64,000 nt of DNA from Myxococcus hansupus. Lineage in GTDB: Bacteria; Myxococcota; Myxococcia; Myxococcales; Myxococcaceae. The translations under genes were made by a program, and so were the position numbers. Below, piece after piece: positions 1 through 64,000 of the stretch; positions within the stretch are counted from its first letter, which is position 1; the number at the start of each line of letters is the position of its first letter. Under the pieces are notes generated by a model that saw only the letters and a program-made list of their open reading frames with translations, was not told the DNA's origin and searched no databases. The stretch is taken from contig NZ_CP012109.1 of the NCBI RefSeq assembly GCF_000280925.3, positions 248,001-312,000 of the forward strand, in the 5' to 3' direction.

Positions 1-1
1 G

Positions 2-3000
2 GTCGATCTGGCCAGCGGACGGTCTCTGCGGTTCGGGTATGAGCGCAAGGCAGGGCGAAATAGAATTCTCAATGTGGAGTTGCACCATTCGTTGACGCCA
101 GATGCCAATGAGGTGGAGTATCTGGAGTCTTGCGTTGGTTATGAATATGACGACAACGGGCGATTGGCGTCTGCGTCCCGTTATAGTAGTTATTGTTTTT
201 GGGAAGCTCCTCTTCGGACTGAGTTTTTTACCTATGAGGAGGGCACTTCCGAGGCAACTCGAAGTCGCATGTCTCAGTACGTGGGACCCGATGGTGAGGT
301 GACGCGATATACGTATTATGCTGAATCGGATGTGGTGGCGGGTGAGGATGATTACCTGCTGCTGATGAATAAAGATGAGAGAGTGAAAGAGGTGATTGAG
401 GTTCTCGAGACTTCGCCTGTTCGAGAGGGCATCACTACGTTCACGTATAGTGTCGCTCCAGAGTCGCGTACGATTCTCGGGGAAAATTTGACAACCTACA
501 CTACGACGGTCGGAGGTCCTCGGCCGGGTGTGCCTTTGTCAACCTACCGGATGAATGCGACGGGGGCCGTAGTGGAGACGGATCGTCCACAGTCCCCTGG
601 CATCTTTGCGACGTCCAGTGCCCTATGGAATGTAAGTCACCGTACCCGTGTAGTGGCGGCCGATGAGCGCGGGCGGGTGACGCACTTTCTTTACGATGAA
701 ACTGGAAATTTGATTGAACGTCGTGTCGAGGGTACCTCGCTGCCGGGTTCTGGGCTTGTAGCCCCCACGCTTCAGGTGCTGGACGCTCAAGGCCTGCCTG
801 TCGAAGAAGTCGTGGAGAAATGGGGATACGACCCTGGCTTCAATGTTCAGGTCTGTCATGTGGACCCGGAAGGCTTTGCGACTGTTTCCACAATCGACTC
901 GACGGGGGATTCTCCTGAGCATGTGGTCCCGGAGGGTACAGGGCGAGTGCTCGAGACCCGCCGCTACGCGAACCGGGTGTCACGTCAGGCGCTGACTTCA
1001 ACCGCGCCTTGTGACGAGGTGGTGGCGTCTCTGACGACGTCGCCGCAAGACGTCGTATCGAGTTGGGAATACTGCGAGATTGGGTTCGGCGCGTGCCCGC
1101 CGAATGCTCTGCGAGGAGATTTGTCCGCGGTCGTTGGCGCGGACGGTCACACGGAGCGGGTGACGGCATATGACATTTATGGGCAGATGCGCTCGAAGAC
1201 GTTGCAGGTGAGCGATACGTCTGTACTCACAGTGCAGTCCACCTTTGATGCACGGGGGCGGCTGGAAGTTGAGCAGGATGGACTTGGACGTCATCGGACG
1301 TTGCAATGGGATGCTTTGGACCGGCTGACGCAGGAGGTCCAGTGGAGCTTTGGGGATCCCGGTGTATCGCGGACGTTGCAGTATCACGCCGGCGGGCAAC
1401 TCAAGCGTGAAGAGCAGGGGGCGGATTTCGTCCGGGACTATCACTTGGACGCAGCTGGGCGATTGGCGCGCATCGTGGAGTCCGGAGGCGGGCTCGCCGT
1501 CCCATTGGAGACCCGTTACGGCTATGACGAGGCAGGTAACCGCACGACGGTCATTGATCGCCGCGGCGTACTTACCACCACCACCTACGATTTCGCGGAT
1601 CGGCCCGTTCAGGTGACGGTGTCTGTTGCGGACGGACCCCGCTTCGTTTCACAGGGGGGGAGCCCTGATGAGGTGGGAAAGAGTTACGTCCTCTCGACGA
1701 CCAGGTATGACGCTGCGGGTAACAAAGTCTGGCATTCGGATGTGTCCGGCTTTGATCGGACGTATCGATTGGACTCGTTGTACCGAGTCGTGGAAGAGCA
1801 TAGCCCCGAGGTGCCGGGGGCGTCCGATACTGCCCCACCTCTGCGGTACACTCAGGAGTCCAGGTACGATTTGGCCGGGCGGAAGGTTCGCCACGTCGAT
1901 GGGAACGGGCACGTAAGCACTACTGCGTACGACTTGCTGGGACGGGCGGTCGCACTGACTGACCCGCTCGGCCGGGTGGAGCGTCGTAGTTATGACGGAA
2001 GAGGTAATGTCACAGAGGTACGCTGGGAGACCGGAGGTGTGCTGCAGCGGACGTTGAGCACAACCTACGATGGTTTGGGTCGAACCCTGTCGACCGCTGA
2101 GAGCGCCGCGACGGAAACGGGCAATGTTGTTTACGCATCGCAAACCGTCCATGATGATGTAGCGCACGTCACGTGGACTCAGAACGCCCGGGGCCTGCTC
2201 CAGGCGAGCCATTTGGATGGCCTGGGGCGTGTGTTCAAGGTAGTTGTTGATGCGCCTGCAGGGCCACTGCCCCGCCAACCTGCTGATCCGCGCATTGGGC
2301 CTGCCCTCGCGCTGACAAGCACTGTGGAATATGATGCATTCAGTCGGGAGGCTGCCCGAGTCGATGCGTTGGGTCGACGCACTGAAACGGTGCACGATGC
2401 GCTGGGCAGGCAGGTCGCGGTGCATCACCCTATGGGTGTTTCCACAAGCCGGACTTACGATGGCGAGGGGAATCCCATCCAGTTCGTGGATGGTCGTGGA
2501 ATCACTAGACAGTACACCTACGATGCACTGGGGCGGCCGCGTAATGAAGTGCTGGTGGAGAGCCTGTCCCAAGAAGGACAGTCACTCGTTGTTGCGCAGC
2601 GTGCGTATGTTGATGTCACTGATGCAGATGCGTTGACGCATGAAAATGTGTTGGATGCACGTGGGAACCTTACGGCGCACTACCGGGATGGCCTTGGCCG
2701 TGAGGTTCGACGGGTCGATGCACTTGGGTATGTTACGCAGTCCAGGTTTGACGCACTCCACAAGCGGCAGACTCAAGATGCAAAGGGGTACATTTCTCGC
2801 TTCTCATATGATGGTGCTGGGCGAGTCGTTGGTCAGTCGGATCATGCTTCGGCCAGCGGTGCGCCGACATATTCACAGACCTGGGAGTACGCGGACGCCT
2901 CCCGTGAACAGACACACCTGAACAGGCGAGGCGTCCCCACTGTGCTGCTTCACGACGGACTGGGTCGGAAGATCCGCAGCGTTCGGGGGCAGAACGCTGA

Positions 3001-6000
3001 CGTCGCGGAGGAGTCCTGGGAGTATGATGCTGCAGGACACCCCATTCGATTCGTTGATGCGAAGGGCCATGCGACCGAGCGGCTTTACGACGGTGCCGGC
3101 CGTCTCCTGGAAGAGGTCTTGGCCGCTGGCACACTCGCCTCGGCGACGACGACGCTCCAGTACGACGCTGCCGGCCAGTTGACGCAGACCAAGGGGCCCA
3201 GAGTCACAGGAATCGCATTCGATTTCCGCTACACATATGATGATTTGGGTCGGCGTGTCCGCGAAGAGAACGCACTGAATCAAATCACTGCCTGGGCGTA
3301 CGATGCCGCAGGAAACAAGGTTTGTACCAAGCAGCCACTGGGACAGCCCACGCTTGCGCATGGAGCGGCAAGTGGAATGTCACTGGCCCAGGTGAAGGCA
3401 AATGCCTGTGGGGGGGCGTATGTAACGGAGTACGCCTATGATGAGGAAGGTAAACTCGTCTCCATTACGGACGCGGCGAATGGGCTCACTTCGTACGTTT
3501 ACGATGCCACCCGTAACCTGGTGGCGAGGCAGGATGCGAACGGAAATTTGACGACGTATGAGTACGACGCCCGAAATTTGCGTTCAGCTGAGCACCAACA
3601 TCTCGATGCTCATTCACGGCTGACTTCGGCGCAACGTGAGAGCGTCCCGCTATTTGAGAGTGGTGCGACGCCAACTGGTAGCACGGGGACGTTGACCTGG
3701 CGTCATACGTATGATGGCAATCGAAACGAAGCCTCCCATGTAGATCCGAAGGGGCAGCGGGTTGAGTTTGCCCATGGCCTGCTTGATCGACTGGCAAGCC
3801 GTACGTATTCGCAACATGCGAGCCCACGTGAGCTTCCTTCTGTCAATTCGGAAGTCCTCGCTTATGATCCGAACGGGAATTTGACTGGCGAGTCACAGTC
3901 GAAGCAGACCGTGAATGGTGTCCGGCTGGAGGTTGTGACCTCTACGTTCGACGCTCTCGATCGTCTGAAGACGCGCTTGCGCGAGTACGACGGGAAGCAA
4001 GTATCATATCAATACGATGCTTTGGGAAATCGTACGCGTGTCGAAGACTCAGACGGTGTCGCGACGACGTACTTGTACGATGGACTGAGCCGGCTTACGC
4101 ATGCGACACTGCCTGAAGGCGTAGTGGAGTATCGTTACTGGCCCGATTCACTCCCCAAGGGCATCACATGGCCTAATGGCATGTCGGAAGGCCGGTGTTA
4201 CGACGCGGTAGGCCGCCTCTCTCAGATTGTTGTCGGGAGAGGGGGTGTGAGTGATTCGTGCCTGAGCATTGGGGCTATGGTCAGTCGCCATGCGTATTCG
4301 TACGATGATAATGGCAATCGCTTGGGGCAGACTCGTGTTCGTACCAATCCCTCGACTCAGGAGAGTGGGAGTCCCGAGTTTACATCATATGGTTATGATG
4401 TTTTGAACCGACTCACCGGCGTTAGTGCCCCAGATGGGCAGGCTTCGCTCTACCGGTGGGATGCTGCGGGGAATAGGACAGGTGAGCGGCGTGCACCGAG
4501 CTTTGCTGTCTCGGGCCTTGGTCCTGACTCATACAACACGGTTCTGTCTCACGAGCTTACGTACGACGTCGCAGGGATCTTCAATCGCGTGGATTGGCTT
4601 CGAGGGCTTCGCGATCTGAAGGATGCTACGAGGCATGTTGCGCTGAGTTATGACCTCGCAGGGAACATAACGCGGAGGACGGCGCAGGGTGTTGTTCGCG
4701 ACTTTGCCTGGGATATTCGCAACACGCTGACGGCCGTTTACGACAACGGCGTGGAGGTCGGTCGTTACGATTATGACGCCAGTCTTCAACGAACAGTAAG
4801 GCGTACTGCCTCAGAGCATGTGGAGTACGTGATTGACGATGCCTTTGTCTTGGAGGAGGCGGACGGAAGTCAAAGTCACAGGCCAACGAGGCGCCGTTAT
4901 CACTACGGCATAGGTCCACTTGCTGTAAGCGACGTGGCATCGGCGACTCTCGGCTTTTTGGGAACGGACGCGCTGGGAAGCGTTACAGATGTACTGTCCG
5001 AGATCGGTCAGGTTTCCGCCACACGAGAGTATGACGCGTGGGGGAATTACCAAGGTGGTTCGGCGCCAAGTGTCAATGACTTCAAGATGGGTTTCACGGG
5101 GCATCAGTATGACGTGGAAACCGGTCTTACCTATGCTCGGGCTCGGTACTACGACTCTGAGCTGGGTCGATTCCTCAGTCGCGATTCATTCGAAGGCGTC
5201 GTGGGTGATGCGCCGAGTCTGCATCGCTATATGTATGCAAATGGTAATCCACTTCGGTTTGTCGACCCCACGGGTCACTGGAGTACGGAACAATTTGTGT
5301 ATGGACTTGGGGATGTTGCACGGGGAATCATTAACTCAGGCATTGGTGCAGTACGTCCGCTGGCGGCCGTGGTGGGCGGGGCGACTGGCGAATTCGACGA
5401 GAATTGGAGGTTTCAACTTGGCCAAACAGACACTTGGCATGGTGAGCTGAGCAATTCAGTCGGCGGGATGGTTGCCGCGGTTACGACGGTGGTGGAGGAC
5501 CCGTTCGGCACTGCTATGCGCGTCGTGGACGCCACTGGGCAGATGCTCGGGGAGGGGACGGCAGCTCTCTACGTTGCTGCCACAGAGGATGGCATCGTTG
5601 GAGATGCTGCGAGTCGGGAGTTCGGGCGACGGGCACCGGATTTGATTGGCGCCGTATTGGGCGTAGGCGGCACAGCCAAGGGCGTAAAGGTGGTGGGAGA
5701 GTCGGCCTTTGATGCCGCGAAACGGCAGGTAGCCAAGCGAGGCGCTCGAAATGTGGCGAGGGAATCGGCTGAGGCTATTGGCGACGTCGACCGCCGTGCG
5801 TTGGCTCGTGCTGGAACCGTTGGCGATGATGTCGCTACGGCCAAACTCCGTGAAGTAGAGGTTTCAGCTCCAGATTTTTCCGATTTGGATGAGTGGTACC
5901 AATACAAGGAACGTTATGTGGATCCGCAGGCGTTTATTGATAATTTCATTGTCGAGAATCGCATGCGAGTTGAGTTTACGTTTAAGCCGGGTTTTGAACC

Positions 6001-6256
6001 GAGATTGAAGTCGTCAGGGAAGGCAAAGCTTGACTCGAGTACTCAAATCGGAGAATCTGCTCTGATTCGTGATTCTGAACTCTTCAAGACGCTGGCTCAC
6101 GAAGAGGCTCATCATCGTCTTAATGAACGAGCGAAGCGAGGTAGTGGGAGAGCTGAGCGATTGAGGAGGACTATGGAGGTCGAGGAAAACTATGTTGAAG
6201 AGGTTGCCAAGAGATATTTTCGGAAGAAGTCACTTGGGCGAACCTTTGCCCATTAG
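2..6256 (+). CDS. RHS/YD-repeat polymorphic toxin-like protein, 5' end outside window
   Basis: The frame is open to the window edge, so the GTG at 74 is not the real start and at least 2,084 residues are present. The protein is a long series of YD repeats (motifs such as YDAAGN, YDGLGR, RYDLAGR), which in this family form a beta-cage shell. The RHS core ends near nt 5,130-5,280 with the family hallmark YYDSELGRFLSRD and then VDPTGHW. After it come about 325 residues unlike the shell: a Gly/Ala-rich hydrophobic stretch (possible membrane-active segment) and a terminal domain with HEEAHH at nt 6098-6115 followed by an acidic helix containing EVEENYVEEV. That is a possible HExxH...E zinc-peptidase arrangement. 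Family knowledge says this variable C-terminus is the effector. Secretion route and target are unknown. GC is low here: the block 5881-5940 has 27 of 60 G/C, against 42 of 60 at 12601-12660. Confidence 0.9.
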   Translation, partial: VDLASGRSLRFGYERKAGRNRILNVELHHSLTPDANEVEYLESCVGYEYDDNGRLASASRYSSYCFWEAPLRTEFFTYEEGTSEATRSRMSQYVGPDGEVTRYTYYAESDVVAGEDDYLLLMNKDERVKEVIEVLETSPVREGITTFTYSVAPESRTILGENLTTYTTTVGGPRPGVPLSTYRMNATGAVVETDRPQSPGIFATSSALWNVSHRTRVVAADERGRVTHFLYDETGNLIERRVEGTSLPGSGLVAPTLQVLDAQGLPVEEVVEKWGYDPGFNVQVCHVDPEGFATVSTIDSTGDSPEHVVPEGTGRVLETRRYANRVSRQALTSTAPCDEVVASLTTSPQDVVSSWEYCEIGFGACPPNALRGDLSAVVGADGHTERVTAYDIYGQMRSKTLQVSDTSVLTVQSTFDARGRLEVEQDGLGRHRTLQWDALDRLTQEVQWSFGDPGVSRTLQYHAGGQLKREEQGADFVRDYHLDAAGRLARIVESGGGLAVPLETRYGYDEAGNRTTVIDRRGVLTTTTYDFADRPVQVTVSVADGPRFVSQGGSPDEVGKSYVLSTTRYDAAGNKVWHSDVSGFDRTYRLDSLYRVVEEHSPEVPGASDTAPPLRYTQESRYDLAGRKVRHVDGNGHVSTTAYDLLGRAVALTDPLGRVERRSYDGRGNVTEVRWETGGVLQRTLSTTYDGLGRTLSTAESAATETGNVVYASQTVHDDVAHVTWTQNARGLLQASHLDGLGRVFKVVVDAPAGPLPRQPADPRIGPALALTSTVEYDAFSREAARVDALGRRTETVHDALGRQVAVHHPMGVSTSRTYDGEGNPIQFVDGRGITRQYTYDALGRPRNEVLVESLSQEGQSLVVAQRAYVDVTDADALTHENVLDARGNLTAHYRDGLGREVRRVDALGYVTQSRFDALHKRQTQDAKGYISRFSYDGAGRVVGQSDHASASGAPTYSQTWEYADASREQTHLNRRGVPTVLLHDGLGRKIRSVRGQNADVAEESWEYDAAGHPIRFVDAKGHATERLYDGAGRLLEEVLAAGTLASATTTLQYDAAGQLTQTKGPRVTGIAFDFRYTYDDLGRRVREENALNQITAWAYDAAGNKVCTKQPLGQPTLAHGAASGMSLAQVKANACGGAYVTEYAYDEEGKLVSITDAANGLTSYVYDATRNLVARQDANGNLTTYEYDARNLRSAEHQHLDAHSRLTSAQRESVPLFESGATPTGSTGTLTWRHTYDGNRNEASHVDPKGQRVEFAHGLLDRLASRTYSQHASPRELPSVNSEVLAYDPNGNLTGESQSKQTVNGVRLEVVTSTFDALDRLKTRLREYDGKQVSYQYDALGNRTRVEDSDGVATTYLYDGLSRLTHATLPEGVVEYRYWPDSLPKGITWPNGMSEGRCYDAVGRLSQIVVGRGGVSDSCLSIGAMVSRHAYSYDDNGNRLGQTRVRTNPSTQESGSPEFTSYGYDVLNRLTGVSAPDGQASLYRWDAAGNRTGERRAPSFAVSGLGPDSYNTVLSHELTYDVAGIFNRVDWLRGLRDLKDATRHVALSYDLAGNITRRTAQGVVRDFAWDIRNTLTAVYDNGVEVGRYDYDASLQRTVRRTASEHVEYVIDDAFVLEEADGSQSHRPTRRRYHYGIGPLAVSDVASATLGFLGTDALGSVTDVLSEIGQVSATREYDAWGNYQGGSAPSVNDFKMGFTGHQYDVETGLTYARARYYDSELGRFLSRDSFEGVVGDAPSLHRYMYANGNPLRFVDPTGHWSTEQFVYGLGDVARGIINSGIGAVRPLAAVVGGATGEFDENWRFQLGQTDTWHGELSNSVGGMVAAVTTVVEDPFGTAMRVVDATGQMLGEGTAALYVAATEDGIVGDAASREFGRRAPDLIGAVLGVGGTAKGVKVVGESAFDAAKRQVAKRGARNVARESAEAIGDVDRRALARAGTVGDDVATAKLREVEVSAPDFSDLDEWYQYKERYVDPQAFIDNFIVENRMRVEFTFKPGFEPRLKSSGKAKLDSSTQIGESALIRDSELFKTLAHEEAHHRLNERAKRGSGRAERLRRTMEVEENYVEEVAKRYFRKKSLGRTFAH

Positions 6257-6265
6257 AGGTCTGTA

Positions 6266-6487
6266 ATGAGCCAGCAGTCGCGCACACCCGTGCACCCCAG
6301 CACTTGGGATGAAGTCGAAAGTATGGTGGATTCACTTGGGCGGAATGTGCCTCCCATGGTCTGCCCAACATGTGGCAACATGGTGTCTGTGGAATTCACT
6401 AAGCCACCGCGCCGTTCTGCACGGATTAAGTGTACGACGTGCAAAGTTGAGACGATTCTCGATGGCCTACCTGTGGAGGTGGGGTGA
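6266..6487 (+). CDS. Small zinc-ribbon protein, candidate partner/immunity of the RHS protein
   Basis: This 73-residue protein starts with ATG nine bases after the RHS stop codon. It has two CxxC pairs, CPTCGNMV near residue 33 and KCTTCKVE near residue 56, which would bind one zinc ion as a zinc ribbon. No signal peptide or membrane segment is visible. Its position directly behind the variable toxin end is where RHS immunity genes usually sit, and it shares the lower GC of the RHS gene. The immunity role is inferred from position only. It could instead be an orphan ribbon protein or a fragment of a larger regulator. A strong hairpin lies 53 bases downstream, so the two genes probably share a transcript end. 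Confidence 0.65.
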   Translation: MSQQSRTPVHPSTWDEVESMVDSLGRNVPPMVCPTCGNMVSVEFTKPPRRSARIKCTTCKVETILDGLPVEVG

Positions 6488-6540
6488 GGTCGGACTTGCC
6501 CCATTTGGCTGAGGGCCTAGCTCGGTAGAGAAGAAGTCGG

Positions 6541-6570
6541 CCCTCCTGCTGTGTTCTGACAGCAGGAGGG
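6541..6570. terminator. Perfect 12-bp hairpin after the RHS unit
   Basis: The arms ccctcctgctgt (6541-6552) and acagcaggaggg (6559-6570) are exact reverse complements separated by a 6-base loop. There is no long T tract, which is common in myxobacterial terminators. It probably ends the RHS/zinc-ribbon transcript. Confidence 0.75.
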
Positions 6571-7087
6571 CATGTGTACGGGGCTGGTGCAGAAGGGTGA
6601 CGGCTTGGAGGATGCTGGACGAAGCTGGATCCATTGCTCCCCAGCCGGCCGTAACCGACCGAAGGCCGACGTGCTGAATAGCGGCAGGCTTGCTGGTTCT
6701 TCCCGGCATGCGACGACCGAGTCCGGATGAGTGAAAATAGTTGGTGGTGGATTTCGAGGTAGGTGGGCTGCCGCAGGAGAAGTTCGCGGCCAGGCATGTT
6801 GTCTCGCTGGGCACCTTCATGTGCTGGCTGTTCAGGAAGAAGCGAGCTTGGGTTCGGCTATCGGAAGCGGAAGTCAGCCCGCACGCCACTTTTCTATTCG
6901 TCGAGGTTGTCGCGGCCTCGGCACCGCAAGCTCGCAGGGCACTTGGAGGTATCACTGCCTCGCGGGTTGCTCTTGCGCTTCCCCATGGGCTCGGACGCCG
7001 GGTAACCGCGCACACCTGTTGGCGGCGCTCGGCTGCTGCTCTTCCTAGCCCTGGCCGTGCGCATTCTGCTGGCGCGCGCCCGTTGAC
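6571..7087. other. Degenerate stretch without a recognisable gene
   Basis: Open frames exist on both strands, but none has a convincing ribosome-binding site, family motif or consistent codon use. Since a group II intron reverse-transcriptase fragment follows directly, this is probably decayed mobile-element DNA. No intron domain V or IS terminal repeat was found by eye. Confidence 0.5.
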
Positions 7088-7435
7088 ATGCGTAACGCAA
7101 CCGTCCGGCAGTGAAGTTCTGTGGTACGCGGCTATTTCGCGTACCACGCAGTTCCCACCAACGTCTCCGCCATGGGGCGATTCCGAACGCAGGTCGGCCA
7201 GCACTGGTATCGGGCGCTCCGGCGTCGGAGCCAGCGTGACCAGGCGACGTGGGCGAGGATGAAGACCTTGGTGGACCGAGGGCTTCCGAAAGCTTGTAAC
7301 CAGCACACCTGGTCTGAAGCGCGGTTCGACGTCACCGCTCAAGGCAAGAGCCCAGTGCATTTGCCGCGCCCGCTGGGATCTGTGCGGGGAGATCCAGCCT
7401 TCACGGGTGAAGAGTTGCCTCTACCGCGACCGTAG
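7088..7435 (+). pseudogene. Group II intron reverse transcriptase/maturase, C-terminal remnant
   Basis: The frame from 7121 reads VVRGYFAYHAVPTN, then WYRALRRRSQRDQATWARM and LVDRGLPKA, ending in a degraded EARF segment. This is the conserved maturase/X-domain C-terminus of bacterial group II intron proteins (family pattern RGYFAYHAVPTN...ALRRRSQ...TWERM...LVDRWLP.AR..HP.P..RF). A TGA at 7112-7114 interrupts the frame just upstream, and the polymerase domain (palm and finger blocks, YADD) is missing. The last residues appear frameshifted: a CAGG-like and YRD-like ending can be read in another frame just downstream. It is a dead fragment, supporting past insertion of a retroelement beside the RHS locus. 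Confidence 0.8.
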
Positions 7436-7642
7436 AAGTCGTCGCTCGTCACTACGGCACCGTTTGCGCGAGTGCCTATGTCAGCGCGGTTTCGACCCCA
7501 GCGAATTTTGCATGGAGTACCGTGCATCGTGGCGATCGACCTCGCCCTTCCGTTTGAACCTGCCGAAGGCGTACGCTCAAGCCGCAACTGTAAGACGGGG
7601 AACATGCAAGGCCGAGACGCGTTGGAGTGGTTCAACGCCCTG

Positions 7643-8113
7643 TCAAGGCAACTCGACCACGGCGCCGGGCACGTACTTCTCGAAGACAACCAGCGTCACC
7701 GGCGTGGTCTCCCCGATACCCTGCAGGAGTTCGCGAACAGGCTCCCAGGGGAGTCCGCCGAGTCCTGCGCCGATTCGCGGCAGGCCGATTCTGCTGATGC
7801 CCAGCGTCTCCGCTTGTTTGACCATCGTGGAGAGCGAGCTTTTGATCGCTTGCAGGTCGGCCTTCGTTCTCCAGGTCTTCTGCGTGCCGAGGTTGAACAC
7901 CGTCACGTTCGCTGCGGTCCAGGTGAACACGTCCCCCAGCTTGAAGCGGCCATCAGCGCAGCGCTGCTTGTACTCCACGTACATCTCCGGGAACCGTGCC
8001 CGGAACTCCACGGCGATGCCCTTGCCCATGGCGCCTGCGCAGTTGCAGCCATGCGCCAGGGCTTGCAGGCCGTCCTGCTGAAGGAGATCGCCGCTGACAA
8101 ACAGAGTGGGCAT
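7643..8113 (-). CDS. Macrodomain protein (ADP-ribose binding/hydrolysing)
   Basis: This 156-residue single-domain protein begins MPTLFVSGDLLQ; the longer upstream frame is arginine-rich shadow sequence. It carries the macrodomain signature: the N-terminal strand then AHGCNCAGAMGKGIA (ADP-ribose-binding loop with the Asn of the N-x-G-MGKG type) and later GLPRIGAGLGGL, the diphosphate-binding loop. Relatives of this short TARG1/YmdB-like class remove or bind ADP-ribose or O-acetyl-ADP-ribose. Cytosolic; no signal peptide. It lies 58 bp downstream of the EEP lipoprotein on the same strand without obvious functional linkage. The substrate cannot be assigned from sequence. Confidence 0.9.
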   Translation of the reverse strand: MPTLFVSGDLLQQDGLQALAHGCNCAGAMGKGIAVEFRARFPEMYVEYKQRCADGRFKLGDVFTWTAANVTVFNLGTQKTWRTKADLQAIKSSLSTMVKQAETLGISRIGLPRIGAGLGGLPWEPVRELLQGIGETTPVTLVVFEKYVPGAVVELP

Positions 8114-8171
8114 CGTCTCAGCGCTTCCTTCTTGGCCTGTTCGGGCTCGCTCAATGGAGCGGCCCGCCGTG

Positions 8172-10208
8172 TCAGAACTCCGCGCCGACAGCCCGCTGCC
8201 CGGGCGAAGCCTGCAGGCCCGTCTGCAACTGCGTATGCGGCACCCAGGTCCCGGTAGCGCTGCCGTCCGGGCTCCGGTTGTAGGAGATGCCCACCGTCGT
8301 ATCCTGATACCCCGCGCTGTCCTGCACGGTGTTATCCGGCCGCACCAGGAACACGGTGTCTCCACTGCTCCCCTGATTGACGCCCCGGTTCAAGTACAGC
8401 CCGCCGCCCGAGGCGGACGTGGCATTCGTGGCGCCCAGCGGCACAGCCGTCGGGCCCGAGTACACGACGTACGACTTGCCCGGATGAATCATCGTCCCCG
8501 CGGGGAACACGTGCCGCACGGGGTCGCTCCCTGCTTGCGAGTTGGCGTCGTGAATCTTCCATCCGCCCAGGTCCACGGCCGTGGTGCCTCCGTTCACCAG
8601 CTCGACGAACTGGCGGTCATAGTCAGGCGTCGACGTCCCCGGCACGTTGCCCGTCTGCGGCAGGTACTCGTTGATGAACACCGGGTACTGCGACCCGCCG
8701 TTCCTCGGCCCACCTGAGTCCGGCTGGCCGAAGTTGAAGCGGCTGATGATGGGGTAGTGGTCGGAGGTGTTGTTCCGGTATCCAGAGATGTTCGGACGCA
8801 GCACCCGCGCCGAGTTGGGGACGTAGCTGTCCCACATCTCGTTGGAGACGAGCTGGTGGCTGATGAATGAGCTGTGGCTCGTCGTGCTGCCCACGCCGGC
8901 TCGCGACAGGGCCTCGGTGGTGAAGCTGTAGCGGGCCGTGTCGCTGACGAAGTTGCGATAGGGCGACTCGAACTTCCTCCCCGTGTCGGGATTGGTCGCG
9001 ATGGACTCGTCGACGTCGTCGTTCCAGTCGCCAATCACCATGACCCGCTGCGTGGGCAGGCGCAGGTCCAGGTAGTCCTTGAGTCCACTCGAGGCAGACA
9101 GCCGCCGCGCATAGTCCGCAGCGCCCGCGTAGGCCTTCATGTGGAGGATCAACGCCGTCACGTCCACGCTGGCTCCGTCCGGGCGCAGGATGCGCAGGTC
9201 GACACGGAGCGGCGGACGGCCTCCGAAGTCCCAGCTCTGATTCAGCATCACGACGTCCGCGCGCAGCACCTGCACCACGTCTGACTTGAACAGCACGCCG
9301 ACCTTCTGGTCGTTGGCCCCGTAATACGACGTGCCCGAAGACACCCGCGTGCCGTCATCCGCGAGGAATCCGTCATAGCCAGGCAGCCGCGCCTTCAGCT
9401 CGTTGAACTGCGCTGTGTTGACGATCTCCGCCAGGCCCCAGATGTCCACGCCCGCGTCGGCGATGACGGCCTGCACGTTGGACAACTGCAGGGGCTCATT
9501 GGTCGGCCCGTTCTGCGGGTCACCGAACCACTCGATGTTCCAGTTCGCCACCGACAGCGGGAAGGTCCCCTCATGCGGGCCTCCGTCCGGCGCCCCTCCG
9601 TCCGGCGTCTCTCCCGGCGCCAGCACCTGGAGCCCGAGCTGCACCCGCGCCTCGGCGCCGTGCGCGTCCTTGACCCGCAGGGTGACGGGGTAGTTGCCCT
9701 CGCCTTGCGGCTGGCCATTCAGCAACCCGTCGGGATGAAGCTCGATGCCCGTGGGCAGCGCGCCTTCCACCACCTCCCATTCCAGCGGCGGCCGCCCACC
9801 CGTGGCGACCAGGACGTGCTCGTAGCTGCCTCCCGTCCTGGCAATGGGCAGCGTGGCACTGGTGACCTCGGGCCGCGCCCAGACTCTCAGCGCGTACGTG
9901 CGCACGTGCTCCGTGCCGTTCGCGTCCCGCACCGTCACCGTGATGGAGAAGTCCCCGGCCTCGCTCCCCGGCCCCAGCAACCGTCCCTCTCCCGTGAAGA
10001 AGGAGAACCCCGGCGGAGGCGGCGTCACCGTGTAGCGCAGGGGCGGCTCGCCGCCGGACGCGGTGAACATGGCTTCGTAGTCGAGCCCCACGGTCGTGGG
10101 CGACAGCTCGACGGCGGGCAACTGCGGAGGGACGGTGGTGCCGCGTCCATCGCAGGCGGACAGCAGGGTGAGGACGGCGAGCATCCCCGCCATTCGGATC
10201 AACGACAT
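8172..10208 (-). CDS. Secreted endonuclease/exonuclease/phosphatase lipoprotein with Ig-like and lamin-tail domains
   Basis: This 678-residue protein starts with a lipoprotein signal (LLSAC at about residue 16-20). Two tandem Ig/cadherin-like putative-Ig repeats follow (roughly 30-115 and 120-200), each with the SGG.PP / TGGRPPLEW pattern. An EEP-fold catalytic domain comes next: VANWNIEWFG, LAEIVN (catalytic Glu), VIGDWNDD and SDHYPIISRF, the last being the catalytic Asp-His. The C-terminus is a lamin-tail domain (FINEYLP...FVELVNGG...LGGWKIHD). This architecture is typical of extracellular DNases or phosphodiesterases. As an outer-membrane lipoprotein of a predator it could degrade extracellular or prey DNA, but that is inference. 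Confidence 0.9.
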   Translation of the reverse strand: MSLIRMAGMLAVLTLLSACDGRGTTVPPQLPAVELSPTTVGLDYEAMFTASGGEPPLRYTVTPPPPGFSFFTGEGRLLGPGSEAGDFSITVTVRDANGTEHVRTYALRVWARPEVTSATLPIARTGGSYEHVLVATGGRPPLEWEVVEGALPTGIELHPDGLLNGQPQGEGNYPVTLRVKDAHGAEARVQLGLQVLAPGETPDGGAPDGGPHEGTFPLSVANWNIEWFGDPQNGPTNEPLQLSNVQAVIADAGVDIWGLAEIVNTAQFNELKARLPGYDGFLADDGTRVSSGTSYYGANDQKVGVLFKSDVVQVLRADVVMLNQSWDFGGRPPLRVDLRILRPDGASVDVTALILHMKAYAGAADYARRLSASSGLKDYLDLRLPTQRVMVIGDWNDDVDESIATNPDTGRKFESPYRNFVSDTARYSFTTEALSRAGVGSTTSHSSFISHQLVSNEMWDSYVPNSARVLRPNISGYRNNTSDHYPIISRFNFGQPDSGGPRNGGSQYPVFINEYLPQTGNVPGTSTPDYDRQFVELVNGGTTAVDLGGWKIHDANSQAGSDPVRHVFPAGTMIHPGKSYVVYSGPTAVPLGATNATSASGGGLYLNRGVNQGSSGDTVFLVRPDNTVQDSAGYQDTTVGISYNRSPDGSATGTWVPHTQLQTGLQASPGQRAVGAEF

Positions 10209-10422
10209 GTCGGCGGGCTCCAGCGCGGGCTTCGAGGCACAGAGCCCGCGAAGGGCGCACTCTATCCCCGGTGGGCGCTCCCGTACACGCCTGCAATGGC
10301 CGGGGCCCTCATGCGTGTTTCATGTCAGGGAATCACCGGAAGACTTTGCGCTTCCAGGGATACGTAGAGTGGAATGCTTGCGGATTCGGGGGGGGACGTC
10401 CGCCCCATGGAGGACACGGCGC

Positions 10423-10920
10423 ATGGCCAACAACAAGTGGGACAAGCAGCAGTTGATGGAGTTCCTCAAGCGCACCGGTGACGAGCTCAAGCGCACCACC
10501 GATGACCTGCGGGGCGAGGCCAAGCGCCTCCTCAAGGAGGTGAAGGACCCCGACAACCAGGCCAAGGTGAAGGAGGGCCTGGAGCAACTGCGCACCTGGG
10601 CCGCCAGCACCAGCAAGGTCGCCGCGGAGAAGATTGAAGTCGCGGTGCGTCAGGTCGAGGGCGCCGTGGAGCGCGCCTTCAAGCCGGAGGAGGAGGGCGG
10701 CGAGCAGGCCTCCCCCAAGTCCAAGTCGGCCGAGCCCGCCGCGGAGGCCAAGGCCCCCAAGGGCGGCGCTTCCCGCCCCTCGGGCAAGAAGGCAGGGGGT
10801 AAGTCCATTGGCCGCAAGAAGTCCGGTGCCGCCGCCAAGAGCCCCGCGACGAAGGCCGCCAAGAAGACTGCTTCGGGTTCCAAGAAGACGATTGGAAAGC
10901 CGAAGAAGCCCACCGCCTGA
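10423..10920 (+). CDS. fibR: FibR-like regulator with histone H1/AlgP-like Lys-Ala tail
   Basis: This 165-residue protein begins MANNKWDKQQLM; GGAGG at 10409-10413 sets the start. The N-terminal half (to about residue 95) is a charged, helical, phasin-like region (LKRTTDDLRGEAKRLLKEVKD). The C-terminal half is a disordered Lys/Ala/Pro/Ser tail (KKAGGKS, KKSGAAAKS, KAAKKTASG) like histone H1 and Pseudomonas AlgP. In M. xanthus, published work placed fibR, which resembles alginate-biosynthesis repressors and negatively regulates fibrils, immediately upstream of grpS-sglK. Position and composition match. The symbol rests on synteny and remembered literature, not alignment. The tail probably binds DNA non-specifically. 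Confidence 0.7.
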   Translation: MANNKWDKQQLMEFLKRTGDELKRTTDDLRGEAKRLLKEVKDPDNQAKVKEGLEQLRTWAASTSKVAAEKIEVAVRQVEGAVERAFKPEEEGGEQASPKSKSAEPAAEAKAPKGGASRPSGKKAGGKSIGRKKSGAAAKSPATKAAKKTASGSKKTIGKPKKPTA

Positions 10921-11028
10921 GCGTGAAGTTCCGCTGGGCGTGAAGCCCGCCTGCCAGGGGGCCGGGTCGGATTTCTTCGTCCTTCTCGACATTTGGAGTG
11001 TCCTGCGGCGCGTGAGATAGTGCGCGCC

Positions 11029-11874
11029 GTGGCCGGCTCGAACGACAAGAGCAGAATCCAGACGGAAATCGGGCAGGACGTCATCGACGCGGCGGTACGC
11101 AGCGTCGAGCGTCACATGGACGAAGAGGACGAGGTGACCGTCATCGAGATGGGGGGCTCAGGCCCGTCCACCTCGGCGGAAGCCGACGTGTCCCCGTCTC
11201 CCGAAGAGACTCCTCCCTCGCCCAGCGAAGCGGCGGCACCGTCCGAGGACGTGGCGGCGCTTCGCCAGGAGGTGGAGGCCCTCAAGGCGCAGGTGGAGTT
11301 CAGCCAGGCCAAGGGCCGCGAGACGATGGAACGTCTGCGTGAGGCCCACGAGCGTGCCAAGGAGGCGCAGGAGCGCACCGTGCGTCACGCCGCGGACCTG
11401 GAGAACTACCGCAAGCGCGCGCAGAAGGAGAAAGAGGAGGTCCAGCGCTTCGGCTCGGAGAAGCTGCTCAAGGACCTGCTCCCGGTGTTGGACAACCTGG
11501 ACCGCGCGCTCGACGCGGCGGCCAAGTCGCCGGACCTCGACAGCTTCGAGAAGGGCGTGGCCATGACGCGCAAGTCCTTCGAGGACGCGCTCGGCCGCCA
11601 CGGCGTGAAGGGCTTCAGCGCCAAGGGGCAGCCGTTCGACCCGCGCCTCCACGAGGCCATCCAGCAGGTGGAGACGGCGGACGTGCCCTCGGGCCACGTG
11701 GTCCACGAGGTCGTGCGCGGCTTCCACCTCAACGACCGGCTGGTCCGTCCCGCCATGGTCGTCGTCGCGCGCGCGCCGGAGCCCGTCGCGGCCGCCGAAC
11801 CCGCCGCGGCCACCGACACCGGGGCGCCCGCCGCGCCCGAGCAGACCGAGAACTCTTCCGGGGGGAGTCAGTAA
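11029..11874 (+). CDS. grpS: GrpE-type nucleotide exchange factor GrpS
   Basis: The chosen start is the GTG giving [11 protein letters not shown] (281 residues); the longer frame begins at a TTG without a ribosome site. Residues 1-75 form an acidic, Pro/Ser-rich leader longer than in E. coli GrpE. A long coiled coil ([15 protein letters not shown] to [10 protein letters not shown]) follows, then the GrpE core: [12 protein letters not shown], then GHGVKGF-like [17 protein letters not shown] and HEAIQQV, ending with [15 protein letters not shown], the beta-domain signature. It accelerates ADP release from the Hsp70 encoded five bases downstream. In M. xanthus grpS is reported to be cotranscribed with sglK but dispensable for social motility. 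The Ala/Pro-rich tail after residue 245 is unusual. Confidence 0.9.
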
Positions 11875-11879
11875 CCATC

Positions 11880-13700
<1,821 letters not shown>

Positions 13701-13766
13701 GCGTTCGCAATCGTTCCGGTGCTCCCGCGTAGACTGCCCAGCGCGCAGTCTTCCTGGAGCACATCG

Positions 13767-14066
13767 ATGGACGTCACCGAAGGCATCGTCATGTCCTTCA
13801 TCACCGCCATGGTGGTGGGGGTTCCCCTGTTCGGGCTCACGCTTCGCTTCTGCCTCAAGCCCCTGGTGGAGGCCTTCATCCGGTTGAAGGAGGTCCCGCA
13901 AGGCGGCGGCGTGGATGTCCAGTTGCTGCGCGAGCGCGTGGCGTACCTGGAGCGGGTGATGGAGGCGCACGGGCTCATCGAGGATCGCGTGCCGCTGGCG
14001 CTGCGCACCGGCTCGCCCGAGCGCTTGCCCGCAGTGTCCGCTGTGAAGGACCGGGAGCGCGTATAA
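13767..14066 (+). CDS. Small membrane-anchored protein of unknown function
   Basis: This 99-residue protein begins MDVTEGIVMS with GGAG nine bases upstream. It has one N-terminal transmembrane segment (about residues 8-32), then a cytoplasmic helix that looks coiled-coil (LLRERVAYLERVMEAHGL) and a polar C-terminus. It lies 66 bp after sglK on the same strand and may be read through from that operon. I do not recognise the family. The anchored short coiled coil resembles phage-shock PspB/PspC-like small membrane proteins in layout only. Confidence 0.7.
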   Translation: MDVTEGIVMSFITAMVVGVPLFGLTLRFCLKPLVEAFIRLKEVPQGGGVDVQLLRERVAYLERVMEAHGLIEDRVPLALRTGSPERLPAVSAVKDRERV

Positions 14067-14110
14067 CCGCGCACCGCGCGGGCCTCGGGTTTCCGGAAAG
14101 GTGATTCCGG

Positions 14111-15625
14111 GTGTTGAATGCACCCGTGGAATTTCCTTCATTGGAGGACGAGGTCGTTTTTCTCCGGGCCTTGATGTCCGTGCATCGCATGGCGGACGTC
14201 ATCCTGGAGGACTGCTTGGAGCGAGGCCTGGACCTCGACTCCGGGCTGGACGTGTTCCTCACGCAGTGTGCCCGGCTGGTGCATGCCCCCGCGGGCTTCG
14301 TGTCCTTGCGCGGCACGCGCGGCCCCGTGGTGACGCGGGTGCTGGGCGAGCCCGGCGTGGACGTCCAGCAGGCGGCGTTCTGGCAGGGCATCCGCAAGCT
14401 CGACGACGGGCGGACGCTCTTCTGCACCCGGCTGGCCCTGGGCAGCCTGGAGCTGGGCGGCTTGGGGTTGGTGGCGGAGGGCCGCTTCGAGGACGGCGGC
14501 CGGATGGTGATGAAGCTGGTGGAGGCCATCGGCGAGCAGCTCGACACCGCCGTGCTGGGCTTCCTCGCGCTGACGGGGGGCAAGAGCGCGCTGGAGCGGT
14601 TGGACGGGCTCGCCGCGGATACGCCGCCCCCGTCGCGAGGCCACATCGGCCGCTATGAGGTGGTGACGCCCCTGGGCACGGGCGGCATGGCCCAGGTGCT
14701 GGTGGCCCGGACGCGAGGGCCGGAGGGCCTGGGCCGCATGGTGGCCCTCAAGCGCATCCTCCCGCACCTGTCCTCGGACCCCTCCGTCGTGGAGCAGTTC
14801 CTGGACGAGGCCCGCATCGGGCTGCGGCTGGCGCACCCCAACCTGGTGCACGTCTACGACTTCGGCGAGGCGGAGGGCGCCTACTTCATCGCCATGGAGC
14901 TGGTGCGCGGCGTGGACCTGGAGCGGCTCATCCGCGCCGTTCGGGGCCCGCTGGAGCCGGCGCACGCGGTGGCGGTGGTGTGCCAGGGGTTGATGGGCCT
15001 GCAGGCCGCGCACTCGCTGCTCGGCGAGGATGGCGCGCCGCTCGAGCTGGTGCACCGGGACATGTCCCCGCACAACCTCATGGTGGGGTTCGACGGGCGG
15101 GTGAAGGTGCTGGACTTCGGCGTGGCCAAGGCGCGCGCGCAGCGCACGGTGACGCTGCCGGGCATCGTGAAGGGCAAGCCGCTGTACATGTCCCCGGAGC
15201 AGGCGCGGGGCATGAAGCTGGACGCGCGCAGCGACCTGTTCTCGATGGGTCTCATCCTCTACCAGGCGCTCACCGGCGTGCGCGCCTTCGAGAAGCCCGA
15301 CGAGCTGGCCACCATGCACGCCATCTGCGACGAGGCGCTGCCGTCCCGGCCCTCGCACATCTCCCGCTCGCTGTGGAGCGTGCTGCGGACCGCGCTGGCC
15401 AAGCGGCCCGAGGCGCGCTTCGGCAGCGCGGAGGAGATGGCGGAGCGGTTGGCGGATGCCTGCCGGCCCGCGAGCGATTCAGAGCTGGTGCAGCTCATGC
15501 TGAAGCACTTCCCTGACCGCAACCGGGAGTTCGAACGGCTGGAGCGCTCACCCCCGGCGGGGCCGCTGGGCAGCGCGGATGAGACGCCCATCATGCGCCC
15601 GGTGCGGCTGAAGACCCCGGGCTGA
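14111..15625 (+). CDS. Hanks-type Ser/Thr protein kinase with N-terminal sensory region
   Basis: This 504-residue protein starts at GTG. Residues 1-160 form a GAF-like sensor region without a membrane segment. The kinase domain (about 180-460) has the glycine loop LGTGGMAQV, the catalytic lysine VALK at 214, HRDMSPHN at 315-322, DFG at 335-337 and SPEQ at 361-364. HRDMSPHN replaces the usual HRDIKPEN: the catalytic Asp and the metal-binding Asn remain, but the lysine after HRD is a serine, a variant common in myxobacterial kinases. The C-terminal 45 residues are polar and Pro-rich. It is soluble, so it probably senses an internal signal. Lying behind sglK, it may be functionally coupled, which is untested. 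Confidence 0.92.
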   Translation: MLNAPVEFPSLEDEVVFLRALMSVHRMADVILEDCLERGLDLDSGLDVFLTQCARLVHAPAGFVSLRGTRGPVVTRVLGEPGVDVQQAAFWQGIRKLDDGRTLFCTRLALGSLELGGLGLVAEGRFEDGGRMVMKLVEAIGEQLDTAVLGFLALTGGKSALERLDGLAADTPPPSRGHIGRYEVVTPLGTGGMAQVLVARTRGPEGLGRMVALKRILPHLSSDPSVVEQFLDEARIGLRLAHPNLVHVYDFGEAEGAYFIAMELVRGVDLERLIRAVRGPLEPAHAVAVVCQGLMGLQAAHSLLGEDGAPLELVHRDMSPHNLMVGFDGRVKVLDFGVAKARAQRTVTLPGIVKGKPLYMSPEQARGMKLDARSDLFSMGLILYQALTGVRAFEKPDELATMHAICDEALPSRPSHISRSLWSVLRTALAKRPEARFGSAEEMAERLADACRPASDSELVQLMLKHFPDRNREFERLERSPPAGPLGSADETPIMRPVRLKTPG

Positions 15626-15634
15626 GGGAGAAGG

Positions 15635-15661
15635 CCCGGCCCTCTCGAAGGGGGGGCCGGG
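15635..15661. terminator. Hairpin between convergent kinase and DUF2382 genes
   Basis: The arms cccggccc (15635-15642) and gggccggg (15654-15661) are complementary, with an 11-base loop. It lies between two convergent stop codons and could terminate both transcripts; no T tract is present. Confidence 0.6.
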
Positions 15662-15679
15662 GTGCCTTCCCGCGTGTCC

Positions 15680-16558
15680 TCAGTACCCGCGCTTCAGCGG
15701 GTCGTCGGTGGGCGCGTTCAGCGTGCGGGGCCGCTCGTCGCTGCCCTCGGTGCGGACGTCCACCTGCTCCCGGCGCACGTGCTCGGAGATGTGGCGCTCC
15801 TCGTCGATTTCATCCTTGTGGATGACGACCTCCTCGCTGACGACGGCGCGCTTCTGGACCTCGACCTCCTCGGCGCGCAGCGGGACGACCACGGTCTCCT
15901 CCTGGAAGGAGGCGTTCATCGCCGGGCGGCCCGGGCTCACGTCGCGGCGCTCCACGCGGACGCGCTCGCGGCGGACGGGGACGTCGATTTCCTGGTCCTC
16001 CTCCACGACGTCCTTGTGGACGCGGACCTCACCCGCCTGGACGTCCCGCTTGAGGACGTCCACCTCCTCCTTGTGCACGGGGATGGTGATGTCCTCCTCG
16101 CGGCCATGCAGGCCGCGCGCGCCCACGGCGGTGTCCGTGTCCAGCCCCGCGCCGTAGCGGGCCTCCTTGCCCAGCCGCGTGTCGTAGCCCGTGTCGTAGG
16201 TGCCTCTGCTCACCGTGTCCGCGCTGGTGTCGATGCCCGCGCGGGAGCGCGCCGTGGCCCGGTCGGTGTCCAGGCCCACCGCGCCAGGGCCCACACCGGC
16301 GCCCGCGCCCGTCCCGGCGAGGGTGTCCGCGCGGCCCTCATCCGACAGGCGGCTCAGCATCTCCTTGCCGTGGCTGAGGATGATTTCGGCGCCGTCGATG
16401 CGGCTGATTTCGGAGTACCGGACCAGGTAGTCCTTGGGGAAGAACAGGCCCTTCTCGATATGGAACTCGCCCTCGCCCACGGCGAAGACCTTGCCGAGCT
16501 TCTCGCCGTCGATGCTGCGGACGACCATCCCTTCCTTGATGTCGCTGCGTTGGTACAT
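15680..16558 (-). CDS. DUF2171/PRC-barrel-like plus DUF2382 (YsnF/AvaK) protein
   Basis: This 292-residue protein begins MYQRSDIKEGMVV. Residues 1-65 form a small barrel (VVRSIDGEKLGKV...GLFFPKDYLVRY) of the DUF2171/PRC type. A Gly/Ala/Thr-rich linker follows (about 75-140). The C-terminal half is a DUF2382 domain of alternating charged strands (VPVRRERVRVERRDV, VVPLRAEEVEVQKRAV, VVIHKDEIDEERHI). This family is associated with general stress in other bacteria (YsnF) and akinetes (AvaK), but the biochemical role is unknown. A paralogue lies 748 bp away on the opposite strand. No signal peptide or membrane segment. Confidence 0.85.
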   Translation of the reverse strand: MYQRSDIKEGMVVRSIDGEKLGKVFAVGEGEFHIEKGLFFPKDYLVRYSEISRIDGAEIILSHGKEMLSRLSDEGRADTLAGTGAGAGVGPGAVGLDTDRATARSRAGIDTSADTVSRGTYDTGYDTRLGKEARYGAGLDTDTAVGARGLHGREEDITIPVHKEEVDVLKRDVQAGEVRVHKDVVEEDQEIDVPVRRERVRVERRDVSPGRPAMNASFQEETVVVPLRAEEVEVQKRAVVSEEVVIHKDEIDEERHISEHVRREQVDVRTEGSDERPRTLNAPTDDPLKRGY

Positions 16559-16901
16559 GGCTGGCTCCTCGTGACCAGGGCGGGTGGACCGGCTGGCAAC
16601 ACCCTGGACCCCGGTGCTGGTGGTGGCTTCGCGTGCGAGCGCGAGGCGCTGGGGTTTCCACCCCGGTCACTTTGGAAGGTGGGAGCGCGCGGGCGCGGTA
16701 ACAGGGGCCAAGGACAAAGTGCCAGTTGGCTCGGCCATGTGCCTGCCCGCCCGGACACCCGCCTGTCCTGTCGGCTGCCCTGAGTCACGGGCCAGAAGGA
16801 CCCCCGCCCGGGGCTTCTCACGGCGCCGGGGCCCACCCCATCTTTCCTTCAGGCGAGGTGCGCCCGGGCCATGCGCCGCGAGCGCCTGACGGGAGAACGT
16901 C
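16559..16901. other. Divergent intergenic region, nothing identified
   Basis: This 343-bp gap separates the two divergently transcribed stress-protein units and must hold promoters for both. No sigma-70 pair, operator palindrome or RNA gene could be supported by eye. Confidence 0.4.
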
Positions 16902-17273
16902 ATGAGGAGCAGGCAAGGAACCTGGGAACCGTGGCGCGGGCGCGAGGAGTCATGGGTGGGCGGCGCGGCCGTCGGTATCGGGGCGCACCTGGTGGCGACG
17001 GGCGTCCATTGGTTGCTCCGCCCCGGCCTTCGCGGCCCCGTGGTGGGCGTGGCGTGCGCCTCCGGCTTGCTGGGCGCGCTGGTGGCGGGCCGGCTCGCGA
17101 GGCGGCGTGCCCGGGTTCCCGCCCTGGCCCTGGTGTCCACCTCCCCACCGGCCGCGGTCTGCGCGCCGCGTGAAGAAGCAGAGGCCCCTCCACGGCCTTC
17201 CGTGGAACGGGTGCTCCGGCGAGGCCCGAGCGGCCGGGAGCAACCCTGGTTCGAGACGACGGCCCCGGCGTGA
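16902..17273 (+). CDS. Small hypothetical membrane protein
   Basis: This 123-residue protein begins MRSRQGTWEPW with a GGGAG-type site just upstream. A hydrophobic stretch of about 45 residues (VGGAAVGIGAHLVATG to GALVAGRLARR) could form one or two membrane helices, followed by an Arg/Pro-rich cytoplasmic tail. It ends 33 bp before the DUF2382 gene on the same strand, so the two are probably cotranscribed. I do not recognise the family. The glycine-rich helix resembles glycine-zipper stress proteins in composition only. Confidence 0.55.
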   Translation: MRSRQGTWEPWRGREESWVGGAAVGIGAHLVATGVHWLLRPGLRGPVVGVACASGLLGALVAGRLARRRARVPALALVSTSPPAAVCAPREEAEAPPRPSVERVLRRGPSGREQPWFETTAPA

Positions 17274-17306
17274 GCCGTCACCACACGACAGGAAGGGAGT
17301 CCTTCG

Positions 17307-18008
17307 ATGCGCTGGGACGTACGGGAAGGAATGCGGGTCTTCACGGCGGATGGGACGCGGCTGGGCACGGTGGTGGGCTGCGGCGAGGAGTCGTTCGCCA
17401 TTGAAGGGGGGCTGCTGCGCGTGAAGGGCTTCACCGCGCGCTACGGTGACGTGGTGGACGTGCGCGACGCCGACGTGCACCTGGGGCTCACCCGGGACGA
17501 GGTGTCACCCTCCGAGGGCGCCGGTGGTGGCCCGCCCGAATCCGTGCTGTCCTCCAGCTTCGCGACGCCCGCAGAGCTGGTGGTGCCGCTGGCGCATGAG
17601 GAGGCCCACCCCCGCGTCGTGGTGCACGAGACGGGGCAGGTGCGCATCCACAAGGTGGTCCGCACGGAGGTGCGGCAGTTCTCCGTGCCCGTGCGGCGCG
17701 AGGAGCTGCTGGTGGAGCGGGTGTCCGAGCAGGCCGTGGCCGCGGAAGGCGCACCGGTGGCCGCCGCGTCCGCCCAGCCGGTGCTGGAGGGGCTCGTGCC
17801 CTTCGAGGCGGGCACGTTCGTCATCCCCCTGCGCGAGGAGCGGGTGGAGTTCACCAAGACCGTCCATGTCTGGCAGGAGGTCGCGGTTTCCCGGTACACC
17901 GCCGAGGAACTCCAGAAGGTCCATGCCACCGTTCGGAAAGAGACGGCCGAGGTGGAGGAGCGGGGCGAGGTGCTCCACGACGGCCCGGTGGACGGGCTGC
18001 ACTCCTGA
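17307..18008 (+). CDS. DUF2382 (YsnF/AvaK) protein, paralogue of the 15.7-kb gene
   Basis: This 233-residue protein begins MRWDVREGMRVF; AGGAAGGGAG precedes the ATG. Its first 65 residues repeat the barrel of the neighbouring paralogue (VREGMRVFTADGTRLGTVV against IKEGMVVRSIDGEKLGKVF). The DUF2382 part runs from about 85 to 225 (ELVVPLAHEEAHPRVVV, FSVPVRREELLVERV, FVIPLREERVEFTKTV). The domain seems to hold two or three internal strand-pair repeats. The divergent pair suggests local duplication and shared stress regulation, which is inferred. Confidence 0.82.
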   Translation: MRWDVREGMRVFTADGTRLGTVVGCGEESFAIEGGLLRVKGFTARYGDVVDVRDADVHLGLTRDEVSPSEGAGGGPPESVLSSSFATPAELVVPLAHEEAHPRVVVHETGQVRIHKVVRTEVRQFSVPVRREELLVERVSEQAVAAEGAPVAAASAQPVLEGLVPFEAGTFVIPLREERVEFTKTVHVWQEVAVSRYTAEELQKVHATVRKETAEVEERGEVLHDGPVDGLHS

Positions 18009-18059
18009 CTGACGCGCCGCACAGAGGGTGAGTAACGGGGGCACGGGGCGGCTGCGAGC

Positions 18060-18088
18060 TTGACCCATGCAATGGTGTCCCCTAGAAA
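18060..18088 (+). promoter_or_regulatory. Sigma-70-type promoter of the liv operon
   Basis: TTGACC (18060-18065) and TAGAAA (18083-18088) are separated by exactly 17 bases and lie 43 bases before the livJ ATG. The match to TTGACA-N17-TATAAT is good for a high-GC genome. Confidence 0.55.
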
Positions 18089-18131
18089 ACCGGGGCTTTG
18101 CCGTGTCAGTTCCTGAGAAGGGAAGCCCCGC

Positions 18132-19336
18132 ATGCGACGACTTGCCCCGATGCTCCTCGCCGCGCTCGCCGTCATGGCGGCCGCTTGCGAGAAGAAGACG
18201 CAGCCCGCTCCTTCGGGTGAAGGAGGCTCGCAGGCCGCGCAGGGGCAGGGAGCAGCGCCGGGTGGCGCTCCGGCGGACGCGAACACCATCCTGCTGGGGC
18301 AGGTGGGCTCGCTCACCGGTGGCCAGGCCACCTTCGGCATCTCCACGCGCAACGGCATCGAGCTGGCCCTCAAGGAGGCCAATGCCGCGGGCGGCGTGAA
18401 GGGCAAGAAGCTGGCGATTCGCGTCTACGACAACCAGAGCAAGCCCGAGGAGGCCGCCCAGGCCGCCACGCGCCTGATTACGCAGGACAAGGTCGCGCTC
18501 ATCCTGGGTGACGTGGCGTCGTCCAACTCGCTGGCCATGGCGGAGAAGGCGCAGGCGGCGGGCGTGCCCATGATTACGCCGTCCTCCACCAACCCCACCG
18601 TCACCGACAAGGGTGACTACATCTTCCGCGTCTGCTTCATCGACCCGTTCCAGGGCTTCGTGATGGCGAAGTTCGCGCGGGAGAACCTGAAGCTGAACAA
18701 GGTGGCGGTGCTCCAGGACAACAAGAGCGCGTACTCCATTGGCCTGGCCGACGTGTTCACGCGCAAGTTCACGGAGATGGGCGGCAAGGTGGTCGCGGTG
18801 GAGAGCTACAGCCAGGGCGACACCGACTACCGCGCCCAGCTCACCGCCATCCGCAAGTCGCAGCCGGAGGGCATCTACGTGCCGGGCTACTACAGCGAGG
18901 TGGGCATCATCGCCCGCCAGGCGCGCGAGGTGGGCCTGAAGGTCCCGCTGATGGGCGGCGACGGCTGGGACTCCGAGAAGCTCTTCGAGCTGGGCGGCAG
19001 CGCCATTTCGGGCAGCTACTTCTCCAACCACTACTCGCCGGACAACCCGGACCCGCGCGTGCAGAAGTTCATCGCGGACTACAAGGCGGCCTACGGCGCG
19101 GTGCCGGACGCCCTGGCGGCGCTGGGCTACGACGCCGCCCGCGTGGCGGTGGCCGCGCTGGAGCGCGCCAAGGACCTGAGCGGTCCGGCCGTGCGTGACG
19201 CCATCGCGCAGACGAAGGACTTCCCGGGCGTGGCGGGCACGGTCAGCCTGGACGCCAACCGGAACGCCGTGAAGTCCGCCGTCGTCCTGAAGGTCGAGGA
19301 TGGCAAGACGCAGTACGTCACGACCATCAATCCCTA

Positions 19337-19337
<1 letters not shown>
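18132..19337 (+). CDS. livJ: Branched-chain amino-acid ABC transporter, substrate-binding lipoprotein
   Basis: This 401-residue protein has a lipoprotein signal (VMAAAC, Cys19) and a Glu/Lys/Gln-rich spacer. It then has the Leu/Ile/Val-binding type I periplasmic fold: LLGQVGSLTGGQATFG, RVYDNQSKPEEAAQAATRLI, PMITPSSTNPTVTD and VPGYYSEVGIIARQ. It captures branched-chain or related amino acids and hands them to LivHM. Being lipid-anchored is normal in delta-proteobacteria. The stop overlaps the next ATG (taATGG), showing translational coupling to livH. Exact substrate preference cannot be told from sequence. Confidence 0.93.
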
Positions 19338-20256
<919 letters not shown>

Positions 20257-20257
<1 letters not shown>

Positions 20258-21321
20258 TGGAGACTCCGGCGATTCCCGCTCCCGAGGCTGGCTCCGCGGT
20301 CCCCGCGTCCCTGCGTGGCATCCTGCCCGTGATGCTGGCGCTGCCCGTGTTGGCGCTGTTCCAGTGGCTGATGAGTGACGCGCCGTTCGCCTCCTACCTG
20401 CTGTCGGTGGTGGGGGTGAACATCATCCTGGCGGTCAGCCTCAACATCGTGAACGGGATGACGGGGCAGTTTTCCATTGGCCACGCGGGCTTCATGGCGG
20501 TGGGGGCGTACATCGCGGGCGTGATGTCGCTGAACCTCAAGGAGGTCGCGCTCTCGTTCCTGCCCGTGGCCGCCAGCGACCAGGTGTTCTTCGTTGCGTC
20601 GCTGCTGGTGGGCGGCCTGGCCGCGGCGCTGTGCGGCTTCCTGGTGGGCCTGCCGTCGCTGCGGCTGCGCGGGGACTACCTGGCCATCGTCACGCTGGGC
20701 TTCGGCGAAATCATCCGCGTGGTGGTGCAGAACACGGACGCCTTTGGACGCGCGCTGGGCCTGTCTGGCATTCCGCAGACCTCCACGCCGGCCATGGTGT
20801 ACTTCTGGGTGTTCCTCACCGTGCTGGTGGCCCGGCGCATCACCGGCTCCAGCCACGGCCGCAGCCTCTGGGCCATCCGCGAGGATGAGGTGGCCGCCGA
20901 GGCCATGGGCGTGGACACCACGGGCTACAAGGTCCGCGCGTTCGTCATCTCGTCGTTCTTCGCGGGCATCGCCGGCGGGCTGTTCGCGCACTTCGTGCCC
21001 ATCATCAACCCCGGCTCGTTCACCTTCGTGAAGTCGATGGAAATCGTCGTCATGGTGGTGCTGGGCGGCCTGGGCTCCACGACGGGCGCCATCGTCGCGG
21101 CGACCTTCCTCACGCTGCTGCCCGAGGGCCTGCGCTCGCTGTTCTCCGTGCTGGGCGCCGAGGGCAGCCTGGCGCAGCGGGTGGACCAGATCCGCATGCC
21201 CGTGTACGGCCTCTTGCTGGTGGTGCTGATGCTGGCGCGGCCCCAGGGCCTGTTCGGGACGAAGGAGATCTGGGACGTGTTGCCGCGGTGGATTCCCCGC
21301 AAGCGCAAGGGGCTGGCGTGA
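20257..21321 (+). CDS. livM: Branched-chain amino-acid ABC permease LivM
   Basis: This 354-residue membrane protein carries the family signature NIVNGMTGQFSIGHAGFMAVGAY near 65, GDYLAIVTLGFGEIIR near 143 and the EAA-like loop GRSLWAIREDEVAAEAMG near 205. Ten or so hydrophobic segments are visible. It pairs with LivH. The coding region ends in a tga that overlaps the GTG of livG. Confidence 0.94.
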
Positions 21322-22198
21322 GCGCGCTCGTGCAGGAGACGAAGGCGGAGGCAGGCGCACCGATGCTCCAGGCGGACGGGGTGAGCATCCAGTTCGGCGG
21401 CCTCAAGGCGCTGACGGACTTCAACCTCACCGTGCGGCAGGGCGACCTGCTGGGCCTCATCGGTCCCAACGGCGCGGGCAAGTCCACGGCGTTCAACGTG
21501 CTGACCGGCGTGTACCAGCCCACCCAGGGCGAGGTCCGCGTGGCCGGTCAGCGCGTGAATGGGTGGCTGCCGCATCAAATCAACCACCTGGGTCTGGCGC
21601 GCACCTTCCAGAACATCCGCCTGTTCCGCGCGCTCACCGCGTTGGACAACGTGAAGGTGGCGTGCCGGGCACAGGGCGCGCTGCACCCGGAGGGCGTGGG
21701 GCTGGGGGCGAAGGTGAAGGGCGCCTTCGCCAACTACCGCGACTGGTGGCGGGCGCTGCTGCTCACCCCGCGCTTCCAGCACGAGGAGCGGGAATTGACG
21801 CGGCAGGCGGAGCACCTGCTGGAGGTCATGGGCCTGTTCCACCGCCGTGACGAGGAGGCGCGCAACCTCCCCTACGGCGAGCAGCGCCGGCTGGAGATCG
21901 CGCGCGCGCTGGGCACGCAGCCCAAGGTGCTGCTGCTGGACGAGCCTGCGGCCGGCATGAACACCCGGGAGAAGGCGGACCTGATGGTGCTCATCCGCAA
22001 GCTCCGGGATGATTTCAATCTGGGCGTGCTCGTCATCGAGCACGACATGAAGCTGGTCATGGGCATCTGCGAGTTCATCACCGTGCTGGACCATGGCGAG
22101 ACGATTGCCCGCGGCGCGCCGGCGCAGGTGCGCAACGACCGCAAGGTCATCGAGGCGTACCTGGGCGACAGCTACCTGGAGAGCCACGGAGGGGCGGC

Positions 22199-22202
<4 letters not shown>
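21318..22202 (+). CDS. livG: Branched-chain amino-acid ABC ATPase LivG
   Basis: The start is set at the GTGA overlap with livM, giving 294 residues (MSALVQETKAEAG). It has Walker A GPNGAGKST, the Q-loop (LARTFQNIRLF), an ABC signature LPYGEQRRLEIARAL, Walker B VLLLDEPAAGMN and the switch His in VIEHDMKLVM. The C-terminal extension GAPAQVRNDRKVIEAYLGD is the LivG hallmark that distinguishes it from LivF. It energises LivHM. Confidence 0.94.
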
Positions 22203-22954
<752 letters not shown>

Positions 22955-23047
22955 GCAGTTGGGTCCCCCACGATGCGGCGTTCGTGGCGTTCCGCTCCGT
23001 CCTCTCGCTGACGCTCCGGAAGGCTCCGGCGCGCGTTGAAACTGGCT

Positions 23048-23064
23048 CCCGACTCAAAGTCGGG
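23048..23064 (+). terminator. Hairpin downstream of livF
   Basis: cccgact (23048-23054) and agtcggg (23058-23064) are perfectly complementary around a 3-base loop. It is the probable end of the liv transcript, or a leader hairpin of the next gene, whose ATG is 73 bases further on. Confidence 0.5.
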
Positions 23065-23136
23065 TAGTCAGCACCCAGGAAGTTCGACTAGCGTCAATCG
23101 ACGCACTGCGTTCAACCACACTCAGGAAGTGTGCCC

Positions 23137-23886
23137 ATGTCCCCGTTGTCCCGCCTTGTTGCAAGCCTCGCCACCCTCTCGCTCCTGTCCGCCGCGTGCG
23201 CCGGTATGCAGAAGCCTGAGAACCAGGAAGCCTCGTCGACCATCGAGGAGGTTCCCAACGAGGGCGGAGACGCGGTCCCCGCCGTTCAGTTCAACGTCCT
23301 GGAGGCCCCCGAGGGCTTCACCGTGAAGCTGCCTCCGATGGAGACTCCCATCGAGCCGACGCGCACGGAGGCCGCGCTTCCGAAGCGGACGGACAAGGCC
23401 ACGCTCGTCACGTATTCGGCCACCAAGGACGGTGTCAGCTACATCGTCAACTCGGTGGACTACCCGGAGGCGTTCGTCGCCACCGTCCCCGCCGAGGCAC
23501 TCATCAACGGTGGCATCCAGGGCATTGCCCAGCAGGTGAGTGGCGAGCTGAAGAGCTCCGAGGACATCACCCTGGATGGCTACCCGGGCAAGGCGTACAT
23601 GCTCGCGTCGCCGAGCGGCGAGGTGAAGGGCCGTAGCTTCCTGGTGGGGCCGCGCGTCTACAACCTCATCACCGTCTACAACGCGGCCATTGGCGCGCCG
23701 GGCGCGGATGAGTTCCTGAACTCGCTGACGCTCATCAACCCGCCGCCGCAGGTTGAGCGCCCGGCTCCCGCCGACGCCGACGCGGGCACGGATGCGGGCA
23801 CCGACGCCGCCGCCACGGACGCCGCGGGTGGTGAGGACGCGGGCACCGCGCCGGACGCGGGTGCTCGTAAGCGCCGCGCCAAGTAG
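23137..23886 (+). CDS. Lipoprotein of unknown function
   Basis: AGGAAG at 23124-23129 selects the ATG at 23137 over a GTG six bases earlier. The 249-residue protein has a lipoprotein signal (LLSAAC) and a folded centre (about 50-205) containing VQFNVLEAPEGFTVKLPPME and VSYIVNSVDYPEAF, ending with a PsbP/MOG1-like GADEFLNSLTLI. The C-terminal 45 residues are an Ala/Asp/Gly repeat (DAGTDAG, DAAG). The folded part resembles small lipoproteins that measure protein stability or stress, but I cannot name the family. A 13-bp-class hairpin follows 25 bases after the stop. Confidence 0.8.
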   Translation: MSPLSRLVASLATLSLLSAACAGMQKPENQEASSTIEEVPNEGGDAVPAVQFNVLEAPEGFTVKLPPMETPIEPTRTEAALPKRTDKATLVTYSATKDGVSYIVNSVDYPEAFVATVPAEALINGGIQGIAQQVSGELKSSEDITLDGYPGKAYMLASPSGEVKGRSFLVGPRVYNLITVYNAAIGAPGADEFLNSLTLINPPPQVERPAPADADAGTDAGTDAAATDAAGGEDAGTAPDAGARKRRAK

Positions 23887-23887
23887 A

Positions 23888-24440
23888 CCTTCGCGCACCG
23901 GTTGCCTCGCGGGCACGCTTCCCTTTGGGGAGCGTGCCCGTTGTGTTTTGGGGCGCTGGGTGGGTGGGGCGCGGGCTCATGGATGGCCACGGGCCTCGTT
24001 TCGGAACGCGAGCCGCTCCCTTCGCGCACCGGTTGCCTCGCGGGCACGCTTCCCTTTGGGGCGCTCGCTCGGTGGTTGGGGTACGGGCTCGGTGCCACGG
24101 GCCTCGTTTCGGAACGCGAGCCGCTCCCTTCGCGCACCGGTTGCCTCGGGGGCACGCTTCTCTCTGGGGCGGGCGCAGGGCCACGGGCCTCGTTTCGGAA
24201 CGCGAGTCGCTCCTTTCGCGCACCGGTTGCCTCGCGGCCACGCTTCCCTTTGGGGCGCTCGCCAGGTGGTTGGGGCGTGGGCGCAGGGCTACGGGCCTCG
24301 CCTCGGAACGCGAGTCGCTCCCTGCGCGCGCTTCTCTTTGGGGAACGTGCCCGCTGTGTATTGGGCACGGATAGCGCTGGGTGGGCGGGGCGCTGACTCA
24401 GTGCCGCAGGCCTCGTTTCAGAACGCGAGCCGCTCGGTGG
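23888..24440. repeat. Degenerate tandem repeat array, about five units of 85-130 bp
   Basis: The block ccttcgcgcaccggttgcct, followed by a g/c-rich cacgcttccctttgggg, starts at 23888, 24018, 24127 and 24212, with a decayed copy near 24319. Each unit also holds acgggcctcgtttcggaacg followed by cgagccgctcc, near 23988, 24096, 24182, 24288 and 24408. Spacing varies (130, 109, 85 and 107 bp) because a G-rich middle part differs in length. The first unit contains the complete terminator stem; later units keep only the inner CCC-TTT-GGG. Both strands stay open across it, producing false proline/arginine-rich ORFs. Confidence 0.85.
23911..23939 (+). terminator. Terminator hairpin, first unit of the repeat array
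   Basis: gggcacgct (23911-23919) and agcgtgccc (23931-23939) pair exactly. The inner ccc/ggg around a TTT loop extends the stem past one T-G wobble. A T-rich stretch (gttgtgtttt) follows. It ends the lipoprotein transcript. Confidence 0.75.
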
Positions 24441-24501
24441 ATAGGGCTCCGCGCGGTGGGGATGCCGCGCTTGGGTTCCGTGTGCATGAGGGTGCGCCCG
24501 C

Positions 24502-24539
24502 GCTCGCTGGGGCCGCCGGTGCTCGCTGGGGCCGCCGGT
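24502..24539. repeat. Exact 19-bp tandem duplication
   Basis: gctcgctggggccgccggt occurs twice back to back (24502-24520 and 24521-24539) in the non-coding stretch between the repeat array and the MopE-like gene terminator. Confidence 0.85.
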
Positions 24540-24672
24540 ACTTGGGCGACGCTCCGCGTGGCGAGCGCAGCGCGCGAATCCCTTGGAACGGGCACAGCGG
24601 CCGGGAAGGGGTTCGCGTGGTTGTGTTTCGGGGAGCCCCGTCCGCGCTGCTTCTGCTGCGCGGGTTTGCCCC

Positions 24673-24705
24673 GCATCCGCCGCGCTGTCGGCGCGCGGCG
24701 GATGC
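24673..24705 (-). terminator. Terminator of the MopE-like lipoprotein gene
   Basis: gcatccgccgcgc (24673-24685) and gcgcggcggatgc (24693-24705) form a perfect 13-bp stem with a 7-base loop, 11 bases after the stop codon of the minus-strand gene. The remaining stretch 24441-24716 holds no gene. Confidence 0.8.
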
Positions 24706-24716
24706 GTCACGGTTGC

Positions 24717-26786
24717 TCACTGCGGCCAGTGGAAGATCTGGCCATTCTCGCCAGCAATCCAAAGGTCCGCGGGGCTGGTGCCGGCGATGTCCCTGAACCG
24801 GGCGCTCGTGTTCTCGTGGATGATCTGCCACTGCGTGCCGTCGTACCGGTAGACGCGGCCGTTGAGCGCGGTGACGTAGACGGAGTTGGCGCCAAACGCG
24901 ATGACGGACGTCAGGCTCTCATTGTACGTATTGGGGAAGGGCATTCGGCTCCACCTGCTGCCATCCCAGCGAACCACCGAGTTCGAGCCGCTATGGAAAT
25001 CGCCAACGGCGAATGCGAGCTTGTCGTTCACCACCCAGACGCCCAGAAGTTTTCCGAGGTTGGAGATGGTGCTTTGGACATCCTCGGTCTGCCACGGGCT
25101 GTTGCCGTCGGTGTATCGATAGATGCGGGGCCTGGTGTTGCCGGTGTCAAAGCCGCCAACCGCGAACAGCGCTGCCCGTGAGCGGCCGTGGACGTCGTAC
25201 AGCGGCGCAACGGTCGAGGGCCAGAACGTCAGTGACGCCGCGCCGGTCCCACCGTTCCAAGCGAAGGTCACCCCCTGGTTGTTCGCGAAGGTCGACGTGA
25301 CGCCGTGAATCTCCAGTTCACCGTTGTGTCGGAATCCGACGAGTCCTTGTACGACGTTGTTCAGTTGGTGGGCCTGGGTGCAGGCGTTCTCGCTTCGGAC
25401 GAAGTACCTGAGCAGACCCGAGGACGAAGAGCCCATGTGTGCGCGGCCCAGGTTCGCCATGTCCGTCCAGACGGCGTTGTAGCCAGGGTCGTTGTTGCCG
25501 CATCCCGAACCCGCGGGGCTGAGCTGGAAGGTCGTCGAGCCAGGCGTGAGGACGGCGACGCCGCCCATGTTGCCCACGACCGTCACATCTCCCGGCGTCT
25601 CACTGACGATGGACCGCCACTGTCGCTCCGGCGCGCCCACGAGCCGGCTCACGAAGCTGGCGCCCGCCTCCGGGCACACGCCGGGGCCATCGGACGTTCC
25701 ATCGCAGTTGTTGTCCAGGCCGTCGCAGATTTCAGTCGCACCCGGATGCGTGAACGGGTTGCCGTCGTTGCAGTCGTCACCCTGGTTGACGTACCCGGCT
25801 CCCGGCGAGACGCAAGTCGTGACGGCCGTGCCACTGCCAAATCCGTCGCCGTCTTCATCCACGTACCAGTTGCTGGGAGGGATCGTGGCCTCGCACGTCG
25901 TGCCCGTCTGCGCGGCGTCACAGACCTGCGTGCCGGGGCACTGGCCCGCCGCCTCGCAGGCGGTGCCAAGCAGCGGGAACGTCTCATCGATGTTCCCATC
26001 GCAGTTGTCATCCACGCCGTTGCAGAGCTCGGGGGCGCCGGGGCGGATGCTGGGGTTGGTGTCGTCGCAGTCATCCGCGGGCCCCAGGACGTAGCCGGCG
26101 CCGATGCCCGCGCAGAACGCGACCGCCTCCGCGTGCATGTCACCCCGGCCGTCCTGGTCCCTGTCGGGATAGGCGTAGACGGGAGCCGGCGCGTTGCAGA
26201 TGACGCCGCCGTCCTGGCCGCACGCGCGGGTGCCGGGGCAGTTCTCGCCCTCCGTGCAGCTCTGGCCCAGGGAGAGCTCCACCTGGTCCGAGATGCCATT
26301 GCAGTTGTCATCCACGTCGTTGCAGAGCTCCACCGCGCCGGGGTGGATCGCCGCGTTGTTGTCGTTGCAGTCCGTGCCGCCGGTGAGCACGCTGACGTAA
26401 CCGTCGCCGTCAGCGTCCGTGGCCTGGAGCGACAGCGTCACTGGGACGGACTCGCCGGGCGTCAGCGTCGCGAGCGCCGAGCTGTTCACCACGGGGGTGC
26501 CCGTCTCGCAGCTTTGTTCGTGCGCGAAGGCTTCGATTCGAACGGAGCTGCCCCAGTCGCTGGGCGCGATCACCGCGGCGACCAGGGAGCCCCCTTGGGG
26601 ACGTGAACCCTTGCCGGGGACGGGCGTGGAGAGCTCTCTTCCACTCGCCTCGTCCCGGGCCTTCACGAGCACACAGCCAGGAAGAAAGCCCGAGTAATTC
26701 ACCGTGACTTTCACAGCACCGGGGCTTTCATCCTTCTTACAGCCGGCGAGTGCGAGGAGCGGGAGGAGCACCAGGATGCGTCGCAT
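24717..26786 (-). CDS. Lipoprotein with MopE-type metal-binding repeats and beta-propeller-like C-terminus
   Basis: This 689-residue protein has a lipoprotein signal (LLPLLALAGC). After an N-terminal beta domain there are three MopE/putative metal-binding repeats (about 120-165, 205-262 and 305-352). Each has the pattern DxDGDG...DCND...HPGA.E.C..xDDNCDG, with paired cysteines and calcium-type Asp clusters. The C-terminal 320 residues (WRSIVSETPGDVTVVGN..., SRWSRMPFPN, GTQWQIIHENTS, DLWIAGENGQIFHW) look like a six- or seven-bladed propeller. MopE relatives bind copper, others calcium. It probably sits on the outer membrane; the function is unknown. Confidence 0.85.
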   Translation of the reverse strand: MRRILVLLPLLALAGCKKDESPGAVKVTVNYSGFLPGCVLVKARDEASGRELSTPVPGKGSRPQGGSLVAAVIAPSDWGSSVRIEAFAHEQSCETGTPVVNSSALATLTPGESVPVTLSLQATDADGDGYVSVLTGGTDCNDNNAAIHPGAVELCNDVDDNCNGISDQVELSLGQSCTEGENCPGTRACGQDGGVICNAPAPVYAYPDRDQDGRGDMHAEAVAFCAGIGAGYVLGPADDCDDTNPSIRPGAPELCNGVDDNCDGNIDETFPLLGTACEAAGQCPGTQVCDAAQTGTTCEATIPPSNWYVDEDGDGFGSGTAVTTCVSPGAGYVNQGDDCNDGNPFTHPGATEICDGLDNNCDGTSDGPGVCPEAGASFVSRLVGAPERQWRSIVSETPGDVTVVGNMGGVAVLTPGSTTFQLSPAGSGCGNNDPGYNAVWTDMANLGRAHMGSSSSGLLRYFVRSENACTQAHQLNNVVQGLVGFRHNGELEIHGVTSTFANNQGVTFAWNGGTGAASLTFWPSTVAPLYDVHGRSRAALFAVGGFDTGNTRPRIYRYTDGNSPWQTEDVQSTISNLGKLLGVWVVNDKLAFAVGDFHSGSNSVVRWDGSRWSRMPFPNTYNESLTSVIAFGANSVYVTALNGRVYRYDGTQWQIIHENTSARFRDIAGTSPADLWIAGENGQIFHWPQ

Positions 26787-26840
26787 GGCGCGGAGTCTAC
26801 CGTGTCCCCGCCATGCAGGCGCGTCCTCGCTCGCGCGGCG

Positions 26841-27458
26841 CTACCTCACGGACGGGAAGTCCGAGTAAACGACGTCCAGTCGTGTGTCGGTGGCGATGCT
26901 GGCGGGGGTCACCAGCTCCAGGTCGCTGGGGACACGCTTGCCGTAGCGCTCACGAAGCTGCTGCTCCAGGCCTTTCACTCGGAGCGAGTCCAGCCGCTCC
27001 ATCTTCCCGTACTCCACGCCGGCGCCTTGGGCGTAGGCCTTGCGCACCAGCTCCGAGCAGTACATCGCGTCGTCGCCCCACTCGAAGCGCCAGTCATACG
27101 GCTTGCCCAGGTGGGCCTTCGCCGCCGCCACGGCGTGTTGCCGCTGCGCCTCGCTCAGGGCCTGGGGCCGCAGCACCAGGATGGCGCCCTTCACGCCTCG
27201 GGCCTTCCACTTCGAGAAGCGGATGCGTTGCACGGGTTGTACGGCCTCCACCACCCACGCGCCTTGCTCCGTCACCTCCACGATACCCACGTGTGACAGA
27301 GGGCTCTGCGTGGCTTGCTGGATGGGCTGTGACTGCGCCGAGCGCGAGGTGTGTAGGACGATGTCGCCCGTCTGAAGTCGGGCTTCCAGGTCCTCGCGTG
27401 GCGCGGCGACCGCGTCGTGGGCACCGAGCCACACCCACAGCATGATCAGCCATCGCAT
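26841..27458 (-). CDS. YiiX/YebB-like NlpC/P60-superfamily cysteine peptidase or amidase
   Basis: AAAGGA six bases before the ATG sets the start at MRWLIMLW, giving 205 residues with a Sec signal ending VAAP. The mature part reads LQTGDIVLHTSRSAQSQPI, then SPLSHVGIVEV (catalytic His in the permuted papain-like fold) and DAMYCSELVRKAY (catalytic Cys). That Gly-Asp-Ile and YCSEL pattern is typical of YiiX/Orthopox-type permuted NlpC/P60 proteins. These cleave amide or thioester bonds in lipids or peptides. Periplasmic. The substrate is unknown. Confidence 0.85.
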   Translation of the reverse strand: MRWLIMLWVWLGAHDAVAAPREDLEARLQTGDIVLHTSRSAQSQPIQQATQSPLSHVGIVEVTEQGAWVVEAVQPVQRIRFSKWKARGVKGAILVLRPQALSEAQRQHAVAAAKAHLGKPYDWRFEWGDDAMYCSELVRKAYAQGAGVEYGKMERLDSLRVKGLEQQLRERYGKRVPSDLELVTPASIATDTRLDVVYSDFPSVR

Positions 27459-27555
27459 CGACGTGTCCTTTCGCGTGTTTATCTGTCTCACCCGCGCGGA
27501 ATTGCACCGCCGATGCCAGCCACCACCCGCCACGGCGCCAAAGCCGGGTGTGGCT

Positions 27556-29512
<1,957 letters not shown>

Positions 29513-29582
29513 AGAGGCGCGAGGCGGCAGGTGACGCTTCCGTCCCTGCCGCCAGCGCGCCGTCATCCAGCGCGCGGGTGAA

Positions 29583-31016
29583 TCAGTACGCCTTGGAGAA
29601 CACGATGCGGCCCGGCGAGGACTCGCCGGTGACGACGCACTTGCCCGGCTCCTGCTTGAGGTCGAAGGGACGGCAGCGCGTCGTCAGGCCCGTCTCCTCC
29701 TTGATGCGCGCCTCCACCTTGGGGTCCAGGTTCCAGTGCGCCAGCAGGAAGCCCTGGTCCGCCTTCTCCTTCAGCTCCTCGTAGGAGTTGACCTCGAAGG
29801 TGTGCGAGTCGCGGAAGGACTTGGCCTTGTTGAACAGGTCCGACTGCATGGCGTCCAGCATGGCCTGGGCCTTGGAGACGGCCTCGTCCAGCGACACGAA
29901 CTCCTTCTGGCGCAGGTCGCGGCGCACCATGACGCAGGAGTTCTTCGCCAGGTCCTTGGGGCCCACTTCGATGCGCAGACACGTGCCGATGAGCTCGTGC
30001 TCGTTGTACTTGAAGCCCGGGCTCTTGGAGTCGTCGTCGTCCAGCACCACGCCCAGGCCGGCCTTGCGCAGGTCCGCGGCCAGCGCGTTCGTCTTCTCCA
30101 GCACCTGCGCCTTCTCCGCGTCGGAGGCCTTGCCGAAGATGGGGATGATGACCACGTGCGTGGCCGCCAGCTTCGGCGGGACGATGAGGCCGGCGTCATC
30201 CGAGTGGGTCATGATGAGACCGCCGATGAGGCGCGTGGACACGCCCCAGGACGTCTGCCACACGTGGTGCATCTTGCCGTCGCGGCCCTGGAACTGGGTG
30301 TCGAAGGCCTTGGCGAAGTTCTGTCCCAGGTTGTGGCTGGTGCCGGCCTGGAGCGCCTTCTTGTCCTGCATCATCGCTTCGATGCTGTAGGTGCGCAGCG
30401 CGCCGGCGAAGCGCTCGGACTCCGACTTCTGGCCCGTCATGACCGGCATCGCCATGTAGTCCTCGGCGAAGGCCCGGTAGACCTCCAGCATCTGCCGGGT
30501 CTCCTTCTCCGCGTCCTCTTCCGTCTCGTGACAGGTGTGGCCTTCCTGCCAGAGGAACTCGGTGGTGCGCAGGAACAGGCGCGTGCGCATCTCCCAGCGC
30601 ATCACGTTCGCCCACTGGTTGAGCAGCATCGGGAGGTCCCGGTAGCTCTGAATCCACTTGGCGAAGCTGCGGTTGATGATGGTCTCACTGGTGGGCCGGA
30701 TGACGTAGGGCTCCTCCAGCTTCGAGCCACCCGCGTGGGTGACGACGGCGAGCTGCGGGTTGAAGCCCTCGACGTGCTCGGCTTCCTTCTTCAGGTAGCT
30801 CTCGGGGATGAGCAGCGGGAAGTAGGCGTTCTTGTGGCCCAGTTCCTTGAACTTGGTGTCCAGGACGCGCTGCATGTTCTCCCACAGCGCATAGCCGTTG
30901 GGCCGGATGACCATGCAGCCCTTCACGTCCGAGTAGTCGGCGAGCTTCGCCTTCTGGACCAGGTCGACGTACCACTCGGAAAAGCCCTTCTCGCGGGGCG
31001 TGAGCTTCTCGGCCAT
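29583..31016 (-). CDS. proS: Prolyl-tRNA synthetase, archaeal/eukaryotic type
   Basis: The start is ATG at [11 protein letters not shown] (477 residues); the longer frame uses TTG. Class II signatures are clear: motif 2 [22 protein letters not shown] and the proline pocket [10 protein letters not shown]. The anticodon-binding domain (about 285-400) is followed by the zinc-binding-like C-terminal domain ending FSKAY, which marks the ProRS3 group (Thermus, archaea) and not the E. coli type with an editing insertion. It charges tRNA-Pro in the cytosol. Without the INS editing domain, Ala-tRNA-Pro clearance would need a separate protein. Confidence 0.95.
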
Positions 31017-31191
31017 GTGCGGAGCACCCTTCAAAAGTCGTGGAAAGAGGACGGTTGCCTACGCCGGGGCCACCCGGAAATCAACGGCCCCGTCGCCCTG
31101 GCAGGCGCTGGGTCCCTTCCGGACAGGATTGATTTTTCGACCCGAGGTCAGAATAATGAGTTGAGGTCGAATCCACTTCCAGGGGGCAGTC

Positions 31192-31866
31192 ATGTTTCGC
31201 CAGGTGGCCGAGGGCGTGTACGTCTTCACGGTGCAGTTCCAGATGGGCGTCATGGACTTGGGAGGCCGGATGACGGCTGTCCGCTTGCCGGACGGAGGGC
31301 TGTGGTTGCACTCGCCCGTTCGCTTCAGTCCGGAGGCGCGGGCGGCGGTGGACGCGCTCGGGCCGGTACGCTTCCTGGTGGCGCCCAACCTGATGCACCA
31401 CGTGTCCCTGGGGGACTGGGCGGAGGCCTATCCGGACGCGAAGGTGGCGGCGCCCGCGGGGCTGCGGCGCAAGCGGTCCGACTTGCGCATCGATGTGACG
31501 CTGGGTGACACGGCCGAGGCCGCCTGGGCACCCGTGTTGGAGCAGGTGTTCGTCCAGGGGATGCCGAAGTTGGACGAGCTGCTCTTCTTCCACCGCCCCA
31601 GCCGGACGCTGCTCGTCACCGACCTGGCATTCAACATCCACCAGACGGGTTCGTGGTTCACCCGCCTGTACCTGAAGATGAACCGCGCGTGGCAGCGGTT
31701 GTCGCCCACGCTGCTGACGCGCTCCCTCGTCAAGGACCGGGAGGCCCTGCGGGCGTCACTGGCGCGCGTCCTGGCGTGGGACGTGGAGCGCGTGGTGGTC
31801 TGCCACGGCGACGTGCTGGAGCAAGGCGGTCAGGAGGCGGTGCGCGATGCCCTCGCCCGGCTCTAG
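31192..31866 (+). CDS. DUF4336/metallo-beta-lactamase-like protein
   Basis: This 224-residue protein begins MFRQVAEGVYVFTVQFQ. It has a degenerate metallo-beta-lactamase layout: VRLPDGGLWLHSPVRF, VAPNLMHHVSLGDW (in place of HxHxDH), LLVTDLAFNIH and VVVCHGDVLE near the end. It matches DUF4336, whose biochemical role is unknown. The full HxHxDH motif is missing, so metal hydrolase activity is doubtful. The 3' end overlaps the TetR-family gene by 20 bases, which suggests coupling. Confidence 0.82.
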   Translation: MFRQVAEGVYVFTVQFQMGVMDLGGRMTAVRLPDGGLWLHSPVRFSPEARAAVDALGPVRFLVAPNLMHHVSLGDWAEAYPDAKVAAPAGLRRKRSDLRIDVTLGDTAEAAWAPVLEQVFVQGMPKLDELLFFHRPSRTLLVTDLAFNIHQTGSWFTRLYLKMNRAWQRLSPTLLTRSLVKDREALRASLARVLAWDVERVVVCHGDVLEQGGQEAVRDALARL

Positions 31867-32593
31867 TGGTGGTGGTGGCCGCAGGGCCGCGCCGGGGCGC
31901 CGCCGTGCCCCCGCTGTGCCCGCCGCACCCGCACCGGGAGTGGTGGCGTCGAGCTCGAGCGAGCCCTCCGAGCGCGAGGCGCGCAAGGCACGGCGTCAGG
32001 AAGGGCGCCGCCAGGCCATTCTCGCCGCGGCCCGGGCCGTGCTCGTCCAAGGCGGGGTGTTGGGGTTGACCCTGGAGGCCGTGGCGGCGGAGGCGGACTT
32101 GAGCAAGCCTTCACTTTTCTACTACTTCCGCTCGAAGGAGGACCTCGTCGGCGCGTTGGCGGTGGAGGGGTTGGCGCGCGAGGTGAAGGTGCTGGAGGCG
32201 GCGGTGGTGTCCGCCGCCAGCGGAGTGGAGGCGCTGGCCGCGCTGGTTCGGGCCCGGGTGGATTTGTACGCCGAGGACCTGGACGGCTTCCGCGTCGTCT
32301 ACCTGTGGCCACAGTTGGTGGGGCGTCAGTCGGAGGCCCATCAGGCGCGGGTGCTGGCGCTGAGTGGACAGCTCAATGATGTTCTGGAGGCCCGGCTGCA
32401 GGCGGATGCCCGCGCGGGCCGGCTGGCCCCGGGGCTCCAGCCGCGTCGCCTGGCGAACGTGGCCTGGGCCACGGCGCAGGGGGTGCTGTCGCTGGTGGCC
32501 GGATTGGAGCACTCCGGGGTGGGGACCCGCTACACGCTGTCGCAACTGCGTGACGAAGCCTGTGCGGTATTGCTGCGCAGTGGCGGCCGTTAG
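31847..32593 (+). CDS. TetR-family transcriptional regulator
   Basis: The ATG at 31847 overlaps the previous gene and gives 248 residues with a 40-residue Pro/Ala/Ser leader; a GTG start near residue 32 is possible. The helix-turn-helix region is RRQAILAAARAVLVQGGVLGLTLEAVAAEADLSKPSLFYYF-type (key part LSKPSLFYYFRSKEDLV). The C-terminal ligand-binding half (about 110-245) is Ala/Leu-rich. It probably represses its own operon with the DUF4336 gene; ligand unknown. Confidence 0.88.
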   Translation: MPSPGSSGGGGRRAAPGRRRAPAVPAAPAPGVVASSSSEPSEREARKARRQEGRRQAILAAARAVLVQGGVLGLTLEAVAAEADLSKPSLFYYFRSKEDLVGALAVEGLAREVKVLEAAVVSAASGVEALAALVRARVDLYAEDLDGFRVVYLWPQLVGRQSEAHQARVLALSGQLNDVLEARLQADARAGRLAPGLQPRRLANVAWATAQGVLSLVAGLEHSGVGTRYTLSQLRDEACAVLLRSGGR

Positions 32594-32664
32594 GACGGCT
32601 GTGAAGGATGGGAGCGACGCGCTATGTAGAGGGCCTCCTTTTCCGACGTTTTCTCGGAGGCTTC

Positions 32665-33294
32665 ATGCGGTCGTTCCTTGCATCTCTCGGCGTTGCCGGT
32701 GTCGTGTCGGCGTGCCTCGTCTCTGGCTCCGCGCTCGCCAACTCCGCCGGCATCAGTGGCAGAAGTGGCCGGGATGGCTCGAGCCTCACTTGCGCCGAGT
32801 GCCACACGGGGGGCGGAGCGGCTCCCACGGTGACCATCGAGGGGCCTGCCACGCTCGCGCCGGGCGCGACGGGTAACTACTCGCTCATCATCCGGGGCGG
32901 TCCGGCCGCGGGCGCCGGCTACAACGTGGCGGTGAGCGAGGCGGCGGCCACGCTCACCGCGGGTTCGGGCTCGCGCAAGCTGAGCGGTGAGCTGACCCAC
33001 AGCACCATCCGCCGCTTCTCCAACGGCGAGGCGCGCTTCGACTTCACGATGGTCGCCCCGGCCACCGCGGGCCGCGTCACGCTGTTCGGCGCGGGCAACT
33101 CGGTGAACGACAACGGCACCGAGCAGGGCGACTCCTCGGCCACCACCACGCTCGAGGTCAACGTGACCGGCGGCGGCAGCGGTGGTGGCGACGGTGACGG
33201 CAACGATGACGGCGGCTGCGCCGCCGCCGGTGGTGTCCCGTTGCTGGGCGCGGCCCTCGTGCTGCTCAGCACCCGTCTGCGCCGCCGCCGCTAG
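32665..33294 (+). CDS. MYXO-CTERM exported protein with CxxCH motif
   Basis: GGAGG at 32656-32660 sets the start. The 209-residue protein has a Sec signal ending ALANS, then LTCAECHTGG (CAECH at 43-47, a single cytochrome-c-type heme-binding motif) near its N-terminus. A beta-sandwich domain of the choice-of-anchor/reelin kind follows (PTVTIEGPATLAPGATGNYSL...). After a Gly/Asp-rich linker the C-terminus is GGCAAAGG, a hydrophobic helix and RRRR, the MYXO-CTERM signal for myxobacterial surface sorting. The protein is likely surface-anchored, perhaps a heme or multi-heme partner. Confidence 0.85.
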   Translation: MRSFLASLGVAGVVSACLVSGSALANSAGISGRSGRDGSSLTCAECHTGGGAAPTVTIEGPATLAPGATGNYSLIIRGGPAAGAGYNVAVSEAAATLTAGSGSRKLSGELTHSTIRRFSNGEARFDFTMVAPATAGRVTLFGAGNSVNDNGTEQGDSSATTTLEVNVTGGGSGGGDGDGNDDGGCAAAGGVPLLGAALVLLSTRLRRRR

Positions 33295-33339
33295 CACCTC
33301 TCGCCGGCGCCTCCGGGAGGGTGAGTTGACGCAGCACCC

Positions 33340-33642
33340 TCAATGACCGGAGGCGACCGAGGCGGTGAACTCTTCCGGAAGGAAGGCGTCGAAGGATGGC
33401 AACCGCTGCCGCCAGTTCGTGGGCAGCCGCGACTTCAGCCGGGAATCCCCGGCGAGTCGCAGGATGGCCAGTGACACCAGGCCCAGCCCCACGGCGCTGC
33501 GAAGTGGCGCCGGGCGACGCGCGCGGCGGCGGGAGCGGTAGCTGCGCAGCCCCAAGGGAATCAGCGCCACGGGAAGGGCCGCCAGCGCCAGGGTGCGCCA
33601 GGGTCGCCGGCCAGAGGTCTCGGATGCCAGTGTCGGTTCCAT
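33340..33642 (-). CDS. Small hypothetical membrane protein
   Basis: The start MEPTLASETSGRRP gives 100 residues; the upstream frame looks like shadow, but no good Shine-Dalgarno is seen. One or two hydrophobic segments (LALAALPVALIPLGL and SAVGLGLVSLAILRLAG) flank an Arg-rich loop, followed by a soluble tail (LPSFDAFLPEEFTASV). I do not recognise the family. Convergent with the MYXO-CTERM gene and divergent from the EEP lipoprotein gene. Confidence 0.55.
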   Translation of the reverse strand: MEPTLASETSGRRPWRTLALAALPVALIPLGLRSYRSRRRARRPAPLRSAVGLGLVSLAILRLAGDSRLKSRLPTNWRQRLPSFDAFLPEEFTASVASGH

Positions 33643-33817
33643 GAAGGAACAGGTTGGGGGCGGTGGGCGGCCTGGGGAAGGGCCCGGTCGTGTGAAGCAG
33701 CCGCGGCCTCGCTGTCTTGCTTCCTTGTCGCCTGACTGCTCGCCTGCCCTCCGCGCGGGCGTGGGTGGGCGGGGCGACAGGCCTTCGCTCGGGACGTAAC
33801 ATCGCGCCCCTCCCGAC

Positions 33818-34708
33818 ATGCGCCTTCGCCATCTCCTCCCCGTCCTGTTCTTGATGGGGCCGCTCGCGTGCGCGACCGGCCCGGGTCACCGCGCCGCCAC
33901 CGTGACGGACGCCGCTGTCCAGCGCGCGCCGGGTGAGCTGCGGGTGATGACGTTCAACATCCAATCGGGCGCCCGCGGCTTGGAGCGCGTGGCCCAGGTC
34001 ATCCGCGCGGCGGTGCCGGACGTCGTGGCCTTGCAGGAGGTGGACGTGGGCTCCACCCGCGCGAAAGGGCTGGACCAGACGGCGGAGCTGTCCCGCCTCA
34101 CCGGCTTGAAGTACCGCGCGCACTTCCGCACCACGGACCTGTTTGGCGGCGCCTACGGCATCGCGCTGCTCTCCCGCTTTCCGTTGGAGGCGCTGGCGCA
34201 ATACCCGCTGCCGGTGCCGAGCGGCGCGGAGCCTCGGACGCTTGCGCACGCGGTGATGGAGGTGGATGGCCGCGAGGTGAGCGTCTATCTCACGCACCTC
34301 ATCCGCCGTCCCTTCAACGGGAACACGCGGATGCGGCAGAGCGCGTACGTGGCCCGGCTGCTGGCGCAGGACACCCGGCCGAAGCTGCTGATGGGGGATC
34401 TCAACGATGGCCCCGACTCCCGCTCCACCCGGCTCTTGCGGCGGGGGCTGCGGGACGTCGTCGCGGAGACGGGCTCCGTGGGGGGCACGTATCCGCTGCC
34501 CGCCTTCCTGCCCACGCTGCGCATCGACTACGTGCTGGCGTGTGACTCCTTCACGCCCGTGGCCAGCCGCGTGCTGCGCGTGGATGTCTCCGACCACTAC
34601 CCCGTGGTGGCGGACCTGCGGCTGAAGCTGGACGCGGTGGCGAAGCGCGACGGGCCGGCGGTGGCGGAGTCCGACGCCGCTGGGCGCATCACCGGCGCCG
34701 CGCCTTGA
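33818..34708 (+). CDS. Endonuclease/exonuclease/phosphatase-family lipoprotein
   Basis: This 296-residue protein has a lipoprotein signal (LMGPLAC) and an EEP domain with complete motifs: RVMTFNIQSG, ALQEVDVG (catalytic Glu), GDLNDGPDS, RIDYVLAC and SDHYPVVADL (catalytic Asp-His). Family members are Mg-dependent phosphodiesterases (DNA, sphingomyelin or phosphoinositide head groups). Substrate is not predictable. It is a second secreted EEP enzyme besides that at 8.2-10.2 kb. Confidence 0.9.
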   Translation: MRLRHLLPVLFLMGPLACATGPGHRAATVTDAAVQRAPGELRVMTFNIQSGARGLERVAQVIRAAVPDVVALQEVDVGSTRAKGLDQTAELSRLTGLKYRAHFRTTDLFGGAYGIALLSRFPLEALAQYPLPVPSGAEPRTLAHAVMEVDGREVSVYLTHLIRRPFNGNTRMRQSAYVARLLAQDTRPKLLMGDLNDGPDSRSTRLLRRGLRDVVAETGSVGGTYPLPAFLPTLRIDYVLACDSFTPVASRVLRVDVSDHYPVVADLRLKLDAVAKRDGPAVAESDAAGRITGAAP

Positions 34709-34732
34709 GCCTGGCGCGGGCCGGAGTGGACC

Positions 34733-35284
34733 TCAGCCCACGTTGAAGCGGTAGAGGACCTCGTTGTCGTTCCGGGTGAAGCCCTTGAGCACCTGGTGCT
34801 CGAGGTTCTGCGCGCCCAGGTACGCCAGGCCGCCGTGGGCGAAGCCCATCACCGACAGCTCGAAGTACGGGTGCGGCTTGGGAACGTTCGTGATGTGCAG
34901 GTCGGTGTGGCCCTGACCGGGAATCACGTTGAGGTCGCCCTCGGTGAAGTAGCCCTTCCAGATGCCGGGGGTGAAGAGGAGGAAGCGCCGGAAGTCGCCC
35001 TGGCTGAACATCGCCTTGAGCTGGCCCTGGCCCAGCGCGTACTCGGCGGACTTCACGCCGAACTGCCACCAGGCGTTCAGGTCGTTGTTGTAGAAGCGCG
35101 CCAGCAACTCGTCGTTGAGCCGGAGGAACGCGTCCGCGGGCATGCGCGACACCGGCATCACGGGCCTGGCGAAGAAGGGCTCCTTGGCCGCGAACTCGGT
35201 GAGGAACGCCTTCCAGGCCGCTTCCCCGTGGGTCTGCACCATCAACTGTTGCCGGGCCAGGAAGGCGACGCCTTTGACTTCCAT
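34733..35284 (-). CDS. Conserved hypothetical protein, about 180 residues
   Basis: GGAGG directly before a first ATG and six bases before the second favours the start MEVKGVAFLARQQ (183 residues). The sequence is well-formed and mixed alpha/beta, without a signal peptide or cysteine motif (ARFYNNDLNAWWQFGVKSAEYALGQG; ending ENEVLYRFNV-like NDNEVLYRFNVG). Its layout, starting with a ~40-residue helical region containing LVQTHGEAAW, resembles the heme-NO-binding-like and DUF2378 sensor families found in myxobacteria, but this is only a resemblance. Function unknown. Confidence 0.75.
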   Translation of the reverse strand: MEVKGVAFLARQQLMVQTHGEAAWKAFLTEFAAKEPFFARPVMPVSRMPADAFLRLNDELLARFYNNDLNAWWQFGVKSAEYALGQGQLKAMFSQGDFRRFLLFTPGIWKGYFTEGDLNVIPGQGHTDLHITNVPKPHPYFELSVMGFAHGGLAYLGAQNLEHQVLKGFTRNDNEVLYRFNVG

Positions 35285-35339
35285 CTGCATCCTCCACGGG
35301 GCGCGACGTGCGCCACGTCTGGGGTGGGGTGGTGGGTCT

Positions 35340-35711
35340 TCAATCGAGCTGAAGCCCGCAGTCGCTACAGGCGCCTTCCACCAGCGGCGCGGCGGTGCCA
35401 CAGGCGGGGCAGGGGAGCTCGCCGTCCTCCGTGATGGGGGCGCCGCCCACGGGCGCCAGTCCTTCGCGCTCCATGCTGTCCGCCCAGCGCTGATGGAGCA
35501 GGGCGGCCACGCGCGGGCCGTCCTCGGGGCGCACCAGCACCTGGAACTTCGGGCTGCACCCGGGCTTGGCGCACGCCTCGCGGTGGACGAGCGCGGGGAC
35601 GTCCGCGTCCAGGCAGGCGTCCACCAGGCGCCGTGCATCCATCAGCGCCATCTCCGCGCAGGGGACCAACTCCACGTCCGACAGGGCCTTCGTCACGTCT
35701 TCCGGTGTCAT
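35340..35711 (-). CDS. DUF2007-like protein with C-terminal zinc ribbon
   Basis: This 123-residue protein begins MTPEDVTKALSDVEL. The first 75 residues form a ferredoxin-like fold of the DUF2007 kind (DVPALVHREACAK...FQVLVRPEDGPRVAALL). The C-terminus is a zinc ribbon (CPACG near 101-105, CSDCG near 115-119). Extra cysteines (CAKPGC) could also bind metal. Family members are proposed to be signal-transducing without proof. It follows the 183-residue gene on the same strand, which may be cotranscribed. Confidence 0.75.
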   Translation of the reverse strand: MTPEDVTKALSDVELVPCAEMALMDARRLVDACLDADVPALVHREACAKPGCSPKFQVLVRPEDGPRVAALLHQRWADSMEREGLAPVGGAPITEDGELPCPACGTAAPLVEGACSDCGLQLD

Positions 35712-35862
35712 CACCCGGGTGATTGGAGCGCACCGCGAGGGGCCGCGTCCAGCCCGCGCGAGGCGGGCGTGTCTGCCAGCCGAATCACGCGATGCGCCAT
35801 GTCGTGGTGTCCTCGGCGCGTCACGCTCCGTTGCTGGAGAACAGGGGGCTTCGGATTGCGCC

Positions 35863-36540
35863 GTGGCTCGGGCGCTACTTCGGGCTACCCTGCGGCGCGT
35901 GCCGCTCATCGCGCCTGGACATCGAACCGAACGTGTCGCCCGAGCGCTGCTGATTGGGGCGGGGGTGCTGACGTGTGGTGTCTTCGGGCTCGCCTGGGTG
36001 GTGGACCGCTTCGGGCAGCGTGAGGGCGCGGCGCCCGCGGATGCGCTGGTGGTCCTGGGGGCGCGTGTGCTCCCGGGCGGTGTGCCTTCCGGTGCGCTGC
36101 GGGCGCGCACGGAGCACGCGGTGGCGCTGTATCGCCGTGGGGTGGCACCTCGGCTGGTCTTCTCCGGCGGCGTGGGCGTGAATCCGCCATCCGAAGCGCG
36201 GGCCATGCTTCAGCTCGCCACGCGGATGGGCGTGCCCGCCGAGGCGTGTGTGCTCGAGGAGGGCAGTCACTCCACGGATGACAACGCGCGGCTCACGTCG
36301 GTGCTGCTTCGCGAGCTGGGCGCGCGGCGTGTCGTGGTGGTGTCCGACCCGTACCACCTGATGCGCGCGCGCAACTACTTCCGGCTGTACGGCCATGAAG
36401 TGGCCACCAGTCCGGCGCTGGAGACCGAGCGCAACCTCGACACGATGGACCGCATCTACTGGACGGTGCGAGAAGCCGTCGCGCTGCTCGTGCATCCGCG
36501 TGTGTTGCTGGCGCGCGCGCCTACTTCTCCGGCACCGTGA
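35863..36540 (+). CDS. DUF218/YdcF-ElyC family membrane protein
   Basis: The best start is the GTG giving MARALLRATLRRV (225 residues); a GTG at 35899 is an alternative. One N-terminal membrane helix (ALLIGAGVLTCGVFGLAWV) precedes a DUF218 domain: DALVVLGARVLPGGVPSGALRARTEHAVALYRRG, LVFSGGVGVNPPSEARAM, EGSHSTDDNA and VVVVSDPYHLMRA. Relatives (SanA, ElyC, YdcF) act in envelope integrity or peptidoglycan/lipid-carrier metabolism. The stop overlaps the end of the convergent HtrA gene by 20 bases. Confidence 0.88.
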   Translation: MARALLRATLRRVPLIAPGHRTERVARALLIGAGVLTCGVFGLAWVVDRFGQREGAAPADALVVLGARVLPGGVPSGALRARTEHAVALYRRGVAPRLVFSGGVGVNPPSEARAMLQLATRMGVPAEACVLEEGSHSTDDNARLTSVLLRELGARRVVVVSDPYHLMRARNYFRLYGHEVATSPALETERNLDTMDRIYWTVREAVALLVHPRVLLARAPTSPAP

Positions 36541-38299
36541 GCGCGCGCAGCTCGCGGCCTCCGCCGGGAAGCGCGACGCGGAGCAGCACCCTCTGTCCCG
36601 GCTTCGTCTTCCGCAGCGCGCGCACCACGTCCTGCGCACCGCGCACGGGTTGGTTCGCGGCCTCCACCACCACCATGCCGGGAAGCATCCCCGCGTGTTC
36701 CGCCATGGAGGCTGGCGCCACCTCCGTCACCAGCGCGCCCGTCTCGGGCAGCTCCTCCGACTCCGCGAGCCGTGGGTCCATGTCCATCACGCTCAACCCC
36801 ACGCGATGCTCCGCGGGGCGCTTCGCGTCGTCCGGGGGCTTGTTCGCGGCGACGCCCTCCAGGTCAGGCCGTTTGCCCAGGGTCGCCTTCACGTCGTGCT
36901 TCTTCGCGTCCCGGTAGAGCGTCAACGAGAGCTCCGAACCCGGCGCCTTCATCGCGACCCACCGCGTGAGCGCTCGCGCCGAGTCGACGGGCTGCCCATC
37001 CACGGAGACAATGACGTCATCCTGCTGGAGCCCTGCCCTGGCGGCCGCGGTCTCCCGGGTGACGTCCGTGACGACCGCGCCTTCGCGCACCGGCGCACCC
37101 AACGCTTCACCCAGGTCCGGCGTCATGTCCTGCACCAGCAGCCCCAGCCAGCCTCGGGAGACGCTGCCCTTCTTCTCCAACTGCGGCAGCAGTGACTTGA
37201 CGAGGTTGCTGGGCACCGCGAAGCCAATGCTCGAGCCCTCACCCGCGATGGCGGTGTTGATGCCCACCACCTCGCCGCGCAGGTTGAACAGCGGGCCGCC
37301 AGAGTTCCCTGGGTTGATGGCGGCATCCGTCTGGAGGAAATCATCGAAGGGGCCCGCCTCGATGTTCCGTTCCTTCGCGGAGAGGATGCCCAGGCTGGTG
37401 CTGGAGGCCAGGCCAAACGGATTGCCAATGGCCACCACCCAGTCCCCGACGCGCAGCGCGTCCGAGTCCCCCATGCGCACCACGGGAAGCGCCTTCGCGC
37501 CCTTCGGCAATTCGAGTTGGAGTATCGCCACGTCCGTGAGCGGGTCCGAGCCCAACACGCGGGCCTCCAGGTCGCGCCCGTCGGCGAGCTGCACCTGAAT
37601 CTCCTCGGCGTCCGCCACCAGATGGTGGTTGGTGAGTACCCGGCCCGTGGCGTCGATGATGAACCCCGAGCCGATGCCCTCGCGCACGGGTGGGGCGAAG
37701 GGGACGGAGTCTTTGAACGGGGAGGGCGGAGCGTCATCAAAGGGCGAGCCCCCGAAAGGCGACCCATCGAAGGGGGAGCCTCCGAAGGGCGAGTCATCCC
37801 CCGGTGCGCCAAGAAAGGGCGATGCCCCTCCGCCATTCCTCGGTGCGCCAAGGAAGGGTGATGCCCCTCCGCCACCCCTCGGTGCGCCAAGAAAGGGCGA
37901 CGGCCCGCCGCCACCCCTCGGTGCGTCTTCATCTTGCGGAGCGCCACCGAAGGGCGATGGCCCGTCGCCACCCCACGGCGTGCCGTCGTCTTGCGGTGAG
38001 TCACCAAAAGGCGATGCCCCTCCGCCACCCCATGGCGTGTCCTCGCCCTCCTCCCGCGCGGACGCGCCAATCCGGACCTCCACGTTGACGACCGCGGGAC
38101 TCACGGAGGCCACCAGCGGTGCGACGGAGGCGAGCGCCAATGCACGTCCCGGGGGCAGCGCGGGCCCGGAGGGCTCGCTGGAGGAGGGTGCCTGCTCCGT
38201 GTAGGGCACCGACTCCGGCGGCGTCTCCTCCGCGTCCCTCCGGCAGGCCACCAGGCCCAGGAGTACTCCCACCGCCAGCCCGCGTGCGCGTCCCGTCAT
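36521..38299 (-). CDS. HtrA/DegP-family serine protease lipoprotein with two PDZ domains and a repeat linker
   Basis: GGAGGGGGAC upstream and a lipobox (LVAC, Cys19) fix the start, giving 592 residues. Residues 90-220 are Gly/Pro/Phe-rich repeats. The trypsin-like domain (about 225-400) has the triad TNHHLVAD (His), DVAILQL (Asp) and NPGNSGGPLF (Ser). Two PDZ domains follow (about 400-490 and 500-590; GWLGLLVQDM and GLSVMDMDPRL). DegP-type proteases degrade or chaperone misfolded envelope proteins. Being lipid-anchored with a long disordered spacer is unusual and could place the protease away from the membrane. Confidence 0.92.
   Translation of the reverse strand: MTGRARGLAVGVLLGLVACRRDAEETPPESVPYTEQAPSSSEPSGPALPPGRALALASVAPLVASVSPAVVNVEVRIGASAREEGEDTPWGGGGASPFGDSPQDDGTPWGGDGPSPFGGAPQDEDAPRGGGGPSPFLGAPRGGGGASPFLGAPRNGGGASPFLGAPGDDSPFGGSPFDGSPFGGSPFDDAPPSPFKDSVPFAPPVREGIGSGFIIDATGRVLTNHHLVADAEEIQVQLADGRDLEARVLGSDPLTDVAILQLELPKGAKALPVVRMGDSDALRVGDWVVAIGNPFGLASSTSLGILSAKERNIEAGPFDDFLQTDAAINPGNSGGPLFNLRGEVVGINTAIAGEGSSIGFAVPSNLVKSLLPQLEKKGSVSRGWLGLLVQDMTPDLGEALGAPVREGAVVTDVTRETAAARAGLQQDDVIVSVDGQPVDSARALTRWVAMKAPGSELSLTLYRDAKKHDVKATLGKRPDLEGVAANKPPDDAKRPAEHRVGLSVMDMDPRLAESEELPETGALVTEVAPASMAEHAGMLPGMVVVEAANQPVRGAQDVVRALRKTKPGQRVLLRVALPGGGRELRALTVPEK
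37690..38040. repeat. In-frame Gly/Pro/Phe repeats inside the HtrA gene
   Basis: A 39-bp unit starting ggtgcgccaagaaagggcga repeats at 37803, 37842 and 37881, encoding 13-residue units like APRGGGGASPFLG. On the 5' side of the gene (38 kb) longer 19-20-residue units (PWGGDGPSPFGGAPQDE) repeat three times, and on the 3' side short SPFGG/SPFDG units occur. All keep the reading frame. Confidence 0.88.
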
Positions 38300-38417
38300 C
38301 GCCGTCCCCCTCCGGCAAGCTGCGACCGCCGTGCTCGTGAGGGTCCCTGCCCCCTCGGGCATGAGGCACGTCAGCTTGCTCGTCGGCGGGAGAGGCTTCG
38401 GAGCGCTCGGCTCGCCG

Positions 38418-38930
38418 TCAGGCTGAACGTTCGCGCGGCGTGGCCGGCGTCGGCGGGGCGTCGATGCGCTTCAGCAGCTTCTCCAGGATGGAGAAGAGGG
38501 CCTTGCGGTCTCCCGTGTCCAGGATGCCCAGGAACTGGCGCATGCCGGAGGAGACGAGGCGCTCGAGCCGCTGCCAGGTCGCCTGCCCATCCTCCGTGAG
38601 GCGGCAGTGGACGACGCGCCGGTCGGTCGCGCTGCGCTCGCGAGCGAGGTGTCCCTGGCGTTCGAGCCGGTCCACCACACCCGTCACCGTCTTCTCGGTG
38701 ACGCCCAGTCTGCGCGCGAGGTCGCCCATGGTGAGCGCGCCGTCCCGGCCGAGCCACAGGATGGCGTGGACCTGGGGTGGCGTGAACTGGAGCTGCTCGC
38801 ACATGCTGGCGATGGGGTCACGGAGCGAACGGCGCCGGCCCAACGCGAGGAGCAGGCCTTGGAGCTTCTCCAGGTCCTCGGAGACGTCATCATCCTCTTT
38901 GTGGAATTTCCGTGACACGGAGTATCCCAT
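38418..38930 (-). CDS. MarR-family transcriptional regulator
   Basis: This 170-residue protein begins MGYSVSRKFHKEDDD. It has the MarR winged helix: LTMGDLARRLGVTEKTVTGVVDRLERQGHLARERSATDRRVVHCRLT-type sequence (recognition helix TVTGVVDRLE; wing DRRVV). It lies 96 bp from the divergent modA gene. It may control modABC or itself, but MarR ligands are usually phenolic, so the link to molybdate is only positional. Confidence 0.9.
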   Translation of the reverse strand: MGYSVSRKFHKEDDDVSEDLEKLQGLLLALGRRRSLRDPIASMCEQLQFTPPQVHAILWLGRDGALTMGDLARRLGVTEKTVTGVVDRLERQGHLARERSATDRRVVHCRLTEDGQATWQRLERLVSSGMRQFLGILDTGDRKALFSILEKLLKRIDAPPTPATPRERSA

Positions 38931-39026
38931 AGCGGCCCCGCCAGAGCGGGTCAATCTGTTGTCTGGACGTCCGCAGACCTGACGACAATGCGGCGCGGAT
39001 TGTCGGGATATGCGAGGAGCTACGCC

Positions 39027-39797
39027 ATGCGTCATCTGACCCTGCTCTGTGCCGTCGTCACGTTGTTGGCGGGCTCGCTCGCTCGGGCCGACAAGGCGCT
39101 GGTGTTCGCGGCCGTGAGCACCACCGACGCGCTCCAGGAGTTGGCTCCGGCCTTCACGAAGGCCACGGGGCACACGGTGGAATTCTCGCTGGGGGCCTCC
39201 AGTGACCTGGCGCGTCAGGTCATCGCGGGGGCCCCGGCGGATGTCTTCCTCTCCGCGGACGAAGCGCAGATGGATGCGGTGGAGAAGGCGGGGCTCATCG
39301 CGCCAGCGACCCGCGTGGACCTGTTGTCCAACCGGCTGGTGGTGGTGGTGCCGGCGGATGCGAAGACGAAGCTGTCCACACCCTCCGCGTTGCGAGGGCT
39401 CAAGCGGCTGTCGCTGGCGGACCCGGAGGCGGTGCCCGCGGGCGTGTACGCGAAGGCCTGGCTGGTGAAGGTGGGGCTCTGGAAGGAGCTGGCGCCGAAG
39501 GTCATCCCGGCGTTGGACGTGCGCGCGGCGCTGGCGGCGGTGGAGACGGGGCGCGTGGACGCGGGCGTGGTGTATTCCACGGACGCGGCGCATTCGAAGC
39601 GCGTGCGCGTGGCCTTCCAGGTGCCCGAGCAAGACGTGCCGCGCATCGCGTATCCCGCCGCCGTGCTGACGCGCGGTGACGCGACGGAGGCGGGCCGCGC
39701 CTTCGTGCGCTTCCTTCAGTCCGACGCGGCCCGGAAGGTCTTCGCGCGGCATGGCTTCGGTACTCCCGCCGTGGCGCCGGGGACGCGGGCTCCTTGA
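39027..39797 (+). CDS. modA: Molybdate ABC transporter, substrate-binding protein ModA
   Basis: GAGGAG at 39014-39019 sets the start. The 256-residue protein has a Sec signal ending SLARA and the ModA fold: LVFAAVSTTDALQELAPAFTKATG, EFSLGASSDLARQVIAGAPADVFLSAD (oxyanion loop with the SS pair) and DAGVVYSTDAA. It binds molybdate or tungstate in the periplasm. Its tga overlaps the ATG of modB. Confidence 0.93.
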   Translation: MRHLTLLCAVVTLLAGSLARADKALVFAAVSTTDALQELAPAFTKATGHTVEFSLGASSDLARQVIAGAPADVFLSADEAQMDAVEKAGLIAPATRVDLLSNRLVVVVPADAKTKLSTPSALRGLKRLSLADPEAVPAGVYAKAWLVKVGLWKELAPKVIPALDVRAALAAVETGRVDAGVVYSTDAAHSKRVRVAFQVPEQDVPRIAYPAAVLTRGDATEAGRAFVRFLQSDAARKVFARHGFGTPAVAPGTRAP

Positions 39798-40471
39798 TGG
39801 AGGGCGTCACCGAGCTGGTGCTGTTCACGGTGTGGGTGGCGGTGCTGGCCACGCTGCTCATCCTTCCGTTCGGTGTGGCGGCGGCGTACGCCCTGGCGCG
39901 GTGGGACGGTCCAGGCAAGGGCGTGGTGGAGACGGTGCTCACCCTGCCGTTGGTGCTGCCGCCCACGGCGGTGGGCCTGGTGCTGTTGGAGTTACTCGGC
40001 CGCCATGGCCCCGTGGGGCGTGTGTTGGATGCGTGGGACGTGGAGGTCGTCTTCACGCCCAGGGCGGTGGTGCTGGCGAGCGCGGTGATGGCGTTCCCGT
40101 TGCTGGTGCGCTCCGCCCGCTCCGGCTTCGAGGAGGTGGACCCCCGGCTGGTCGCGGTGGCGCGCACGCTGGGCGATTCACGCATGCGGGCCTTCTTCCG
40201 CGTGACGCTGCCGCTGGCGTGGCGCGGGGTGCTGGTGGGCGCGCTGCTGGCATTCTCGCGCGCGCTCGGTGAGTTCGGCGCCACGGTGCTGGTGGCGGGC
40301 AACATCCCGGGCCGCACGCAGACGTTGTCGCTGGCCATCTTCCAGCGCACGCAGTTGGGGCGGGACGCGGAGGCGTTGCAGTTGGCGGGCGTGGCCGCGT
40401 TGCTCGCGTTCGTGGCGGTGTTCGCGACCGAGGCCGTGACGCGGCGGCGCGGGCGGCGGGTGCGCGCGTGA
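39797..40471 (+). CDS. modB: Molybdate ABC transporter permease ModB
   Basis: The start is ATG at the modA stop overlap (224 residues). It has five to six membrane helices, the motif PLVLPPTAVGLVLLELLGRHGPVG typical of ModB, and the EAA loop EEVDPRLVAVARTLGDSRMRAFFRVTLPLAWRG-type (core EVDPRLVAVARTLGDS). FSRALGEFGATVLVAGN is the ModB hallmark. It forms the membrane channel with a second ModB subunit. Confidence 0.93.
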   Translation: MEGVTELVLFTVWVAVLATLLILPFGVAAAYALARWDGPGKGVVETVLTLPLVLPPTAVGLVLLELLGRHGPVGRVLDAWDVEVVFTPRAVVLASAVMAFPLLVRSARSGFEEVDPRLVAVARTLGDSRMRAFFRVTLPLAWRGVLVGALLAFSRALGEFGATVLVAGNIPGRTQTLSLAIFQRTQLGRDAEALQLAGVAALLAFVAVFATEAVTRRRGRRVRA

Positions 40472-41538
40472 GCCTGGACCTGGACCTCCGGCTGCCGCTG
40501 GCGCGCTTCACGTTGGAGGTGAAGACGCGGCTGGAGGGCACCTCCGTGGCGGTGATGGGCCGCTCGGGCTCCGGCAAGACGTCGCTGTTGGAGGTGCTCG
40601 CGGGCCTGCGGCGCGGCGCGCGCGGCCGGGTGGAGGTGAAGGGACGCGTGTTGTTGGACAGCGCGGCCCGGCGCGACGTGCCCCCCGAGCAACGCCGCAT
40701 GGGCTACGTGCCGCAGGACGCGCTGCTCTTCCCGCACCTCACGGCGGCGCAGAACGTGCGCTTCGGGGTGCGGCCGGGACGTGCATCTCGCGTGGATGAA
40801 GCCGTGGAGATTCTGGAGCTGTCGCCGCTGCTGCACCGCTATCCCGCCACGCTGTCCGGCGGCGAGAAGCAGCGCGTGGCCCTGGCGCGCGCGCTGGCCA
40901 CGGACCCGGCGCTGTTGCTGCTGGACGAGCCGCTCGCGGCGCTGGATGTGGCGCTGAAGGAGCGGGTGCTGCCGTACCTGCTGCGCGTGCGCGACGAGGC
41001 CCGCGTGCCGATGCTGTACGTGACGCACCAACTGGGCGAGGCGCGCGTGCTGGCCCAGGAGGCGCTGCTGCTGGAGCAGGGCCAGATTCGCGCGGCGGGG
41101 CCCGCGGCCGAGGTGCTGGGCACGGCGGCGCGAGGGCTGCTCGGGGCCGGCGAGGAAGGCGAGGAGAACATCCTCGAAGGGGTCCTGGACCGGCCCGAAG
41201 GCGGCGGCCTGCGGCTGACGCTGACGGGGGGCCTCTCGCTGTGGGTGCCGGACGCGCCGGAGCTGGCCACGGGCCTGCGCGCGGCCTACGCGGTGCCCGC
41301 CTCTGACATCCTGCTGTCCATCCACGCGCTGACGGGCATCTCCGCCCGGAACGTCATGGCGGGCACGGTGGTGAAGGTGGAGCCGCTGCCCGTGGGTGAG
41401 GCCGCGGCCACGGTGGAGGTGGACGGCGTGCGCTGGGTGGTGTGGCTCACGTCCGCGTCGGTGCGGGAGCTGGGCGTGGTGCCCGGTGCGCGCGTGTTCC
41501 TGGCGGTGAAGTCCTCCGCGTGCCGGCGGCTGCGCTGA
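40468..41538 (+). CDS. modC: Molybdate ABC transporter ATPase ModC
   Basis: A GTG overlapping the modB stop starts this 356-residue protein. It has Walker A GRSGSGKTS, signature LSGGEKQRVALARAL, Walker B LLLLDEPLAALD and switch His VTHQLGEA. The C-terminal 130 residues form a TOBE/mop domain (LRAAYAVPASDILLS...ARNVMAGTVVKVEPL), known to sense molybdate in some homologues. It completes modABC and ends 7 bases from a convergent gene. Confidence 0.93.
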   Translation: MSLDLDLRLPLARFTLEVKTRLEGTSVAVMGRSGSGKTSLLEVLAGLRRGARGRVEVKGRVLLDSAARRDVPPEQRRMGYVPQDALLFPHLTAAQNVRFGVRPGRASRVDEAVEILELSPLLHRYPATLSGGEKQRVALARALATDPALLLLDEPLAALDVALKERVLPYLLRVRDEARVPMLYVTHQLGEARVLAQEALLLEQGQIRAAGPAAEVLGTAARGLLGAGEEGEENILEGVLDRPEGGGLRLTLTGGLSLWVPDAPELATGLRAAYAVPASDILLSIHALTGISARNVMAGTVVKVEPLPVGEAAATVEVDGVRWVVWLTSASVRELGVVPGARVFLAVKSSACRRLR

Positions 41539-41545
41539 CGACGCC

Positions 41546-42262
41546 TCAGAGGCCGCGCTTGCCGTCGGCCCAGTAGGCCTTGCTGCGCACGTCTCGCTTC
41601 GCGAAGCCCCGTCGCTCGAGCAGCTCCTTGCGCAGCATGACGATGGAGCCCGCATGGCCCGACAGGTACGCCGTGGTGCCGGTGCTGCCCTCGAGGCCGC
41701 TCGACTCCAGCCAGGTCAGCAGCGCCATGCCGCGCGGCGTGGGACCCGTGCGCGGGACGGCGGTCAACGGAAGGCCCACCAGCCCGGGCCAGTCCTCGGC
41801 GCCGGGTGACACCTCGACGGCGCCGCTCACGTTCGCGGATGGGGGCAACGCCCGCAGCAGCGCGACGAACAGCCCCAGGCAGGTCTCGTCACCCAGGAGC
41901 ACATGGTGCTGGGCCTCGCGGTTGAGCACGAAGCGTCCACCAGGGCCCAGGATGTCCACCAGGGCGCCGGGTTGGAGCGCCTCCGCCCACGCGCTGCCAG
42001 GCCCCTGGCCATGCAGGAAGAAGACGACCTCCAGGGCGCCGGTCGCCACGTCCACATGCGTGGGCGTGTAGTGCCGGAACGCGGTGGGGCCGACGCGAAA
42101 CTCCACCTCATGGCCGGGCTCGAAGTGCGCGCCCTTGAGTGCGTCGCCCACGAAGCGCACGCGACGAAGTCGAGGGGCCAGCGACTCGATGGTGGTGACG
42201 CGCGTGGGCTTCGCGAACCACGGCACCAACGTGTTTGCGAGGAGTGCGGGCATTTCCGGCAT
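41546..42262 (-). CDS. Siderophore-interacting FAD-dependent ferric reductase
   Basis: AAGGA six bases before ATG selects MPEMPALLANTL (238 residues); the longer frame begins at TTG. It has the ferredoxin-reductase-like layout of SIP family proteins: RLRRVRFVGDAL, FRHYTPTHVD (FAD binding), GPGSAWAEALQPGALVDILGPGG, HVLLGDETCLGLF and GTTAYLSGHAGSIVMLRKEL (C-terminal NAD/lid motif). Such enzymes release iron from siderophores in the cytosol. A Fur box overlaps its promoter, so it should be induced under iron starvation. Confidence 0.9.
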   Translation of the reverse strand: MPEMPALLANTLVPWFAKPTRVTTIESLAPRLRRVRFVGDALKGAHFEPGHEVEFRVGPTAFRHYTPTHVDVATGALEVVFFLHGQGPGSAWAEALQPGALVDILGPGGRFVLNREAQHHVLLGDETCLGLFVALLRALPPSANVSGAVEVSPGAEDWPGLVGLPLTAVPRTGPTPRGMALLTWLESSGLEGSTGTTAYLSGHAGSIVMLRKELLERRGFAKRDVRSKAYWADGKRGL

Positions 42263-42294
42263 GGGGCGTCCTTCGAATGACGATTCCAAAGGTC

Positions 42295-42323
42295 AAAGTA
42301 TTGAATATGAGAATCGTTATCAA
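42295..42323 (-). promoter_or_regulatory. Promoter of the siderophore-interacting reductase
   Basis: On the minus strand TTGATA (42323-42318) and TACTTT (42300-42295) are separated by 17 bases. This predicts a leader of about 26 bases before the ribosome-binding site and ATG at 42262. The Fur box covers the -35 and spacer. Confidence 0.65.
42308..42322. promoter_or_regulatory. Fur box
   Basis: TGAGAATCGTTATCA matches the 7-1-7 Fur consensus TGATAATnATTATCA at 12 of 14 defined positions. It sits between the divergent siderophore reductase and the HmuY-like lipoprotein and could repress both when iron is plentiful. Confidence 0.75.
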
Positions 42324-42425
42324 CTAGGGTGCGCGGCGTGGAAGCCGGAAGGGCACAACGCCGTGCGCGTCCTGCCCTGGCCGTGGGTGGCCACCGGCTC
42401 CGCATCCTCCGAGGGAGAGCTGCTG

Positions 42426-43397
42426 ATGAAGAGTCACGCCGAACAAGTGATGCAGAGGGACGCCGGGAAGCAGGGACTTTGGGTGCTGGCCGCCGTGGCC
42501 ATGGCGCTGGTCCTGCTGGTGAACTGTGGTTCGTCCGAAGAGGACCCCACCCCGGTGCCTGACGCGGGCCAGACGGATTCGGGGACTCCGCCGGCTGACT
42601 CGGGCACGGATCCGGTCCCGGACTCTGGAACCGACCCGGAGCCGGACGCTGGCACGGAGCCCGAGCCGGACGCGGGGACGGAGCCTGAGCCGGACGCGGG
42701 CACGGAGCCTGAGCCGGACGCGGGGACGGACCCGGAGCCCGCGTGCACCAACGCGGTGCCGTGCAGCGAGCAGAGCATCGACCGGCTGAACCTGCTCACG
42801 ACGCCGTCGACGACGGAGATGTACGAGGAGGAGGCGCCGGCGGGCGAGTTCCATTCGTACGTCGACGCCCGGGCGGGTGGCCTGAACGTGAACCAGTCCT
42901 ACACCTACGCTCGCTTCACGCAGACCGGTCTGTCCCGCGTCAGCATCGATGACCAGAGCGCGCTGGGCGCGCATGACTGGGACATCGCCTTCCGCCGTTA
43001 CTACATCCGGGTGAACAGCGGCACGTCCGGCCCGTCCTGCGTCACCGTGGCGCGGCTGCCCGAGGGCACCCGCTTCGAGGACGTGACGTCCGTGGCCGAG
43101 GGCCTGAGCTTCCAGAAGGACGCCTGGTACACCGAGACGTGTGAGTTCATCCCGGACAACTCCGGCCTGTCCGGTCCGACGATGGCGCTCAGCGGCTTCT
43201 GGAGCTACACGGGCTGCATCAAGATGTCGGGCGACGTCTACGTCATCCGCCTGGCGGACGGGCGTCACGTGAAGTTCGAGGTGACGTCGTACTACGACCT
43301 GCCGGTGCAGCAGCACTGCAACGCGAACGACAGCCTGCCGTCGGGTGTTCCGAGCGGCGCGGCGCAGCTCCGCGTGAAGTGGGCCTTCCTGCCATGA
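42426..43397 (+). CDS. HmuY-family heme-binding lipoprotein
   Basis: GAGGGAGAG precedes the ATG; the protein has 323 residues. The long hydrophilic N-terminus leads to a lipobox (LLVNC), then a spacer of DAGTEPEPDAGT-type repeats (about 45-105). The folded domain (about 130-320) has the HmuY pattern: GEFHSYVDARAGGLNVNQSY, WDIAFRRYYIRVNSGTSGPS (HmuY core) and VYVIRLADGRHVKFEVTSYY. Family proteins bind heme on the outer membrane. It overlaps the next gene by four bases and shares an intergenic Fur box with the siderophore reductase. Confidence 0.88.
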   Translation: MKSHAEQVMQRDAGKQGLWVLAAVAMALVLLVNCGSSEEDPTPVPDAGQTDSGTPPADSGTDPVPDSGTDPEPDAGTEPEPDAGTEPEPDAGTEPEPDAGTDPEPACTNAVPCSEQSIDRLNLLTTPSTTEMYEEEAPAGEFHSYVDARAGGLNVNQSYTYARFTQTGLSRVSIDDQSALGAHDWDIAFRRYYIRVNSGTSGPSCVTVARLPEGTRFEDVTSVAEGLSFQKDAWYTETCEFIPDNSGLSGPTMALSGFWSYTGCIKMSGDVYVIRLADGRHVKFEVTSYYDLPVQQHCNANDSLPSGVPSGAAQLRVKWAFLP

Positions 43398-45004
43398 GGC
43401 TCCGGGCGCTGCTCCTGCTCCTCCCTTTCGGGTGTGGACCTGTCCAGCAGGCTCCGCGTGAACCGCACGAGCGGCACGATGCGTTCGTGACGTGGGAAGC
43501 GGGACTGCAAGCGGGAGTGCGCCCCACCTCGCCCTCGTCGATGCCACCGCGCTTCGACGAGGGTGAGGCCGTGGAGTCGGTCGCGTCCCCTGGGGGGCGC
43601 TTCCGAATCCACTTCTCCCGTGCCGGGTCCAACGCGGTGCCGCCGGCGGACGCGGATGGCAATGGCGTGCCGGACGCGGTGGACACCGTCGCGGCCGCGT
43701 ATGACCGCGTCGCGGACTTCTACGAAAGCCTGGGCTTCCGCCTGCCGCCGGATGACGGCTGGGTGGCGGGCGACAACGGCGGTGATGACCGCTTCGACGT
43801 GTACCTGGTGGACTTCGGCGGCGTCGCGGACGGCGCGTTCCGGCTGGACGGCTGCCTGGAGGAGACGTCGCGCTGCACCGGGCACATGCTCCAGGAGAAC
43901 GACTTCGCGGGGTACAACTACCCCTCCTATGGCGAGGCGGTGGACATCCTCGCCAGCCACGAGTTCTTCCACGCGGTGCAGGCCGCCTATCACCCCGGGC
44001 TGGGCAGCGTGGCGTCCGAGGGCACCGCGGTCTGGGCCAGCGAGCGCTACCGGCCCGCGCTGGATGACCTGGAGCGCTTCACCGCCGCGTACCTGTCGCG
44101 TCCGGACCGCACCCTGGTGCTGGACCCGGAGGGGCCGGCGGTGTCCTTCAGCTACGGCACGAGCATCTACTTCCAGTTCCTGGGCGAGCGCTTCGGGGAC
44201 GAGGTGGTGCGCGCGCTGTGGGAAGAGAGCGTGGTGACGCCGTCGGTCCGCTGGCCGGTGCTGGTGGAGACGGTGCTGCGGCGTGACTGGGGCGCGGACT
44301 TCAACACCGCCTTCGCCGAGTTCGCCCTGTGGAACATGGCCACCGGGCCGCGCCGGGCGCTGGACGCGGGCTATGCGCGCGGCGAGGGCTACGCGCGACT
44401 GACGGTCGCTCCGCGCACCCTGCCGGTGTCGGAGCCGTCCGTCCGGGTGGCCGTCGCGTCGACGCGCTACTTCGAGGTGGAGGGGGGCACGCCTTTCGTC
44501 ACGGCGTCCTTCACGCCCGCCGAGGGGGAGGCTTCCCCCGCCCTGCATCTGCTGGTGGCCGCGGTGACGCCGACGCAGATGCTGCGCGTGGCCCGCGCGG
44601 AGGGAACCGGCACGCTGTCCGCGCAGGTGGCGGCGTCGGACGCCAGCCACGTCATCGTCGCCGTGGTGGACGGGCGGCTCGAGGGCGTCGGCCGGTACGG
44701 GCGGCTGTGCGTTTCGGGGGAGGACTCCGGGGCGCCCTGCCTCGACGTGCCACCTCCCGGCCCCGATGGTGGCACCGGGGGCGACCCGGACGGTGGGGCG
44801 GATGGTGGCACCGGCACCGACCCTGACGGTGGCGTGGACGCGGGCACCGGGAGCGACCCGGACGGTGGCGTGGACGCCGGAACCGACGCGGGAGGTCCGA
44901 GCGAACCTGCGCCGCCGCGTGACGAGGGCGGCTGTTCGTCGGCGCCGGGCGGGTTGACCTGGGCGGTCCTCCTGCTGCTCGTGGGCGTGTTCCTCCGGCG
45001 CTGA
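43394..45004 (+). CDS. Surface metalloprotease of the MXAN_6640 type with MYXO-CTERM tail
   Basis: ATGA overlap with the HmuY gene sets the start, giving 536 residues. A lipoprotein-like signal (LLPFGC, Cys14) is followed by a region with SADADGNGVPDAVD-type calcium-loop character. The catalytic motif HEFFH is at residues 189-193, with candidate third-ligand Glu at 209 or 217, as in gluzincin-type peptidases. Beta-sandwich repeats follow. The end is a DGG/DAGT-rich linker, GGCSSAPGG and a hydrophobic helix plus LRR, the MYXO-CTERM sorting signal. Both a lipobox and the MYXO-CTERM Cys are present, which is odd. Translational coupling to HmuY suggests a joint iron/heme role. Confidence 0.85.
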   Translation: MRLRALLLLLPFGCGPVQQAPREPHERHDAFVTWEAGLQAGVRPTSPSSMPPRFDEGEAVESVASPGGRFRIHFSRAGSNAVPPADADGNGVPDAVDTVAAAYDRVADFYESLGFRLPPDDGWVAGDNGGDDRFDVYLVDFGGVADGAFRLDGCLEETSRCTGHMLQENDFAGYNYPSYGEAVDILASHEFFHAVQAAYHPGLGSVASEGTAVWASERYRPALDDLERFTAAYLSRPDRTLVLDPEGPAVSFSYGTSIYFQFLGERFGDEVVRALWEESVVTPSVRWPVLVETVLRRDWGADFNTAFAEFALWNMATGPRRALDAGYARGEGYARLTVAPRTLPVSEPSVRVAVASTRYFEVEGGTPFVTASFTPAEGEASPALHLLVAAVTPTQMLRVARAEGTGTLSAQVAASDASHVIVAVVDGRLEGVGRYGRLCVSGEDSGAPCLDVPPPGPDGGTGGDPDGGADGGTGTDPDGGVDAGTGSDPDGGVDAGTDAGGPSEPAPPRDEGGCSSAPGGLTWAVLLLLVGVFLRR

Positions 45005-45035
45005 GGAAGGTTCGTTCAACCCTTGTGCAGGGGCG

Positions 45036-45067
45036 CGGGCGGCTTTCCTCGACAGGGGGGCCGCCCG
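45036..45067. terminator. Hairpin after the metalloprotease gene
   Basis: cgggcggc (45036-45043) and gccgcccg (45060-45067) are exact reverse complements with a 16-base loop, 32 bases after the stop. The rest of the 197-bp gap to the PKS gene (45068-45201) must hold that operon's promoter, which I could not pin down. Confidence 0.6.
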
Positions 45068-45201
45068 TGTGCGTCATCCGCGTGACACTCCCGTGCGCGC
45101 GGTGTGCGGGCAACACTCCAGCAGGCACATCCCAGATCGCGTTGGACGCTGTCTCCGATTAAGCGTCAACTCTGGACCGACGCGAATGCCCCGGGAATGC
45201 C

Positions 45202-46284
45202 ATGCACAGTGCCACAGGCCAGGACCGCTCGCCGTTCATTCGTACGGTGGGACGTGCGCTTCCGCCGCACTACGCCAGTCAGGAGCAGCTCATCGCCGCG
45301 TTTCGCGAGCTGTGGGCGACACGCCACTTCAACCTGGAGCGCTTGGAGGACCTCCACCGCGCGGTGCAGGTTGGCGGCCGACACCTGGCGCTGCCGTTGG
45401 AGGACTATCCGCCGCTGGTGACGTTCCAGCAGCGCAACGACGCCTGGATTCGCTCGGCCACGGCGCTGAGTGAGACGGTGGTGCGCCAGTCGTTGGACGC
45501 GGCGGGGCTCACGCCCTCGGACGTGGACCACGTCTTCTTCGTCACCGTGACGGGCATCGCCACGCCCAGCATCGACGCGCGGCTGGCCAACCGGGTGCGC
45601 TTCCGCGAGGACATCAAGCGCACGCCGCTCTTCGGGCTCGGCTGCGTGGCGGGCGCGGCGGGGGTGGCGCGCGCGGCGGATTACCTGCGGGGCTTCCCCA
45701 CGCACACGGCGCTGCTCATCGCCGTGGAGCTGTGCTCGCTGACGTTGCAGCGCGAGGACCTGTCCATCCCCAACATCATCGCCTCCGGCCTCTTTGGTGA
45801 CGGCGCCGCCTGCGCGGTGCTCCGAGGCGCGGAGGTGCCCGGCGCGAAGGGGCCTCGCGTGGTGGCGTCGCGCGCGGTGTTCTACCCGGACACCGAGCGC
45901 ATCATGGGGTGGGACGTGGTGGACTCCGGCTTCAAGGTGGTGCTGTCCGCCAAGGTGCCCGGGTTGGTGAAGGACCACATCCGGGGCAACGTGGATGGCT
46001 TCCTCGCGCAGCATGGGCTCACGCGCGGGGACATCCGGCACTGGGTGGCGCACACCGGCGGGCCCAAGGTGCTGGAGGCCTTCGAGGAGGCGCTGGAGCT
46101 GCCGGCCGCGTCGCTGGAGCGCTCGTGGGCGTCGCTGCGCGAGGTGGGCAACCTCTCCTCCGCGTCGGTGCTCTTCGTGCTGGGCGAGACGCTGGAGCAG
46201 GTCGACGCGCGGCCCGGGGACTGGGGTGTGATGATGGCCATGGGTCCGGGCTTCGGCGCGGAGATGGTGCTGCTGCGATGGTGA
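45202..46284 (+). CDS. Type III polyketide synthase (chalcone synthase family)
   Basis: This 360-residue ketosynthase-like enzyme has the type III triad: Cys148 in GLGCVAGAAG, His284 in HWVAHTGGP and Asn317 in GNLSSAS. The conserved GPGFGAE loop is near the end. It condenses an acyl starter with malonyl-CoA to alkylpyrone, alkylresorcinol or phloroglucinol products. The neighbours (methyltransferase, ACP, fatty acyl-AMP ligase, flavoenzyme) point to a long-chain fatty acyl starter delivered on an ACP. It overlaps the methyltransferase gene by seven bases. Confidence 0.93.
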   Translation: MHSATGQDRSPFIRTVGRALPPHYASQEQLIAAFRELWATRHFNLERLEDLHRAVQVGGRHLALPLEDYPPLVTFQQRNDAWIRSATALSETVVRQSLDAAGLTPSDVDHVFFVTVTGIATPSIDARLANRVRFREDIKRTPLFGLGCVAGAAGVARAADYLRGFPTHTALLIAVELCSLTLQREDLSIPNIIASGLFGDGAACAVLRGAEVPGAKGPRVVASRAVFYPDTERIMGWDVVDSGFKVVLSAKVPGLVKDHIRGNVDGFLAQHGLTRGDIRHWVAHTGGPKVLEAFEEALELPAASLERSWASLREVGNLSSASVLFVLGETLEQVDARPGDWGVMMAMGPGFGAEMVLLRW

Positions 46285-46853
46285 CCTTCACGCAGGCCGT
46301 GTTCCTGGCCTTCATGGGCGTGCTCGTCGCCGAGCGCGTGTTGGAGTTGGCGCTCTCCAAGCGCAACGCCGCGCTGGCCTTCGCGCAAGGCGGCGTGGAG
46401 ACGGGGCAGAAGCACTACCGCTTCATGGTGGTGTTCCACACGCTCTTCCTGGGCGCGTGCGTAGCGGAGGTGTTCCTGCTCCAGCGCGCGTTTCCGGGCG
46501 TCTGGGGTTGGGTGGCGCTCTGCGGCGCGGTGTTGGCGCAGGGGCTGCGGTACTGGGCCATCATCACCCTGGGGAACCGGTGGAACTCGCGCATCATCGT
46601 GGTGCCGAAGCTGGCGCCGGTGACGGGCGGTCCCTATCGCTTCCTGCGCCACCCCAACTACGTCGCGGTGGTGTTGGAGCTGGCGTGTGTGCCGCTCATC
46701 CACGGAGCCTGGTGGACGGCGGTGGTCTTCACGGTGGGCAATGCGGCGCTGCTCTACGTACGAATCCGCGCGGAGGAAGCGGCGTTGGGTGAGGTGTACG
46801 CGCGGGAGTTCTCTCACCGTCCCCGCTTCATTCCGGAGGTGCCACGTGGTTGA
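46278..46853 (+). CDS. ICMT-like membrane methyltransferase
   Basis: This 191-residue membrane protein starts at ATG inside the last PKS codons. Four to five helices precede the isoprenylcysteine carboxyl methyltransferase family signature GPYRFLRHPNYVAVVLELA and the C-terminal VRIRAEEAALGEVYAREF (EE catalytic motif). In Streptomyces srs and Bacillus bps operons this family (SrsB, BpsB) methylates alkylresorcinols or alkylpyrones made by a type III PKS. The same job is likely here at the inner membrane. Confidence 0.9.
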   Translation: MVTFTQAVFLAFMGVLVAERVLELALSKRNAALAFAQGGVETGQKHYRFMVVFHTLFLGACVAEVFLLQRAFPGVWGWVALCGAVLAQGLRYWAIITLGNRWNSRIIVVPKLAPVTGGPYRFLRHPNYVAVVLELACVPLIHGAWWTAVVFTVGNAALLYVRIRAEEAALGEVYAREFSHRPRFIPEVPRG

Positions 46854-47124
46854 GCGCGAATTGGAGGTCATTACCGAGATTCACCGCATCGTCGCCGATG
46901 AGCTGGAGTGGAAGGGCACCGTGGAGCCCGCGCAGGATTTGGTGCGCGACCTCCAGTTGGACAGCCTGGGGCTCACGGTGCTCGCGGTGGGGCTGGAGAA
47001 CCGCTTCCGCATCCGCCTGTCCGAAGAGGACGCGCAAGGCGTGCGCACGGTGGGAGACCTGGCGAAGCTGGTGGCCCGGCGAGTCGCGGCGCCCCCGGAC
47101 GCGGTGACCGAGGTCGGCACGTGA
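46846..47124 (+). CDS. Acyl carrier protein
   Basis: This 92-residue protein starts at GTG, with GGAGG at 46834-46838 giving a seven-base spacing. It has the phosphopantetheine site DSLGLTVL with Ser40, preceded by DLVRDLQL, and acidic helices 2-3 (NRFRIRLSEEDAQGVRTVGDL). It is a discrete ACP distinct from the fatty acid synthase AcpP and overlaps both neighbours by a few bases. It probably carries the acyl chain from the FAAL to the PKS. Confidence 0.92.
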   Translation: MVERELEVITEIHRIVADELEWKGTVEPAQDLVRDLQLDSLGLTVLAVGLENRFRIRLSEEDAQGVRTVGDLAKLVARRVAAPPDAVTEVGT

Positions 47125-48878
47125 AAGGCCCCGCGTTGCCCGCGTCGAGACACCCGACGGTGAACGCGGCGCTCGCGGCGACCGCGCGCTCCTCGCCGCT
47201 GGGGCTCACCTTCGTGGACGCGGCCGAGCGTGAAGTGACGATGCCCTGGTCGGAGGTGTACGCCCGCGCGAAGCGCACCGCCGCGGGGCTGGGGAGATTG
47301 GGCGTGAGCGAAGGGGACCGGGTGGCCTTGCTGCTGCCCACGTCGCCCGCCTTCATGGATGCCTTCTTCGGCACGCTGCTCGCGGGCGCGGTGCCGGTGC
47401 CGCTGTACCCGCCGGTGCGGCTGGGGCGGCTGGAGGAGTATCACCGGTCCACCTCACGGATGCTCCAGGTCACCGGCGCGGTGATGGTGCTGACGGACGC
47501 CAAGGTGCGGCTGCTCCTGGGCCCGAGCGTGGAGAAGGCGCGTCCCCGGCTGGGCTGTCACACGGTGGAAGCCGTCTCTCGGGGCGAGGACACGCGGGAG
47601 GTCGCCGTGCGGCCCGATGCCCTGGGGCTCATTCAGTTTTCGTCTGGCTCCACGGTGGACCCGAAGCCGGTGGCGCTCACGCACGAGGCGCTGCTCGCGC
47701 AGGTGTCGGCGCTGGAGCTGGCCATGCCCCTGGGGGACGGCGTGCCGCGCGTGGGCGTGAGCTGGCTGCCGCTGTACCACGACATGGGGCTCATCGGCTG
47801 TCTGCTGTCGGCCATGTACTACCCGGGGCACCTGGTGCTGATTCCCCCCGAGGTCTTCCTCGCGAGGCCCGCGCTGTGGCTGCGCGCGTTGTCCCGGCAC
47901 CAGGCCTACATCTCGCCCGCGCCCAACTTCGCCTATGGGCTGTGCTTGAAGCGGGTGAAGGACGAGGACCTGGGCGGCGTGGACCTGTCCGCCTGGAAGC
48001 ACGCGCTCAACGGCGCGGAGCCCGTGTCCTCGGACACGCTGCACCGCTTCGCCCAGCGCTTCGAGCGGTGGGGCTTCTCCGCGCGGGCACTTCGTCCGGT
48101 GTATGGCCTGTCCGAGGCGTCGCTCGCCGTCACCTTCCCGCCGGAGGGCCGAGGTCCCCGCGTGCTGGGCGTGGACGCGGGCCTGCTCGCGCGCGAGGGG
48201 CGGGTCGAGGCGGGCTCGCGTGAGCTGGTGAGCGTGGGCCAGCCCGTGGCGGGCTTCGAGGTGGAGGTGCGCGGCGAGACCGGCGAGGTGCTCCTGGAGC
48301 GTCAGGTGGGCCGGGTCTTCGCGCGGGGGCCTTCGCTGATGTCTGGCTATTTCGCGGACGCGCAGGCCACCCACCGGGTGCTGACGCCGGAGGGCTGGTT
48401 GGACACGGGAGACCTGGGCTTCCTCGCGGACGGCGAGCTGTACCTCACCGGCCGCGCGAAGGACGTGGTCATCATCCGCGGCGCCAACCACGCGCCACAG
48501 GCCTTCGAGGACCCCCTCCAAGGCGTGGACGGCGTGCGCACGGGTTGCGCGGTGGCGTTGGGCTTCACCCCGGAGGGGGGCGGGGACGAGGCGCTGCTCA
48601 TCCTCGCCGAGCGCGCGGGGTCGGAGGCGGACGCCGGCGTCGAGGAGCGCATCCGCACCGTGGTGGTGGAGGCCACGGGCGTGCGTCCGCACACGGTGCG
48701 TCTGTTGGAGCCAGGGACGTTGCCGCGGACCTCGAGCGGCAAGCTGCGCCGCGCCGAGGCCCTGCGGCGGTTCCTCGCGGAAGAGCTGGCGCCGCCCAAG
48801 CGCGTGGGCCCGGTGGGGCTCGCCGTGGAGATGGCCAAGAGCGCGCTAGCGATGGTGCGCGCGGAGAGTGATTCGTGA
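47121..48878 (+). CDS. Fatty acyl-AMP ligase (FAAL)
   Basis: The start is the GTGA overlap with the ACP gene (MKGPALPASRHP; 585 residues). It is an ANL-superfamily enzyme: P-loop LIQFSSGSTVDPKPVALTH, PVYGLSEASLAVTF (A5), DTGDLGFLADGELYLTGRAKDVVIIRG (A7-A8). The GRAKDVVIIRGANHAP segment and the lack of a CoA-site pattern are typical of FAALs, which form acyl-AMP and pass the acyl group to an ACP. Adjacent ACP makes this assignment strong. Confidence 0.93.
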   Translation: MKGPALPASRHPTVNAALAATARSSPLGLTFVDAAEREVTMPWSEVYARAKRTAAGLGRLGVSEGDRVALLLPTSPAFMDAFFGTLLAGAVPVPLYPPVRLGRLEEYHRSTSRMLQVTGAVMVLTDAKVRLLLGPSVEKARPRLGCHTVEAVSRGEDTREVAVRPDALGLIQFSSGSTVDPKPVALTHEALLAQVSALELAMPLGDGVPRVGVSWLPLYHDMGLIGCLLSAMYYPGHLVLIPPEVFLARPALWLRALSRHQAYISPAPNFAYGLCLKRVKDEDLGGVDLSAWKHALNGAEPVSSDTLHRFAQRFERWGFSARALRPVYGLSEASLAVTFPPEGRGPRVLGVDAGLLAREGRVEAGSRELVSVGQPVAGFEVEVRGETGEVLLERQVGRVFARGPSLMSGYFADAQATHRVLTPEGWLDTGDLGFLADGELYLTGRAKDVVIIRGANHAPQAFEDPLQGVDGVRTGCAVALGFTPEGGGDEALLILAERAGSEADAGVEERIRTVVVEATGVRPHTVRLLEPGTLPRTSSGKLRRAEALRRFLAEELAPPKRVGPVGLAVEMAKSALAMVRAESDS

Positions 48879-49001
48879 GGCGTTCCCCGCGCGCGCAATG
48901 GCTTGCGCGACCCAGGTGCCGGAATACCCAGACCTTCCTGGGGGGCGGCGTCGAGTGTTATGGGGTTGAAAGGCATTGAGCGCCGGGGAGGGGTCCACGC
49001 C

Positions 49002-50099
49002 GTGAAGCGGTACGACGTTGCCGTGGTCGGGGGCGGACCCGCTGGGCTCTCGGTGGCCATCACCACCACGCTGCGTGGGTTGAACACCGTGGTGCTGGAG
49101 CGCGCCAGCGCGCCCGTGGACAAGGCCTGCGGCGAAGGCTTGCTGCCCGCGGGGCTGGCCGTCCTGGAGCGGCTGGGCGTGCGGCCACTCCTGGATGACG
49201 AAGGGAGCTTTCCCTTCAAGGGGGTCCGCTACGTCCAGGAGGACGGCAGCACGGCGGAGGGCCTCTTTCCTGGCGGTGGCGCGCTGGGCGTGCGGCGTGT
49301 GGCGTTGGCCTCGGCGCTGGTGTCGCGGGCGCGCGCGGTGGGCGCGGAGCTCCGTGAGCGCACGCAGGTGTTGTCGCACCAGCGCAGCGGTGACGGCGTG
49401 GTGCTGCACACGGCCGAAGGCCCCGTGGAGGCCGCGATGTTGGTGGCGGCGGACGGTCTGGCTTCGCCGCTGCGCCACGCCGAAGGGCTGGATGTGGAGC
49501 CCGTGGGGCCGCGCCGCTTCGGGCTGCGTCGGCACTTCCAGCTCGCGCCGTGGACGCCCTATGTGGAGATCTACTTCGCGCCGGGTGTGGAGGCGTACGT
49601 GACGCCCACGGGCGTGAAGCGCGTGGGGCTGGCCTTTCTGTGGGAAGACGGCCGGGTGGACGGGCGAGTGAGCTTCGAGTCGCTGCTGTCCCGCTTCCCT
49701 GTGTTGGAGGCGCGTTTGTCGGGCGCGGCGCCGGACTCCCAGCCACGCGGCGCGGGGCCGCTGGCGCGTGTGTCACGGGCGCGAATCGCGGACCGCTTCG
49801 CGCTGGTGGGCGACGCGGCGGGCTACGTGGACGCCATCACGGGCGAAGGCATGTCGCTGGCCTTCGTGTGCGCGGAGGCGTTGGGCAACCTGCTCCCGGA
49901 TGCGCTCGCCCGAGGCGCTACGCGCGAGTCCCTGGCGCCATACGAGGACTGCTTCCAGCGCGTCTTCCGCAAGTACTCCTGGTCCACGGGCGCGCTGCTC
50001 ATGCTGGCGCGTCGTCCCTGGCTCCGCCGCCCCGTGGTGCGGCTGCTGGGCAAGACGCCTTGGGCGTTCGAGCGCATCCTGCACGGCATCGTGACGTGA
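49002..50099 (+). CDS. FAD-dependent monooxygenase/oxidoreductase
   Basis: GGGGAGGGG nine bases before GTG sets MKRYDVAVVGGGPAG (365 residues); an ATG at 48960 would add 14 residues. Motifs: Rossmann VVGGGPAGLSVAI, the CGEGLLPAG redox-like segment, DG motif VAADGLASPLRHA and GD motif FALVGDAAGYVDAITGEGMSLAF. It belongs to the geranylgeranyl-reductase/PHBH-like flavoenzymes. In the PKS operon it most probably hydroxylates the aromatic product to a quinol/quinone (as SrsC does), though reduction of an acyl chain is possible. Confidence 0.88.
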   Translation: MKRYDVAVVGGGPAGLSVAITTTLRGLNTVVLERASAPVDKACGEGLLPAGLAVLERLGVRPLLDDEGSFPFKGVRYVQEDGSTAEGLFPGGGALGVRRVALASALVSRARAVGAELRERTQVLSHQRSGDGVVLHTAEGPVEAAMLVAADGLASPLRHAEGLDVEPVGPRRFGLRRHFQLAPWTPYVEIYFAPGVEAYVTPTGVKRVGLAFLWEDGRVDGRVSFESLLSRFPVLEARLSGAAPDSQPRGAGPLARVSRARIADRFALVGDAAGYVDAITGEGMSLAFVCAEALGNLLPDALARGATRESLAPYEDCFQRVFRKYSWSTGALLMLARRPWLRRPVVRLLGKTPWAFERILHGIVT

Positions 50100-50283
50100 G
50101 CGCGCGGGCGTTTGCGCCGCCCGTCACCGGGGTGTGACACCCGCCGTGCAGAGTGAGGGCCCGAAGTGCGTTCCCGGTTGCCGGGCGGGCGCAAACCCGG
50201 TCCACTCTCACGCCGAGACAAGGACTCCGGGCCCGGGCCGAGCGGGCGTCTTCACCGTCCTGTCTGGATGGAGCGCCACACCC

Positions 50284-51363
50284 ATGTCCCTGGACCGACC
50301 TTCTCGGCCCGTGTCGAAGCTTTTGTCGCTGGTGTTGTTGATGGCGGCGCCGTGGCTCGGAGGCTGTCTCTTCGCGGGGCCCCGCCATCAAGGGCCGGTG
50401 ACGGACCACTTCGATGGTGAGCGCTTCGAGAACCTGGAGCCCGTCAAACGCCTGAGCGCGGACGAGGTCTACAAGGCGCTGAGCAAGGGGTATCGCGGCC
50501 CGTGGCGGGACTACGAGGAGACGCCTCCAGGCAATCCGCCGCCGGAGCGCGTGGGGCCAGGAAAGCTCCGAGTGACGTTCATCAACCACGCCACCGTGCT
50601 CATCCAGGCGGACGGGCTCAACGTGCTGACGGACCCCATCTATTCGGACCGTCCCAGCCCGGTGCCCTTTGTCGGCCCCAAGCGCGTGCGGCCCCCGGGC
50701 ATTCGCTTCGAGGACCTGCCGCCCATCGACGTGGTGGTGGTGAGCCACAACCACTACGACCACATGGACATGCCGACGCTGCGGCGGCTGGAGGAGGCGC
50801 ACCACCCGCGCTTCATCGTGGGGTTGGGCAACAAGGCCCTGCTGGAGGGCGAGGGCTTCCAGCGCGTGGTGGAACTGGACTGGTGGCAGTCCACGGAGGT
50901 GGCGCCCGGCCAGACGGTGACGGCGGTCCCCGCGCAGCACCGCTCCAACCGAGGGCTCACGGATGTCTCGGCGACGCTCTGGGCGGGCTACGTCGTCTCC
51001 ACGTCCGGCGGCCCCGTGCTCTTCGCGGGGGACACGGGCTTTGGTCCCCACTTCGCGATGATGGCCGAGCGCTTCGGGCCCATGCGGCTGTCGGTGCTGC
51101 CCATTGGCGCGTACCGGCCCACGGCGTTCAGGCCGGTGCACATGGGGCCGGTGGAGGCCCTCCAGGCGCACAAGGTGCTGCGCTCCTCCACGTCGGTGGC
51201 CATGCACTACGGCACCTTCGCGCTCGCGCTGGATGGCCAGGACGAGGCGAAGTACCACCTGCTGTGGCTGCTCGCGCGTGAGCCCCAGCGCCCGCGCTTC
51301 TGGGCCCTGGGCTTTGGTGAGGGCCGCGACGTGCCCGTGCTCGACGTGAAGTCCGGACGGTAG
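50284..51363 (+). CDS. Metallo-beta-lactamase-fold hydrolase (NAPE-PLD-like) lipoprotein
   Basis: The start MSLDRPSRPVSK gives 359 residues with a lipoprotein signal (APWLGGC). MBL motifs: FINHATVLIQADGLNVLTDP, SHNHYDHMD (HxHxDH), AQHRSNRG, LFAGDTGFG and AMHYGTFAL. It resembles bacterial N-acyl-phosphatidylethanolamine phospholipase D-like and UlaG-type hydrolases. It starts 184 bp after the flavoenzyme gene, so it could be a late operon member, but the gap suggests its own promoter. Confidence 0.88.
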   Translation: MSLDRPSRPVSKLLSLVLLMAAPWLGGCLFAGPRHQGPVTDHFDGERFENLEPVKRLSADEVYKALSKGYRGPWRDYEETPPGNPPPERVGPGKLRVTFINHATVLIQADGLNVLTDPIYSDRPSPVPFVGPKRVRPPGIRFEDLPPIDVVVVSHNHYDHMDMPTLRRLEEAHHPRFIVGLGNKALLEGEGFQRVVELDWWQSTEVAPGQTVTAVPAQHRSNRGLTDVSATLWAGYVVSTSGGPVLFAGDTGFGPHFAMMAERFGPMRLSVLPIGAYRPTAFRPVHMGPVEALQAHKVLRSSTSVAMHYGTFALALDGQDEAKYHLLWLLAREPQRPRFWALGFGEGRDVPVLDVKSGR

Positions 51364-51430
51364 GGCGGGCCCGCCAGCGTGGCTCGGCCCCACCCACGGG
51401 TCCGGCTCCAGCCGCGCTCCAGGTTCGCGG

Positions 51431-51877
51431 TCAGACGTTCTTGAAGAGCGCGTGCGCCAGCGCCGCGGCGCCGAAGCACAGCAGTCCGAAGATGGAGGTG
51501 ATGATGGGGCCAGCCCATGGTCCCAGCCCGGCGAAGTGCACCTTCCGCGTGCGGGGGTCCATTCGCAGTTCCACGGCCTCTCCCTGCCGGTCCTGGACGC
51601 TCGTCCGGTCCATCTCCACCGGCGCCTCATGCGAGACACCGTCGGCTTCGTACCGGACCAGGTACTGGTAGCAGGTGTAGGAGGTGGACCGTTTCTTGTC
51701 GTCCGTCTTGCTGCACTGCTGTGGCAGGTGGCCGATGATGACACCGGATACGTCCACCGCGTGCGAGTCGAAGTCATAGGCCGACCGCGCCAGGAACGCG
51801 GTGAGGGCGAACAGCGCCACCCCGAACGACCCGAAAACCGCCAATGGCCCGAACAGCTTGGACCTCACCCAACGCAT
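51431..51877 (-). CDS. DUF3592 membrane protein
   Basis: GGGAG ten bases before ATG selects MRWVRSKLFGPL (148 residues). Two hydrophobic helices (about 8-30 and 122-145) flank a periplasmic beta domain (ATDVSGVIIGH-like VDVSGVIIGHLPQQCSK..., YLVRYEADGVSHEAPVEMD, GEAVELRMDPRTRKVHF). This matches DUF3592, whose function is unknown. Convergent with the MBL hydrolase gene. Confidence 0.78.
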   Translation of the reverse strand: MRWVRSKLFGPLAVFGSFGVALFALTAFLARSAYDFDSHAVDVSGVIIGHLPQQCSKTDDKKRSTSYTCYQYLVRYEADGVSHEAPVEMDRTSVQDRQGEAVELRMDPRTRKVHFAGLGPWAGPIITSIFGLLCFGAAALAHALFKNV

Positions 51878-52019
51878 GCCGGCTCCCGTTTCGACTGTCA
51901 CGTGCCGGGCAAGCCTACTTCGGACCGTGGGGGACTGAACCCTTCATGCCGCCCGCTTCCAGCCTGGAGGCGGCGTAAGCGCAGGATGCGCGCCGGTTCT
52001 CTCCACCGAGGTCACGACC

Positions 52020-52766
52020 ATGGGCGACGCGAAGTTCGAACTGTTCTACTGGCCCGGCATCCCCGGCCGGGGCGAGTTCGTGCGGTTGGTGTTGGAAGAG
52101 GCGGGCGCGGACTGGGTGGACGTGGGCCTGCTGCCCGAAGGGAAGGGCGGCGGCGCCAAGGCCGTGATGCAACTGCTGGGCAAGGGGCCCGTGCCCGCGT
52201 ACGCGCCCCCCGTGCTCAAGGTGGGCGACGTCGTCATCTCCCAGGCGTCCAACATCTGCTCGTACCTGGGAGAGCGCTTCGGCCTCGTGCCCCAGGATGA
52301 AGCCTCGCGCCTGCATGCCCGCCAATTCCAGCTCACCGTCGCGGACGTGGTGGCGGAAGCCCATGACACGCACCACCCCGTCGCCGTGATGAAGTACTTC
52401 GAGGACCAGAAGGACGCGGCGAAGCAGCGCGCGGAGGACTTCCGCGCCACCCGCATCCCCAAGTACCTGGGCTACTTCGAGAGCGTCCTCAAGGCCAACC
52501 CACACGGCGGCGGCACGTTCCTGCTGGGCAAGGACTTCAGCTACCCGGAGCTGGCGCTCTACCAGTTGGTGAATGGCCTGCGGTATGCCTTCCCCAATGC
52601 CATGCGCCGCATCGCCCCCCAGGTGCCGGGCGTGATGGCGCTGCGCCAGCGCATCTCGGAGCGCCCGCGCATCGCCGCGTATGCGCGCTCACCGCGCGCC
52701 CAGCCCTTCAACGAGCAGGGCATCTTCCGCCACTACCCGGAGCTGGACGACCTGAAGTCCGCGTAG
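52020..52766 (+). CDS. Glutathione S-transferase family protein
   Basis: This 248-residue cytosolic protein has an N-terminal thioredoxin-like GST domain (MGDAKFELFYWPGIPGRGEFVRLVLEEAGADW) with the cis-Pro region GPVPAYAPPVLKVGDVVISQASNICSYL, and an all-helical C-terminal domain (FSYPELALYQLVNGLRYAFP). The Tyr11 in FYWPG-type position could serve as the catalytic residue as in alpha/mu/pi/sigma classes. Substrate unknown. Confidence 0.9.
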   Translation: MGDAKFELFYWPGIPGRGEFVRLVLEEAGADWVDVGLLPEGKGGGAKAVMQLLGKGPVPAYAPPVLKVGDVVISQASNICSYLGERFGLVPQDEASRLHARQFQLTVADVVAEAHDTHHPVAVMKYFEDQKDAAKQRAEDFRATRIPKYLGYFESVLKANPHGGGTFLLGKDFSYPELALYQLVNGLRYAFPNAMRRIAPQVPGVMALRQRISERPRIAAYARSPRAQPFNEQGIFRHYPELDDLKSA

Positions 52767-52820
52767 CGGGCCTGGGGCACCCGCCACCACCCCCGGTGCT
52801 GGCTGCGCCGAGGCGCGCGC

Positions 52821-53558
52821 TCAGAGCTTCATGCGCTTGAACACCGTCTCCGGAATGGTCCGGATGATGAGCATGATGATCGCCCAGATGCCGGGGACGT
52901 AGACCTCGTTCTTCCGAGCGTCCGCGGCGCTCAGCAGGCCGCGCGCCACCTTCTCCGGTGAGGCGAAGAGCTTGTTCTTCGGCAGGTGCGCCGTCATCGG
53001 CGTGTCGACGAAGCCCGGCTTCACCGTCACCACCGCCACGTTGGACTTCGCCAGGCGGTTGCGCAGGCCCTGGAGGAACACGTTGAGCGCGCCCTTCGAC
53101 GCGCCGTACACGTAGTTGCTCTGCCGGCCGCGGTCACCCGCCACCGACGAAATCACCACCAGCGTGCCAGCCTTCTGCGCCTCGAAGCGGTTGGCCAGCA
53201 CCGTCAGCAGCGACACCGCGCTCAGGAAGTTGGTGCGCAGCACCGCCTCCGTGGCCTCCCAGGAGCGCTGCGCCTCCGCCTGGTCTCCCAGCACGCCGTG
53301 CGCCAGCACCACGCCGTCCAGCCCGCCCAGCGCCGTGTACGCGGCCTCCACGAGGCCCTCGTGGCTGTTGAAGTCGTTCAGGTCCACCACCTGCGACTCC
53401 ACCTTCGCCGAGCCCCTCGTGGCGGCGTCCTTCGTCACCGCCTCGAGGTTCGCCGCGTTGCGGCCAGTCAGGTACAGCGAGGCGCCGCGCGCGGCCAAGA
53501 GCCGCACCGTCGCCTGGGCAATGGCGCTGGTGGCGCCGAGGACGAGCACTTTCTTCAT
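52821..53558 (-). CDS. dprE2: DprE2-like short-chain dehydrogenase
   Basis: This 245-residue SDR begins MKKVLVLGATSAIAQATV. The NAD(P)-binding loop is GATSAIAQ, and the catalytic pair is in YVYGASKGA (Tyr/Lys), with Ser in VVISSVAGDRG. The C-terminus holds a hydrophobic segment (GIWAIIMLIIRTIPETVF), which in DprE2 orthologues interacts with the membrane. It lies 24 bp behind the DprE1 homologue. DprE1 oxidises decaprenylphosphoryl-ribose to the 2-keto form and DprE2 reduces it to the arabinose form. Lipid carrier length here is not known. Confidence 0.88.
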   Translation of the reverse strand: MKKVLVLGATSAIAQATVRLLAARGASLYLTGRNAANLEAVTKDAATRGSAKVESQVVDLNDFNSHEGLVEAAYTALGGLDGVVLAHGVLGDQAEAQRSWEATEAVLRTNFLSAVSLLTVLANRFEAQKAGTLVVISSVAGDRGRQSNYVYGASKGALNVFLQGLRNRLAKSNVAVVTVKPGFVDTPMTAHLPKNKLFASPEKVARGLLSAADARKNEVYVPGIWAIIMLIIRTIPETVFKRMKL

Positions 53559-53582
53559 GGGGAGCGAATCTCGGAAAGAAGG

Positions 53583-54977
53583 TCAGCGGATGGCAAGCAG
53601 GGACTGCGGCGGGGGCGCCGCCGACGCACCTCGCTCCGCGGCCAGGGAGAAGGGCAGGGACACCGGGTTCACCCGCCGCCAGAACGACGAGGAGAACGAC
53701 GGGTCCACGTACGGCATGAAGCGCTCGCGCTGCGGGAAGTACGCCGCGAAGTTCTCCGGACTCATCCGCGCGTCCTTCGCTGGGTACACCGCGCCGCCCG
53801 CCTGTCGCGTCAGCCGGTCCAGGTCCTCCACCAGCTTCCACGTCTTCTCGCCGCGGTTGGCGAAGTCCATGGCCAGTGTCACGCCCTCGCGCGGGAAGGA
53901 CAGCCAGCCCGGAGAGGGGATGTCACCGAAAGTCTTGAGCACGGAGAGGAAGCTGGGCAGGCCGCCGCGCGAGCTGCGCTCCAGGATTTCCTTCAGCGCG
54001 TCGCGCGCCGTCGAATAGGGCACCACGCACTGGAACTGGAGGAAGCCGCGCCGGCCATAGATGCGGTTCCACGCGTAGATGGCGTCCAGCGGATAGAAGA
54101 ACGGGTCGTAGTGCGTGAGCCGCTGCTTCGGCTTGCCGTTCTGCCGGTGGTAGTAGAGCCAGTTGAAGGCGGACACCGACAGCCGGTTGAGGCAGAAGGC
54201 CGGCATGTCCATGGGCACCGCCAGCCCCACGCCATGGGACAGGTGGCTCTTGGCCAGCGGCAGCCCGTCGAACTGCGGCGGCGCGAAGTTGCCCCGGTAC
54301 AGCAGGCCGCGCCCCAGCTTCTTGCCCCGGGCCAGGCAGTCCACCCAGGCCATGGTGAACTCGTAGTCCTTCTCGGACGCGCGGGCCACCTCGAGGAACC
54401 CGTCCAGGTTCCCGAAGGGCACCGTCTCCTGGAGCACGTACGGGTTGCTGATGGGCTTGAGCTGCACCTCCGCCCAGGTGACGAGCCCGGTGAGGCCCAG
54501 GCCGCCAATGGTGGCGCCGTACCAGTCCGGGTTCTCATCCGGCGCGCACACGCGGCGGCTGCCGTCCGAGCGCAGCAGCTCGAAGCGCCGCACGAAGCGG
54601 CCGAAGGTGCCGCCGCGGTGGTGGTTCTTCCCGTGGACGTCGTTGGCGATGGCGCCGCCCACCGTCACGAACTTGGTGCCCGGCGTCACCGGCAGGAACC
54701 AGCCGCGCGGGGCCGCCAGCCGCAGAATCGTGTCCAGCGACACGCCCGCTTCGCAGCGCACCACGCCGGTGGCCGGGTCGAAGGCGATGAAGCGGTCCAG
54801 CCCGGAGGTGAGCAGCAGCGTGCCCCCGGCGTTCAGGCACGAATCCCCGTAGCTGCGCCCCAGCCCGTGGGGCAGCACGCTGCCGTCCTTCGACGGCAAT
54901 CCGTCCGTGCGCCACACCAGCGTGTGCGCCTGCTGTTCGACTTGGGGATAGCGCCCCCAGGACTCCCATGCCTTCAT
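53583..54977 (-). CDS. dprE1: DprE1-like FAD-dependent polyprenylphosphoryl-ribose oxidase
   Basis: This 464-residue protein has the DprE1 patterns: LPHGLGRSYGDSCLNAGGT, then VTPGTKFVTVGGAIANDVHGKNHHRGGTFG (FAD-binding, with the Asp-His-Gly-Lys-Asn-His-His core) and VYPAKDARMSPENFAAYFP (Lys401 matches the catalytic Lys418 of M. tuberculosis). The benzothiazinone-target Cys387 of mycobacteria aligns with Ala369 here (LAMDFA). It functions with the DprE2 homologue in the same operon. The oxidase role is inferred from the family. Confidence 0.9.
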   Translation of the reverse strand: MKAWESWGRYPQVEQQAHTLVWRTDGLPSKDGSVLPHGLGRSYGDSCLNAGGTLLLTSGLDRFIAFDPATGVVRCEAGVSLDTILRLAAPRGWFLPVTPGTKFVTVGGAIANDVHGKNHHRGGTFGRFVRRFELLRSDGSRRVCAPDENPDWYGATIGGLGLTGLVTWAEVQLKPISNPYVLQETVPFGNLDGFLEVARASEKDYEFTMAWVDCLARGKKLGRGLLYRGNFAPPQFDGLPLAKSHLSHGVGLAVPMDMPAFCLNRLSVSAFNWLYYHRQNGKPKQRLTHYDPFFYPLDAIYAWNRIYGRRGFLQFQCVVPYSTARDALKEILERSSRGGLPSFLSVLKTFGDIPSPGWLSFPREGVTLAMDFANRGEKTWKLVEDLDRLTRQAGGAVYPAKDARMSPENFAAYFPQRERFMPYVDPSFSSSFWRRVNPVSLPFSLAAERGASAAPPPQSLLAIR

Positions 54978-54990
54978 CGCGCCAGACCTC

Positions 54991-56460
54991 TCACGTGGCG
55001 GCCCATAGCACCAACGCGCACACGAGGCCCACTGCGTAGCTCACCCGGTCCCTCAGGGCGAAGACGAGCGGATCCTCGTTCACCAGCCCGCGGTGGGCCA
55101 GCAGCCACACCCGGCCGACCCAGTACAGCATCACCGGGCAGATGAGCCACAGCCGCTCCGGATGTGAGTACAGCGCCGTCACCTCGTCGGAGGTGATGTA
55201 GAGCGCCAGCACCAGCACGGACACCTGTCCGGAGGCCGCACCCAGGCTGGCGAGCTGCTCGTAGTCCTGCGCCAGGTAGCCGCGCCCGTGGGCGGACGTC
55301 TCGTTGGAGAGCCGCAGCCGCCGCACCTCGCTCAGCCGCTTCACCAGCGCGAGCGAGAGGAAGATGAACATGCTGAACATCATCAGCCAGCTCGACGTGG
55401 GCACGTTCACCGCCAACGCGCCGCCGAAAATGCGCACCGTGTACAGCCCGGCCAGCACCAGCACGTCCAGCATCACCACCTGCTTGAGCCGCAGCGAGTA
55501 GGCGAGCGTCAGCACGTAGTAGGCGGTCAGCAGGGCGGCGAAGGCGGGCGGCAGCAGCAGGCACACCGCCGCGCCCGCCAGCAGCAGCACGGGCGCCAGC
55601 ACCACGCCGGTGCTCACCGGCAGCGTGCAGGCCGCGAAGGGCCGCTTCTTCTTCGTCGGGTGTCGCCGGTCCGAGTCCAGGTCCAGCAAGTCATTCAGCA
55701 CGTACACGCTGGAGGCGCACAGGCTGAAGGCCGCGAAGCCCAGCACCGCCTGGACCATCATGGCGGTGTCGGTGGCCTTGTGCGCCGCGAAGAGCGGCAC
55801 GAAGACGAGCGCGTTCTTCGCCCACTGGTGGACGCGCAGCGCCTTCACCCAGACGCGGAGGCTGGTGGCCGGGCGCTCGAAGACGCGGTGGACGTCGCGG
55901 CCCAGGCCCTGGGCCTGCTTCAGCACGCCAGCGGGCGCGTGGACCACGACGATGCGGCGGCACTCGCGCCACAAGGGCAGGTCCACCGTGTCGTTGCCCG
56001 CGTAGTCGAAGGTGCCCAGCAGCTCCTTCAGCTTCGCCAGCTTGCGCGCGCCGGACAGGTTCACCGTCGCCTCGCTGGCGACGACGTCGGAGAAGATTCC
56101 CAGGTGCGCGGCCACCGCGTCGGCGATGCGCCGGTCCGCGGCGGTAGCGAGGACGAGGCGGCGGCCCCGGGCCTTCTCCTCGTGGAGCCAGGCCAGGAGC
56201 TCCTCGTGGTAGGGCAGGCTCGCCGCGTCCAGGGACGCGCGCCGGGCCACCTCCGCCTTGAAGAAGGCCTTGCCCTTGAGCACCCACAGCGGCGCCAGCA
56301 GCAGCAGCCACGGCGCGTGCTTGAAGAGGACGAGCAGGTTCTCGTGCAGCGTGTCCGTGCGCACCAGCGTCCCGTCCAGGTCGACGGCGAGCGGAACGTC
56401 CGGGGAATCCTCGGGCAGTGGGGTTTCGGGAAGCATGGGCAGCGAAGTGACGGAGGCCAT
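54991..56460 (-). CDS. HAD phosphatase-UbiA prenyltransferase fusion (DPPR synthase-like)
   Basis: The start MASVTSLPMLPE gives 489 residues. Residues 20-200 form a HAD-type phosphatase domain (VDLDGTLVRTD, GYAGNDTVDL). The C-terminal 280 residues are a UbiA-superfamily prenyltransferase with about eight helices and the first Asp motif NDLLDLDSDRRHPTKKKRP; the second region is around QDYEQLASLGAASGQ. Mycobacterial Rv3806c (UbiA) and Rv3807c (phosphatase) do the same steps as separate proteins, making decaprenylphosphoryl-phosphoribose and removing its phosphate. The fusion joins both steps before DprE1/DprE2. 13 bp separates it from dprE1. Confidence 0.88.
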   Translation of the reverse strand: MASVTSLPMLPETPLPEDSPDVPLAVDLDGTLVRTDTLHENLLVLFKHAPWLLLLAPLWVLKGKAFFKAEVARRASLDAASLPYHEELLAWLHEEKARGRRLVLATAADRRIADAVAAHLGIFSDVVASEATVNLSGARKLAKLKELLGTFDYAGNDTVDLPLWRECRRIVVVHAPAGVLKQAQGLGRDVHRVFERPATSLRVWVKALRVHQWAKNALVFVPLFAAHKATDTAMMVQAVLGFAAFSLCASSVYVLNDLLDLDSDRRHPTKKKRPFAACTLPVSTGVVLAPVLLLAGAAVCLLLPPAFAALLTAYYVLTLAYSLRLKQVVMLDVLVLAGLYTVRIFGGALAVNVPTSSWLMMFSMFIFLSLALVKRLSEVRRLRLSNETSAHGRGYLAQDYEQLASLGAASGQVSVLVLALYITSDEVTALYSHPERLWLICPVMLYWVGRVWLLAHRGLVNEDPLVFALRDRVSYAVGLVCALVLWAAT

Positions 56461-56550
56461 CGAAAGGCGGGCAGGGTAGCGCAGAGCCGCCCCGCGTGGA
56501 CACACCACGTCATGGCAGGCACGGCAGGTCAGCGGCCGGGTGGACGACGT

Positions 56551-57594
56551 TCAGTCCAGCCGGGCCACCAGGAGCGTCTGCAGGGGGAGGTGCCGGATGG
56601 GGCGGCTGTGCTCGATGCGGAAGCCCGCGTCGTCGAGGAAGCCCTCGACCTCGGCGGGGGTGTAGGCGGCCGCGCCCGAGGTGAGGAAGTAGTGCAGGCC
56701 AATCAGTGGCGCCGCGCTGGCCGGGGCGTCCCGGTCCTCGCGCAGGTACTCCAGCACCGCCAGCGTCCCCTTGGGGGCCAGCGAGCCGCGCACCCGGCGC
56801 AGCAGGGCCACGTTCTGCGCGGGCGACAGGTGGTGCATCACCTGGAAGAGCATCACCCCGTCGTACGGGCCGCCCAGCTCCGCGGTGAGGATGTCGCCCT
56901 CTCGGTGGGTGACCAGGTGGGTCAGCCCCGCCGAGGCGATGATTTCACGGCCCACGCGGGCGCTGCCCTCCAGGTCCAGCACCGTGGCCTTCAAGCCCTT
57001 GTTGCGCAGACACAGCTCGGCGGCGAACCAGCCATGCGCCCCGCCCAGGTCCAACACATGCTTCGCCCCGCGGGGCAGGGGGATGGCCCCCGCGACTTCG
57101 GGCGCCGCCAGCCGAGCGAGCTGGTGCATGGCGTGGATGTAGTCGCGCCAGCGCGCGTCGTCCGGCGCGAAGCCGTGGATGTCCACCGCCTCGCCGGTGC
57201 GGACGGTGCCCTCCAGCTTGTTCCACCAGTCCCACTGCGCGTAGTTGAACTCGAGGAAGGCGCCCACGTAGTTCGGAGAGCGGGGGTCCAGCCAGCGTCT
57301 GGCGCGCGGGGCCAGCCGGTAGCGTCCGCCGCGCTGGCGCTCCACCGCCTCGCAGGCGACCAGCGCCTCCAGCAGCGTGCGCGTGCCTTCCTGGGACAGC
57401 TTCAGCCGCGCCGCCAGCGTCTCCGCCGACACGGGGCCGTCCGTCAGCGCTTCGTAGACGCCCAGCCGCACGCCCGCCATCAGCGTGCGCGACGCCATCA
57501 TCCCGAAGAAGGCATGGGCCACCGGCTGCGGGGCCAGGTTGAGCCAGCCCGCCACGCGCTCCAGCAGATTGTCCGCCTTGAGCCCCAGCCTCAT
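56551..57594 (-). CDS. SAM-dependent O-methyltransferase-like protein
   Basis: AGGAG eight bases before ATG selects MRLGLKADNLLER (347 residues). The N-terminal half (about 25-100) is a winged-helix dimerisation domain (AGVRLGVYEALTDGPVSAETLAARLKLSQEGTRTLLEAL-like) and the C-terminal half a Rossmann methyltransferase: HVLDLGGAHGWFAAEL (SAM motif I), VLDLEGSARVG and MLFQVMHHLSPAQNV. It belongs to the plant-type O-methyltransferase family common in natural-product pathways. It lies upstream of the UbiA fusion on the same strand, 90 bp apart; joint transcription is possible. The substrate is unknown. Confidence 0.87.
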   Translation of the reverse strand: MRLGLKADNLLERVAGWLNLAPQPVAHAFFGMMASRTLMAGVRLGVYEALTDGPVSAETLAARLKLSQEGTRTLLEALVACEAVERQRGGRYRLAPRARRWLDPRSPNYVGAFLEFNYAQWDWWNKLEGTVRTGEAVDIHGFAPDDARWRDYIHAMHQLARLAAPEVAGAIPLPRGAKHVLDLGGAHGWFAAELCLRNKGLKATVLDLEGSARVGREIIASAGLTHLVTHREGDILTAELGGPYDGVMLFQVMHHLSPAQNVALLRRVRGSLAPKGTLAVLEYLREDRDAPASAAPLIGLHYFLTSGAAAYTPAEVEGFLDDAGFRIEHSRPIRHLPLQTLLVARLD

Positions 57595-57604
57595 GCGAGT
57601 GCTC

Positions 57605-57967
57605 CTAACGCCTGCGCTTGTACCCACCCACGGCGGCCAGGCCCACGATGACGAGCGCCGCCTCGGCGCCGAGCACGCAGCCTTGCTGGTCCACCTTGCG
57701 CACGCCAGTGTACTGGCACAGTCCGTTGTCGCAGGAGAAGCGGGGGGAACAATCCCGGGTGCTGCGACAAGAGGTATTCACCCTGCCTGTACTGTCGTCC
57801 CCTTCGGGGTTGTCCCGGTCGGCGCCGCCCTCACCCACGGAGGCGTCGGGGAGGCCGGCGTCGAGCCCTCCATCCGATTGGGCCAGGGCCGCGGCGGGCA
57901 ACAGAAGAGGAAGGCAGGCCACCAGGCACTGCAGACGGGAACGGAGGACGGAGCGGGAGGGGAACAT
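57605..57967 (-). CDS. Small MYXO-CTERM-type exported protein
   Basis: This 120-residue protein begins MFPSRSVLRSRLQ (an ATG nine bases earlier is possible). It has a signal sequence ending AALAQ, an acidic DGGLDAG spacer and a small cysteine-rich domain (CRSTRDCSPRFSCDNGLCQYTG). The end is GCVLGAEAALVIVGLAAVGGYKRRR: a Cys, a hydrophobic helix and a basic tail, a small MYXO-CTERM sorting signal. It is probably cell-surface displayed. Confidence 0.8.
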   Translation of the reverse strand: MFPSRSVLRSRLQCLVACLPLLLPAAALAQSDGGLDAGLPDASVGEGGADRDNPEGDDSTGRVNTSCRSTRDCSPRFSCDNGLCQYTGVRKVDQQGCVLGAEAALVIVGLAAVGGYKRRR

Positions 57968-58081
57968 CGGGGCCATCACCCTAACCGCCTGGAAGGGCGG
58001 ATGCATCCACGGCGGAGCCAGGAGCACCCGGGGGCAGATTGTCTGACCCTTCCCGTGGCATCTGGTACGGTACGCCCCGCG

Positions 58082-59401
58082 ATGGCACCCCGAATCCTCG
58101 TCGTCGATGACAATCAGGAGCTGTTGTCCCTCCTCACGCAGCTCTTCGAGGAGGCGGGCTACGAGGTCATTGGCGCGAACCGCGGCAAGCAAGCGTTGGA
58201 AGTGGCGAAGGCGAACGCCCCCGCGGCGGCCGTGCTCGACATCCTGCTGCCCGACATGATGGGTTACCACCTGGCGGACGCGCTGCGGAAGGACAACCCC
58301 CAGCTCCCGCTCCTCTTCATCACGGGTGTCTTCAAGGGGGGCAAGCACGCCGTCGAGTCGCGCACCAAGTACCAGGCCGCGGGCTACTTCGAGAAGCCCT
58401 TCGAGGCGCAGAAGCTGCTGGAGGCCATGACGAAGGTGCTGCCGCCGGAGAAGCCCCTGGCAGCGGCCGCGTCGCTCCAGGACGCCTTCGAGGTGGAGCT
58501 GGACATCGACGTGGAGGAGGAAGGCCCGCAGGACGCCATGGAGCTGACCGGCCGCATCAAGGTGACGGGCGGCGGCAACATCACGGCGGAGATTCGCGGC
58601 GCCAACCTCACGGCCAGCCCCATGCAGAAGGTGCCGGCCACGCACGTGCGGCCGCCCACGCCGGGCCGTCCCCCGGACCCGCCTCCCGCGGGCGCGCCCG
58701 GCAGCCGCCGCGGCGAACTCAAGGACAACCTCCCCTCGCTGCTCACCGCCTTCTATCTCTCCCGCGAGACGGGCGAGCTGGGCGTGCAGAAGGGCAAGGT
58801 GAAGAAGGTCCTCTACTTCGAGAAGGGCACGCCGGTGTTCGCCCTCTCCAACCTGCTCGCGGACCGCTTCGGCCAGTTCCTGGTGCGCGTGGGGAAGATC
58901 AAACCCGAGCAGCTCCAGGACGCCTCCGCGGTGGCCGCGCAGAGCAACCGCCGCACCGGTGACGTGCTGGTGGAGCGCGGCCTGCTCAAGGACACCGAGC
59001 GCCTGTACTACGTGGGCCAGCAGGTGAAGGCCGTCATCTACTCGCTCTTCGCGTGGGAAGAGGGCTCCTACCTGCTGAGCTTCAAGGAGAAGGCGAGCGC
59101 GGAGTCCATCAAGCTGGACGTCCACCCCGCCAACCTCATCGTCCGGGGCATCAAGAAGCTCTACAAGCCGGAGCGCCTGCGCCGCCTGCTCCAGCCGGAG
59201 GACCGGCTCATCCCCGCCGTGGCCCCGGCGTACCAGCTCAACGAAGTGGAGCTGGAGCGGTGGGAGGCGGAGCTGCTGCCCAAGGTGGACGGCAACCGCA
59301 CCGTGGCGGAGCTGCTGGCCTTCGCCAACCGCCCCGAGCACGTCGTCTACGGCTTCCTGGTGTCGATGATGTCGCTGGGCATCCTGGACAAGCGCTCGTA
59401 G
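58082..59401 (+). CDS. Response regulator with C-terminal DUF4388 domain
   Basis: The start MAPRILVVDDNQ gives 439 residues. The receiver domain (about 5-125) has DD at 10-11, the phospho-acceptor Asp in AVLDILLPDMMG (Asp56-58 region) and Lys in GYFEKPFEAQKLLE. A Pro-rich linker follows, then a DUF4388/PATAN domain (LLTAFYLSRETGELGVQKGKVKKVLYFEKGTPVFALSNL), and a further alpha-helical domain ending in MMSLGILDKRS. DUF4388 is abundant in delta-proteobacterial motility and developmental signalling. No DNA-binding domain is visible, so output is probably protein-protein. Confidence 0.9.
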   Translation: MAPRILVVDDNQELLSLLTQLFEEAGYEVIGANRGKQALEVAKANAPAAAVLDILLPDMMGYHLADALRKDNPQLPLLFITGVFKGGKHAVESRTKYQAAGYFEKPFEAQKLLEAMTKVLPPEKPLAAAASLQDAFEVELDIDVEEEGPQDAMELTGRIKVTGGGNITAEIRGANLTASPMQKVPATHVRPPTPGRPPDPPPAGAPGSRRGELKDNLPSLLTAFYLSRETGELGVQKGKVKKVLYFEKGTPVFALSNLLADRFGQFLVRVGKIKPEQLQDASAVAAQSNRRTGDVLVERGLLKDTERLYYVGQQVKAVIYSLFAWEEGSYLLSFKEKASAESIKLDVHPANLIVRGIKKLYKPERLRRLLQPEDRLIPAVAPAYQLNEVELERWEAELLPKVDGNRTVAELLAFANRPEHVVYGFLVSMMSLGILDKRS

Positions 59402-59447
59402 GCGCTGCGCCCCGCTACCTTGGCGGCGGGGCCACCTGCGTCCGGGG

Positions 59448-60095
59448 CTATTCGCCCATCAGCCGCGAGCCCATCCAGAACAGGCCCAGCGCGGCGGAGC
59501 CCACGGCCACCGTGCGCTGCACCCACAGGGTGATTTGCGCGTTCAGGCGGGCGATGCCCTCCGCGAAAATCAGGCCCACCACGCCCATGCCGATGAGGAT
59601 GCCCAGCGCGAAGCCGGGCAGGTACATCCACGCGGCCGCGCTCATGCTGCCGCCCACCAGCAGCGGCGGCAGGGCGAGCAACAGGGAGCGCACGCCGCTG
59701 ACGGCCATCAGCGCGCCCGCGGTGGTGCTCACCGTGTGGACGTGCTGGTGCGGCTCCTGCGTGTGGCCGGGCAGGTGAGGGTGGCCATGGCCCAGGCTGC
59801 TGGGGAAGATGAGCGCGGCCACCGCGAGCGCCACCAGCACCGCGCCGCCGAAGATTTCGGCCCAGCGCTCGAAGGTCTCCGACAGGCCCACGCCCGCCAG
59901 GATGCAGACCGCGGCGATGCCGCCGAGCATGGCCGCGTGGCCCAAGGCGAAACGCACGGCGGTGGCGATGGCGGCGCGGCGCCGGCCTCCCCCCAGGGTT
60001 CCGAGGGTGGCCATGGCGGCGCAGTGGTCGGGCCCCACGGCGTGAAGCATGCCTTGGGACAGGCCGAGCAGGAAGGCGAGGAGAATGGGCTGCAC
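59448..60095 (-). CDS. Ni/Co-type (NicO/UreH-like) membrane transporter
   Basis: A GTG with AGGGTG eight bases upstream starts a 215-residue membrane protein (MQPILLAFLLGLSQG). Six hydrophobic helices are visible. Helix 1-2 carries HAVGPDH, the HX4DH signature of nickel/cobalt transporters, and helix 2 has ALGHAAM. A histidine-rich loop (GHGHPHLPGHTQEPHQHVH) sits near 102-120. Together these point to a NicO/RcnA/UreH family exporter or importer of divalent metal. A His-rich lipoprotein gene diverges 61 bp away. Confidence 0.85.
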   Translation of the reverse strand: MQPILLAFLLGLSQGMLHAVGPDHCAAMATLGTLGGGRRRAAIATAVRFALGHAAMLGGIAAVCILAGVGLSETFERWAEIFGGAVLVALAVAALIFPSSLGHGHPHLPGHTQEPHQHVHTVSTTAGALMAVSGVRSLLLALPPLLVGGSMSAAAWMYLPGFALGILIGMGVVGLIFAEGIARLNAQITLWVQRTVAVGSAALGLFWMGSRLMGE

Positions 60096-60156
60096 GACGG
60101 AACACCCTAGCCGTGCTTCAATCGCGAGGCCAGCAGGAGAGGAGAACCTACCCCGC

Positions 60157-60675
60157 ATGAGGATGACCACCCGACGGCTGTCCGCCGTCATTCCGCTCGC
60201 GCTCTGTTTGCTTCTGTCGCCCGGCTGCGACAAGGGGCCCGACCAGCTCCGGGACGCCGAGGCGACGTACCGTGAGCTCATTGACCGCCGCGTCTCACCC
60301 ATGGATCCGGCGTGGGACCCCGTCATCGCCGCCTTCGATGCGATCGCCAAGGACTCCAAGGCGCGCCCGGCCGCGGACCAGCGCATCGCCGCCATCCGGG
60401 GGCTCCGCGGAAAGCTCCCGCCGCGTCCGCTCGCCACGCCAGGTGCCACCGGCGCCGGGACGACGGAGGCGGACGCCAAGCGCGCCGCCTGCGAGGCCCT
60501 GGCCATCCGGTTGGGGCAGACGCCGGAGGGCCCCGAGCGCGAGCCCCTGCACGCCGCGCTGGAGACGTGCCACAACGAGCTGGTCCGGTTGGAGGCGCAC
60601 AGCCATCCGCCGGGCGAGCACGCCCATGACCACGGCGGTGAGCCGGGCCATCCCGCCCCGCAGGGCCAGCCCTGA
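60157..60675 (+). CDS. His-tailed lipoprotein of unknown function
   Basis: The start MRMTTRRLSAVIP gives 172 residues with a lipobox (LLLSPGC). The rest is helical and charged (DAEATYRELIDRRV, KRAACEALAIRLGQTPEG, LETCHNELVRLEAH). The C-terminus is histidine-rich (HSHPPGEHAHDHGGEPGH), suitable for divalent metal binding. It diverges from the NicO/UreH-like transporter, so a role as a periplasmic metal buffer is plausible but unproven. Confidence 0.8.
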   Translation: MRMTTRRLSAVIPLALCLLLSPGCDKGPDQLRDAEATYRELIDRRVSPMDPAWDPVIAAFDAIAKDSKARPAADQRIAAIRGLRGKLPPRPLATPGATGAGTTEADAKRAACEALAIRLGQTPEGPEREPLHAALETCHNELVRLEAHSHPPGEHAHDHGGEPGHPAPQGQP

Positions 60676-60734
60676 CCTGATGGGTTGGTGACGGAGGCGT
60701 TGAGTGGCGAGGGCATGTTGGCTAATGAGCCCGC

Positions 60735-61613
60735 ATGCCCATGCCCCAAGCAGGTGACCAGGCCCCCGCCTTCCAGGTGCCCGACCAGGACGGAAACACG
60801 GTGACGCTCGCGCGGTTCGCGGGTCGCAGTGTCGTCCTCTACTTCTATCCGAAGGACAACACGCCCGGATGCACCGTGGAGGCGTGTGACTTCCGGGATG
60901 AGCACTCGGCGCTGGAGGCCGCCGGCGCGGTGGTGCTGGGCGTGTCCACCGACAGCACCGCGAGCCACCAGAAGTTCGCGGCCAAGTTCAACCTGCCCTT
61001 CCCGCTGCTGGCGGACGTGGACCACGCGCTGTCCGAGGCCTACGGCGTCTGGGGCGAGAAGTCGCTCTATGGTCGCAAGTTCCTGGGCATCACCCGCGCG
61101 ACCTTCCTCATCGGACCGGACGGCCGCGTGAAGCAGGTGTGGCCCAAGGTGAAGGTGATCGGCCACGTGGCCGAGGTGCTGGCCGCGCTGAAGGGTGGCG
61201 ATTCGGCCGGAGCCTCGGGGACTCCCGCGGCGAAGAAGGCGTCCGCTGGGAAGAAGGTGGCCGCCGCGAAGAAGGCTCCCGCCGGGAAGAGCGCGGTGGC
61301 GAAGTCGTCCGGCGCGCAGGCTGCTCCGGTCGGCAAGAGGGCGCCCGCGTCGAAGAAGGCCCCGGTCGGCAAGAAGGCTCCCGCGTCGAAGAAGGCCCCT
61401 GTGAGCAAGGCCGCCCCCGCGTCGAAGAAGGCCGCTGTGAGCAAGGCCGCCTCGGCGTCGAAGAAGGCCCCTGCGAGCAAGGCCGCCCCGGCGTCGAAGA
61501 AGGCCGCTGCGGGCAAGAAGCCCACTGCCAAGAAGGCTTCTGCGGCGGCGAAGAAGGCCTCCACGGCGCGGAAGGCCCCGGCGGCGAAGAAGGCTGCTCG
61601 CCCTCGCCGCTGA
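60735..61613 (+). CDS. bcp: Bcp-type peroxiredoxin with histone-H1-like Lys/Ala tail
   Basis: This 292-residue protein begins MPMPQAGDQAPAF. Residues 1-152 are a standard Bcp/PrxQ peroxiredoxin: peroxidatic Cys46 and resolving Cys51 in TPGCTVEACDFRDE, then VVLGVSTDS and DGRVKQVW. The last 140 residues are a low-complexity tail of Lys/Ala/Pro/Ser repeats (ASKKAPVGKK, ASKKAAVSK, KKPTAKKAS, ARPRR) like eukaryotic histone H1 and AlgP. Such a tail could tether the enzyme to DNA. Ordinary Bcp is about 155 residues. Confidence 0.9.
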   Translation: MPMPQAGDQAPAFQVPDQDGNTVTLARFAGRSVVLYFYPKDNTPGCTVEACDFRDEHSALEAAGAVVLGVSTDSTASHQKFAAKFNLPFPLLADVDHALSEAYGVWGEKSLYGRKFLGITRATFLIGPDGRVKQVWPKVKVIGHVAEVLAALKGGDSAGASGTPAAKKASAGKKVAAAKKAPAGKSAVAKSSGAQAAPVGKRAPASKKAPVGKKAPASKKAPVSKAAPASKKAAVSKAASASKKAPASKAAPASKKAAAGKKPTAKKASAAAKKASTARKAPAAKKAARPRR

Positions 61614-61743
61614 GGCTATAGGGAGAGGCACGGGCGGTTCGTCGTCCTTCGGACGTCGCGCCGCCCGGTGGTCTGTACGACCGGCGTGCCCCATCTTCGG
61701 GATGCATCAACAATCAGATTTGAAGGGACCGAAAGGAATCGAC

Positions 61744-62235
61744 ATGCGCGAGCGGAATATTCGGTGGTGGGGGACGGCGGTGGCGGTGGTGGCGGGCACG
61801 ATGGTGAGCGTGGGCTGCGGCCCCCTGCCGGAGACGGGCGGCAGCCAGCCGGATGAGACGCGGGGCAGCTTCGTCGGCCAGCGTGGCGATCAGGCCGAGG
61901 CCATGAAGAACATCGAGGGTGGCAACACCAACGCGGCGCTGCCGCCTTGGACGATGCCCTCGAACCGTGGCTACAACGCGACCATCGGCCAGATTGGCTC
62001 CAGCATCGACCCGCGCACGCCGCAGAACGACGGTGCGCAGAACAAGTCCATCCAGGACGACGCCGGGAAGATGATGCAGAGCCAGTACGCGGTTCAGGGC
62101 GGCGCGGCGTACGCCCCGACGGCCCAGGGTCTGGGCGGTGAGGATGGCGCGGCGCTGGGCGGCAACCGGCGCGGCCACTCCAGTGGCTATGCCCCGTTGG
62201 GCTGGCAGGACCGCAGCGGCCCCTACCGCCGCTGA
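61744..62235 (+). CDS. Small lipoprotein of unknown function
   Basis: AAAGGAA five bases before ATG selects MRERNIRWWGTAVA (163 residues). The lipobox is VSVGC. The mature part is Gly/Asn/Gln-rich and repetitive without a recognised fold (NIEGGNTNAALPPWT, QNDGAQNKSIQDDAGKMM, YAVQGGAAYAPTAQGLGGEDG). It ends YAPLGWQDRSGPYRR. Its last codons and stop are copied again 70 bases downstream. Confidence 0.75.
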   Translation: MRERNIRWWGTAVAVVAGTMVSVGCGPLPETGGSQPDETRGSFVGQRGDQAEAMKNIEGGNTNAALPPWTMPSNRGYNATIGQIGSSIDPRTPQNDGAQNKSIQDDAGKMMQSQYAVQGGAAYAPTAQGLGGEDGAALGGNRRGHSSGYAPLGWQDRSGPYRR

Positions 62236-62323
62236 GTCTTGGCAGGGGCATGCATATCTCGCCCCGCTGGGCTGGCAGGACCGCAGCGGCCCCTACCGCC
62301 GCTGAGCCTTGGCAGGGGCGTGC
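62191..62323. repeat. 63-bp direct duplication over a gene 3' end
   Basis: Copies 62191-62253 and 62261-62323 match at 60 of 63 positions and lie exactly 70 bp apart. Each includes the final codons, the stop and a 7-bp hairpin (cagcggc/gccgctg). The second copy has no start codon and is not translated in frame. Confidence 0.85.
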
Positions 62324-62370
62324 TTCGCCCCTCCCACCGCGCCCGGTGGATTCCCCCGGCCGCCCGCGCT

Positions 62371-63477
62371 TCAGCGGGTGGCCAGCATCACCTCGGTCGG
62401 GTCCTTGCCCGTGAAGGTGCTGACGAGCCCCTCGGCGAGCGCGCGGTGTTCGCCGCTGTCCAGCGTGGCGAGCCGGTCCTCCGCCGGGTGCGCGAAGCGG
62501 GCGCTGAGCGCGTCGAGCCGGCGGTGGGCCTGGGCAATCCGCTCGCGCGGGACGCGCCCGGACTCCACGGCCTGCACCAGCGCCTCAATGGCCCGGCGCT
62601 GCACGTCCGCGTTGTGGCACACCAGGAACAGGTCCACACCCGCGAGCGTGCCCTGCACCGTGGCCTCCTCCACGGAGTAGTGGCCGGCGATGGCCTTCAT
62701 CTCCAGGTCATCGCTGACGAGCACGCCATCGAAGCCCAGCTCCTCGCGCAGCACGCCCTGGAGCACGCGCGGGCTCATGGTGGCGGGCACGCCCGGGTCC
62801 AGCGCGTCGAAGAGCACGTGCGCCGTCATCAACGACGCCAGCCCCGCCTGCGCGAAGGCCCGGAAGGGCACCAGCTCCACGCTGCGCAGCCGCTCCAGCG
62901 TGTGCGGCAGCCGCGGCAGCGTCAGGTGGCTGTCGGTGGTGGTGTCGCCGTGCCCCGGGAAGTGCTTGCCACACGAAGCCACGCCGCCCGTCTCCAGCCC
63001 CCGCGCGAGCGCCACGCCCAGCCGCGCCACCTCCTCCGCCTCGCGACTGAAGCTGCGGTCACCGATGACGGGGTTGGCCGGGTTGGTGTCCACGTCCAAC
63101 ACGGGCGCGAAGTCCCAGTCGAAGCCCAGCGCGCGCAGCTCGTACGCCAGCAGCCGGCCCACCCGCTCCACCAGGGCGATGTCGCCGCGCTGTCCCAGCT
63201 CGCGCATGGGCGGCAGCGCGGTGAAGGGCGCGCCGCGAATCCGGGCCACGCGTCCACCCTCCTGGTCCACCGACAAGATGAAGGGCCGGCCCGCGCGGGT
63301 CTTCAAGGCGTGGCACAGCGCGGCCGTGTCCGCGGCGGTGCCCACGTTGCGCTTGAAGAGGATGGCCCCGTAGATGCCGTCATCCATCAGCGAGGCGAGC
63401 TCGCGGTCGATGTCGGTGCCGGGGAAGCCCACCATGAAGAGGCGGGCGCAGTCGCGGTAGAGGGCGGAGGTCGTCAC
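62371..63477 (-). CDS. nagZ: Beta-N-acetylglucosaminidase NagZ (GH3)
   Basis: The start is taken at GTG (MTTSALYRDCARLFMVGFPG; 368 residues); the frame runs 19 codons further to another GTG without a ribosome site. GH3 signatures: VDQEGGRVARIRG, FAPVLDVDTNPANPVIGDRSF, KHFPGHGDTTTDSH (catalytic His of the His-Asp dyad) and VLVSDDLEMKAI (nucleophile Asp). It releases N-acetylglucosamine from peptidoglycan fragments in the cytosol during wall recycling. Confidence 0.92.
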   Translation of the reverse strand: MTTSALYRDCARLFMVGFPGTDIDRELASLMDDGIYGAILFKRNVGTAADTAALCHALKTRAGRPFILSVDQEGGRVARIRGAPFTALPPMRELGQRGDIALVERVGRLLAYELRALGFDWDFAPVLDVDTNPANPVIGDRSFSREAEEVARLGVALARGLETGGVASCGKHFPGHGDTTTDSHLTLPRLPHTLERLRSVELVPFRAFAQAGLASLMTAHVLFDALDPGVPATMSPRVLQGVLREELGFDGVLVSDDLEMKAIAGHYSVEEATVQGTLAGVDLFLVCHNADVQRRAIEALVQAVESGRVPRERIAQAHRRLDALSARFAHPAEDRLATLDSGEHRALAEGLVSTFTGKDPTEVMLATR

Positions 63478-63577
63478 GGCGCGCAGTCTGGCAGAAGCCG
63501 GGCCGGGGACGCTCGGGCGGCGCGCCGTTTTCACGGGAGCGTCGGCTGCCTGTCAGGCGGTGGGCCGAAGGGGCGCG

Positions 63578-63943
63578 TTACTGCAGGATGGCGCCCTGGG
63601 CGAAGCGCTTCACCACCACCAGCAGGTCATCCAGGGAGAAGGGCTTGGGCAGGAAGGCCGCGCAGCGCAGGTCCTTCCAGTAGTCCGGAGGGCTGGCGCT
63701 CATCATCACCACGGGGATGTCCCGCAGCAGGGGGCTGCGCTCCATGGCCTCCAACAGCGCGGGGCCGTTCATGACGGGCATCATGTAGTCGAGCAGCACC
63801 ATGCAGGGGCGCTCCTCGGCCATGCGCTCCAAGGCCTCCTTGCCGTTGAGGGCGATGGCGGTCCGGTAGCCCTCATCGCTCAGGAGGTCTCGCATGGCTT
63901 CGACGATGCCGAATTCGTCATCGACGATGAGGATGGGGCCCAT
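63578..63943 (-). CDS. Single-domain response regulator
   Basis: This 121-residue protein is only a receiver domain: VDDE at 7-10, phospho-acceptor Asp in VLLDYMMPVMNG, the Thr/Ser position in VVMMSASPP and Lys in AFLPKPFSLDDLLV. With no output domain it acts by shuttling phosphate or binding partners (CheY-like). Its start lies two bases after an in-frame stop of an upstream minus-strand gene. Confidence 0.9.
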   Translation of the reverse strand: MGPILIVDDEFGIVEAMRDLLSDEGYRTAIALNGKEALERMAEERPCMVLLDYMMPVMNGPALLEAMERSPLLRDIPVVMMSASPPDYWKDLRCAAFLPKPFSLDDLLVVVKRFAQGAILQ

Positions 63944-63945
63944 GA

Positions 63946-64000
63946 CTACTTCCCCCGGTGCCCGCTGTCGGGATGTCGGGGCGCGCTCTTCCGCGGCAGG
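63946..64000 (-). CDS. 3' end of an upstream gene, cut by the window edge
   Basis: On the minus strand an open frame ends with SGHRGK and a TAG at 63948-63946, two bases before the response-regulator ATG. The tight spacing suggests an operon; the upstream product is often a histidine kinase in such pairs, but only 17 residues are visible. Confidence 0.45.
   Translation of the reverse strand, partial: LPRKSAPRHPDSGHRGK

Follow-up and report, generated by a model that had tools for sequence, protein, structure and literature searches.

Myxococcus hansupus encodes a PrxQ/Bcp peroxiredoxin that is extended at its C-terminus by a long basic tail, which suggests a peroxidase moored by this tail to DNA or to a similar negatively charged polymer. 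The fusion, its conservation, the disorder of the tail in a structural model and the selection acting on its charge were established by computation, and we infer the binding, its target and the benefit. In the preferred reading, to which we give a probability of about one half, the protein consists of a PrxQ/Bcp enzyme and a disordered lysine-rich tether that would bind polyanions, most likely chromosomal DNA, and would hold the enzyme on the nucleoid. The parts are known ones; their combination, a tailed peroxiredoxin, was not found in print among the literature matches listed (titles and beginnings of abstracts, with few subscription journals covered). If the tail indeed moors the enzyme to DNA, it would represent a bacterial peroxidase directed to the chromosome through a tail selected for charge and not for sequence; the benefit of location for antioxidant enzymes would become directly testable, with the natural tail-less orthologues as controls, and a wider habit of tail addressing in the lineage would be indicated. 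The gene was analyzed within a stretch of 64,000 nucleotides, referred to as the window (GC content 68.4%), the features of which are collected in Table 1.

Table 1 Features of the window discussed in the text, with the evidence for their assignment
Feature	Position	Strand	Evidence
FibR-like protein with 67-residue basic C-terminal tail	10423..10920	+	composition; no Pfam family over cut-off
Upstream neighbour, putative lipoprotein (by eye), His-rich C-terminus	60049..60675	+	conserved, tblastn
PrxQ/Bcp peroxiredoxin core, residues 1-154	60735..61196	+	Pfam AhpC-TSA, NF006960, PDB, alignment, pLDDT
Lys/Ala/Pro/Ser basic tail, residues 155-292, modelled disordered	61197..61610	+	composition, tandem repeats, pLDDT
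Stop codon of the tailed Bcp gene	61611..61613	+	ORF list, sequence
Downstream neighbour, putative lipoprotein (by eye)	61702..62235	+	conserved, tblastn

An ordinary peroxiredoxin core with a basic tail

The tailed Bcp is encoded by the open reading frame 60735-61613 (+) of 292 amino acids, the ATG of which is separated from the preceding in-frame stop by two codons (open frame of 294 codons). In profile searches its core matched Pfam AhpC-TSA with 139.7 bits and NF006960, the thioredoxin-dependent thiol peroxidases, with 166.1 bits, above the curated cut-off of 140; the narrower NF053650 (PerredPrxQDein) gave 179.6 bits and stayed below its cut-off of 260. Bcp chains of the PDB (e.g. 5iiz and 3gkn) matched the core with E of about 1e-40. 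Peroxiredoxins carry the motif PxxxTxxC, which includes the peroxidatic cysteine, and a conserved arginine, and in atypical 2-Cys enzymes of the PrxQ type the resolving cysteine follows in the same helix at a distance of five residues. Residues P39, T43, C46 and R121 are invariant across an alignment of 26 Bcp rows, and the sole cysteines of the whole protein are the peroxidatic Cys46 and the putative resolving Cys51, the latter located inside a helix (residues 44-55) of the AlphaFold model. Judged by its sequence, the core is an ordinary, complete two-cysteine PrxQ/Bcp peroxiredoxin and a predicted thiol peroxidase; it shares the complete core, the active-site motif and both cysteines with the PrxQ/Bcp proteins named above, from which the M. 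hansupus protein differs by its additional basic tail of 138 residues. This agrees with an earlier note on this DNA, made from sequence alone, which described a normal Bcp domain with Cys46/Cys51 followed by about 140 residues of Lys/Ala/Pro/Ser repeats.

The 138-residue tail contains 50 Ala, 33 Lys, 17 Ser, 13 Pro, 5 Arg and a single acidic residue, Asp, so that Lys, Ala, Pro and Ser together make up 82% of it. Lysine reaches 24%, against about 1.2% in random sequence of an assumed GC content of 69%, and the coding DNA is built of tandem units of 18/36/72 bases. The AlphaFold model, calculated from a 26-sequence alignment in which the first two sequences bore tails and the rest were trimmed to the matched core, gave block-mean pLDDT values of 94-98 up to residue 150 and of 44-67 from there to the end, and it lacks secondary structure past residue 153. 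In being disordered in the model, Lys/Ala/Pro-rich and nearly free of acidic residues the tail has the composition of an H1-like C-terminal tail. The histone-H1-like profile NF038053, whose cut-off is 80 bits, gave 16.1, and Pfam HC2 was not among the matches of the protein at E≤0.1 in the Pfam search; the likeness to histone H1 asserted in the earlier note therefore stands for composition and fails by profile, which leaves a loose resemblance.

The host genome (9,490,432 bases in one contig) has 14 further AhpC-TSA matches. A Lys-rich tail was absent from the five of these 14 paralogues with readable C-termini, in which 0 to 5 Lys/Arg follow the match. No second copy of the tail was found in the genome at E≤0.001 with a protein query (next best 0.005; 150 of 1002 candidates scored).

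Distribution of the tail among relatives

The Bcp core was used to search 96 genomes of the family, all of which (96/96) had some match. The orthologue set comprised 88 sequences, of which one was a partial match (G027) and the other 87 were best matches of nearly full length; eight genomes with weaker matches only (G013, G044, G048, G049, G084, G085, G086 and G093) were excluded. A protein was counted as tailed when the core was followed by 15 or more residues of which at least 20% were Lys+Arg; by this definition 72 of the 88 orthologues were tailed and 16 were tail-less. In the genus the tail is kept in 27/27 genomes, with lengths of 50 to 236 residues, so it is no quirk of one genome, and an artefact of a single genome as its origin is ruled out by the 72 tailed orthologues. 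The earlier note had proposed a family-wide survey and had named absence of the tail from close relatives with intact function as one finding that would speak against it; the survey found the Lys/Ala/Pro tail throughout the genus and in most of the family. The tail-less orthologues indicate that the enzyme can do without the tether, and we count this against the tether reading.

Outside the family five of 20 matches were tailed (L246, L249, L259, L262 and L264), the 20 being a non-random set from 19 genomes of the phylum, hand-picked near the top of the listing. The 80 loci from named records were the best-scoring of a longer list and no sample of all bacteria; 79 of them, all besides L046, comprised 78 tail-less proteins and one borderline case from an alphaproteobacterial MAG (L091), whose 15-residue end with 3 Lys and 1 Glu barely reaches the tail definition. 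Another of these loci (L069) is legible for just two residues past the match, where the contig ends. Record L046 bears the title Comamonas sp. KCTC 72670. Its Bcp is 95% identical to that of M. hansupus and ends in a 174-residue tail, which equals that of a genus member (G066); the Comamonas title looks mislabelled.

A quick maximum-likelihood tree of 109 Bcp cores was built (the partial core L183 was dropped), which has many open forks and some long branches. On it the tail label requires at least five gains or losses, three of them forced by well-supported branches, and none of 500 label shufflings gave a change count as low as that observed. The tail has therefore been gained or lost several times.

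Several further Bcp sequences drew attention by their active site. Two from other families of the phylum (L250 and L256) and one from Latescibacterota (L107) have an in-frame TGA at the position expected for the peroxidatic Cys46, which suggests, by sequence, a selenocysteine PrxQ; several more of the listed Bcp matches have one TGA inside.

Selection for charge

The 72 family tails vary in length from 19 to 236 residues (median 59), contain 22% to 36% Lys+Arg and 0 to 12% acidic residues (median 3%), and carry a net charge of +4 to +44. The sequence was followed in 21 close tail pairs, which were hand-chosen and are not all independent. In these pairs pN/pS of the tails was 0.40, and Lys/Arg were lost at 3.8% of aligned tail positions, against 20.2% change at other common residues. 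Since the aligner favours placing Lys on Lys, each tail was also mutated randomly to an equal count of changes and then realigned; under this one simple mutation model without indels the mean loss of Lys/Arg was 12.3% (minimum 10.5% in 20 runs) and the other residues changed at 16.5%. In the sole gap-free pair (L022/L023) 0/76 Lys/Arg were lost and 31/159 other residues had changed. The loss of Lys/Arg lies below that in the simulation, and we conclude that the tail is under selection for charge and not for sequence. Some tails of the genus (L026, L035-L037 and relatives) open with a Glu/Asp-bearing stretch before the basic repeats, and this acid-bearing start counts against the tether reading.

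Similar tails elsewhere in the genome

The earlier note had pointed to a similar tail on FibR at 10.4 kb and had supposed that the genome reuses the module, and both statements were borne out. The 67-residue end of the FibR-like protein, which we take to be FibR, holds 18 Lys, 2 Arg and 2 acidic residues; its gene lies just upstream of GrpE- and DnaK-like frames (by eye), and no work on FibR was found among the literature matches listed. Candidates from two patterns were then read across the host genome, Pfam names being available for ten of them and TopA and ValS being read in part. Lys/Ala-rich tails were thus found at the N-terminus of DNA topoisomerase I (TopA), RsfS and SWIB-domain, EF-hand and DUF1801 proteins, and at the C-terminus of valyl-tRNA synthetase (ValS), ObgE and SET-domain and SUKH-type proteins; further ones belong to a protein without Pfam family (L236), to a 77-residue H1-like protein (L210) and to a PEGA-like exported protein (L186, by eye). 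Part of these proteins act on DNA and part on RNA or ribosomes, and a few apparently on neither. The SET-domain protein (L187, near 5821600 in the host genome) has a basic H1-like C-terminal tail, and the EF-hand pair of L233 (near 5896600) follows a long H1-like N-terminal tail that matched Pfam HC2 with 42.9 bits against a cut-off of 40.

The pattern for Lys-rich coding repeats gave 92 matches, many of them overlapping, against 49 for the reversed control, which makes it a poor statistic by itself; a stricter version gave 6 against 0. Across the family the 72 genomes with tailed Bcp had a median of 4 HC2-profile matches (range 0-28) and the 16 with tail-less Bcp a median of 1 (range 0-7), the 8 genomes lacking an orthologue being excluded (Mann-Whitney p = 8e-7, kinship ignored; the tailed Bcp genes themselves can raise the counts). 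The higher counts in tailed-Bcp genomes suggest that such tails are partly a habit of the lineage rather than special to peroxide defence, which we also count against the tether reading. Two genomes of genus g26 (G091 and G095) have 28 and 18 HC2-profile matches, against the median of 4 in the 72 tailed-Bcp genomes.

Known systems with basic tails

Targeting of yeast Dot5 proceeds by nuclear import. This eukaryotic protein, a distant sequence relative of the present core (PDB 2a4v, E 1.2e-14), is the nuclear thioredoxin peroxidase of yeast (PMC2754438).

A bacterial comparison is offered by FrzCD of Myxococcus xanthus (PMC5716589). FrzCD binds DNA independently of sequence, its deletion derivative missing residues 7-27 gave no gel shift and was mostly diffuse in cells, and in its relatives the peptide differs in sequence and is still positive. 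It resembles the protein described here in being myxobacterial and cytoplasmic and in having a tail that varies but is positive throughout, and differs in that its peptide is short, N-terminal and attached to a chemoreceptor, whereas here a redox enzyme is extended by a long C-terminal tail. Mycobacterial HupB has a C-terminal tail of PAKK/KAAK motifs that is required for nucleoid association, and similar motifs have been noted in actinobacterial Ku and TopA (PMC5676037); the folded part of HupB, however, is HU, itself a DNA-binding protein. AlgP of Pseudomonas has a tail closely similar to the present one, a C-terminal disordered region of Lys/Ala/Pro repeats with a mutational hot spot, which follows a predicted helical N-terminal domain and not a peroxiredoxin. 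Fragments of its KPAA-repeat tail bind DNA, and the protein sits on polyphosphate granules, its placement in the cell requiring polyP kinases; for PhaF of Pseudomonas DNA binding is a supposition (PMC9239181).

Proposed function and alternatives

By analogy with these systems, sequence-independent binding of polyanions is the best-supported function of the tail and a plausible one, with chromosomal DNA as the most likely partner. The calculated pI is 6.4 for the core alone and 10.4 for the whole protein, hence the tail is what would bring this weakly acidic enzyme to DNA and would keep it on the nucleoid. The earlier note placed a peroxide scavenger on the nucleoid, and protection of the nucleoid by a scavenger so placed is unsupported as stated. 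With an assumed D of 1000 μm2/s, rates of 1e4 to 1e7 M-1 s-1 and 1 to 100 μM enzyme, the depletion length of H2O2 is 1 to 316 μm, and only the fastest and most abundant case comes to about one cell width; a local H2O2 sink was accordingly judged weak as a benefit unless the enzyme is very fast and very abundant. Since free H2O2 equilibrates too fast for such a sink, a short-range benefit is likelier: hydroperoxides on DNA or on DNA-bound proteins may be reduced, or oxidation may be passed to DNA-bound partners. More broadly and only tentatively, with the balance somewhat against it, the interchangeable, charge-selected and sequence-free Lys tails could be an address label which moors unrelated enzymes, the peroxiredoxin included, to the chromosome; the outcome would be a bacterial thiol-redox relay bound to the nucleoid, with the nuclear PrxQ relative of yeast as its analogue. 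A replacement of Dps by the tailed Bcp received no simple support: two Dps-like proteins (L276 and L277, by eye), neither with a Lys-rich tail, are encoded in the host genome, and some ferritin-family match is present in 92 of the 96 family genomes.

The tails on TopA, ValS, ObgE, RsfS, SWIB and SET proteins keep RNA or ribosomes and polyphosphate live as rival targets. Since similar tails are borne by ObgE and valyl-tRNA synthetase (both C-terminal) and by RsfS (N-terminal), the partner need not be DNA, and the peroxidase might be held on polysomes or in tRNA-rich regions; such sequence is also borne, however, by TopA, the SWIB protein and the 77-residue H1-like protein, and the basic tail of Myxococcus FrzCD binds DNA (PMC5716589), so we regard RNA or ribosomes as an unlikely target. 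It is rather improbable that the tail is a generic extension for solubility, against aggregation or for membrane contact, or that it modulates PrxQ as a holdase or in its redox behaviour, with no nucleic-acid partner. The tails on EF-hand, DUF1801, SUKH and PEGA-like exported (by eye) proteins, which have no evident nucleic-acid role, would fit this, but a solubility tag would not need the near-absence of acidic residues seen here and over the 72 tails, though single tails reach the 12% given above.

Binding of inorganic polyphosphate, which would place the peroxidase at polyP granules under starvation or stress, is improbable to a slightly higher degree. It draws on the kinase-dependent position of AlgP at such granules (PMC9239181) and on the similar tail of the FibR-like protein in the window, whereas the AlgP tail binds DNA too and nothing linked to polyP was seen among the few neighbouring frames listed, a weak argument. 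That the tail is neutral, a functionless product of repeat slippage in GC-rich DNA, is highly improbable: the tandem 18/36/72-base units and the wide spread of tail length among relatives are what slippage would give, but the excess of lysine over that expected from base composition, a loss of Lys/Arg about three times under the neutral simulation and the in-frame Lys-rich tail in every genome of the genus all disfavour it. Though unproven, the nucleoid tether is likelier than any single one of these rivals.

Gene neighbourhood

In tblastn searches the upstream lipoprotein-like gene was matched near Bcp at 61 of 89 loci, the downstream one at 50/89 and a NicO-like frame at 35/89, where the 89 loci include L046, a duplicate of L017, and misses do not equal absences because many loci hold short flanks. 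Neither the upstream neighbour nor the downstream one (61744-62232 searched) matched a Pfam/NCBIfam family at E≤0.1. Within 59448-60675 the NicO-like transporter frame (minus strand, by eye) stands beside the His-rich putative lipoprotein, and the two may form a metal-efflux pair.
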